DNA from: Alphaproteobacteria bacterium
Lineage (GTDB): Bacteria; Pseudomonadota; Alphaproteobacteria; Rhodospirillales; 2-02-FULL-58-16
Reading direction: 5' to 3'
DNA length: 35,387 nt
NCBI GenBank assembly: GCA_024278615.1
Contig: JAJRSS010000317.1
Span: 1-35,387, forward strand
The translations under genes were made by a program, and so were the position numbers. The notes under the pieces are model-generated. The model was not told where the DNA came from. It searched no databases and saw only the letters and a list, made by a program, of their open reading frames with translations. Positions 1 through 35,387 of the stretch are shown in pieces (the first letter of the stretch is position 1; the number at the start of each line of letters is the position of its first letter).

Positions 1-1
1 C

Positions 2-130
2 GCCGTCATGAGCGCCGTCGGCTACAACCTGCGCCTCATCCTCAAGTGGTTGAGGATACTTTTGCGCAAAATTATCGCCGCCATATGGGTTGCGATGATG
101 CCTCGATCAGTGCTCAAACAGGCTTCTTAA
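2..130 (+). mobile_element. IS5-type transposase, C-terminal fragment
   Basis: An open frame enters from the left edge and stops with TAA at 128-130. Its 42 residues include NLRLILKWLRILLRKIIAA, the Leu/Arg/Ile-rich tail typical of IS5-family transposases. Only the C-terminus lies in the window, so whether the element is complete outside cannot be told. No clear terminal inverted repeat was recognised between 131 and 160. The assignment rests on recalled family sequence only. Confidence 0.7.
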
Positions 131-160
131 CAGCGAACTATAGAGCCGTCCCCAGGGGCG

Positions 161-1465
161 TTACCCCAAAACCGAGAAGCTGCTGTCCGGATTGACCTTA
201 CGTCGTCGGCTGTAGAAACCGACGTTGATAGGCCGATCAGTGTATTTCATATGGAACTGCAGCGGTTCGGCGTCGTGATCACGCCCGGCTTCGACCTCCT
301 CGATCAGTTCGGCCATCATGGCACCGGCGGGTGGCGCGTTCTTGAACTGGTTCCCACTGGAGCCGCAGGCCATGTAGAAACCCGGCACGCAGCTCTTGTC
401 GTAGATTGGTATCCAATCGTCGGACGCGTCATACAGCGACACCACGCCCTTCATCCGGCTCGGGATACCGAGAGTCGGAATACGCTGGGCGGTACGTATC
501 GCCTGAATCTTCCACTGCTCGGTGAAGTTTTCGTCGTAGTTGTCCGGGTCGACGACTTCCCGTGGGTCGCATTCCGGATCCTCGCTGCCGATCAGCAGGA
601 AATTGCCCCTCTCCGGCCGGGTGTAGCAGCCGATGTCGCTGTCGGAGGTGACGATTCCGATCTCATCCCAGTTTTCGACCGGCATCGGGAGGTGGGCGAC
701 CTCCTGTTTAAGCGCCTTTGTCGAGATATTCATATCCGCCGTGGCACCGGCCATCGTGTTGATTTTATGAGAGTGCGGTCCGGCCACATTGACCACCACG
801 GGAGTATCGATTTCCGTGCCGTCGATCAGCGTTATTCCGATAACGCGGCCATCTGAATTCTTACGGATTTCCCCGATTTCCGCGTTGAACTTGAACCTGC
901 CACCGGCGGCTTCCGCGGCACGCTGGATGTTGTGGGTGGCCAGCTGTGGGTCGGAGATGTAACCGGCGCAGGGGAAAAACACGGCACCCTGGATGGTGCC
1001 GCCGATTGGCTCGCCGAAGCCCTCGTCTTCCGGCCGTTTCGGCGCGGCGTAGGTGTTGAGATCCATATGCGGCATCCTCGCCTTGATGACCTCGGTGTTC
1101 CATTCCTCGAATGGAATGCCGATTGTGCGCTGATGTTCGAGTAATTTCTTCAAATAACCGTTCGTCTCGGTCTTCATAATCAGGCAGCCACGGTCGTGAA
1201 ATTTTGCGAGCCCGCGTTCGTCTTCAACGCCGAGATAAGTCGACCAGTCCTTCCAGTAGTAATAGCCTTCGTAGGCGAAAGCGGTTCCGTCAGGTGTCGA
1301 GTAGTGTGTGCGGATGATCGCGCAGGAGGCCGAAGTTGAGCCGTAACCAGCGGCGGGGAGTTTATCGATATTAAGGGTTTTCCACCCTTTGCGGCTAAGT
1401 TCCAGCCCCACGGCAGCACCAATGATGCCGGCGCCGATCACGACTGCTTCGTATCGTTCCGTCAT
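161..1465 (-). CDS. FAD-dependent oxidoreductase (DAO / sarcosine-oxidase-beta-like)
   Basis: A 434-residue soluble protein. The N-terminus has the dinucleotide-binding fingerprint VIGAGIIGA (about residues 9-17), followed by an acidic end of strand 2 (NIDKLP). The C-terminus carries YMACGSSGNQFKNAPPAG, which matches the FAD-contacting GxxGxGxxxAP-type end of the DAO family (sarcosine, dimethylglycine, glycine and D-amino acid oxidases). The length suits a monomeric or beta-subunit member. The start is ATG with a GGGAG element about 12 nt upstream. The gene lies 28 nt downstream of a decayed enolase-superfamily gene on the same strand, itself 20 nt after the XRE-cupin regulator, so the three probably formed one operon. 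The substrate is unknown; a secondary or N-methylated amine, or an amino acid, is the family-based guess. The gene itself looks intact. Confidence 0.85.
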   Translation of the reverse strand: MTERYEAVVIGAGIIGAAVGLELSRKGWKTLNIDKLPAAGYGSTSASCAIIRTHYSTPDGTAFAYEGYYYWKDWSTYLGVEDERGLAKFHDRGCLIMKTETNGYLKKLLEHQRTIGIPFEEWNTEVIKARMPHMDLNTYAAPKRPEDEGFGEPIGGTIQGAVFFPCAGYISDPQLATHNIQRAAEAAGGRFKFNAEIGEIRKNSDGRVIGITLIDGTEIDTPVVVNVAGPHSHKINTMAGATADMNISTKALKQEVAHLPMPVENWDEIGIVTSDSDIGCYTRPERGNFLLIGSEDPECDPREVVDPDNYDENFTEQWKIQAIRTAQRIPTLGIPSRMKGVVSLYDASDDWIPIYDKSCVPGFYMACGSSGNQFKNAPPAGAMMAELIEEVEAGRDHDAEPLQFHMKYTDRPINVGFYSRRRKVNPDSSFSVLG

Positions 1466-1493
1466 GACGAGTAAATCTCCCTAGTGGCCTACG

Positions 1494-2053
1494 TCAACCG
1501 AGACTCTTTTCGTACGGTTCCCTGGCCCGCGCCACGGTATTCCAAACCAGCTCAAAACCCAGACCGGGGCAGGAAGGCAACGGCAGCTTACCGGTTTTCA
1601 GTGTTAAATCGAGGCTCTCGATGATGTCCCATGGCAGAAAATGATTCATATACTGGTTGCCGTCGTCCAGATTGGGAAGCGTCGTGGCCGCTTGGTGGGC
1701 CGCGCATGTGGTGATGCCGGTTTCGCAGAGGCCATGGATGCAGATACTAATCCCGGCCGCCTCGGCGATGCGCCCGGCCTTGATGAAACGATTGATCCCG
1801 CTGGTTTCGTTGAGTCCCAGGACGATCAGATCGGCGGCCTCTGCCCGGCAAACATCGTAGGCGTCATAGGATATGAAGGCCTCGACGCCAGCCGCCGTTG
1901 GCGTGCTGATACATTCGCCGCAGACCGTAACATCCTCATCGGTCGACACCTCCACCAGGATCACATGGGCGCCGTCCGTCTTCTCCTGTGACCAGCAGTA
2001 GGGCTTCTAAACGGGATGAGGAGCGGGGTTGTCCGGATTTCCGTGATTTTCAT
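1494..2053 (-). pseudogene. Mandelate racemase/muconate lactonizing (enolase superfamily) pseudogene
   Basis: The original start is ATG at 2051-2053, reading MKITEIRTTPLLIPF. Near 2006 the frame slips by one base, and the normal continuation KPYCWSQEKTDGAHVILVEV is in another frame, which meets a TAG just upstream of it. That frame runs through GECISTPTAAGVEAFI and then jumps, near 1870, straight to SYDAYDVCRAEAADLIVLG. In intact enzymes that segment lies about 180 residues further on. The missing part holds the KxK base and the Asp/Glu metal ligands of the barrel. The retained C-terminus (HGLCETGITTCAAHQ) is well conserved and ends at TGA. With a frameshift and a loss of about half the protein, activity is not credible. 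The relatives are about 370-residue sugar-acid or amino-acid racemases/dehydratases. The product probably worked with the adjacent oxidase. Confidence 0.85.
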
Positions 2054-2073
2054 TTTGTTATATCCACCGGGAT

Positions 2074-2649
2074 TTAGGTGTAATCAACCACAAGAAAGCA
2101 GACCGCCGTTCCTTTGCCGGAATTTTTTATCACATGATCCAGGTCGGCACGATAATGGGCGGAATCTCCCTTGCGAAGCTTACAGGTGTCCGTGCCTGAC
2201 AGGACACTAACGCTGCCCTTTTCCACCGTCAGAAACTCCCGCGTACCATCAAAATGGGGCGCGCTGCGAAGCTCCGCCTGCGGACTGATAGCCAGTTCGT
2301 AAAACTCGACCGTTTTCTCTGTATTCAGCGGTGAAAGGGTACGAATTCTGCACTGGTTGTCGGTCCGATACAAATGGGTAGGGTCATCATGGCGGATGAC
2401 CTTGATTGTTGATTCCGACCAAGGCTCTTCAACAAGTTCGCCAATGGTAATGCCAAATGCATGGGCGATCCGGCAGGCGACCGCCAGTGTCGGATTGGCT
2501 TTGCCGCGTTCTATCTGACTCAACATCGAACGGCTGACACCGGAAGCCGCGGAAAGCACTTCCAGGGTCCAGTCCTGATTCTTTCGCAGGGATTTCACCT
2601 TTTCGCACAAGAGCTGTGACAGGGGATCAATGGAGGTTTTTATCGGCAT
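2074..2649 (-). CDS. XRE-family transcriptional regulator with cupin domain
   Basis: About 191 residues. The N-terminal HTH_3 domain (about residues 8-70) contains LSAASGVSRSMLSQIERGKANPTL, a textbook XRE helix-turn-helix, quoted here only as its key region around residues 30-55. The C-terminal half (about 100-185) is a cupin_2 barrel with REFLTVEKGSVSVL and KGDSAHYRADLDHVI. Such XRE-cupin proteins usually control amino-acid or polyamine catabolism and sense a small metabolite in the barrel. The start at ATG 2649 is preferred over an upstream in-frame TTG at 2661 because the downstream start gives the usual family N-terminus; neither has a strong ribosome site. It is divergent from tdh-kbl, with two copies of one dyad between them, so it is the likely regulator of threonine catabolism and of itself. 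Confidence 0.9.
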   Translation of the reverse strand: MPIKTSIDPLSQLLCEKVKSLRKNQDWTLEVLSAASGVSRSMLSQIERGKANPTLAVACRIAHAFGITIGELVEEPWSESTIKVIRHDDPTHLYRTDNQCRIRTLSPLNTEKTVEFYELAISPQAELRSAPHFDGTREFLTVEKGSVSVLSGTDTCKLRKGDSAHYRADLDHVIKNSGKGTAVCFLVVDYT

Positions 2650-2671
2650 CTTACGGCCCAAGGTTTTTTAC

Positions 2672-2687
2672 ATCCGATATAGTGGAT
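2672..2687. promoter_or_regulatory. Putative XRE-cupin operator 1
   Basis: ATCCGATATAGTGGAT, an interrupted dyad with ATCC/GGAT arms, 22 bp upstream of the regulator start. It matches the second site (2735-2750) in the pattern ATCCGnnATAGnGGA. Its position suits autoregulation. That the XRE-cupin protein binds it is inference. Confidence 0.55.
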
Positions 2688-2734
2688 TGAGTTCTTGTAA
2701 ATTGGATGTTTGAATTCTACTATAACAGACTATA

Positions 2735-2750
2735 ATCCGCCATAGCGGAA
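2735..2750. promoter_or_regulatory. Putative XRE-cupin operator 2
   Basis: ATCCGCCATAGCGGAA, a dyad with TCCGC/GCGGA arms around CATA, 20 bp upstream of the tdh start and just downstream of the likely -10 region. It shares ATCCGnnATAGnGGA with the site at 2672-2687, 63 bp away (six helical turns). Its place suggests repression of tdh-kbl. Confidence 0.6.
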
Positions 2751-2770
2751 TTATACAAGGAAGATCAGAC

Positions 2771-3808
2771 ATGAATACGATGAAGGCGCTGGTAAAAAGG
2801 GAAGCCGCCGAGGGCTTGTGGCTGGAAGAGGCGCCCATACCGGAATTCGGCATCAATGACGTTTTTATCAAAGTTCTGCGTACCGCCATCTGCGGTACCG
2901 ACCTGCATATCTACAATTGGGATGCCTGGGCGCAAAAAACCATTCCCTTGCCAATGGTCGTTGGCCACGAATTTGTCGGCGAAGTCATCTCCGTCGGCGA
3001 AAATGTCAATGACTTCCATCCGGGAGAGATCGTCTCCGGAGAAGGCCACATTGTTTGTGGCCGCTGCCGCAACTGCATGGCCGGCAGGCGGCACCTGTGT
3101 GCCCACACCAGCGGTATCGGAGTCAACCGGCCGGGGGCTTTCGCCGAGTTCATCGCTCTTCCCATGTCCAACGTCTGGGTGCATCGTCCCGGCATCGACC
3201 TCGATATCGCGTCGCTGTTCGACCCCTTCGGCAATGCGGTGCACACGGCACTGCAGTTCGGCCTGATCAACGAAGACGTCCTGATCACCGGCGCCGGCCC
3301 AATTGGTTGCATGGCGGCGGCGGTATGCAAGCAGGCCGGCGCCCGTCATATTGTCATTACCGACCTTAACCCGTCACGGCTGGAAATGGCGCTGCAACTG
3401 GGCGCGACACGGGGAGTTGATGTTCGTAGCGAAAAGCTCGGGGACGTGCAGAAGGAACTGGGCATGTCGGAAGGTTTCGACGTTGGCCTGGAGATGTCCG
3501 GCAGCCCGGCGGCATTCAGCGACATGATTTCCAACATGTGCCACGGCGGAAAGATTGCCCTGCTTGGTATTCCCGAGGGCGAGATGTCCATCGACTGGAA
3601 CTCGGTTATTTTCAATATGCTGACCATCAAGGGCATCTATGGCCGGGAAATGTATGAAACGTGGTATCGGATGTCGGTGATGATCGAATCCGGTTTGGAT
3701 ATCAGCCCGATTATTACCCATCGGCTCCCCTATAAGGATTTCCAGGACGGATTCGAGGCGATGTGCGCCGGAGAGGCCGGCAAAGTGATTTTGAAATGGA
3801 GCGAGTAG
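2771..3808 (+). CDS. tdh: L-threonine 3-dehydrogenase
   Basis: 345 residues, close to the usual 341. It oxidises L-threonine with NAD+ to 2-amino-3-ketobutyrate in the cytosol. It is a zinc-dependent medium-chain dehydrogenase: catalytic zinc ligands Cys41 and His66-Glu67 (in GHEFVGEV), a structural-zinc cysteine cluster CGRCRNC and a fourth Cys in RRHLC, then a Rossmann segment [24 protein letters not shown] is the Tdh signature that separates it from alcohol or sorbitol dehydrogenases. ATG 2771 follows AAGGAAG at good spacing. It is the first gene of a two-gene operon, with kbl 28 nt downstream, and is divergent from an XRE-cupin regulator with matching dyads in the promoter. Confidence 0.96.
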
Positions 3809-3836
3809 CAGCATTGGCACGGTGGAGAACGGGTAA

Positions 3837-5027
3837 ATGTACGGAAAATTCAAAAAGCACCTGCGGCAGCAACTCAAGGCAATTCGCGACAATGGCCTTT
3901 ACAAGGAAGAACGTGTCATCACCTCGCCCCAGGGCAGCCATGTCGGCGTGCAGGGTGGTGAGAGCGTATTGAACATGTGCGCCAACAACTATCTTGGGCT
4001 GGCTCAGAATCCACTGGTCAACGCCGCCGCCAGACAGGGTTTGGAGGACTGGGGCTACGGCATGGCGTCGGTCCGCTTCATCTGTGGCACCCAAGCCATC
4101 CACAAGACACTGGAAGAAAGACTGACCCGGTTCCTCGGCACCGAGGATACCATTCTCTATCCATCGTGCTTCGACGCCAACGGCGGCCTGTTCGAGACCC
4201 TGCTCGGCCCGGAAGACGCCGTGATCTCGGACGAGCTTAACCACGCCAGCATCATCGACGGGATACGCCTGTGCAAAGCCAAACGGTACCGTTACCGCAA
4301 CAACGACATGGAGGGCTTGGAAGCCCAACTCAAGGCGGCGGATACGGCCGGGGCCCGTTTCAAGCTGATCACCACCGACGGTGTTTTCTCAATGGACGGC
4401 TACTTCGCCCAGTTGGGCAAGGTTTGCAGTCTCGCCGAGCGCTACGATGCGCTGGTACATTTTGACGACAGTCATGCCGTCGGTTTTGTCGGGCGCCACG
4501 GCCGAGGCACTCACGAACATTGCGGTTGTATAAAGCGCGTCGATATTACCACCGGCACGCTGGGCAAGGCCCTGGGAGGGGCCAGCGGGGGCTACACCAG
4601 CGGGCGCAAGGAAATCATTGAATTGCTGCGGCAACGCTCGCGCCCCTATTTGTTCTCCAACACCGTTGCCCCGCCGGTCGTGGCGGGCGTCCTCAAGGCG
4701 ATGGACCTGCTGGAAGCAACGACGGAACTGCGCGACCAGCTGGAGGACAATACGCGGTTTTTCCGACAAGGCATGAGTACCCGCGGTTTCGACATTCTGC
4801 CCGGCAGCCACCCGATCGTCCCGATCATGCTTTACGACGCGTCCAGGGCGGCCGATTTCGCCGCACGGATGTTAGGAAAAGGCGTCTATGTGATCGCCTT
4901 TTCCTTCCCGGTGGTCCCCGACGGCAAAGCCCGCATCCGCACCCAGATCTCCGCCGCCCATAGCCGCGAAGACCTGCGGTTCGCCATCCGCTGTTTCAGC
5001 GAAGTCAAGGCGGAAATGGGGATTTAG
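3837..5027 (+). CDS. kbl: Glycine C-acetyltransferase (2-amino-3-ketobutyrate CoA ligase)
   Basis: 396 residues (usual length 398). This PLP enzyme of the alpha-oxoamine synthase family cleaves 2-amino-3-ketobutyrate with CoA to glycine and acetyl-CoA, directly after Tdh. The PLP lysine is Lys244 in [19 protein letters not shown], the same number as in the E. coli enzyme. [10 protein letters not shown] near residue 47, VRFICGTQ, the [10 protein letters not shown] aspartate motif and [10 protein letters not shown] are all family hallmarks that separate it from BioF and HemA. It follows tdh by 28 nt with GGAGA ahead of its ATG, and a terminator hairpin lies 4 nt after its stop. The acetyl-CoA and glycine may also feed the neighbouring amine oxidase pathway, but that is speculation. 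Confidence 0.96.
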
Positions 5028-5030
5028 AAC

Positions 5031-5051
5031 GGGGCCAGGCAAGCCCCTTTT
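5031..5051 (+). terminator. Rho-independent terminator after tdh-kbl
   Basis: GGGGC (5031-5035), a 7-nt loop, GCCCC (5043-5047) and then TTTT (5048-5051), starting 4 nt after the kbl stop. The stem and T-run are short but properly arranged. A separate 12-bp palindrome CACAAGCTTGTG follows at 5055-5066. Confidence 0.65.
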
Positions 5052-5180
5052 CGACACAAGCTTGTGCTGAGACGGTATTCACTCGGCAGCTTACATCTGG
5101 TCATTTGCCGCTTCCACGAATCCGGCCTTTTCGGAAGCGCCTGCGCCGATGGCGTCATCCAGGCGGCAGTTACCGCACGA

Positions 5181-6701
5181 CTATGTTTTGGGGGTCAGGG
5201 GCAAGCCACCGAGTGCCGGTTCGTCGTGTTCCATGCGCCAACTCAACATCTTTCCAGCGTAGTCGAGGACACGCTCCCGATAGGCGGGGTCGGCGGCCAG
5301 GTCACGGAACTCGTCAGGATCTTCCTCGAGATCGAAGAACAGGGGCGGCAGGGTGGTGAAATGAACGTATTTATACCGTTCATCGCAGATGATGTTGGCC
5401 ATGCATTGCTTCGCTTTCAATCCCAAGGGAGGGGCCTCATCAATTTCGTAGGGACTCCTTAGATCGAATTCCGCGTGATATTCCCGCCGCCACCCTTCGG
5501 GGTGTTCGCCACGGCAGAACGGCGACAAGGATTTGCCGTCACACTGGGCCGGAATATTCATACCGATCCCTTCGAGAATGGTCGGCATGATGTCGATGCT
5601 CTCGGTGAAGGCATCAACGACGGACCCGCGCGCATGGCTAGCGCCGGGCGCCGGATCGCGGACAATAAGGGGGACGTGGAACGTCTGGTCGAAGTAGCTG
5701 TACTTGGAAAACATCCAGTGATCGCCCAAATGATCGCCATGGTCGGACGTAAAGACGATCAGGGTATCGTCATAGGCGCCGGTCTGCTTGAGAAAATCCA
5801 TCAGCCGCCCGATTTGGACATCGACTTCGGTCATCATGCCGTAATAAGTGGCCCGGATTTGACGCAGATCCCGCTCCGAAATGGAAAGATTGTCGCGGGA
5901 GTCATTGCCGAAGCTATACCCCGATCCCCGCTGGTTGAATAGAAAATGCCTCAGCCAGGGGTGTTGGGCCGCCTCTATCTCCGGCGTCACTTGACGCACG
6001 GGAAGCGGCATGTTTTCCGCGTCGTACAGATCGTGAAAAGGCTCCGGCACGATGTAAGGGGGGTGGGGCGAAAGAAAGGACAGGTGTACGAACCAAGGGC
6101 TGTCCTGGCGCACCGAAAGGTATTTGATCGCCTCGTCAACGAGGAACGCCGTGCTGCTGTCTTCCGCCTTGAAACTGGCGGGCGCGAAGGTTTTGCCCTT
6201 ATTTTCCGCACCCGGATACGCAGGCCGGGCCTCGAACATGGCCGAAGGATCGGCCGGGATCTGGTAACCCTTCGCCTTCAGGTGCGCAAGCCACGGTTTC
6301 CGGCCGCTGTTTAAATGAGTGATCGGAACCATGCCCGGCAACACCCCCTCGTAACTGCCAAGGACATAGTCACCGGGCGCGTATTGGCGTGGGTCGGGGC
6401 TGATGTCGGTATAACCGAACAACGCTGGCTTGTAGCCGGCTTTACGGGCCTCCAATGCTACATTGGTGTGACGGGTATCCAGCGGTGTCCCGTTGAGTAC
6501 CGAGCGGTGGTTTTGCATGTACATGCCGGTGTAGAGGCAAGTCCGGGACGGGCCACAGGGCGTTGCCTGTGCATAATGGCGCTTGAAAGCCACGCCGTCG
6601 GCGGCGAGAGCGTCCAGGCTCGGCGTCTTGACATGGGGATGGCCCAGCATGGACAGGCATTCGCCCCGCCACTGATCGGCTGTTATGAAGAGAATATTCA
6701 T
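5181..6701 (-). CDS. Formylglycine-dependent sulfatase / phosphonate monoester hydrolase
   Basis: 506 residues, alkaline-phosphatase superfamily. The key motif is CGPSRTCLYTG with Cys49, the residue converted to formylglycine (CxPxR...TG). Other active-site elements are Asp9 in FITADQW, Asn in QNHRSVLNG, and Asp320-His321 in TSDHGDHLGDH. DQWRG at the N-terminus and the NHRSVLNGTPLDTRH...GYTDISPDPR stretch resemble rhizobial/Burkholderia phosphonate monoester hydrolases more than choline sulfatase, so both sulfate esters and phosphonate/phosphate esters are possible. There is no signal peptide, so it should act in the cytosol. It is the last gene of the ABC-importer operon, 115 nt after the second ATPase, and a cysteine-type maturase lies in the divergent operon. 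The ribosome site is weak. After TAG the frame stays open for 29 more codons. Confidence 0.88.
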   Translation of the reverse strand: MNILFITADQWRGECLSMLGHPHVKTPSLDALAADGVAFKRHYAQATPCGPSRTCLYTGMYMQNHRSVLNGTPLDTRHTNVALEARKAGYKPALFGYTDISPDPRQYAPGDYVLGSYEGVLPGMVPITHLNSGRKPWLAHLKAKGYQIPADPSAMFEARPAYPGAENKGKTFAPASFKAEDSSTAFLVDEAIKYLSVRQDSPWFVHLSFLSPHPPYIVPEPFHDLYDAENMPLPVRQVTPEIEAAQHPWLRHFLFNQRGSGYSFGNDSRDNLSISERDLRQIRATYYGMMTEVDVQIGRLMDFLKQTGAYDDTLIVFTSDHGDHLGDHWMFSKYSYFDQTFHVPLIVRDPAPGASHARGSVVDAFTESIDIMPTILEGIGMNIPAQCDGKSLSPFCRGEHPEGWRREYHAEFDLRSPYEIDEAPPLGLKAKQCMANIICDERYKYVHFTTLPPLFFDLEEDPDEFRDLAADPAYRERVLDYAGKMLSWRMEHDEPALGGLPLTPKT

Positions 6702-6816
6702 GGCATGAGATATACTTTTGACCAGATTCGGTTGGGAAGGTGGCTACACTGGTTCCGCGTTGCTTTGCAAGATTGTGAGGGAGGACAGGGAATACCAACA
6801 ATGGATTCACACCCAT

Positions 6817-7812
6817 TTACAGGTTCAACTCTTCGGCGAAGTGACAGGCGACGAAGTGTTCATTGTCGAGTTCGCGCCATTCAGGCTTTTCCTTTTGACA
6901 CCGCGCCTGAACATGAGAACAGCGGGTGTGAAAGCGGCAGCCGGACGGGGGAGAAAGCGGGCTGGGGATTTCACCCTCGAGCTTAATCGCCTTGTGATGA
7001 TCATCAGGATCAAGTGATGGAATCGCCGAGAACAGGGCCGCTGTGTAGGGGTGGAGTGATTGGGCGAACAGCTTCCTGGTCGGCGCCAATTCCACAAGCT
7101 GGCCGAGATACATCACCGACACATGATCGCAGACATGGGCGACGACACTGAGGTCGTGGCTGATGAACAGGAAAGTAATCCCCAATTCCTCCGTTAGAGA
7201 TTTCAGGAGATTGAGGATATCGGCCTGAATAGAGACATCGAGGGCGGCAACACTTTCGTCGGCGACCAGGAACTTTGGCTGGCAGACCAACGCGCGGGCA
7301 ATGGAAATACGCTGGCGTTGCCCGCCTGAAAATGCATGCGGGAAACGCCGCAGATGCTCCAGATTGAGCCGGCACTTGGCCGCGATTTCACGCACCCGCT
7401 CATCCGTCTCTGCGCGTGACGAGGTCAGGCCCATGACCTCCAGGGGTTCGGCGATGATATCGCGCACCGTCATGCGGGGGCTCAGCGCCGCGTATGGGTC
7501 CTGGAAGATCAATTGGGAGCGCTTGCGGTAATCCTTCAAATCCACCTTGCCGATCGTGGCGACGTCGTAGTCGACCTCCCCGTCGTTGTAATTAATATGC
7601 CCTTTGGTGATCGGCGCGGCCCTCAGGATGGCGCGGCCGAACGTCGTTTTTCCCGAACCGCTTTCGCCCACCAAGCCGAAGAAGGAACCTTGCGGGATGT
7701 CGAGCGAAACGTTTTCGATGGCGCGGACATACTGTCTTTCGCCGAACAGCTTTAGGCCGAGGCCATAATGCACCGAAAGGTTTTTAGCCGAAATAAGGGG
7801 CGTGCCATTCAT
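6817..7812 (-). CDS. Oligopeptide/dipeptide-type ABC transporter ATPase (DppF/OppF-like)
   Basis: 331 residues; one of the two ATPases that drive the importer encoded upstream. Walker A GESGSGKTTFGRA (about residue 52), Q-loop IFQDPYAALSPRM, signature FSGGQRQRISIARAL and Walker B FLVADESVAALDVS (Ser replaces the usual Pro after DE). It ends with the oligo_HPY domain, SPLSPPSGCRFHTRC, which has the Cys pattern of OppD/DppD/OppF proteins. ATG at 7812 overlaps the stop of the preceding ATPase as ATGA, which indicates translational coupling. The sulfatase gene follows after 115 nt without a visible terminator. Confidence 0.93.
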   Translation of the reverse strand: MNGTPLISAKNLSVHYGLGLKLFGERQYVRAIENVSLDIPQGSFFGLVGESGSGKTTFGRAILRAAPITKGHINYNDGEVDYDVATIGKVDLKDYRKRSQLIFQDPYAALSPRMTVRDIIAEPLEVMGLTSSRAETDERVREIAAKCRLNLEHLRRFPHAFSGGQRQRISIARALVCQPKFLVADESVAALDVSIQADILNLLKSLTEELGITFLFISHDLSVVAHVCDHVSVMYLGQLVELAPTRKLFAQSLHPYTAALFSAIPSLDPDDHHKAIKLEGEIPSPLSPPSGCRFHTRCSHVQARCQKEKPEWRELDNEHFVACHFAEELNL

Positions 7813-8828
7813 GCCAATGCCTCCGATTCACCGTCAGTGCCGCCTTGAGCGACAAAACACGAAGCCGCGTGACCCTCTGTCAGCGTGGTCACGGCCGGAA
7901 CCGAGGTATCGCATTTGCCCTCTATCATTTGCGAACAGCGCGTATGAAAGACGCAACCGGATGGCCGGTCGAGCGGGCTCGGGATGTCCCCCGGCACTGG
8001 CGTCAAAGGCTCGTCGAGATGTTCGAGTTTCGGGATCGCGTGCAGGAGCCCCTGGGTGTAGGGATGCGCCGGCTCCCGGATCACTTGGCGGACCGAGCCG
8101 GTCTCGACGATATTGCCGAGATACATCACGGCGACGCGGTCGGCGGTTTGCGCGATAACCCCAAGATCGTGGGTGATGAAAAGGATCGCCATGCCGAATT
8201 CGGCGATCAGGTCCTTCATCAGGTCGATCACCTGCGCCTGAATGGTGACGTCCAACGCCGTTGTCGGCTCGTCGGCGATCAGCAGCTTCGGTTTGGTCGA
8301 TAGCGCCATGGCGATCATCGCCCGCTGGCGCATGCCGCCGGAAAACTCGAAGGCATATTGTTTGAACCGCGTGCCCGCGTCGGAAATACCGACCCGCTCA
8401 AGCATCTCGATGGAGAAATCCTTGGCCTGTCGCTCGGACATGTCCCCGTGCAGCTGGAGCTGCTCAACCATCTGATCACCGATGGTTATGGCCGGCGCGA
8501 AACTCGCCATGGGCTCCTGGAAGATCATGGATATTGCCCCGCCGCGCACGACTTTCAACTCGCGCGGGGATTTCAGGTTGAACACATCCACGGTTTTCCC
8601 ATTGGCGGCCAAGGTAATCCGGCTTTCCGGCGAATAAACCGCGTTTCCGGGATTCAACAACATCAGAGACTTAGCCGTCACCGACTTGCCGGAACCCGAT
8701 TCACCGACCAACCCCATGATTTCACCGGGCGCAAGCTCAAAGGAAACATTATCGACCGCCGTAATCAGCCCTTCGTCAGTCTTGAACCGCAGGGTCAGGT
8801 TTTCGACCTTGATGAGTGGACTGCTCAT
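7809..8828 (-). CDS. Oligopeptide/dipeptide-type ABC transporter ATPase (DppD/OppD-like)
   Basis: 339 residues from MSSPLIKVENLTLRF. The open frame extends 35 codons further upstream, but that part lies inside the permease gene and has no family similarity, so ATG 8828 is chosen; it overlaps the permease stop by one base (TAATG). Walker A GESGSGKSVTAKS, signature FSGGMRQRAMIAMAL, Walker B LLIADEPTTALDVT and C-terminal oligo_HPY (SPLDRPSGCVFHTRC). It pairs with the DppF-like protein to form the heterodimeric ATPase of a Dpp/Opp importer. The downstream overlap is ATGA. Confidence 0.93.
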   Translation of the reverse strand: MSSPLIKVENLTLRFKTDEGLITAVDNVSFELAPGEIMGLVGESGSGKSVTAKSLMLLNPGNAVYSPESRITLAANGKTVDVFNLKSPRELKVVRGGAISMIFQEPMASFAPAITIGDQMVEQLQLHGDMSERQAKDFSIEMLERVGISDAGTRFKQYAFEFSGGMRQRAMIAMALSTKPKLLIADEPTTALDVTIQAQVIDLMKDLIAEFGMAILFITHDLGVIAQTADRVAVMYLGNIVETGSVRQVIREPAHPYTQGLLHAIPKLEHLDEPLTPVPGDIPSPLDRPSGCVFHTRCSQMIEGKCDTSVPAVTTLTEGHAASCFVAQGGTDGESEALA

Positions 8829-10030
8829 TATTTGTGGCCCGAATAGGGGTCGGCCGCATCGCGCAGCCCGTCGCCAACGAAAACAAAGGCCATCACCAGT
8901 GCCATGAAGAAAATTACAGGGATGAAGTACCATTGGTAATTCAGCAAAACATCCGTTTTGGTGACGTTCTGCAGCATCACTCCAAGGGAGTTGACCGGAT
9001 CCTTAAGGCCCAGGCCGATAAAGCTAAGTGCGGTTTCCGAGAGCACCATGTAGGGAAAAGAAATCACCAGATCGACGATGATGTAACTGGTGAAACTTGG
9101 CAGCAGGTGACGGCGGATGACATGGCTGGGGGACGCGCCGCAAAGTTGCGCCGCCAGCACATAATCCTGGGAGCGCTCGGTCAGCAAGTGGGTTCGCACG
9201 CGCCTGGCCAAGGTCGGCCAGCCAATCAATCCCAATATGATGGAGATGAAGAGGAAGCGGAGTTCGGCGCTCCATTCGTCCGGCACAAACGCCGCCAGGG
9301 CCATGAACAGTGGAATTGCCGGCACGGTCCGAACGGCATCGGTGATCATTTGCAAGACGCTATCCAACATGCCGCCGAAATAGCCCGACACGCCCCCAAT
9401 CACCAGGGCCAGAACGAAGCTGATGAAAACGCCGATCGTGCCCACGGCTAGGGAGGTATAGATCGCGTGCAGGGTCCTCGAAAAGATATCCTTGCCGGGC
9501 GAATCGGTGCCGAATAAATGGATCTTGCCCTCATCGACGCCAAACAGGTGAAGGTTCGATTTGAACATTCGGAAACTGATGTCAAAGGTTTTACCCGGAA
9601 AATCCACATCCACATCGATAACGTAGTATTCCCAGCCGGTTACGAACAGCCTTACGTAGCGGCGCTTGTCCTTGTCGACCTTACTTACCCAACGGAAGTT
9701 GCTCTTTATCGACCGCTCCCGTTCATAGGAATAGATAAACGGCCGCAGAGAAAAGCCATTGTCGTCCCAAAAATAGGGTATTTGCGGGGCTCCATTCTGG
9801 TAGGTCGGATCCCGCCCCGCAATGGTCGGGTCATAGGGCGACAGGAACGGTGCGAAGACGCCCATCGCAATCAAGGCTAGCAGAACCACCCCACCAGCCA
9901 TGGCGGACCGGTTTTTACGGAAGCGGGCCCAAATCAATTGCAACTGGCTGGCGGTAAAATAGGCTTCCTTGCGTTTTTGTTCCTGCAAGGTGGCGCTGTC
10001 TGATAATGCCGTATTCGTCACATCAGTCAT
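8828..10030 (-). CDS. ABC transporter permease (OppC/DppC-like) with periplasmic insert
   Basis: About 400 residues from MTDVTNTALSD, which has a purine-rich GGGGGGTGA element upstream; the longer frame reaching 10084 overlaps the preceding permease and is not preferred. An OppC_N segment with TM1 (MAGGVVLLALIAMGVFAPFLSPYDP) is followed by an insert of about 100 residues rich in Lys/Arg/Asp and Tyr, then the five-helix transport domain with the EAA-type loop (LCGASPSHVIRRHLLP). Ordinary DppC proteins are about 300 residues; the extra length is the insert, found in a subset of OppC proteins. It forms the membrane channel with the DppB-like protein, whose stop lies 4 nt upstream. Confidence 0.92.
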   Translation of the reverse strand: MTDVTNTALSDSATLQEQKRKEAYFTASQLQLIWARFRKNRSAMAGGVVLLALIAMGVFAPFLSPYDPTIAGRDPTYQNGAPQIPYFWDDNGFSLRPFIYSYERERSIKSNFRWVSKVDKDKRRYVRLFVTGWEYYVIDVDVDFPGKTFDISFRMFKSNLHLFGVDEGKIHLFGTDSPGKDIFSRTLHAIYTSLAVGTIGVFISFVLALVIGGVSGYFGGMLDSVLQMITDAVRTVPAIPLFMALAAFVPDEWSAELRFLFISIILGLIGWPTLARRVRTHLLTERSQDYVLAAQLCGASPSHVIRRHLLPSFTSYIIVDLVISFPYMVLSETALSFIGLGLKDPVNSLGVMLQNVTKTDVLLNYQWYFIPVIFFMALVMAFVFVGDGLRDAADPYSGHK

Positions 10031-10034
10031 CTTG

Positions 10035-11048
10035 TCACCCCCCACCCATGATGCTGCGCCAGACTCGGGGGTCAATAATGGCAAGAAGTATATCGGTCAC
10101 AAAGTTCAGGACGACGATCGAGGCCGTGAGCATGAAAATTATGGCGCCCGCGAGCTGTTGGTCATTGGAGCGGGCCAGCGCCTCGATCAACAGCGCGCCC
10201 GATTCAGTCAGGACCAGAATCAAGGCGACGATGGGCAACTCGTTGAATACACGGTTCAGGTCGAACCCTAACGAGTTAATGATTGGCCCCAGGGCATGAC
10301 GCGCCGGATATCGCCACAGCAACCGCCGCCCGGAAAGTCCACGGGCCCGGGCCGCGGTTACATAGAGTTTCCCGTTTTCATCAGACATCAAGGCCCGCAC
10401 GGTTTGAAGCGCAAAAGCGGTGGCGGACCAGCCCAGAATAAAGATCGGCAACCAGGCCCGGGACAGGAAATCCATCACCCGATCATAGGACCAGGCGGCG
10501 TCCCTGAATTCCTTGCTGAATAGTCCTGTCAGGCTGTCGCCGAACACAACCGTGGAAAAGAGCATAATCATCAGCGCCAGCAGGAAATTCGGCATCGCCA
10601 ATCCTAAATAGCTGAAGAAACGAATGGAATTATTGAGCGTGGCGTTATTTGAGGAGGCCGACAATATTCCGGCCGGTATGGCAATAGCGTATGCGAATAC
10701 GAGGGCCGTAAGGCATAGGCCCAAGGAGATCCAGAATTTCTGCCCGAGCAACTGGTTAATGCCTACCCGCAGGATGCAACTCTCCCCAAAATCTCCCCTG
10801 AAAAAGACGTTGCCGACCCAGCTCGCCCACCGAAGGGCGTAGGGCTTGTCGAGGCCCATGCGCCGTTCCTCGGCTTCGATGTCGGCGATGGTAATCTGGC
10901 CACCCTGGGTGTTTTTAAACGCCACATAGCGCTCGGCGCAGTTAGCGGGTACCAATTCCATTAAGGTGAAAACAATAAAGGATACCGTCAACAATGTGAC
11001 GACCGCCATGAAGGCGCGCGTAACGACGAACTGGCCAAACTGCAGCAT
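10035..11048 (-). CDS. ABC transporter permease (OppB/DppB-like)
   Basis: 337 residues, close to the usual DppB length. N-terminal TM1 (RAFMAVVTLLTVSFIVFTLMELVP, around residues 10-33) is followed by a periplasmic loop containing RRMGLDKPYALRWASWVGNVFFRGDFGES, the diagnostic GLDxP...Y.xW...GDfGxS region of OppB. Then come five more helices and the coupling loop ARARGLSGRRLLWRYPARHAL. A strong GGGGGAGG ribosome site lies about 9 nt before ATG 11048. It is separated from the upstream substrate-binding gene by a strong terminator hairpin, so it should be expressed at a lower level than that gene. Confidence 0.92.
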   Translation of the reverse strand: MLQFGQFVVTRAFMAVVTLLTVSFIVFTLMELVPANCAERYVAFKNTQGGQITIADIEAEERRMGLDKPYALRWASWVGNVFFRGDFGESCILRVGINQLLGQKFWISLGLCLTALVFAYAIAIPAGILSASSNNATLNNSIRFFSYLGLAMPNFLLALMIMLFSTVVFGDSLTGLFSKEFRDAAWSYDRVMDFLSRAWLPIFILGWSATAFALQTVRALMSDENGKLYVTAARARGLSGRRLLWRYPARHALGPIINSLGFDLNRVFNELPIVALILVLTESGALLIEALARSNDQQLAGAIIFMLTASIVVLNFVTDILLAIIDPRVWRSIMGGG

Positions 11049-11114
11049 TGTCGCAAACCTCCCCCTCTCCCTCCGGCCGATAAGGCTTAGCTTACCCTAT
11101 TTCTTTTAGGAGGA

Positions 11115-11149
11115 AAAAATGCCGGGCGCCGATAACGCCCGGCATTTTT
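11115..11149 (-). terminator. Strong intercistronic hairpin terminator (bidirectional)
   Basis: A 14-bp perfect stem, AAAAATGCCGGGCG (11115-11128) with CGCCCGGCATTTTT (11136-11149), and a 7-nt loop. On the minus strand it ends in a T-run, which is classical for Rho-independent termination. It lies 20 nt after the substrate-binding-protein stop and upstream of the permease genes. Partial read-through would give excess binding protein over membrane components. Confidence 0.88.
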
Positions 11150-11168
11150 CTTTCAGATTACCAAGTCA

Positions 11169-13238
11169 TTACTCATCAAGGTACCATTGCTGGGCCCTGT
11201 AGGGGTAGGTCCGATAATACTCATAGGACGCAGTTTTGAACTTCGGGAAGTTTTTCAGAGCGTTCCGATGGTAGATCGGCGCGGGCGCCAGTACCGTACC
11301 GATGAACAGCAGGTTTTCGGTCATATTTTTCACCAGACGGGCACCGATCTTGTCGGATTCCGGTGTACCCACGACCGTAGCCTGGAACTTATCGATATCG
11401 GCAATTAGCTGGTAAACGTATTCAGGCGGCTTGACGCCGGCGGAACCATTACTATCGATATATTCGGCCCAAAGCATGCCGGTACGGACTCCAAAATAGT
11501 TCTCGAAGGGTGGCTTTAACAGCTCCGGATTGCCGAGAATAATAGCCAGGGGCTGGCTCTTTCTCCACATCGTTACGTCGAGCTGATTGGCCGACTGGGC
11601 GGAGCGAAACTCGTCCGGTGTCACTTCCTTCGACGTCGTTTTGATGCCAACGTTCGTCCAGTGCTGAGCGACAAGCTCAACGACTTCGCTGGCGAGGCCC
11701 TGTGTCGCGAATTGCAGGTTCAGCACCAACTTGTCGCCATTGGGCAGATCACGATTGCCGTAGCCGTCCTTGTCGACCACGCCGACCTCATCCAGCAACT
11801 TCTTGGCCAGTTTCGGATCGAACTGTGTGTAGTACTGCAACATCTCTTTGGGGACAAACGCCGGCGGCGGGCTGAATACCACATATTGCTTCGGCGTACC
11901 CAGGCCGAAGAACGCGACCTCGTTAATCTCGTCGCGATTGATCGCGACCGACATCGCCTGACGGAACCTTAGGTCGCCGAAGACCTTACGCTTTTCCAGA
12001 TTGGCGGAGGTTACGTTGAAGGCGAAGGTCGGTCCCGCGATCTCCGGCGCAAGGTCGACCGTGTAGTTGCCCTTTTCCGCATTGTCCATGAGAACCGGGG
12101 CGGAGGGCAGGGACAGTGATTGCAGCTTATAGTCGTACTCGCCGTTGATTGCCTTCAAAATCCGGACTTCGTTATCATTGATGTAAACTTCATCCTGTTC
12201 GTTGATGTAGGGCAATTGATTACCGGCCGTATCGACCATGTAGAAGTATGGATTGGCCACATAGTGCCGCCCCTCCGTGGTGTCGGCGACGGTGATGTAG
12301 GATTCCAGCGACGGCTGAATAGCGGCCGGCAGTTTCGCGATCTTGGTAGGATCCTTGAGCATCGGTGACGGCACATCGGTCCAGTCGGACTGGCCGTAAT
12401 AGAAGTTAACGACATCGTAGCCCTTTTCAAAGCCAGCCGCTTTGGCCAGTTTATCCGCATCCGGATTGATCGCCGGGTGGAACCGGCCGAGGAAATGTTT
12501 CGGCTGGAAACCCTGGCCGAAGTGAGTGGCGAAATGAGCCAGTAATCCTGGATAGGGCACCGCCATCGTAAAGCGAACAGTTTGCGGGTCGATTACATCG
12601 ACGACCATATTCTTACCGCCAGGACGCAAATAGTCTTTCGCCTTTTCAATAACGTTTGTGTCCATGTTCAGGTTGTCATACCAGAACTTGACGTCTTCCG
12701 CGGTAAACGGCGCGCCATCGGACCACTTATGGCCCTTGCGCAGGAAGAAGGTGAGCTGGGTGAAATCGTCATTCCACTTCCAGCCTTTGGCGACGTTCGG
12801 CACGATTGTCGCCAAATCATCGGAAAACCGAACGAAATTAACATGCCGTGTCGATAACAGATCCGAGGTGCCGGCTTCTGTCGCGTTTGACAGCATATCG
12901 AAAACGCCGCCATATTTTCCGATGGCGTCATAGGGTGCGACGACCAAGGGCTCATCCGGCAGGCGCTCGGCCAGCGGCGGCAACGACGACGGGTTGCCGA
13001 CAATTCTGGAATTCAGCTTGCCTATCGCCGGGTTCTCGCTGAAAGTCAGCTTGCAATTGGCCAGCTTCTCGAACTCCGCCAACTCGAACTGCTGGGGGTA
13101 TTTGCCCTTGATACCCATGTCTTTGGCTACGGTTACGGCCGGACAGGGCGCCGCCAATGCTTCGGTTGTGGTGCCGGCCTGCGATATCATGAGCGCAAGC
13201 CCAACGAGCGGGATCAATCCCAATTTCTTAGGTGTCAT
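11169..13238 (-). CDS. ABC transporter substrate-binding protein, family 5 (Opp/Dpp type), long form
   Basis: 689 residues; family-5 binding proteins are usually 500-560. An N-terminal signal peptide (MTPKKLGLIPLVGLALMISQ, cleavage probably near ALAAPCP) is followed by a unique region of about 80 residues before the usual core. The core starts with YDAIGKYGGVF and shows KGWKWNDDFTQLTFFLRKGHKWSDGAPFTAEDVKFWY, the family signature. Residues near 405 (FAFNVTSANLEKRKVFGDLRFRQAMSVAINRDEI) are the second hallmark. The first mature residues contain a Cys in APCPAV, but no clear lipobox. GGGAGG lies 8 nt before ATG. It delivers the ligand to the DppBCDF-like complex encoded downstream. The ligand is unknown; the sulfatase in the operon suggests an anionic ester. 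Confidence 0.92.
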   Translation of the reverse strand: MTPKKLGLIPLVGLALMISQAGTTTEALAAPCPAVTVAKDMGIKGKYPQQFELAEFEKLANCKLTFSENPAIGKLNSRIVGNPSSLPPLAERLPDEPLVVAPYDAIGKYGGVFDMLSNATEAGTSDLLSTRHVNFVRFSDDLATIVPNVAKGWKWNDDFTQLTFFLRKGHKWSDGAPFTAEDVKFWYDNLNMDTNVIEKAKDYLRPGGKNMVVDVIDPQTVRFTMAVPYPGLLAHFATHFGQGFQPKHFLGRFHPAINPDADKLAKAAGFEKGYDVVNFYYGQSDWTDVPSPMLKDPTKIAKLPAAIQPSLESYITVADTTEGRHYVANPYFYMVDTAGNQLPYINEQDEVYINDNEVRILKAINGEYDYKLQSLSLPSAPVLMDNAEKGNYTVDLAPEIAGPTFAFNVTSANLEKRKVFGDLRFRQAMSVAINRDEINEVAFFGLGTPKQYVVFSPPPAFVPKEMLQYYTQFDPKLAKKLLDEVGVVDKDGYGNRDLPNGDKLVLNLQFATQGLASEVVELVAQHWTNVGIKTTSKEVTPDEFRSAQSANQLDVTMWRKSQPLAIILGNPELLKPPFENYFGVRTGMLWAEYIDSNGSAGVKPPEYVYQLIADIDKFQATVVGTPESDKIGARLVKNMTENLLFIGTVLAPAPIYHRNALKNFPKFKTASYEYYRTYPYRAQQWYLDE

Positions 13239-13516
13239 TTCTTTAGCCTCCCATTAAGTCAATGTTTGATTATTCGTTGGTTGCTCCCGTTTAGCAATTT
13301 TTTTTTGGACCTTAACGCAATACTGGCCGCTACTGCCCCGTGTCCATTTCATTTATGCGCGACCGACCGATGGCCAGGATGGGCGCCGCCAAAAGGGTTG
13401 GAAGCCGTTTATGTTAGACATTAATTGGTCTTAGGATTAATATCCATTTTGGAAAAACTAACCATACCAATTCCGAATCTGGTAATTTTATTGCGTCATC
13501 GTTCGGAGGGTTTGCG
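13239..13516. promoter_or_regulatory. Divergent promoter region between importer operon and mocR
   Basis: 278 bp without a gene. The half nearest mocR is AT-rich and holds likely control elements: a possible -35 TTAGAC (13414-13419) and -10 TAATAT (13438-13443) toward mocR, the dyad GGATTAATATCC (13434-13445), and the inverted pair AATTGGT (13423-13429) / ACCAATT (13466-13472). MocR proteins commonly bind repeats in such divergent regions. The importer-side half (13280-13310) has a T8 run. All elements are by eye and unproven. Confidence 0.45.
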
Positions 13517-14998
13517 GTGCGGAAACGGCTGGGCGTAGCTCTCTTCTCCTTCGTCAACCTGGAGCGGAACTCCCCCATTCCACTTTTTCAGCAATTGGAC
13601 GCGCAGATCCGTCAGGCGATTCTTTCCGGCCGCCTGCCGTCGGGGCTGCGGCTACCCTCCAGCCGCACCCTGGCAATCGAACTCGGCGTCTCGCGAACAA
13701 GCGTGGTGACGGCCTTCGAGCAACTGATCGCCGAGGGCTTTCTTGAAGGCAAGGTTGGGGCCGGCACTTTTGTCGATGCCAACCTTACCAATCAAATCCT
13801 GCCGCCGCCACAACCGAACAGATTAAAGGCCGGGCGGACGAAACCGGGGGTCACGCTCTCCCGGCGGGGCGCCCTGGTGGCAAAAAGCCGGTCCAATAAC
13901 CCGCCACAGGTACCGACCGCCTTCGTGCCCAACCAACCGGCCTACGACCAATTCCCTTTCGGCGTTTGGGCGCGGCTTACGGCACGCCGCTATCGCCGGC
14001 CGGCGGTCGAAATGCTTAACTATGGGAGTCCGTTGGGATATCGCCCCCTGCGCCGGGCGATCGCCACCTATCTGCGCGATACCCGCGGCATTAAATGTGA
14101 CGAGGGCCAGGTCATCGTCGTTGCCGGGGCGCAAACGGCGCTTGCTCTCACGGCATGGCTTCTTCTCGATCCCGGCGATGTGGTGTTGATGGAAGACCCC
14201 TCCTTCATGACCATGCGCGATCTGCTCATTGGACTTGGGGCTCGCATCGTCAATGTCCCGGTGGATAATGACGGAATGCAGGTTTCCGCGGGGATCTCCG
14301 GCATGCCGAATGCCCGCCTGGCCCTGGTCACGCCTTCACACCAATATCCCCTGGGCGTGACGTTGAGCCTGCCTCGGCGCCTGGAACTGCTGGCTTGGGC
14401 GGCCCGTAAGAGGAGCTGGATCGTCGAAGACGACTACGACAGCGAGTTCCGCTTTTCCGGCGCGCCGCTGGCTCCGTTGCAAACCATAGACCGCAACGGC
14501 CGGGTTATCTACGTCGGGACCTTCAGCAAGGTGCTCTTCCCATCGCTGCGCATTGGCTATCTGGTGGTGCCGCCGGAGTTGGTGGACGCGTACAGCGCCG
14601 CCGTACACCTGTTGACCCGTGGCGTGCCCACCCTATCCCAGGCCGTTCTCGCGGATTTCATTGATGACGGCTATTTTTCGGTCCATGTACGGCGCATGCG
14701 CGTGATCTATGCCGAACGTCAGGAAGCGTTGGTGGACGCCATCGGCCGCCAACTCGGCGGCCTCTTACAGGTGACGTCCGCGCGGGCCGGAATGAACGTC
14801 ATCGGCTGGCTTCCTTCGGGGATCAAAGACACGACGGCCAGACGCAAGATAGAGGAAACAGGCGTCTTGAGCTTTCCCATATCGTTCTACTTTGTCGACC
14901 TGCCGCCGCGCCAGGGCCTGCTATTGGGATTCTGTTGCACACCGGTGGAAAATGTCCAACCGGCCGTTCAAAAGATCGCCCGGGCGCTGGGCGGATAG
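13517..14998 (+). CDS. MocR/PdxR-family transcriptional regulator (GntR HTH fused to aminotransferase fold)
   Basis: 493 residues. The start is GTG 13517 with GGAGGG six bases upstream. The N-terminal winged helix (about residues 15-85) has IPLFQQLDAQIRQAILSG and LPSSRTLAIELGVSRTSVV, the GntR type. A linker (about 90-130) joins it to a fold-type I aminotransferase-like domain with LNYGSPLGYRPLRRAIA, EDDYDSEFRF and the PLP lysine Lys338 in YVGTFSKVLFPSLRIGY. Members sense an amine or amino acid as a PLP adduct (GabR, TauR, PdxR, EnuR) and usually control divergent genes. It is divergent from the importer-sulfatase operon, and its stop codon directly abuts the ATG of the sulfatase maturase. The effector is probably an amine released from, or part of, the imported compound (inference). 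Confidence 0.9.
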   Translation: MRKRLGVALFSFVNLERNSPIPLFQQLDAQIRQAILSGRLPSGLRLPSSRTLAIELGVSRTSVVTAFEQLIAEGFLEGKVGAGTFVDANLTNQILPPPQPNRLKAGRTKPGVTLSRRGALVAKSRSNNPPQVPTAFVPNQPAYDQFPFGVWARLTARRYRRPAVEMLNYGSPLGYRPLRRAIATYLRDTRGIKCDEGQVIVVAGAQTALALTAWLLLDPGDVVLMEDPSFMTMRDLLIGLGARIVNVPVDNDGMQVSAGISGMPNARLALVTPSHQYPLGVTLSLPRRLELLAWAARKRSWIVEDDYDSEFRFSGAPLAPLQTIDRNGRVIYVGTFSKVLFPSLRIGYLVVPPELVDAYSAAVHLLTRGVPTLSQAVLADFIDDGYFSVHVRRMRVIYAERQEALVDAIGRQLGGLLQVTSARAGMNVIGWLPSGIKDTTARRKIEETGVLSFPISFYFVDLPPRQGLLLGFCCTPVENVQPAVQKIARALGG

Positions 14999-16255
14999 AT
15001 GCCGGACCAATGCCCATCCACGCCTGGGAGCGAACCGCCGCCAGGTGGGTCCTTCTCGGTGGTGATCAAGCCCATCGGGCCAAAATGCAATCTGAACTGC
15101 CGCTACTGTTACTATCTCGAAAAGGAAAAGTTCCATACGGAAAACCATCGTTTCAGGATGAGCGATGGACTCCTGGAAATTTTCATCCGGGACTACATCA
15201 AGGCACACCGTGAAGCGGGCGAAGTTACGTTCATGTGGCAGGGCGGTGAGCCGACGCTGCTCGGCCGGGCGTTCTTCCGCAAGGCACTCGCGTTGCAGCG
15301 TCAGTACAGCACACCGGACCTGAAGATATCCAATGCCCTGCAAACCAATGGAACATTGTTGAACGAACGCTGGGCGGTGTTCTTGCGCGAACACGACTTC
15401 CTGGTCGGCCTCAGCATCGACGGCCCACGGCGGCTGCATGACCGTTACCGCGAAACGCGAAAAGGGGCCCCCACCTTTGACTCCGTCCGCCGTGCGCTCC
15501 GGCTGCTACACAGAGAAGGGGTAGCGTTCAACACGCTGACGGTCGTCCATCGCGCCAACGCACGTCACGGCCGCGAGGTCTACCGCTTCCTCCGAGACGA
15601 GGGGGCTCGTTTCATGCAGTTTATCCCGCTCGTCGAGCGCTTGTGCGGCGACGGCGGGCTCGCCCCGCCGCCAGCGTCAAACGACGCCGCGACCGTGGCT
15701 CCCTATAGCGTTCCCCGGCAAGGCTACGGCCGTTTCATGTGCGCCGTATTCAACGAGTGGCTGCGGCGGGACGTCGGATCAGTCTTCGTGCAATTGTTCG
15801 ATGTCCAGCTTGGCCTGTGGCTGGGCATGCCGTCGGGGCTTTGTGTTTTCGCCGAAACCTGCGGGCAGGACCTGGCACTGGAGCACAACGGCGATCTTTA
15901 TGCCTGCGACCATTACGTCTACCCCTCCCACAGCCTGGGAAACATCAAAGAACACTCCATTGAGCGCCTGGCGCGGGCATCACGGCAGCGCCAGTTCGGC
16001 CAAGACAAGCGGGACTTGCTCCCACGCCAGTGCCGCGAATGCGAATTTCTTTTCGCCTGCAACGGTGGTTGCCCCAAGCACCGTTTCACTCCGACGCCCG
16101 ATGGAAAAACCAATCTCAATTACCTGTGCCCCTCCTATAAGCACTTCTTCGGTTTTGCCGGGCCCACCCTGCGCCGGATGGCCGACCTGCTGCGCCAGGG
16201 CCGCCCGGTGGCGGAGGTAAAGGCTGCCTTGCCCGGTCGACTTATTCGGCGATGA
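14999..16255 (+). CDS. Anaerobic sulfatase-maturating enzyme (radical SAM, SPASM; anSME)
   Basis: 418 residues. It oxidises the active-site Cys or Ser of sulfatases to formylglycine without oxygen. The radical SAM motif is CNLNCRYC (Cys30, Cys34, Cys37). The SPASM part holds CVFAETC, YACDHYV and CRECEFLFACNGGC, with a last Cys in YLCPSYKHFF. The spacing reproduces the eight auxiliary-cluster cysteines of the Clostridium enzyme, and the Asp after the YAC cysteine corresponds to its proposed general base. MWQGGEPTLLG is the GGEP SAM-contacting motif. TAG of mocR is immediately followed by this ATG, so translation is coupled. Its natural client is the Cys49 sulfatase in the divergent operon. The 3' end overlaps the fossil of a minus-strand binding-protein gene. 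Confidence 0.94.
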   Translation: MPDQCPSTPGSEPPPGGSFSVVIKPIGPKCNLNCRYCYYLEKEKFHTENHRFRMSDGLLEIFIRDYIKAHREAGEVTFMWQGGEPTLLGRAFFRKALALQRQYSTPDLKISNALQTNGTLLNERWAVFLREHDFLVGLSIDGPRRLHDRYRETRKGAPTFDSVRRALRLLHREGVAFNTLTVVHRANARHGREVYRFLRDEGARFMQFIPLVERLCGDGGLAPPPASNDAATVAPYSVPRQGYGRFMCAVFNEWLRRDVGSVFVQLFDVQLGLWLGMPSGLCVFAETCGQDLALEHNGDLYACDHYVYPSHSLGNIKEHSIERLARASRQRQFGQDKRDLLPRQCRECEFLFACNGGCPKHRFTPTPDGKTNLNYLCPSYKHFFGFAGPTLRRMADLLRQGRPVAEVKAALPGRLIRR

Positions 16256-16411
16256 TGGTGGCGGGCCCTGGCGACATCAACGTCATAGCCCGTAAACTTG
16301 CCGACCGAGGTACGGTGCGTAGGCGCATTCCGCCCCGACCCGAAGGGTCTCGGCGGATACGGCAGGCGGCGCGCCCAGAATGATCGCGGCGAAGGCCGCC
16401 GTAACAATCAT
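16256..16411 (-). pseudogene. 5' remnant of an amino-acid ABC binding protein (family 3)
   Basis: ATG at 16409-16411 is preceded by GAGGAAA at good spacing. The 42-codon frame reads MIVTAAFAAIILGAPPAVSA, a signal peptide, then ETLRVGAECAYAPY, the start of mature family-3 amino-acid-binding proteins, and stops at 16283. The next conserved motif, GKFTGYDVDVA, is present in another frame (about 16264-16296), so a one-base shift broke the gene. Homology ends where the maturase gene ends. About 200 residues are missing. It lies about 70 nt downstream of the class V PLP gene on the same strand, so it may have been its operon partner. Confidence 0.8.
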
Positions 16412-16482
16412 CAGTGTTTCCTCGTGGCGTTGCTACCTGTTGTCGTTTGAAGTCAAATCCGCGGTGTGCGCCTGTTTGATGC

Positions 16483-17718
16483 TCAGATTATGGAGTCCAA
16501 CTGCTCGATAAGCCGGCCGATATCGTCGTCCGAGTTGTAGTGGGCCAGCGACGCCCTTACGAAGCCGTGTTGAGCCCGTGCGCCGAGGGCGTCGATGCAG
16601 CGCGCGGCGTAGAAATCATCCGCGTAGAGGCCGATTTTTCCGGCCCGCAGTTTTTCCGGAATCTCACCCGAATCGCACCCGTTGACGAGAAACGAAAACA
16701 CGCCCACGCGTTCGCGCCCGCCCGCCCCTTGTCCGGCCAGCCGGATCGCCGGTTTGGACCTCAGAAACGTCTCGATCCGTTCCGAAAGTCCCCGTTCATG
16801 GGCGGCGAACAGATCGAACACCTGTTTCAATCGCTCCGGCGTCCCGATGTTGGCGCCGGGAAAATGGTGGGCATGCACGGCATCGAAGTATTCGCCGATG
16901 CCACCGGCGGCGGCCGTCAGTTCATAGTTGTAGCCTCCGGGGCAGAGCCGGCGTTGGAAATCGTCCCCGGCCAGGAAGTAGTGGTTCTGGTTGGCCAGCA
17001 GGGCCAACAGGTCACGTTTGCCGTAGAGGACCCCCATGTGCGGGCCGTAGACCTTGTACGGGCTGTAGAGGTAGAAATCGACATCCAGGTCCTTGACGTC
17101 GACCCGGCGGTGCGGGATCAGCGCAACCCCATCGACGCAGACCAGCCCGCCCGCATCATGGACCTTGCGCGTGATCGCCTTCACATCGTGAATCAAACCG
17201 ACAATATTGGAGCAGTGGGTAAAACAGACGAGCTTCGTGCGTTCCGAAAGCAGGGCTTCCAGATCCCCGATCTCGAGATCGTCCGTATCGGCGTTCATGC
17301 GCCATTCTCGGACGATAATTCCGCTCGCCTCCAGGGCCCGCCAGGCGCCGTTGTTGGCTTCGTGATCCTGGTTGGTGACGATGATCTCGTCACCGGACTG
17401 GATCAACGGCTGCAAGGCATGGGACAGGACGTAAACATTGCTCGTCGTTGACGGTCCGACGACGATTTCATCATCACCGGCGTTGATCAGTTGAGCCAGA
17501 ACCGCCTTGCCACCGGCGATGCGCTGGGCGCCCGCTTGCGAGGCTTGGTATCCCTCGCCCGGCTGCACCTGGTATTGGGACGTAAACTGGTTGAGGCGCT
17601 CGATCACCTGGGTCGGCACCAGTGTTCCACCGGCGTTCTCCAGGAACACCCAGCCGCTGTCCAGGGCCGGGAAGTGGCGACGGCAGAATTCAACGTCGAG
17701 AGTCGTTTCGGGGATCAT
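16483..17718 (-). CDS. Class V PLP enzyme, cysteine-desulfurase-like (VC1184 type)
   Basis: 411 residues, cytosolic. The PLP lysine is Lys222 in YLYSPYKVYGPHMGVLYG; Asp196 in VCVDGVAL should contact the pyridine nitrogen and His119 in QDHEANNGAW stacks on the ring. The usual SufS/CsdA active-site cysteine motif (GHHCA before RASL) is absent. In its place is LYADDFYAARCIDALG...GFVRASLAHYN, which matches the VC1184 subfamily of cysteine-desulfurase-like proteins, so sulfur transfer to scaffold proteins is doubtful and another beta-elimination or amino-transfer reaction is possible. It stands alone between two gene remnants. The upstream region carries nested GC-rich dyads. The substrate is unknown. 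Confidence 0.85.
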   Translation of the reverse strand: MIPETTLDVEFCRRHFPALDSGWVFLENAGGTLVPTQVIERLNQFTSQYQVQPGEGYQASQAGAQRIAGGKAVLAQLINAGDDEIVVGPSTTSNVYVLSHALQPLIQSGDEIIVTNQDHEANNGAWRALEASGIIVREWRMNADTDDLEIGDLEALLSERTKLVCFTHCSNIVGLIHDVKAITRKVHDAGGLVCVDGVALIPHRRVDVKDLDVDFYLYSPYKVYGPHMGVLYGKRDLLALLANQNHYFLAGDDFQRRLCPGGYNYELTAAAGGIGEYFDAVHAHHFPGANIGTPERLKQVFDLFAAHERGLSERIETFLRSKPAIRLAGQGAGGRERVGVFSFLVNGCDSGEIPEKLRAGKIGLYADDFYAARCIDALGARAQHGFVRASLAHYNSDDDIGRLIEQLDSII

Positions 17719-17836
17719 AACCTGTGCTTCCTTGCTGTTTGGCCTGCGGTTCAGCGCGTAATTATTCTCATATTTCCGTGCTTAGGATACGCTGACCGCC
17801 GCAACGGGGATATACCCCCAAGGTATGATAGGGGGT
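17719..17836. promoter_or_regulatory. Upstream region of the class V gene with nested dyads
   Basis: Within the gap upstream of 17718 lie GGGGATATACCCC (17806-17818), ATACC/GGTAT (17812-17826) and ACCCCC (17814-17819) with GGGGGT (17831-17836). They overlap one another and the beginning of a LuxR remnant. They look like a former operator of a dimeric regulator. No function is proven. Confidence 0.45.
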
Positions 17837-17980
17837 CGGCGCGGTGATAGGGGGCAGCATGACCTCAAGATGTCGCCGGGCACTGTCAAGACGCACCGCA
17901 AGAACGCTTATGCGAAGCTCAATATTTCGTCGCAGCCGGAGTTGCTTTCACAATTCTTGCGGTCACTTCAAACGCCCTGA
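17825..17980 (+). pseudogene. 3' remnant of a LuxR-type response regulator
   Basis: A 51-codon frame (ATG 17825, TGA 17978-17980). From residue 12 it reads HDLKMSPGTVKTHRKNAYAKL and then NISSQPELLSQFL, the recognition helix and last helix of a LuxR/GerE DNA-binding domain (iS.GTVK.H...y.KL). The first 11 residues come from GGGGG-repeat sequence and are not LuxR-like. The receiver or ligand domain and the first two HTH helices are missing, so this is a 3' fossil. It faces away from the class V gene, which it may once have controlled. Confidence 0.8.
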
Positions 17981-18065
17981 CCTCCTTAAGTTCAATATCA
18001 GATCCGAATTCAGCTCAGGTCCATGACTTCAGCTATCTGGAAAGGGTGGGTTGAGGTATCCTTAT

Positions 18066-19478
18066 TTAGGCCTTAAGCCCTCCCATGGCGGATTCATCAA
18101 GCACAACGGTTCCTTCGTAGAGATCAGCCGTATCCCTTACGATGGACAGGCCGAAACCGGTTCCCGGCGGCGCCTCGTCGAGCCGCTTGCCCCAGTTGAA
18201 AACCGCTTCCCTTCTCTCTTTCGGAATGCCGGGGCCATCGTCTTCTATGGTGATGGCAAGCGAATTGTTTTCGATGGCGGCGGAGACCACAACCCTGCTT
18301 TTCGCATGTTTGTGGGCGTTGCCCAGAAGGTTGCTGACCATGGTTTCCAGGTCGTGGCGGGGGAGGAGAAATGTCAGTTCAGGGACGCATTTCACGTCGA
18401 TGGCCAACGGGGTGCGACGATAGAGAATGGAAAAACCGTCACGAATATCCTTGAGGACCTCGGCGATATTTAGCGGTCCGCCAACCTGCCCCCCGGGGCC
18501 AATGGCCCGGGCCAGGCTTGCATACCTGTCCACCAGCCCGGTCATTCGGTCCACCTGACGGTTCAGGGTTTCCGTATCGACCGGACCTTGAAGGCCGTTC
18601 TTGAGTACCGCCAGGGGATGGTTCAAATCATGGGCGATCTTGGTGACGTATTTTCGGGTTCGTTCAACCAGTTTTCTGTTTTGGCCGAACAGATCATTCA
18701 CCCTGTCGACAAGGACCTGCAATTCGGTCGGGAAGGCCCCTTCTATCCGGTCCGTTTTCCCCTGGTGAAAGCGGGAAAGGGCCCCATCCACCCGGTTGAG
18801 GCTATGACGGATGGATGCCACCATGACGGCAAAGATTCCCAGCAAAAACAGGGACGTGGGAATAGTGACCAAAAACGTCAGGCGCCGTAACCGCCCGGCA
18901 TATTCGTTTACGTATCCATTGTAGCGTTCAGCAGGCAAGGCAACCATGTAGTGAACCGGAATACCGGCGCCGGGGTTGACCGTATTTCCGGACTGAAGGC
19001 CGGAGCGAAGAGGTGGCGCTTCTACGACCAGCCGTTCGGCCACGCGGATGAGGCCAAATTCGGCATTGATGTCATGCACGGTGAAATCCGGACCCTTGAC
19101 GTTCGTGGCAGGCTGCAGCGTCAGCCCGGCGATCTTGAGAAAAGTGGACCGGTAAACGGGGCGGCCTTCCACCGAAATCTGCCACAACCACTCCACGTCG
19201 GATTCGCCGAAAAGCGAGGGCGGGGCTGACTTGGTGATCACGCCTTCCCGATTTTCCGATTCAGCCAGTACGCCGGATGCCGAGGCGCTGGCCCAGTACC
19301 CCCTGAGCTGGCTGCCGAATGTCCGAAGCTGGGTATCAACCACTTCCTTGGCGACCTGATCTATGGCGGCGGTGAAACCAGACCAGAGCAGGGGAATGCT
19401 GATCCCAAACAGAAGCAATGATCCGGCGAACAGGCGCCCGACAAGGGACGCGGGCAGGATACGCGCCGCCAGGCCCAT
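18066..19478 (-). CDS. Two-component sensor histidine kinase (PhoQ/QseC-like architecture)
   Basis: 470 residues. TM1 (about 13-36) and TM2 (about 203-225) bracket a periplasmic sensor region of about 165 residues, followed by a HAMP-like stretch. The H-box is KIAHDLNHPLAVL with His283; the N-box is LLGNAHKHA; G1 is IEDDGPGIP and G2 GTGFGLSIV. The C-terminus ends at AMGGLKA, a few residues short of the usual end, with no sign of lost function. Its ATG overlaps the regulator stop by one base (TAATG). It should phosphorylate the OmpR-type regulator encoded upstream. The signal is unknown; the PepSY protein in the same operon may be an accessory periplasmic sensor. Confidence 0.93.
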   Translation of the reverse strand: MGLAARILPASLVGRLFAGSLLLFGISIPLLWSGFTAAIDQVAKEVVDTQLRTFGSQLRGYWASASASGVLAESENREGVITKSAPPSLFGESDVEWLWQISVEGRPVYRSTFLKIAGLTLQPATNVKGPDFTVHDINAEFGLIRVAERLVVEAPPLRSGLQSGNTVNPGAGIPVHYMVALPAERYNGYVNEYAGRLRRLTFLVTIPTSLFLLGIFAVMVASIRHSLNRVDGALSRFHQGKTDRIEGAFPTELQVLVDRVNDLFGQNRKLVERTRKYVTKIAHDLNHPLAVLKNGLQGPVDTETLNRQVDRMTGLVDRYASLARAIGPGGQVGGPLNIAEVLKDIRDGFSILYRRTPLAIDVKCVPELTFLLPRHDLETMVSNLLGNAHKHAKSRVVVSAAIENNSLAITIEDDGPGIPKERREAVFNWGKRLDEAPPGTGFGLSIVRDTADLYEGTVVLDESAMGGLKA

Positions 19479-20152
19479 TATCCGGCGGTCCCGCCCGCCA
19501 ATCTGTATCCGTACCCGAACACGGTTTCGATGGTTTCCTTGCCCAGCTTGTCGCGTAATCGGCTGACGTAAACCGGGATTTCGTTGGCGGTCTTGACGCT
19601 GTCGCCGTCAAAATTGTGTTGGACGATTTCGTTGGCGGTTACGGGCCGCTCACGATGGACGATGAGATAATGGAGGATTTTATATTCGGTCGGCGTCAGG
19701 CGCACCGGCGCGTCATCCTTCCACACCCGCAAGGACTGTGTATCCATGCGCAGCGTTCCATGGATCAGAACCGGCTTGCGCACACTGGGTCCGCCCGAGT
19801 TCGTAACCCCGCGCAGCCATTCGAGAAGCAGCTCCAAATCCACGGGCTTGGTCAGATAATTGGTCGCCCCGGCACGCACGCCCTCCTTCATGTCCGATAT
19901 TTCCTTGCGCGACCCGGTAAGGATGATGACCGGCATGGAAAGGCCCTGGTCGCGCCATTTCCGCAAAACGCTAAACCCATCCATGGTCGGCAGGCCCGGG
20001 TCCAGGATAACGGCGTCGTAAGGTTCCTCCAGGCCCAGTTCATAGCCATCGGAGCCATCATGGGCGACGTCCACCGCGTACTGTTCGCCGCGCAGCATGG
20101 CCGCGATCTGGTCGGCCAGGTCCTGGTCATCCTCGACAACAAGGATACGCAT
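19478..20152 (-). CDS. OmpR/PhoP-family response regulator
   Basis: 224 residues. The receiver domain (1-115) has acidic pocket Glu7-Asp8-Asp9, phospho-acceptor Asp51 in VILDPGLP, Thr79 and Lys102 in LTKP. The winged-helix DNA-binding domain (about 130-220) has LTPTEYKILHYLI and VYVSRLRDKLGKETIETVFGYGYRL. Most close to PhoP/QseB/TctD-type regulators. It is 17 nt downstream of the PepSY gene and overlaps the kinase gene by one base, so the three are one operon. Targets may include the divergent secreted-protein gene, whose promoter has paired inverted repeats. Confidence 0.94.
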   Translation of the reverse strand: MRILVVEDDQDLADQIAAMLRGEQYAVDVAHDGSDGYELGLEEPYDAVILDPGLPTMDGFSVLRKWRDQGLSMPVIILTGSRKEISDMKEGVRAGATNYLTKPVDLELLLEWLRGVTNSGGPSVRKPVLIHGTLRMDTQSLRVWKDDAPVRLTPTEYKILHYLIVHRERPVTANEIVQHNFDGDSVKTANEIPVYVSRLRDKLGKETIETVFGYGYRLAGGTAG

Positions 20153-20169
20153 GGTGGATTTCCCCGCAC

Positions 20170-20514
20170 CTACCTTAAAACGTCGCCGATGACTCGTCCG
20201 GACCGCGGATCGATATATACAAGCACCACCCGGTCATCCGGCCGCAATATCCGCACCTCGTAGACAAGCTTATTGGAGTTCCGCGCCGACGGACGAATAA
20301 CGGTCCCCAACACCTTGCCGCGGTACCTGGGATTATTTTGAAGTTTCCCCAGGGACTTGAATATGGCCGATCCGCGGTCATTTCCCTTCGCACTGTCCCG
20401 GCCACGGCTTTGCACCCGCTCGTATTTGAGAGGGTCGGCCTGGGCCGAAGCGGGCTCCTGAACGGCGAAAATCGTCACCGCCAGGGCCGATATCAAGGCA
20501 AGCTTCATTTTCAT
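20170..20514 (-). CDS. Small secreted PepSY-like protein
   Basis: 114 residues. A signal peptide (MKMKLALISALAVTIFAVQ, cleavage near PASAQA) is followed by a basic stretch and a single PepSY-like fold: GKVLGTVIRPSARNSNKLVYEVRILRPDDRVVLVYIDPRSGRVIGDVL, seen here as two strands ending in YIDPRSGRVIG, the diagnostic motif. PepSY proteins often sit beside two-component systems in Alphaproteobacteria and act in the periplasm, perhaps as inhibitors or ligands of a sensor. It is the first gene of the operon with the regulator and kinase. ATG 20514 has only a weak ribosome site. Confidence 0.82.
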   Translation of the reverse strand: MKMKLALISALAVTIFAVQEPASAQADPLKYERVQSRGRDSAKGNDRGSAIFKSLGKLQNNPRYRGKVLGTVIRPSARNSNKLVYEVRILRPDDRVVLVYIDPRSGRVIGDVLR

Positions 20515-20676
20515 GGGCCCAGTGTAGCAAATACGGCTGAATATTGAATGCGCTCCCTGTTAGGAGATTTTAATGCTTCTGAATATCCCATAACCATGGG
20601 GCCATGGGATTGAAATCGCGAAATCTCCATGATTTCCGGCATAGGCAATCAAGCCGGACAAATCGGGAGAGTTTCG
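20515..20676. promoter_or_regulatory. Divergent region with nested inverted repeats
   Basis: Between divergent genes lie GGAGATTT (20563-20570) with AAATCTCC (20621-20628), and inside them ATCCCAT (20585-20591) with ATGGGAT (20604-20610); the two centres differ by only 2 bp. Either an operator array or a long imperfect stem-loop. The response regulator is a candidate binder, but OmpR-type sites are normally direct repeats. Confidence 0.5.
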
Positions 20677-21504
20677 ATGCTTAAAAAATTGTTCGCCGCC
20701 ACCGCCATCGCCGTGATCACCGCGGTGACCACGACCGCTTCCGTGATCGCTCACGACGACAAGCCGTTGCGGTGGGGAAACCCGGCCTATGAAGACCAGG
20801 ACCGGGATGAGGGCCGGCGCCGCGCTTATAAGCGGAACAAGGATGTCAGCCGTATCCGGTTGAACCGCTGGGTCGAAAACGAGGTCCTGCCGCTCCGCCG
20901 CCTGCTGAACCTTGGCCGGGAAAGCCGGGGATATAGGATTGATGCAGTGATCGTTCGCATCGATCCGGGCGGAAGCCGTGGATCGGCGCGCTTGCTGGTA
21001 AACGGCCGGGCGGAAAATCAACGCCAAAGGCTGAACAGGAAGGTCCTTGTCTTCCGGCCGCGCGACGACGCGGTGATCGGGTTTGGCGTGCGCTCCCTGC
21101 GCCTGGACGTGCGGGGCCAGGCTTTCGTCCGCAACATCAAGATCAAGCTTTCCCGTGACCGCGGCCGCAGGAACAGATCGTGCTTCCGGTTGGAGCGCCA
21201 AGTGAACATGGATGTTCGGTTTGACCGGCTCAATCTATGGAACCTGCTCAATCTCGGCCGCCATCCCGGATGCCGCATTGACCGGATCGAAATCAAGGCC
21301 CGCACTGACCACGGGCGGGGAAAGGCCAGGATCTTCGACAGATGGTGGCCGGTTAGCGCGCCGCAGGTGATCGGCCGGCGCCCCGCCGTTTACCGTTTTA
21401 ATCTTTGGGAAAACCCGGTTATTGGACGCGACCTGCGCGACCTTAACCTTGATATGCGCGGAAAATTCACCGTCTACAGCGTTCGCGCCGTTCTGCGCCG
21501 ATAA
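20677..21504 (+). CDS. Secreted Arg-rich protein with internal duplication, unknown function
   Basis: 275 residues from MLKKLFAATAIAVITAV, a signal peptide ending near ASVIAH; GGGAGAG lies upstream, so a longer in-frame start at 20629 is not used. I do not recognise a named family. Two similar halves are visible. The first has RWVENEVLPLRRLLNLGRESRGYRIDAV, then a beta-rich stretch, VIGFGVRSLRLDVRGQAFVRNIKI. The second has RLNLWNLLNLGRHPGCRIDRI and then VIGRDLRDLNLDMRGKFTVYSVRAV. Each repeat looks like a beta-sandwich of about 110 residues with a final LRLDVRG-type strand. Arg content is very high. It is divergent from the PepSY two-component operon and 87 nt before a glycine-zipper antigen, so an envelope role is likely. 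Confidence 0.75.
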   Translation: MLKKLFAATAIAVITAVTTTASVIAHDDKPLRWGNPAYEDQDRDEGRRRAYKRNKDVSRIRLNRWVENEVLPLRRLLNLGRESRGYRIDAVIVRIDPGGSRGSARLLVNGRAENQRQRLNRKVLVFRPRDDAVIGFGVRSLRLDVRGQAFVRNIKIKLSRDRGRRNRSCFRLERQVNMDVRFDRLNLWNLLNLGRHPGCRIDRIEIKARTDHGRGKARIFDRWWPVSAPQVIGRRPAVYRFNLWENPVIGRDLRDLNLDMRGKFTVYSVRAVLRR

Positions 21505-21591
21505 CCCGGACCGCATACCGACAACCCGCCTTTTCCTTCGTCAAAGAGGTTGAGGACAAAACCTTAAACCATCCACAGGAGAAAATTGATC

Positions 21592-22251
21592 ATGATTACC
21601 TTCCGCAAGATACTTGCCTCGACCATTGCCGCTCTCGCCGTTGCCGTGTTCACGACGATAGGCTTCAGCCCGGCGGCCTATGCCGATCCGCCATCATGGT
21701 CGCCGGAATACGGTTACCGCGACAAGCATTTCGACAAGCACAGGAAGAAGCACCGCCAGTACCGCCGCCATCGAAATCATGGCTACTACGCCGAGAGGCG
21801 GCCTTATAAAAACTGGAACCGAGGTTATGCGCCGTCCTATGGATATACCAACCCGTATTCCAACAATACCCTGATGGGTGGATTGATTGGCGGTATCCTG
21901 GGTGGGTTTACCGGCTCTCACATCGGCAAGGGCGACGGCAGAACGGCGGCGATCATCGGCGGCTCCGTTCTGGGCGCCATTGTCGGCGGCAATATTGGCC
22001 AGTCCATGGATCAAGTCGATTACAGCAGGGTCCAGGGTGGTCTGGAAAATACTCCGAGCGGCCAAACCATAATCTGGAACAATCCGGATTCCGGGACGCA
22101 GTACAAAATGACTCCCACCAGAACCTACAAGACGCCCCAGAACCAATATTGCCGGGAGTACACCACCTGGGGGACCATCGGTGGATACCAGGAGAGAATG
22201 TACGGAACCGCCTGCCGGCAACCGGATGGCAGCTGGACGCCTGTCAATTGA
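21592..22251 (+). CDS. Glycine-zipper 17-kDa surface antigen-like protein
   Basis: 219 residues. ATG 21592 follows AGGAGA; an in-frame TTG six bases earlier is less likely. The signal peptide (MITFRKILASTIAALAVAVF) ends near AAYADPP. A His/Arg/Tyr-rich segment follows (about 35-80). Then comes a glycine-zipper double helix, LMGGLIGGILGGFTGSHIGKG and AAIIGGSVLGAIVGGNIGQSM. The C-terminus has YCREYTTWGTIGGYQERMYGTACRQPDGSW, which is the RT0821/Lpp0805-type surface-antigen end with two cysteines. There is no clear lipobox. Such proteins insert in or associate with the outer membrane. The gene follows the Arg-rich protein gene in the same direction. Confidence 0.87.
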   Translation: MITFRKILASTIAALAVAVFTTIGFSPAAYADPPSWSPEYGYRDKHFDKHRKKHRQYRRHRNHGYYAERRPYKNWNRGYAPSYGYTNPYSNNTLMGGLIGGILGGFTGSHIGKGDGRTAAIIGGSVLGAIVGGNIGQSMDQVDYSRVQGGLENTPSGQTIIWNNPDSGTQYKMTPTRTYKTPQNQYCREYTTWGTIGGYQERMYGTACRQPDGSWTPVN

Positions 22252-22263
22252 ACCGGATGGGTG

Positions 22264-22296
22264 GGGCCGGAGTGGCTGTGATCCCCACTCCGGCCC
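22264..22296. terminator. Terminator-like hairpin between convergent frames
   Basis: A 12-bp perfect GC-rich stem, GGGCCGGAGTGG (22264-22275) with CCACTCCGGCCC (22285-22296), and a 9-nt loop, 13 nt after the antigen stop. No T-run follows on either strand, so it may act as a 3' mRNA stabiliser or with Rho. Confidence 0.6.
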
Positions 22297-22303
22297 GCGC
22301 GCC

Positions 22304-22489
22304 TTATTCAGGCAGCACCGCTATTCCCACGGGATCAATCAGCAGGGTCACCTCATCCCCGGAAACGAACCGCACCGCGCCGGCCGGCACGATGGCAAAA
22401 ATGCTTTGACCGCCGCGGCGCACCAGGTATTCAACGGCCGGTTCATCGGTCGTGTCCGATAGTTGGTGGAAGTTCGTTTTCAGCATCAC
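22304..22489 (-). pseudogene. 3' remnant of an ABC-transporter ATPase (TOBE domain end)
   Basis: A 61-codon frame ending VRFVSGDEVTLLIDPVGIAVLPE, which resembles the last TOBE_2 strands of PotA/FbpC-type ATPases (GDxVxLxxxPxxxxxLP). A TGA lies just upstream in frame, and no Walker or signature motifs exist upstream. I read it as the tail of an ATPase gene cut by the adjacent mobile-element remnant. A small standalone TOBE-like protein cannot be excluded. Confidence 0.55.
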
Positions 22490-22701
22490 TCCCGATGCCG
22501 GTGGTCACTCAATCCCGCGGTGAGGTCAAGCGGCTGCTCGACCGGCGCCTGGTCTAGAGTTTGCCAACCGTCGACCCTGCGCATGGCGGTCCGCCCACAG
22601 GCCATCAAGGCCCAGAACGGCGTGGACGTCGTTTCCGCGTTGGGTAGCACGCATTGGGTCTTGATCCGACCTGTTTCACCCAGGAAGCTCCCTCTCCGGC
22701 G
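22490..22701 (-). mobile_element. Probable IS256-like transposase C-terminal remnant
   Basis: Directly after the iolE stop, the same minus-strand frame reads through RIKTQCVLPNAETTSTPFWAL, MACGRTAMRRVDGWQTLDQ and PVEQPLDLTAGL to a TGA at 22486-22488. This resembles, from memory, transposase tails of the form FWALLASGQIxMRKVDGWQTL...QPIDLAA that I associate with mutator (IS256-like) elements of Alphaproteobacteria. There is no start codon and the rest of the element is missing. The family label is tentative; that the stretch is a degraded coding end is better supported. Confidence 0.5.
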
Positions 22702-23604
22702 TCATAGCAGCCCGGCTTTCCCGGCCATTCGGACGAGGTTGCGGTAACCTTTATCGGCATAGGTCAAGGGGTCGGCCTTGGCCGGATCCTGTTCGGCCTC
22801 GACCACCAGCCATCCGGCGTATTCCGCCTGGCGGAGCGCCGTCAAAACGGGATCGAACGCCACCGCCCCGTCACCAGGAACAGTGAATACGCCGTCGATC
22901 ACGGAGTCGAGAAAACTCATGCCCTGCTTCACCGCCCGCGCCGCCACGCCGGTGCGCACATCCTTGCAGTGGACATGAACAATCCGTCCACCGTGCGCCC
23001 TGGCCAATCGGGCCGGGTCGGCGCCGGCGAAAACCGCGTGGCCGGTATCCAGGAGCAAGCCCACGGATGGTCCCGTTTCCGCCATCAGGCGATCAACTTC
23101 GCCTTCGGTTTCGATTACCGTTCCCATGTGATGATGGTAGGCTAGGCGAATACCCCGTCCGGCAAGATCATCGCCCACATCGGTGAGACGGCGGCAAAAT
23201 TCATCCCAGGCGCTGTCCGGCAAAACAGGGCGTTCATTGACGGGCCGTGACCGGTCGCCGTGGATGGCGTTTGACGTTTCGGCGAAGACCATGACCGCGC
23301 AGCCCATGGCAAGCAGCAGTTCCAGGTGCGGCTGCATGGCCTGGATCTCGTCTTCGGCTGAACGGGAAAGCAGCGAGGCGCTGTACCATCCGGAAATAAG
23401 CTCAAGTTCGTGATGTTCCAGGATGGGCGTCAGGATTGCCGGATCACGGGGAAACTTGTTTCCCAGTTCGATGCCGTCGTAGCCGGCCTGCCGGGCCTGG
23501 CGGAGGCAGGTTTCCAGGGGGGTATCGCCGCCCAGTTCGGGCAGGTCGTCGTTCGACCAGGCTATGGGGTTGGTGCCAATGCGAATAGCCATGGGATCAG
23601 CCAT
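22702..23604 (-). CDS. iolE: Inosose dehydratase
   Basis: 300 residues. It dehydrates 2-keto-myo-inositol to the trihydroxycyclohexane-dione that IolD hydrolyses (cofactor Mn or Co). TIM-barrel AP_endonuc_2 protein with the IolE signature GTNPIAWSNDDLPELGGDTPLE and YDGIELGNKFP; metal/substrate residues in LAYHHHMGTVIETE, LLDTGHAVFAG and HVHCKDVR, then LVVEAEQDP. ATG 23604 overlaps the iolD stop by 8 bp; ATG 23592, four codons later, has a better-spaced GGATGG and is the alternative. It is the last gene of the iolBCDE operon. Confidence 0.94.
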   Translation of the reverse strand: MADPMAIRIGTNPIAWSNDDLPELGGDTPLETCLRQARQAGYDGIELGNKFPRDPAILTPILEHHELELISGWYSASLLSRSAEDEIQAMQPHLELLLAMGCAVMVFAETSNAIHGDRSRPVNERPVLPDSAWDEFCRRLTDVGDDLAGRGIRLAYHHHMGTVIETEGEVDRLMAETGPSVGLLLDTGHAVFAGADPARLARAHGGRIVHVHCKDVRTGVAARAVKQGMSFLDSVIDGVFTVPGDGAVAFDPVLTALRQAEYAGWLVVEAEQDPAKADPLTYADKGYRNLVRMAGKAGLL

Positions 23605-25456
23605 CCACCCGCTGGTTTTTCGTTGCCGCGACATAGGCCTCGCGGGCCTGAACCACCTGTTCGCGGCCGGAAACCTGGGGCACGGCCACGTCCCACCAGG
23701 CGCCGCCGTCGCCGGTGCTTGCCATGGGGTCCGTATTCAGCACGATCACATAGGTTTGGTCCGCCCGCCGCGCCCTTTTCAGCGCCGCTTCCAGTTCCGC
23801 GATCCCGGTGACTCGTTCCGAGACCGCGCCGAGGCTTGCCGCATGGGCGGCAAAATCGATTTCAACCTGCCGCTCCGAGCGAGCGTCACCAAGCAGATTG
23901 TTGAACGGAGCGCTTCCGACCGCGTTCTGCAGGCGATTGATGCAGCCGAACCCGCGATTGTCGAGAACGACGATAATCAATTTCCGACCCAGCATTACCG
24001 AGGTCGCGATTTCGGAATTCATCATCAGGTAGCTTCCGTCACCGACCAGCACGAATACCTCGCCGCCGTCTCGGGCCATGCGTACGCCAAGCCCCCCGGC
24101 GATCTCGTAGCCCATGCAGGAATACCCGTATTCCACGTGGTAACCGCCGGCGGCCGGGGTCCGCCATAACTTGTGGAGTTCGCCGGGCAACCCGCCGGCG
24201 GCGCAGACGACCACATCCTCCTTCGTGGGCTCCATATTTACCTGGCGATTGACGGCGCCCAGAACCTGGGCATCCGTTGGCAGGTCCAAATTGGACGGGG
24301 CGGTATACTTGTCCGCCACCGCATTCCAGGCGGTCATTTCGCAAGCGGCCCGGTCGGTCCAGGCGCCGCCAGACTTCCAACCCGCCAGTCCGGCGCTCAA
24401 TTCCCCGAGCCCCCGTCCGGCGTCACAAACCAGGGGAACCGCCCGGTGCTTGACGCTGTCAAACGGGTGAATATTCAACTGAATGATCGTCACCCCGGGA
24501 TTGCCGAACAGGGCCCTGGAGCCGGTGGTGAAATCCTGAAGGCGCGTGCCCACGGCAAGCACCACGTCGGCTTCTCCCGCCATGGTGTTCGCCGCGCCTG
24601 TTCCGGTGACTCCGATGGCGCCAACGCTGCGGGGATGGTCCCATGGCAGCGCCCCCTTCCCCGCCTGGGTTTCGCATACGGGTATTCCGTGGCGGTCGGC
24701 GAAATCACCCAGGACATCACAGGCATCGGCATACAGGACTCCGCCCCCGGCGATGATCAACGGCTTTTCCGCCCGGCGAAGGATGTCCCGCGCCCGGGTC
24801 AACTCATCGGCGCAGGGTCCGGGCCGCCGCTGTCCGTGGACGCGTTCTTCGAACATGGATTGAGGATAATCATAGGCTTCGGCCTGCACGTCCTGGCAGA
24901 AGGCCAGGGTTGCGGGTCCGCAATCGGCCGGGTCAACGAGCGTCCGAATGGCTTGGGGCAGAGAGGTAATGATCTGTTCGGGCCGGGTTATGCGGTCGAA
25001 ATAGCGGCAAACCGGCCGCAAGCAGTCGTTGGCGGTGATGGTGGCGTCCCCAAAGTCCTCCACCTGCTGCAGGACCGGGTCCGGCCGCCGGCTGGCGAAG
25101 ACGTCGCCGGGCATTAGCAGGACCGGCAACCGATTGACGTGCGCCAGCGCCGCCGCGGTGACCATGTTGGTGGCCCCGGGCCCTATGGACGTGGTGCAGG
25201 CCATCATGCGGCGGCGGTAATTCGCCTTGGCGAAGGCGGCGGCGGCGTGGACCATGGCCTGTTCATTGTGTGCGCGATAAGTCGGAAGGTCGTCGCCCGC
25301 GCCGTAAAGCGCCTCTCCCAGGCCGGCAACATTGCCGTGGCCGAAAATGGCCCAGACGCCAGCGAACAGGGGAACCCGCCTGCCTTTGATCTCCACCCGC
25401 TGGCGGCTCAGATAACGAACCACCGCCTGCGCCGCGGTAAGCCGAATGGTCTTCAT
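23597..25456 (-). CDS. iolD: 3D-(3,5/4)-trihydroxycyclohexane-1,2-dione acylhydrolase
   Basis: 619 residues. A thiamine-diphosphate enzyme that opens the cyclic dione to 5-deoxy-glucuronate, the third step of myo-inositol breakdown. N-terminal Pyr domain with AIFGHGNVAGLGEALY and the conserved Glu in HNEQAMVHAA; middle Rossmann-like domain with PLIIAGGGVLYADA; C-terminal PP domain with VEYGYSCMGYEIAGGLG and the ThDP/Mg motif VGDGSYLMMNSEI through NRGFGCINRLQ. ATG 25456 overlaps the iolC stop as ATGA; a longer frame to 25495 lies inside iolC and is not used. Confidence 0.96.
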   Translation of the reverse strand: MKTIRLTAAQAVVRYLSRQRVEIKGRRVPLFAGVWAIFGHGNVAGLGEALYGAGDDLPTYRAHNEQAMVHAAAAFAKANYRRRMMACTTSIGPGATNMVTAAALAHVNRLPVLLMPGDVFASRRPDPVLQQVEDFGDATITANDCLRPVCRYFDRITRPEQIITSLPQAIRTLVDPADCGPATLAFCQDVQAEAYDYPQSMFEERVHGQRRPGPCADELTRARDILRRAEKPLIIAGGGVLYADACDVLGDFADRHGIPVCETQAGKGALPWDHPRSVGAIGVTGTGAANTMAGEADVVLAVGTRLQDFTTGSRALFGNPGVTIIQLNIHPFDSVKHRAVPLVCDAGRGLGELSAGLAGWKSGGAWTDRAACEMTAWNAVADKYTAPSNLDLPTDAQVLGAVNRQVNMEPTKEDVVVCAAGGLPGELHKLWRTPAAGGYHVEYGYSCMGYEIAGGLGVRMARDGGEVFVLVGDGSYLMMNSEIATSVMLGRKLIIVVLDNRGFGCINRLQNAVGSAPFNNLLGDARSERQVEIDFAAHAASLGAVSERVTGIAELEAALKRARRADQTYVIVLNTDPMASTGDGGAWWDVAVPQVSGREQVVQAREAYVAATKNQRVDG

Positions 25457-27378
25457 GCGATGTTCCCTTCCTTTTGAGGGTGTCGCGCCTCGCACCAGGC
25501 GGCTCTCATTTTTTCAAACCTCTCCCCCATTCTGGTGACCGCTTCCTGGTCCGAAATGAGGCCGCCGAACCATTCCCCGGCAACCTCACCGAAGATGGTT
25601 CTGCCGATGGCGAACCCCTTGCACAGGGGCTGGCGGGCGGCGCCCACAATCGCCTGAATGACATCCGCTTCCGGCGCATTCAGGCCCAGCAACAGTATGC
25701 CCCGGCAATAGGGGTCATGTTCAGAAATTGTGGCTGTTATCCGCTCCCAAGCCTGGGGACCGCCGGGATCCTCCAGTTTCCACCAATCCGGATAGACGCC
25801 GATTTCGTAGATTCGGCCGATCACGGCGGCAATGGTTGACGGGTCCACGGGCCCCGCGCTGCCGGCGATCACTTCAAGCAGCAACTCGTGACCTGTCGCG
25901 CGGCAGGCGCTGAAAAGCTGGATGATCCGTTCCTCCTGTTCCCGGCGGAGGTCTTCTGAATCGTCGGGATGGTAGAAGACAAGGCATTTGACCGTATGAT
26001 CCACCGGCCATGCGGCAAGCGTGGTGCCGACATCGGCGCCGCCGTGGAATCGGAGAGGCCTTGAACCGGGAACTTCTATCGGCCGGGCCGTCCACAATCC
26101 GGTATCCGCCGCATCTTCCAGAACTTTCCTCGCGAACATGTCATCGGCGAGGATGCCAACCGCGGAATCGTTTTCGGCCGCGTTCTTGGCGACTTCGAAG
26201 ACCAAATGCTTGAAATCGGAAATACGGCTGTATTGCCCCCCGTGTTCTTCGGCCATTTCCTTGAACTGGGACCGGTGATCGAAAGCCAAGGCCCGGATTT
26301 CCGGCCAATCCTTGCGGCGATTTGTCGCCCAATGGATTTGTTCAAGCCTGGCGTCGTGACGCAAGGCATGTTCCTGACTGCCCACTTTCAAGAAGTAGTC
26401 CAGTTCCGCCCAACTGGGTATGGCCGGGGCGCAGCCATGGCGGGAAACCGTAAGCGCGCCACAGGCGTTGGCGTAACGGCAGCATCGCGAAAGCGGCTCC
26501 CCACGAAGCCACCCCCTCAGGAACCCGCTCATGAAGGCATCGCCGGCGCCCAGCACGTTAAATACCTCGACCGGAAAACCGGGTCCCTGAATACCGTCAT
26601 CAATATTTTCCGGGATCGCGTCGGGAAAGACGACGCAACCCATGGGACCCCGCTTGCAGACGATCACCGCGTCGCACAAGGAACGGACCCGGCGGACGGC
26701 TTCCAGGGTGTCGGTGGTGCCGGCGACGATATGCAGTTCCTCCTCGGTGCCGACGACAAGATCGCATTTCGGAAGGATCGTTTGCAGGTGGGCGGTCACG
26801 GTGTCGGCGGCGATAAAGCGCTCCTCGCCCACGCCGTGACCCGTCAACCCCCACAGGACCGGACGGTAATCGATATCGAAAATGACTTTGGTCCCGGATT
26901 CGCGGGCCAGGCCGATGGCGTGACGGGACGCCGCGTCCACGCCCGGGGCCGAAAAATGGGTGCCGGTGACGACGATTGCCGTGGCGCTGGCGATGAACCC
27001 AGGCTCAATGTCGCCTGGCCGAACGGCCATGTCGGCGCAATTTTCCCGGTAGAAAACAAGCGGGAACGTTTCCCGATCCCGGATGCCCAGGATTACCAAC
27101 GCCGTCAAACGGTCGGGGTCGGTGATGACGTGGCTTGTATCCACCCCCTCGCGCGCCAGTTGCTCGCGGATAAAGCGGCCCATGTGCTCGTCGCCGACGC
27201 GGGTCACCAATGCCGAACGCAATCCCAGCCGGGCCGTGCCTACGGAAATGTTGGTGGGGCACCCCCCGATGTACTTGGCGAAGCTGGCCATATCCTCAAG
27301 CCGGCCGCCGATCTGGTCACCGTAGAGATCGACCGATGACCGGCCAATGCAGATAACATCCAGTGGCCGCTTGGCCAT
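25453..27378 (-). CDS. iolC: 5-dehydro-2-deoxygluconokinase fused to DUF2090 (aldolase-like)
   Basis: 641 residues. The first half (1 to about 330) is a PfkB kinase: ICIGRSSVDLYGDQIG, YIGGCPTNISVGTARLG and the active-site signature NVLGAGDAFMSGFLRGW. It phosphorylates 2-deoxy-5-keto-gluconate. The second half (about 335-630) is DUF2090, a TIM-barrel-like domain with LAFDHRSQFKEMA, ILADDMFARKVLEDA and KGFAIGRTIFGEVAGEW. In proteobacterial iol clusters this domain is annotated as the aldolase acting after the kinase, so one chain may do the IolC and IolJ steps. ATG 27378 directly follows the iolB stop; the stop overlaps iolD as ATGA. Confidence 0.94.
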   Translation of the reverse strand: MAKRPLDVICIGRSSVDLYGDQIGGRLEDMASFAKYIGGCPTNISVGTARLGLRSALVTRVGDEHMGRFIREQLAREGVDTSHVITDPDRLTALVILGIRDRETFPLVFYRENCADMAVRPGDIEPGFIASATAIVVTGTHFSAPGVDAASRHAIGLARESGTKVIFDIDYRPVLWGLTGHGVGEERFIAADTVTAHLQTILPKCDLVVGTEEELHIVAGTTDTLEAVRRVRSLCDAVIVCKRGPMGCVVFPDAIPENIDDGIQGPGFPVEVFNVLGAGDAFMSGFLRGWLRGEPLSRCCRYANACGALTVSRHGCAPAIPSWAELDYFLKVGSQEHALRHDARLEQIHWATNRRKDWPEIRALAFDHRSQFKEMAEEHGGQYSRISDFKHLVFEVAKNAAENDSAVGILADDMFARKVLEDAADTGLWTARPIEVPGSRPLRFHGGADVGTTLAAWPVDHTVKCLVFYHPDDSEDLRREQEERIIQLFSACRATGHELLLEVIAGSAGPVDPSTIAAVIGRIYEIGVYPDWWKLEDPGGPQAWERITATISEHDPYCRGILLLGLNAPEADVIQAIVGAARQPLCKGFAIGRTIFGEVAGEWFGGLISDQEAVTRMGERFEKMRAAWCEARHPQKEGNIA

Positions 27379-28188
27379 TCAGTCAATTCCTTGCGGCCGC
27401 CAGAATGCGGGATTCTCGCCCTGGATCCATTTGTGTTCCTCGGTAAAAACCGGGACCGTGTAGCGATTCCCCGGTAAATGCCGAATGACCCACAAATAAT
27501 ACATGCCGTAACCCGGAGCAGCGCATTGGGGATGATCGAAACCGTCGAAAATCTTGACCGTATCGCACTGTTTTACCTTCAAAACGTCGTCGCCCAGTTC
27601 GGCGTGACCATATCCCTGAGGTTCGGTGAAACGGTAGTGATAGATTTCCGGTTGCGGATGATGGTGGGGCGGGTAGCTTGACCAGCGCCCGGGCAGGGTC
27701 ACCACCTCGCCCAACACCAGTTCAGCGTTGGAGTCGCTGTTGGTATCGTCAAATATGGTCCGCACGAAGCGGTAGCCGGCATTGTCCACCTGTCCGCGCC
27801 CCCGGTGTTCATTGGGCACATCATCGGGCCCATAGAAACGCACCTCGAAGGGTTTGGTGTTGGCGGTGCGGAAGACCGCGATTTCCGATTCGGCCCGTGA
27901 ATCGATGACCACCTTCTCCCCCGCGGCAAGATGAACACAATATGGCGATTGATCGAAGATGGATTGGCGACTGGCAGGCATGGCCTGCCCGGAAACGGTG
28001 AATGTCGCTTCGCCTTGCATCAGCAGGTAGGCGGTTTCGGTTTCGGAAACCGTTTCGAGCTTCTCGCCGGCATTCATGTTGAGGACGGAAAATTCTATTC
28101 CGGTGTTGTCCTCATCTTCATCAAAGCGGGTAACGACGGTATGGCCATGAGCAAAGCCGCCATTGTTTCCCTTGATGTGCAGCACCAT
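27379..28188 (-). CDS. iolB: 5-deoxy-glucuronate isomerase
   Basis: 269 residues. It converts 5-deoxy-glucuronate to 2-deoxy-5-keto-gluconate. A bicupin with metal-binding motifs SSYPPHHHPQPEIYHYRF (His/Glu ligands) and HPQCAAPGYGMYYLWVIRHLPG, both diagnostic of IolB. GGAGG lies about 12 nt before ATG. It is first in the operon iolB-C-D-E, where the genes abut or overlap. The 133-bp leader toward the rpiR-type gene has an inverted repeat AGGGCC (28220-28225) / GGCCCT (28235-28240) and no GGAA-N6-TTCC site, so its promoter may be that of the regulator gene. Confidence 0.95.
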   Translation of the reverse strand: MVLHIKGNNGGFAHGHTVVTRFDEDEDNTGIEFSVLNMNAGEKLETVSETETAYLLMQGEATFTVSGQAMPASRQSIFDQSPYCVHLAAGEKVVIDSRAESEIAVFRTANTKPFEVRFYGPDDVPNEHRGRGQVDNAGYRFVRTIFDDTNSDSNAELVLGEVVTLPGRWSSYPPHHHPQPEIYHYRFTEPQGYGHAELGDDVLKVKQCDTVKIFDGFDHPQCAAPGYGMYYLWVIRHLPGNRYTVPVFTEEHKWIQGENPAFWRPQGID

Positions 28189-28321
28189 TGTCTTCAGGGC
28201 CTCCCCGTGGCTGGTTCCAAGGGCCGCTTAGGCTGGCCCTGTTTGTTGATTGTACCGGGATGAAGCAGACCTGGAACAGTAAAACAACCACCCCCGATAC
28301 CGTCTTTCATTCCCCCGCGCA

Positions 28322-29149
28322 TCACAAGTCTTCGACCCGCCGGCCAAGCGCAACGACCAGCGTCAGGGCCAGGCACATGGACGCCGACAGCGCCCGGAAA
28401 CCCTCGACCTCCGCATCCCGTACTTCGAGCACTGAATCGGCCATCCGGGCAAGGGGATTCAGCGGGCCATCGGTAATACACACGATCGACGCATTTCGTT
28501 CATGGGCTTCGCGGACCACACCGATGGCCTCATCGGCATAGGGCCTGAAGCTGACCGCGAGAAGCGTATCGCGTGCCTTGATGCAGCTGGCCTGTTCCTC
28601 CAGCATTCCGCCAATGCCATCGATAAGATTTACCGACCGTTGCAGCTTGCCGATGGCATAGGCAAGGTAGGCCGCCACCGGAAAAGACCGCCTAAGGCCG
28701 AGCACGTAAACGATGCTTCCCCCCGCCAGCAGGCTTACCGCCCGTTCCAGTTGTTCCGGGCGGACGGTTTCCCGGAGATGAGCGAGTCCCTCGGTGGCGG
28801 CGACGGAAAAATCGTTAAGCAATGCGAAGGGCGCCGCGCCCTCGAGATCGCGTTGCCGCAGGGCCCGGATTCTTTCGTCATAGCTGGGCTGATGGTCCAT
28901 GAGGCGGGCGCGGAACACCTGCTGCATGGACGAACAACCCTCGTATCCCACGGCCTTGGCGAAGCGGACAAAACTGGAGGGCTGGACGTCGGCAAGATCG
29001 GCCAGTTGGGCCACCGTCTCGAACGCCATGGCATTTGGATTGGCGAGGGCGAATTCCGCGATTTGTCCGAGCCTGGGACTAAATTCGTGGTGCAGGCGCG
29101 ATATTTCATCGCAAAGCTGCTCATAGGCTTCCAGCCCCGATTTGGTCAT
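28322..29149 (-). CDS. RpiR-family transcriptional regulator (IolR-like)
   Basis: 275 residues. The N-terminal HTH_6 domain (about 10-90) has ALANPNAMAFETVAQLADLADVQPSSFVRFAKAVGYEG, the RpiR-type HTH (quoted as its region around residues 30-65). The C-terminal SIS domain (about 130-265) has GSIVYVLGLRRSFPVAAYLAYA and DTLLAVSFRPYADEAIGVV, a sugar-phosphate-binding fold. It lies 133 bp upstream of iolB on the same strand and is divergent from the ABC importer operon. In Sinorhizobium an RpiR-type IolR represses inositol genes through GGAA-N6-TTCC, and that motif occurs in the divergent gap here. It probably senses a phosphorylated intermediate made by IolC. Confidence 0.9.
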   Translation of the reverse strand: MTKSGLEAYEQLCDEISRLHHEFSPRLGQIAEFALANPNAMAFETVAQLADLADVQPSSFVRFAKAVGYEGCSSMQQVFRARLMDHQPSYDERIRALRQRDLEGAAPFALLNDFSVAATEGLAHLRETVRPEQLERAVSLLAGGSIVYVLGLRRSFPVAAYLAYAIGKLQRSVNLIDGIGGMLEEQASCIKARDTLLAVSFRPYADEAIGVVREAHERNASIVCITDGPLNPLARMADSVLEVRDAEVEGFRALSASMCLALTLVVALGRRVEDL

Positions 29150-29211
29150 CTTCGATAGGTCTCCGGCATGACGAAAGGAACGGTTACCTACATTCCAAAT
29201 TTTTCAAATAT

Positions 29212-29225
29212 AGAAAATTCATTCC
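29212..29225. promoter_or_regulatory. Imperfect IolR-type operator near rpiR start
   Basis: AGAA-N6-TTCC, one mismatch to the GGAA-N6-TTCC motif, 63 bp upstream of the regulator start. It overlaps the second CATTCCAAAT repeat. Would fit autoregulation; weak on its own. Confidence 0.35.
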
Positions 29226-29475
29226 AAATAATGTAAATCGTAACGTCGAACAGTTCAAGCCGAAGAGCCTAAGCGGGGAGCCGACTATTCAAACCGCAAC
29301 CAGCAGGCTTCAAAAATGATCACAAAAAATTGGCTAAAAACCAGGGATAATATTTACTGCGGCTCCTTTTTTAAAACACCAGTCATCGATGAATCCCTTC
29401 CACGCAAACGGGGTCGCCGGAACGCTGGCGCATATTACGCCATAATGAAATAAATGTGGCGCTTCAAAAATTATT

Positions 29476-29489
29476 GGAATTTATATTCC
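29476..29489. promoter_or_regulatory. Putative IolR operator GGAA-N6-TTCC
   Basis: GGAATTTATATTCC, a perfect GGAA-N6-TTCC dyad about 98 bp upstream of the importer ATPase start. This is the recognition motif reported for the RpiR-type IolR of Sinorhizobium meliloti. With an RpiR gene and iol genes adjacent, it ties the importer to inositol control. Confidence 0.65.
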
Positions 29490-29586
29490 ATTTACGCAAT
29501 AATTAGATCGAGCTTGCATCCGGCGGGCGCGAATATCGCCGTTTTGCTCAGCGCTGGCAGAGGGGGCGTAGTGAACCGCAAAGATC

Positions 29587-30693
29587 ATGCCCGGTGAATC
29601 TCTGGAAATTCGCGATCTTGTCGTTGGCTACGGCTCGGACGCTCCGGTCCTGAATGGCCTTTCCGTCAATGTCCAACCGGGAGAGATTGTCGCCCTTCTG
29701 GGCGCCTCCGGATGCGGCAAGACCACGCTTTTACGGGCGCTCGCGGGATTCGCGCGGGTGCGGTCCGGCCAGATATTGGTATCGGGCCGGGATACCATTG
29801 ACTTGGCGCCGGATAAAAGAAACATGGCCATGGTGTTCCAGTCCTATGCCCTGTGGCCCCATATGACGGCGGCGCAAAACATTGCCTACGGGCTGAAAAT
29901 ACGCGGCATCCGGCAGGCCGAGGTAAACCGCCGGGTGGAGGCGGTGTTGGCGATGGTCAAGCTGGAGGGGCTGGGCGGGCGCCCGGTGGATAACCTTTCG
30001 GGCGGCCAACGCCAACGGGTTGCGCTTGGGCGGGCCCTGGCGGTGGACCCCCAGATCCTTCTTCTCGACGAACCCATGTCCAACCTGGACGCGCGGGTTC
30101 GCTTCGAGGTTCGCCACGAAATCAAGGCCCTTCAGAAAAAGCTTCGCATCACCACCATACTCGTCACCCATGACCGGGAGGAGGCGATGACCCTGGCCGA
30201 CAGAATCCTGATTCTGGAAGGCGGTCAGGTGGTTCAGGCCGGCACGCCCGAGGAAGTCTACGACCAGCCCAATTCACCCTTCGTCGCTTCATTCATGGGG
30301 GCCGACAATGTCATGCCGGTGGAACTGAGGCCCGAGGAAGGGGCAATCCGCGTCCTCGGAACGGACTGCATCGAGGAAACGGTTCTGCCGCTCGGCGATT
30401 TCGCCGGCGACCGGCCGGCCAATCCCGCGGAAGACGGCGGTGGCTCGTTCATCGTCCATTTCCGCAGCGACGCGGCGACCATTGGAAACGGGGATGCGCC
30501 GCCGCAGGATACCCTGACCCTGCGGGGCAGGGTTACGCAGTGTTCGTATCCGGGGGGAACTTACCGCCATGCCATCGACGTGGGTGGCCAGCGGCTAATC
30601 GTCGACGATCCTCAGCATTACGCCGTCGGAGATGTCGTCGGCATTCGCCTGCCTAAGGCCTCGCTATATTTTTTCCCGGTCAACGCCAGTTGA
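29587..30693 (+). CDS. ABC importer ATPase (PotA/UgpC/FbpC type)
   Basis: 368 residues. Walker A GASGCGKTTLLRALAG (about residue 38), Q-loop MVFQSYALWPHMT, signature LSGGQRQRVALGRAL, Walker B ILLLDEPMSNLD, H-loop ILVTHDREEAMTL. After about residue 240 comes a TOBE_2 regulatory tail (AVGDVVGIRLPKASLYFF). This CUT1/PotA/FbpC type pairs with two permeases and one binding protein, all encoded downstream. A single ATPase with TOBE differs from the fused double ATPase of known inositol importers (IatA type). The ribosome site is weak. Control by the RpiR protein is suggested by the upstream dyad. Confidence 0.93.
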   Translation: MPGESLEIRDLVVGYGSDAPVLNGLSVNVQPGEIVALLGASGCGKTTLLRALAGFARVRSGQILVSGRDTIDLAPDKRNMAMVFQSYALWPHMTAAQNIAYGLKIRGIRQAEVNRRVEAVLAMVKLEGLGGRPVDNLSGGQRQRVALGRALAVDPQILLLDEPMSNLDARVRFEVRHEIKALQKKLRITTILVTHDREEAMTLADRILILEGGQVVQAGTPEEVYDQPNSPFVASFMGADNVMPVELRPEEGAIRVLGTDCIEETVLPLGDFAGDRPANPAEDGGGSFIVHFRSDAATIGNGDAPPQDTLTLRGRVTQCSYPGGTYRHAIDVGGQRLIVDDPQHYAVGDVVGIRLPKASLYFFPVNAS

Positions 30694-30745
30694 CCAGCGG
30701 GCCAAAAGGCAATTTTTAGACGCCTATCACTACTGGAGGCAAACA

Positions 30746-31900
30746 ATGGTATATCAAAAAATTATACGACTCGGCATAGCTACCGTTATCGCCGCGGGTT
30801 TGATCGGGTCTCCCGCCAGGGCCGAGACCATCCTCAATGTGGCCACGGCCGGCTCGAAAAACATGCTCGATTATGTCACCGACTATCTCGGCCCCATGTT
30901 CGAGAAGCAAAACCCGGGCGTCAAGGTTCGGGCGGTTACCACCGGTCCCGGCGACGCCGGATCGCGCAAGATATTCGACAAGCTGGATGCCCAGAAAAAA
31001 GCCGGTAAGGCCAAATGGGATATTGACGTCGCGGTCGTCCACCAAAAAATGGCCGGCGAAATGGTCCAGGCCGGCCTGCTTGGCACATATCGCAACGATA
31101 TCAAAACCGGAAAGCTGGTGACCCGCGATACCGCCAAGATGGCGTTGGGCACCAACGTTGACGGTTTCGTCATGCCCATGTTCCACAGCCAAACCGCAAT
31201 CGCCTACAACCCCGACCTGGTCAAGAATCCACCCGAGACCTATGACGAGTTGATTGCATGGACCAAAAAAAACCCCAAGCAATTTGGATACAACGGCATC
31301 AAGAACGGCATGTCGGGTGTCAGCTTCGTCGTCGGGTGGATGTACGCCTATACCGGCCAGGCCGACAAGCTGATGAACGGGCCTTACGACCCGTCGGTAG
31401 AGAACAGTTGGGACAGCGTGCTGTCAAAACTGAAGGATTTTAACAAGAACGTTTCCTTCACCCCGGGCAATGCGGGTACGCTGGACATGCTGAACCGCGG
31501 CGAAATCGTCATGGGTCCGGTGTGGGTCGACATGTTCTATTCGTGGCAGGCGCAAGGCCGCGTGCCGCCGAACATGAAGCTGAAACTGATCGGCCCCGGC
31601 ATGCCGGGACAACCCATGTACTATGTCATGCCGGTCAAGGCGGCAAACCAGGACTTGGCGAAGAAGTTCATCGCCCTTGCGACCAGCCCGAAAGTGCAGG
31701 CCGAGGGAATCGTGACCAACTTCAGTTGGTATCCGGGTATTGACGCCCAACATGTGCAACCGACGCTCGATCCGAAAGTATGGGCCAAGCTGTTTACGGA
31801 CGTGACACCCGAAGACCTGGCTTCGAAGGGTAAGGTGTTTCCCATCGCGCCCTATTTCGACGACATCAAGGAAGCCTACGAGAAGAAGGTCGCCAACTGA
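30746..31900 (+). CDS. Extracellular solute-binding protein (PotD/AfuA/Fbp-like)
   Basis: 384 residues from ATG 30746, with TGGAGG six bases upstream; an in-frame ATG at 30632 lies inside the ATPase gene and is not used. The signal peptide (MVYQKIIRLGIATVIAAG) ends near SPARAE. The mature protein starts ETILNVATAGSKNMLDYV and shows FHSQTAIAYNPDLVKNPPETYDELIAW, the SBP family 1/8 hinge region, and MLNRGEIVMGPVWVDM. It binds the ligand in the periplasm for the permeases downstream. The ligand is not evident from sequence; genomic context suggests inositol or a derivative. A stem-loop follows the stop. Confidence 0.9.
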   Translation: MVYQKIIRLGIATVIAAGLIGSPARAETILNVATAGSKNMLDYVTDYLGPMFEKQNPGVKVRAVTTGPGDAGSRKIFDKLDAQKKAGKAKWDIDVAVVHQKMAGEMVQAGLLGTYRNDIKTGKLVTRDTAKMALGTNVDGFVMPMFHSQTAIAYNPDLVKNPPETYDELIAWTKKNPKQFGYNGIKNGMSGVSFVVGWMYAYTGQADKLMNGPYDPSVENSWDSVLSKLKDFNKNVSFTPGNAGTLDMLNRGEIVMGPVWVDMFYSWQAQGRVPPNMKLKLIGPGMPGQPMYYVMPVKAANQDLAKKFIALATSPKVQAEGIVTNFSWYPGIDAQHVQPTLDPKVWAKLFTDVTPEDLASKGKVFPIAPYFDDIKEAYEKKVAN

Positions 31901-31917
31901 GCATCAACTCCTCCCGG

Positions 31918-31962
31918 CCCCGGTGCGGGATAGGTCCTTCCGACCTACCTTTCGCGCCGGGG
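31918..31962 (+). terminator. Stem-loop after the binding-protein gene
   Basis: A 10-bp stem, CCCCGGTGCG (31918-31927) with CGCGCCGGGG (31953-31962, one G-T pair), an interior loop, and an upper stem TAGGT (31931-31935) / ACCTA (31943-31947). It starts 17 nt after the binding-protein stop and ends 15 nt before the permease start. There is no long T-run, so partial termination or 3' mRNA protection is likely. Confidence 0.65.
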
Positions 31963-31977
31963 CGATCCTTTCCCGCT

Positions 31978-32823
31978 ATGACCGGCGCCATGGATAAAAA
32001 CCGTTACCTTCCCCTTTTTCTTGTCACCCCGGCGCTTCTGGTCGTCGTCGGCCTGTTCATGTATCCCCTGGGGTATTCGGCGATATCGTCCTTTCAGGAC
32101 AAATCCGGCGCCTGGACATTTGCCAATTTTGAAAAGGCCTTTGACCTTTATTCCCTGGATATCGGCTTTACGGTGCTTATCGTCGTGCTGTCGACGGTCG
32201 CCATTGGGGTTTTGGCCTGCGCCACCGGTGGTTATCTAACCCTTGGTGAAAACCCCCGGGCGGTAGCTGTTTTGAAATGGTTGTACCGCTGGCCCCTTTT
32301 CATTCCCTTCATCGTTGCCGGCCAGTTGATGCGGACTTTCCTGGCGAAGAACGGCATGTTGAACAACATCCTCGTCAGTATCGGCCTTCTGGAGCCTTTG
32401 CAGGCTACCAGCCTTCTTGACTGGCGGGGGATTGTCATCACTTTCGTCTGGAAGCAAACGCCCTTTGTCGCCCTGCTGGTCGCCGGGGCGATGGCGTCGC
32501 TGGACCGATCAACCATAGAGGCGGCGCGCAACCTGGGCGCCGGCCGCGTCCGGATTCTGATTCAGATCATCATTCCCCAGGTACGCCAGACGTTGCTGGT
32601 CGGACTCATTCTGTCGTTTGTCACCATGATGTCGGTGCTGTCCGTACCGCTGATGATCAACGCCGAAACCCCGACCATGATGACCGTGGATATGGCGTTC
32701 CGGATCAACTCCTACGGCGATTACGGGGTCGCCAACGCCCTGGGCTTTATCTCCTATCTGATGGCGGGCTCCGTGGCATGGTTCTATCTGAGCCAAGGGG
32801 TTCGCAAGGGAGAACGGCCATAA
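31978..32823 (+). CDS. ABC importer permease 1 (PotB/CysU/FbpB type)
   Basis: 281 residues. TM1 (YLPLFLVTPALLVVVGLFMYP, about 7-30) precedes a short periplasmic loop with SSFQDKSGAWTFANFEKAF, and five further helices. The EAA coupling loop is EAARNLGAGRVRILIQIIIPQ. ATG 31978 is used; ATG 31990 is an in-frame alternative, and neither has a strong ribosome site. It forms the channel with the second permease. Its TAA overlaps the region where the second permease starts. Confidence 0.9.
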   Translation: MTGAMDKNRYLPLFLVTPALLVVVGLFMYPLGYSAISSFQDKSGAWTFANFEKAFDLYSLDIGFTVLIVVLSTVAIGVLACATGGYLTLGENPRAVAVLKWLYRWPLFIPFIVAGQLMRTFLAKNGMLNNILVSIGLLEPLQATSLLDWRGIVITFVWKQTPFVALLVAGAMASLDRSTIEAARNLGAGRVRILIQIIIPQVRQTLLVGLILSFVTMMSVLSVPLMINAETPTMMTVDMAFRINSYGDYGVANALGFISYLMAGSVAWFYLSQGVRKGERP

Positions 32824-33647
32824 CCAGGATACCCTTATCCCTATCCAGGCGTTTCCAGTGGATCCCCATGGGCATTGTGCTGGGCGGTTTGGCGTTCGCC
32901 ATATTCGGCCCGTTGCTCAACCTGGGTCTGTGGGCGGTGACGGAGAAGTGGTATTACCCGCACAAGCTGCCCCTCGAGTACGGCCTCACGTACTGGGAGA
33001 GAGTGTTCAGGCCGACCGGCAATGCCATGGAATCCCTGTCGACCAGTGTCTCCATCGCCCTGCTGACCGTGATCCTGTGCCTGGCCGTATCCATTCCCGG
33101 CGGCTGGGCGCTGTCGCGGCGCAGCCTGCCGTGGCGCACGGTGATTCTGTTGACTTTCCTGCTACCCCAGGCGTTTCCCAGCGTCGCCGTCTACATCAAT
33201 GTGGCGCGAATTTTCTATACCATCGACCTTAACGGAACCATATTCGGCGTGGTGCTGGTACACTCGGTTCATGGGCTGGTGTTTTCCATTTGGATTACCA
33301 CGGCTTCCTTTGCCGCGGTGGATATCCGGCTGGAGGAGGCTGCGCGCAATATCGGCGCCTCGGGGTTGAGGACATTCTTGACCATAACCATGCCGCTGGC
33401 GGCGCCCGGCATCATGGCCAGCGCCATATTCGTATTTCTGGAATCGTTGGACGAGTTTACCGGAACCTATTTCGTCGGCGTTCCCGACGTGATGACCCTG
33501 CCACTCTTGTTGTTCAGCGCCAGCATGGAAGGAAACTACCAGATCGCTTCGATTACGGCATTGATTCTTCTGGTTCCTTCGGTTGGATTTATGTTTCTTA
33601 TCGAACGTTTTCTGAAAGCCGATGTCTTGGCCAAGGTGGGCAGTTGA
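32778..33647 (+). CDS. ABC importer permease 2 (PotC/CysW type)
   Basis: Up to 289 residues. TM1 is WIPMGIVLGGLAFAIFGPLLN; later helices and the coupling loop EEAARNIGASGLRTFLTITMPLAAPG mark a PotC-type permease. The start is uncertain. ATG 32778 overlaps the first permease by 46 nt and has no ribosome site. AAGGGAG (32806-32812) is perfectly placed for a start at 32820, but the codon there is ATA, overlapping the upstream stop as ATAA; ATG 32868 would cut into TM1. The coordinates use the conservative ATG. The protein from 32820 would begin ITRIPLSLSRRFQWIP. It completes the importer with permease 1, the ATPase and the binding protein. Confidence 0.88.
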   Translation: MVLSEPRGSQGRTAITRIPLSLSRRFQWIPMGIVLGGLAFAIFGPLLNLGLWAVTEKWYYPHKLPLEYGLTYWERVFRPTGNAMESLSTSVSIALLTVILCLAVSIPGGWALSRRSLPWRTVILLTFLLPQAFPSVAVYINVARIFYTIDLNGTIFGVVLVHSVHGLVFSIWITTASFAAVDIRLEEAARNIGASGLRTFLTITMPLAAPGIMASAIFVFLESLDEFTGTYFVGVPDVMTLPLLLFSASMEGNYQIASITALILLVPSVGFMFLIERFLKADVLAKVGS

Positions 33648-33687
33648 TCCATAATGAGAAGCCCAGGCGATGGGCGGCGGAGGTAAC

Positions 33688-34473
33688 ATGAACGGTTCAA
33701 GCGATACCCCCGGCGTGTACGTGGTCACCGGCGGCACTCAGGGAATCGGAGAAAGCATTGCCCTGGCTTTGGCCCGGTCCGGCGCCTCGGGCATAGTGAC
33801 CTGCGGCCGCAACGAGGAAAACGGCGCCCGTGTGGCGGGCGCCGTGGAAGACGCCGGGTCGGCTTGTCTGTTCGTCCGCGCCGATCTTGCCGACCCCGAG
33901 GACTGCCGGGCGGTGACCGCCACCTGCGACGCCAAGTTCGGCCGCATTGACGGCGTGGTGAACGCGGCTGGAATTACCGACCGGGGCACCATAGAAGACA
34001 CTACCGTCGAGGGATGGGACCGGCTTTTCGCCGTTAACGTCCGCGCACCGTTTCTGCTCATTCAAGAGGCGGTCAAAATCATGAAGCGGGATAAAATTCC
34101 CGGCGCCATCGTCAATATTATCACCATGTCCAGCCATGGGGGACAACCGTTCCTGACCGGGTATTCGGCCTCCAAGGGCGCCCTGGCCGTTCTGACCAGG
34201 AACGTCGCCCATGCCCTCAGGGCGGATCGCATCCGTGTCAACGCCGTCAACATCGGCTGGGCGGACACGCCCAACGAGCACCGGGTCCAGGTGGAAACCA
34301 TGGGCCAACCCGAGGACTGGCTGGAAAAGGCCGAGGCGGCGCAGCCCTTCGGGCAATTGATCAAGCCGGCGGAGGTCGCTGAAATTGTGGTTTTCCTGCT
34401 TGGCGGGCGTTCCGGCGTCATGACCGGTTCGGTGATCGATTATGATCAGAACGTCATGGGCGCATACGATTGA
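33688..34473 (+). CDS. SDR-family oxidoreductase
   Basis: 261 residues from ATG 33688, with GGAGGT just upstream; an in-frame ATG at 33670 is weaker. Classical short-chain dehydrogenase: cofactor loop VVTGGTQGIGESIA, NAAGI, catalytic Ser in ITMSSHGG and the YSASK Tyr-Lys pair, then NAVNIGWADTPNEH and the C-terminal SGVMTGSVIDYDQNVMG. Probably NAD(P)-dependent. In this operon, between the importer and an IolG-like gene, it is a good candidate for an inositol-isomer or keto-inositol dehydrogenase, though the substrate cannot be read from sequence. Its stop is 4 nt before the next start. Confidence 0.88.
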   Translation: MNGSSDTPGVYVVTGGTQGIGESIALALARSGASGIVTCGRNEENGARVAGAVEDAGSACLFVRADLADPEDCRAVTATCDAKFGRIDGVVNAAGITDRGTIEDTTVEGWDRLFAVNVRAPFLLIQEAVKIMKRDKIPGAIVNIITMSSHGGQPFLTGYSASKGALAVLTRNVAHALRADRIRVNAVNIGWADTPNEHRVQVETMGQPEDWLEKAEAAQPFGQLIKPAEVAEIVVFLLGGRSGVMTGSVIDYDQNVMGAYD

Positions 34474-34477
34474 GGAT

Positions 34478-35387
34478 ATGGACGTGGATGAAAAAAAAAT
34501 TCGTTTTTGCCAGTTCGGAGCGGGCCGGATCGGCGCCATTCATGCGGGCAACATTGCCCGCCATGGCACCGCCGAATTGATTTTCGTCGTCGACCCGGTT
34601 GCCGAAACGGCCGGCGACCTGGCGGCGCGCCACGGGGCGCGACGGGCAAGCGCCGAGGAAGCATTGGCCAGCGATGAGGTTGACGCCGTTCTCATCGCCA
34701 GTTCCACCGACACCCACGCCGGCCTGATCGAGGCTTCCGCCCGGGCGGGCAAGGCCATATTCTGCGAGAAACCCATAGATTTGGACGCCCGGCGGGTTGA
34801 TCACTGTTTGAAGGTCGTGGAGGATTCAGGCCAGCCTCTCCTTGTCGGCTTCAATCGCCGGTTCGATCCCAGCTTCGCCGCCCTCAAGCACCGGGTCGAT
34901 GCCGGCGAGGTTGGCGACGTGGAGATGGTCTCCATCACCAGCCGCGATCCCGGCTTGCCGCCTTTGGAATACCTGAAGGTCAGCGGGGGTTTGTTCCGCG
35001 ATATGATGATCCATGACTTTGACATGGCGCGATGGCTGTTGGGCGAGGAACCGGTACAGGTTTTTACCGCCGGAAGTTGCCTTGTCGATCCTCAGGTGGC
35101 GGAATTTGGAGATATAGATACCGCCGTTGTAAGCTTGAGGTGCGCATCGGGGCGGCTGGCCCAGATCAGCAACAGCCGCCGCGCCACCTACGGCTACGAC
35201 CAGCGGGTCGAAGTCCTTGGCAGCGGCGGCATGGTGCGAGTCGAAAACCGGACCCCGACTTCCATGGAAGTGGCGACGAAAGAGGGAACCCGGCGGGAAA
35301 ACCCCCTTTATTTTTTCCTCGAGCGGTACGAAGACGCCTATCGCCTCGAATTGGACGCTTTCATCGATGCCTTGCTGGCCGGACGGA
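34478..35387 (+). CDS. iolG: Gfo/Idh/MocA dehydrogenase, inositol 2-dehydrogenase-like (partial)
   Basis: The open frame runs off the right edge after about 303 residues, so the C-terminus is missing. NAD-binding fingerprint CQFGAGRIGAIHAGNIA, then STDTHAGLIEASARAGKAIFCEKPIDLD (catalytic Lys in EKP), and GGLFRDMMIHDFDMARWLLG with the catalytic Asp/His pair. These match inositol 2-dehydrogenase (IolG/Idh), which oxidises myo-inositol to scyllo-inosose, the IolE substrate. ATG 34478 is only 2 nt from GAGG; GTG 34484 has better spacing (8 nt). An A9 run lies in codons 5-8. It probably shares one transcript with the importer and the SDR. Confidence 0.88.
   Translation, partial: MDVDEKKIRFCQFGAGRIGAIHAGNIARHGTAELIFVVDPVAETAGDLAARHGARRASAEEALASDEVDAVLIASSTDTHAGLIEASARAGKAIFCEKPIDLDARRVDHCLKVVEDSGQPLLVGFNRRFDPSFAALKHRVDAGEVGDVEMVSITSRDPGLPPLEYLKVSGGLFRDMMIHDFDMARWLLGEEPVQVFTAGSCLVDPQVAEFGDIDTAVVSLRCASGRLAQISNSRRATYGYDQRVEVLGSGGMVRVENRTPTSMEVATKEGTRRENPLYFFLERYEDAYRLELDAFIDALLAGR

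Follow-up and report, generated by a model that had tools for sequence, protein, structure and literature searches.

The window analysed here is the whole 35,387-nucleotide stretch of contig JAJRSS010000317.1, from an alphaproteobacterial genome. Near its right end, a single 437-bp gap separates an RpiR-type regulator gene (minus strand) from the ATPase gene of an ABC importer (plus strand), and two palindromes lie within this gap. The features of the region are as follows:

22702-23634, minus strand: iolE; the true start is probably an internal ATG
23597-25495, minus strand: iolD; the true start is probably an internal ATG
25453-27378, minus strand: iolC fused to DUF2090
27379-28188, minus strand: iolB, a divergent member of the KduI/IolB family (116.8 bits, under the 205-bit equivalog cut-off)
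28322-29149, minus strand: iolR, RpiR-type regulator (HTH and SIS domains), named from its domains and from relatives near iol genes
29208-29237, minus strand: weak promoter-like TTTACA-N18-CTATAT before iolR, which was picked out by eye and which the scanner did not report
29211-29226: putative left IolR operator, minus-strand reading TGGAATGAATTTTCTA, 9/10 letters of TGGAA-N6-TTCCA
29474-29503, plus strand: promoter-like TTGGAA-N18-AATAAT of the importer operon; weak
29475-29490: putative right IolR operator, the 16-bp palindrome TGGAATTTATATTCCA, 10/10 letters of TGGAA-N6-TTCCA
29587-30693, plus strand: ABC importer ATP-binding protein
30746-31900, plus strand: ABC importer solute-binding protein, SBP_bac_8, with a signal-peptide-like start; orthologues 57-73% identical
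31978-32823, plus strand: ABC importer permease 1
32778-33647, plus strand: ABC importer permease 2
33670-34473, plus strand: SDR oxidoreductase, whose relatives adjoin iolG in several other IolR loci
34488-35387, plus strand: iolG, myo-inositol 2-dehydrogenase, cut by the contig end

The leftward unit has the gene order iolR-iolB-iolC(DUF2090)-iolD-iolE. Its IolB is 54-61% identical to the IolB of ten other IolR loci (of Steroidobacteraceae type, and some others) and only 25-32% identical to the remaining matching IolB proteins, so that two IolB subfamilies seem to exist. In the rightward unit, the genes for the ATPase, the binding protein, the two permeases, the SDR and IolG lie on the same strand, and by ORF coordinates no two neighbours are more than 77 bp apart. 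Because the importer genes continue into the SDR gene and iolG, the importer and inositol dehydrogenase genes are probably co-transcribed. IolG, with its start codon taken from the sequence reading, scores 411 bits against TIGR04380 (cut-off 355). No phosphatase or phosphodiesterase gene is present between the importer and the contig end.

The regulator combines an SIS domain (65.9 bits, cut-off 25) with an HTH_6 domain scoring just below its cut-off (27.3 against 28.3 bits), the pair of domains that characterizes an RpiR-type IolR. Relatives with approximately 38-51% identity adjoin iol genes in S. meliloti (iolR-iolCDEB), Asticcacaulis, Sphingobium and Azospirillum, and the three other RpiR paralogues found in the window's own genome (G000; 3,456,966 bases) diverge in the HTH stretch common to the IolR relatives. 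Judged by neighbourhood and identity, the gene is an IolR homologue.

A single-protein scan of the genome contigs gave 420 pattern matches, none of them a relative of the regulator; the relatives were found by an alignment scan. We gathered 86 loci in this way, at least 80 from genome contigs and 6 from plasmid records, and with a hand-made list divided the matches listed into 41 non-enteric and 45 Enterobacterales loci. All counts by locus given below for IolR relatives likewise hold among the matches listed. When matches had to reach E 1e-30 over 40% of the query and lie no more than 7 kb away (the strict threshold), an iol gene was found at 36 of the 41 non-enteric and 44 of the 45 enteric loci, and five non-enteric stretches had no clear iol gene. 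The loose threshold brought the non-enteric count to 39 of 41, one of the three additional loci depending on a 25% iolG match. The regulator and its relatives are thus found with iol catabolic genes (in the window iolB, iolC, iolD and iolE), as is typical of IolR. By our own reading, SDR-iolG neighbours occur at 8/41 non-enteric loci. In one genome, two divergent IolR-like genes are separated by about 240 bp, and one of them has an iolC-like neighbour (L003 and L018, G014:C23).

The core of the right site, GGAATTTATATTCC, occupies 29476-29489 and matches GGAA-N6-TTCC at 8/8 letters; the site lies 96 bp from the importer ATG. The core of the left site, AGAAAATTCATTCC, occupies 29212-29225 and matches at 7/8, and this site lies 61 bp from the iolR ATG, so neither is more than about 100 bp from the gene that opens its divergent unit. 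The initial annotation had described precisely this arrangement, a perfect dyad facing the importer and a 7/8 copy facing the regulator gene, and both coordinates and matches are correct; since the sites are palindromes, "facing" can mean only "nearer to". The left site has the common half-site variant TTCTA, which also occurs upstream of IolR relatives, including the S. meliloti record (TGGAACATCCGTTCTA) and one Devosia. A direct repeat, CATTCCAAAT, is present at 29191-29200 and 29220-29229; its second copy includes the left-operator half-site and its first stands isolated between the left operator and iolR. The right site spans most of the TTGGAA hexamer and the spacer of the importer's promoter-like sequence, and the left site sits in the spacer of the TTTACA-N18-CTATAT sequence, overlapping its second hexamer. 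Promoter-like matches of this kind are weak features (four in an 801-bp region against a shuffle mean of 1.0).

The motif had been identified as that of the RpiR-type IolR of Sinorhizobium, which agrees with the literature. In the available text of PMC2597717, GGAA-N6-TTCC is defined in the Caulobacter IolR regulon and is found computationally upstream of the S. meliloti iol genes; mutation of one copy in the Caulobacter iolC promoter raised expression and mutation of a second had no effect. The IolR sites of S. meliloti were identified by Kohler and colleagues, as cited in PMC8877191.

A genome-wide scan for the motif, proposed in the initial annotation, gave a divided answer. The bare core is non-specific: perfect GGAA-N6-TTCC occurs 155 times in the genome against 82 for a control pattern, and the window contains 31 copies having at most one mismatch, against 20.1 +/- 5.0 in shuffles, of which 2/100 reach 31. 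A further perfect copy lies inside iolE (23450-23463), where its 16-mer matrix score is only 9.9 and where it is most likely due to chance. With the core this common and a perfect copy within iolE, we dropped bare-core counting as evidence; the initial annotation, which used the bare core, had not noticed this, and the case for the sites is nevertheless stronger than it claimed. The site becomes specific once the outer T and A are added: TGGAA-N6-TTCCA occurs 12 times in the 3.46-Mb genome against 3 for the control, with ten copies in script-called ORFs, one beside a TetR gene, and one at the right site. The Caulobacter sites mutated in PMC2597717 likewise have the outer T and A, as far as the available text gives them. 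A tighter consensus, TRGAAHNWWNDTTCYA, derived from the relatives' matrix but written after both sites had been seen, has four matches in the genome against none for its control, and two of the four are the left and right sites.

The operator matrix itself was built from 31 distinct best sites at the relatives' loci in other genomes, with the window excluded; at least 8/10 of the TGGAA-N6-TTCCA letters were required, so it leans to the consensus. Among all 16-base positions of the window, the right and left sites rank first and second, scoring 23.2 and 20.8, and the third-best position, at 12761 in a coding region, scores 14.1. Neither site's score was reached at any of 707,440 shuffled positions or in any of 2000 dinucleotide shuffles of the gap. 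The frequency of the bare core in genome and window might invite the view that both sites are chance palindromes of an AT-rich gap, but the gap shuffles, and the presence of two of the four genome-wide consensus matches within one 437-bp gap, make this hardly credible. The best candidate for iolA in the genome, a methylmalonate-semialdehyde dehydrogenase gene on contig C298, has no operator in its 4.4-kb locus (best score 7.8); the gene appears operon-internal, and the 4.4-kb stretch excludes the operon start.

The same site recurs upstream of the IolR relatives. In the 400 bp upstream and with a spacer of 6, 11/86 loci have a perfect site and 34/86 one of at least 9/10, against 0/86 and 1/86 in the coding sequence of the same loci. 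Sites of at least 9/10 are concentrated in the non-enteric loci (26/41, versus 8/45 in the Enterobacterales). Dinucleotide shuffles of the 41 non-enteric upstream regions yield a 9/10 site in 0.8% of cases, and the other ten spacers from 2 to 12 give such sites at 0-5 of the 41 loci. The window's palindromes have this GGAA-N6-TTCC form and stand upstream of iol units, as expected of IolR operators, the left copy with one core mismatch. At some loci of relatives (L069-L073, L075, L077, L091, L131), the region before iolR contains two to four operator-like sites, the distance between them often being about 20, 60 or 80 bp, which suggests cooperative arrays.

A regulator of another family, of LacI or TetR type, could in principle bind both sites instead, and a perfect 16-mer elsewhere in the genome does adjoin a TetR gene. 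That explanation is highly improbable, given that the gene next to the window's sites is itself IolR, that IolR relatives are preceded by such a site as well, and that a LacI-type gene lies within 5 kb at only 2 of the 41 non-enteric IolR loci. The perfect copy elsewhere, TGGAACATACGTTCCA at L051:1872-1887 (G000:C143), is located between the TetR gene and a gene of the carboxymuconolactone-decarboxylase family, and is perhaps an operator of that TetR protein. As judged from the sequence comparisons, both sites in the gap are IolR operators with high probability.

We searched for orthologues of the importer in the class (385 genomes), in the window's order (317), in the order of a distant genome, G228 (397), and in plasmid records (8 taken). 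This gave 64 loci, 63 of them distinct (L186 = L194), with 63 rows scorable (L191 excluded). The orthologues share 57-73% identity, and the next matches in the class search fall to about 32% or are short pieces. Outside the window, the region before the ATPase gene exceeded a matrix score of 20 in one of the 63 scorable rows, that of G228 (21.8), and in none of the other 62; lesser scores were 17.1 (L180, within a neighbouring gene), 14.5 (L300) and 14.1 (L189). G228 has three TGGAA-N6-TTCCA sites in 3.5 Mb against one for the control: one before the importer orthologue, one just upstream of iolR on another contig, and a third at C1:166248. We found no iol gene at the G228 importer locus. The importer adjoins iolD, iolG and an SDR gene in G161 and iolD and iolE in G166, with best operator scores of 14.1 and -2.9, respectively. 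Since a LacI-type regulator lies within 5 kb at 42 of the 63 distinct importer loci, control of the importer by IolR looks like an exception.

The perfect site, the same-strand linkage to iolG (a gene that the initial annotation had not reported at the end of the importer operon), and the G228 site before the same importer support the original proposal that this unusual importer belongs to the iol regulon, and in this organism it most likely does. The right site might alternatively be an auxiliary operator, a looping partner for the iolR operon that leaves the importer itself unregulated. The site centres are 264 bp apart, or 25.1 turns at 10.5 bp per turn, a spacing of about 25 helical turns that would allow looping, and several sites lie upstream of iolR in some relatives. 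Against this, the right site overlaps the importer's (weak) promoter-like sequence, and the G228 site stands directly before the importer at a locus without a detected iol gene, so we regard a purely auxiliary role as very unlikely.

We therefore favor, with high confidence, the view that the palindromes are operators of the adjacent RpiR-type repressor IolR, through which it would control both divergent units. Without inositol, IolR would occupy both operators, which overlap the promoter-like hexamers, and would block RNA polymerase at both units, its own gene included; such steric repression with autoregulation is the simplest mechanism compatible with the layout. When inositol is catabolised, a pathway phosphate would free IolR from the operators; PMC8877191 cites 2-deoxy-5-keto-gluconic acid 6-phosphate for this role in S. 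meliloti, whose model we follow here. Release of IolR would then turn on uptake, first oxidation and ring cleavage together. As the importer would share the IolR switch with iol catabolism, it most likely carries inositol or an inositol derivative.

An importer controlled by IolR could still carry a solute unrelated to inositol. The importer is mostly found away from iol genes (they are near it at 2/63 distinct loci), and the LacI-type regulators at the 42 loci noted above also fit such a solute. Several observations argue otherwise: the same-strand iolG link in the window, the iol neighbours in G161 and G166, the operator before the importer in G228, and a gene of the inositol monophosphatase family within 5 kb of the importer at 16 of the 63 distinct loci. 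Moreover, a PF13407 search found no CUT2-type binding protein in the window's genome or in G228, the one match at cut-off in the former being a LacI regulator and a second, partial match lying below it; another inositol importer, such as an IolT-type symporter, may exist. On balance an unrelated solute appears unlikely, and inositol or a derivative remains the preferred substrate.

The neighbours of the importer in other genomes offer some indication of which derivative this may be. Within 5 kb of it, an MBL-fold phosphodiesterase-like gene occurs at 7/63 loci and a 2H-type cyclic-phosphodiesterase-like gene at 13/63, never both at the same locus (0/63), a mutual exclusion of the two folds that is only suggestive. 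At an equal threshold, neither phosphodiesterase lies within 5 kb of iolR at the 41 non-enteric and 45 enteric loci; for 20/63 importer loci against 0/41 non-enteric IolR loci, Fisher's test gives p ~2e-5, a value that is too small because related genomes were counted separately. These phosphodiesterase and inositol-monophosphatase neighbours suggest a phosphorylated inositol as substrate.

Importers of the AfuABC type are present at 7 of the 41 non-enteric IolR loci (L058, L059, L060, L066, L067, L083 and L136). All seven stretches also contain an inositol-monophosphatase-family gene, which in five of them is no more than 5 kb from iolR; none of the 34 others has one. A strong IolR operator precedes iolR at six of the seven, the exception being L083, and at L066 and L067 the strict threshold reveals no clear iol catabolic gene. 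In G228, the binding protein aligns with the sugar-phosphate-binding protein of PDB 4R72-4R75 at E 1.6e-97. As we read this alignment, assuming an offset of two, it retains both the His-Asp pair and the Glu residue described as essential for AfuA in the available text of PMC4546632. From these neighbours and AfuA-like residues, a phosphorylated inositol is a reasonable guess for the substrate of both the window importer and the AfuABC-type importers. Titles and the opening parts of abstracts in a literature search held no report of inositol-phosphate import, and the word "inositol" is absent from the main text of the AfuABC paper.

More tentatively, IolR regulons might possess a phosphorylated-inositol branch, with an inositol phosphate entering through the window importer, a diesterase and a monophosphatase converting it to myo-inositol for IolG, and AfuABC-type importers (with inositol monophosphatase) at other IolR loci representing a second solution; we consider this possible rather than probable. 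If it were true, the substrate would perhaps be inositol 1,2-cyclic phosphate or another phosphodiester, and IolG would be fed by inositol monophosphatase together with a cyclic phosphodiesterase, for which other genomes show two unrelated folds.

Compared with known importers, that of the window stands apart. Among named families, its ATPase and permeases match 2-aminoethylphosphonate importers (PhnSTUV, PhnT2) best, yet all proteins fall under the curated equivalog cut-offs (PhnT2 326.9/457.7, PhnV 70.8/358.7 bits), the binding protein furthest (PhnS, only 29.6/395.3). In a profile search of solved structures, the binding protein gave four weak matches to maltose-binding proteins, and folded alone it reached a mean pLDDT of 40.9. 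AfuABC, a sugar-phosphate importer, belongs to the ferric/phosphonate-like group of ABC importers. The window's system is likewise an ABC importer, and AfuABC-type systems occur with an inositol-monophosphatase-family gene at the seven IolR loci above; it differs from them in having two permease genes rather than one fused permease, and a binding protein of another family than the SBP_bac_6 of AfuABC (23.8 bits against SBP_bac_6, cut-off 24.6). IbpA, finally, is of the CUT2, or Peripla_BP_4, kind. The IbpA-IatA-IatP system shares with the window's importer the role of an ABC importer inside an IolR regulon, whereas the latter has a binding protein matching SBP_bac_8 and SBP_bac_1, not Peripla_BP_4, and two separate BPD_transp_1 permeases. 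By its domains, it is thus of a type other than the CUT2 type known from IolR regulons.

Ordinary IolR sites would here connect a defined pathway with an importer family that has, as far as we found, no named substrate, and this link narrows the substrate to something yielding inositol. With the IolR systems of Caulobacter crescentus and S. meliloti, as described in the available text of PMC2597717, the window shares the regulator family, the iol neighbours, the operator sequence, and its position upstream of both iol and transport units. The motif-bearing importer there is IbpA-IatA-IatP, whereas the window has an unrelated ABC importer in its place, one with a link to iolG. The operator and the regulator are therefore of known kinds, and the new part is the class of importer inside the IolR regulon.
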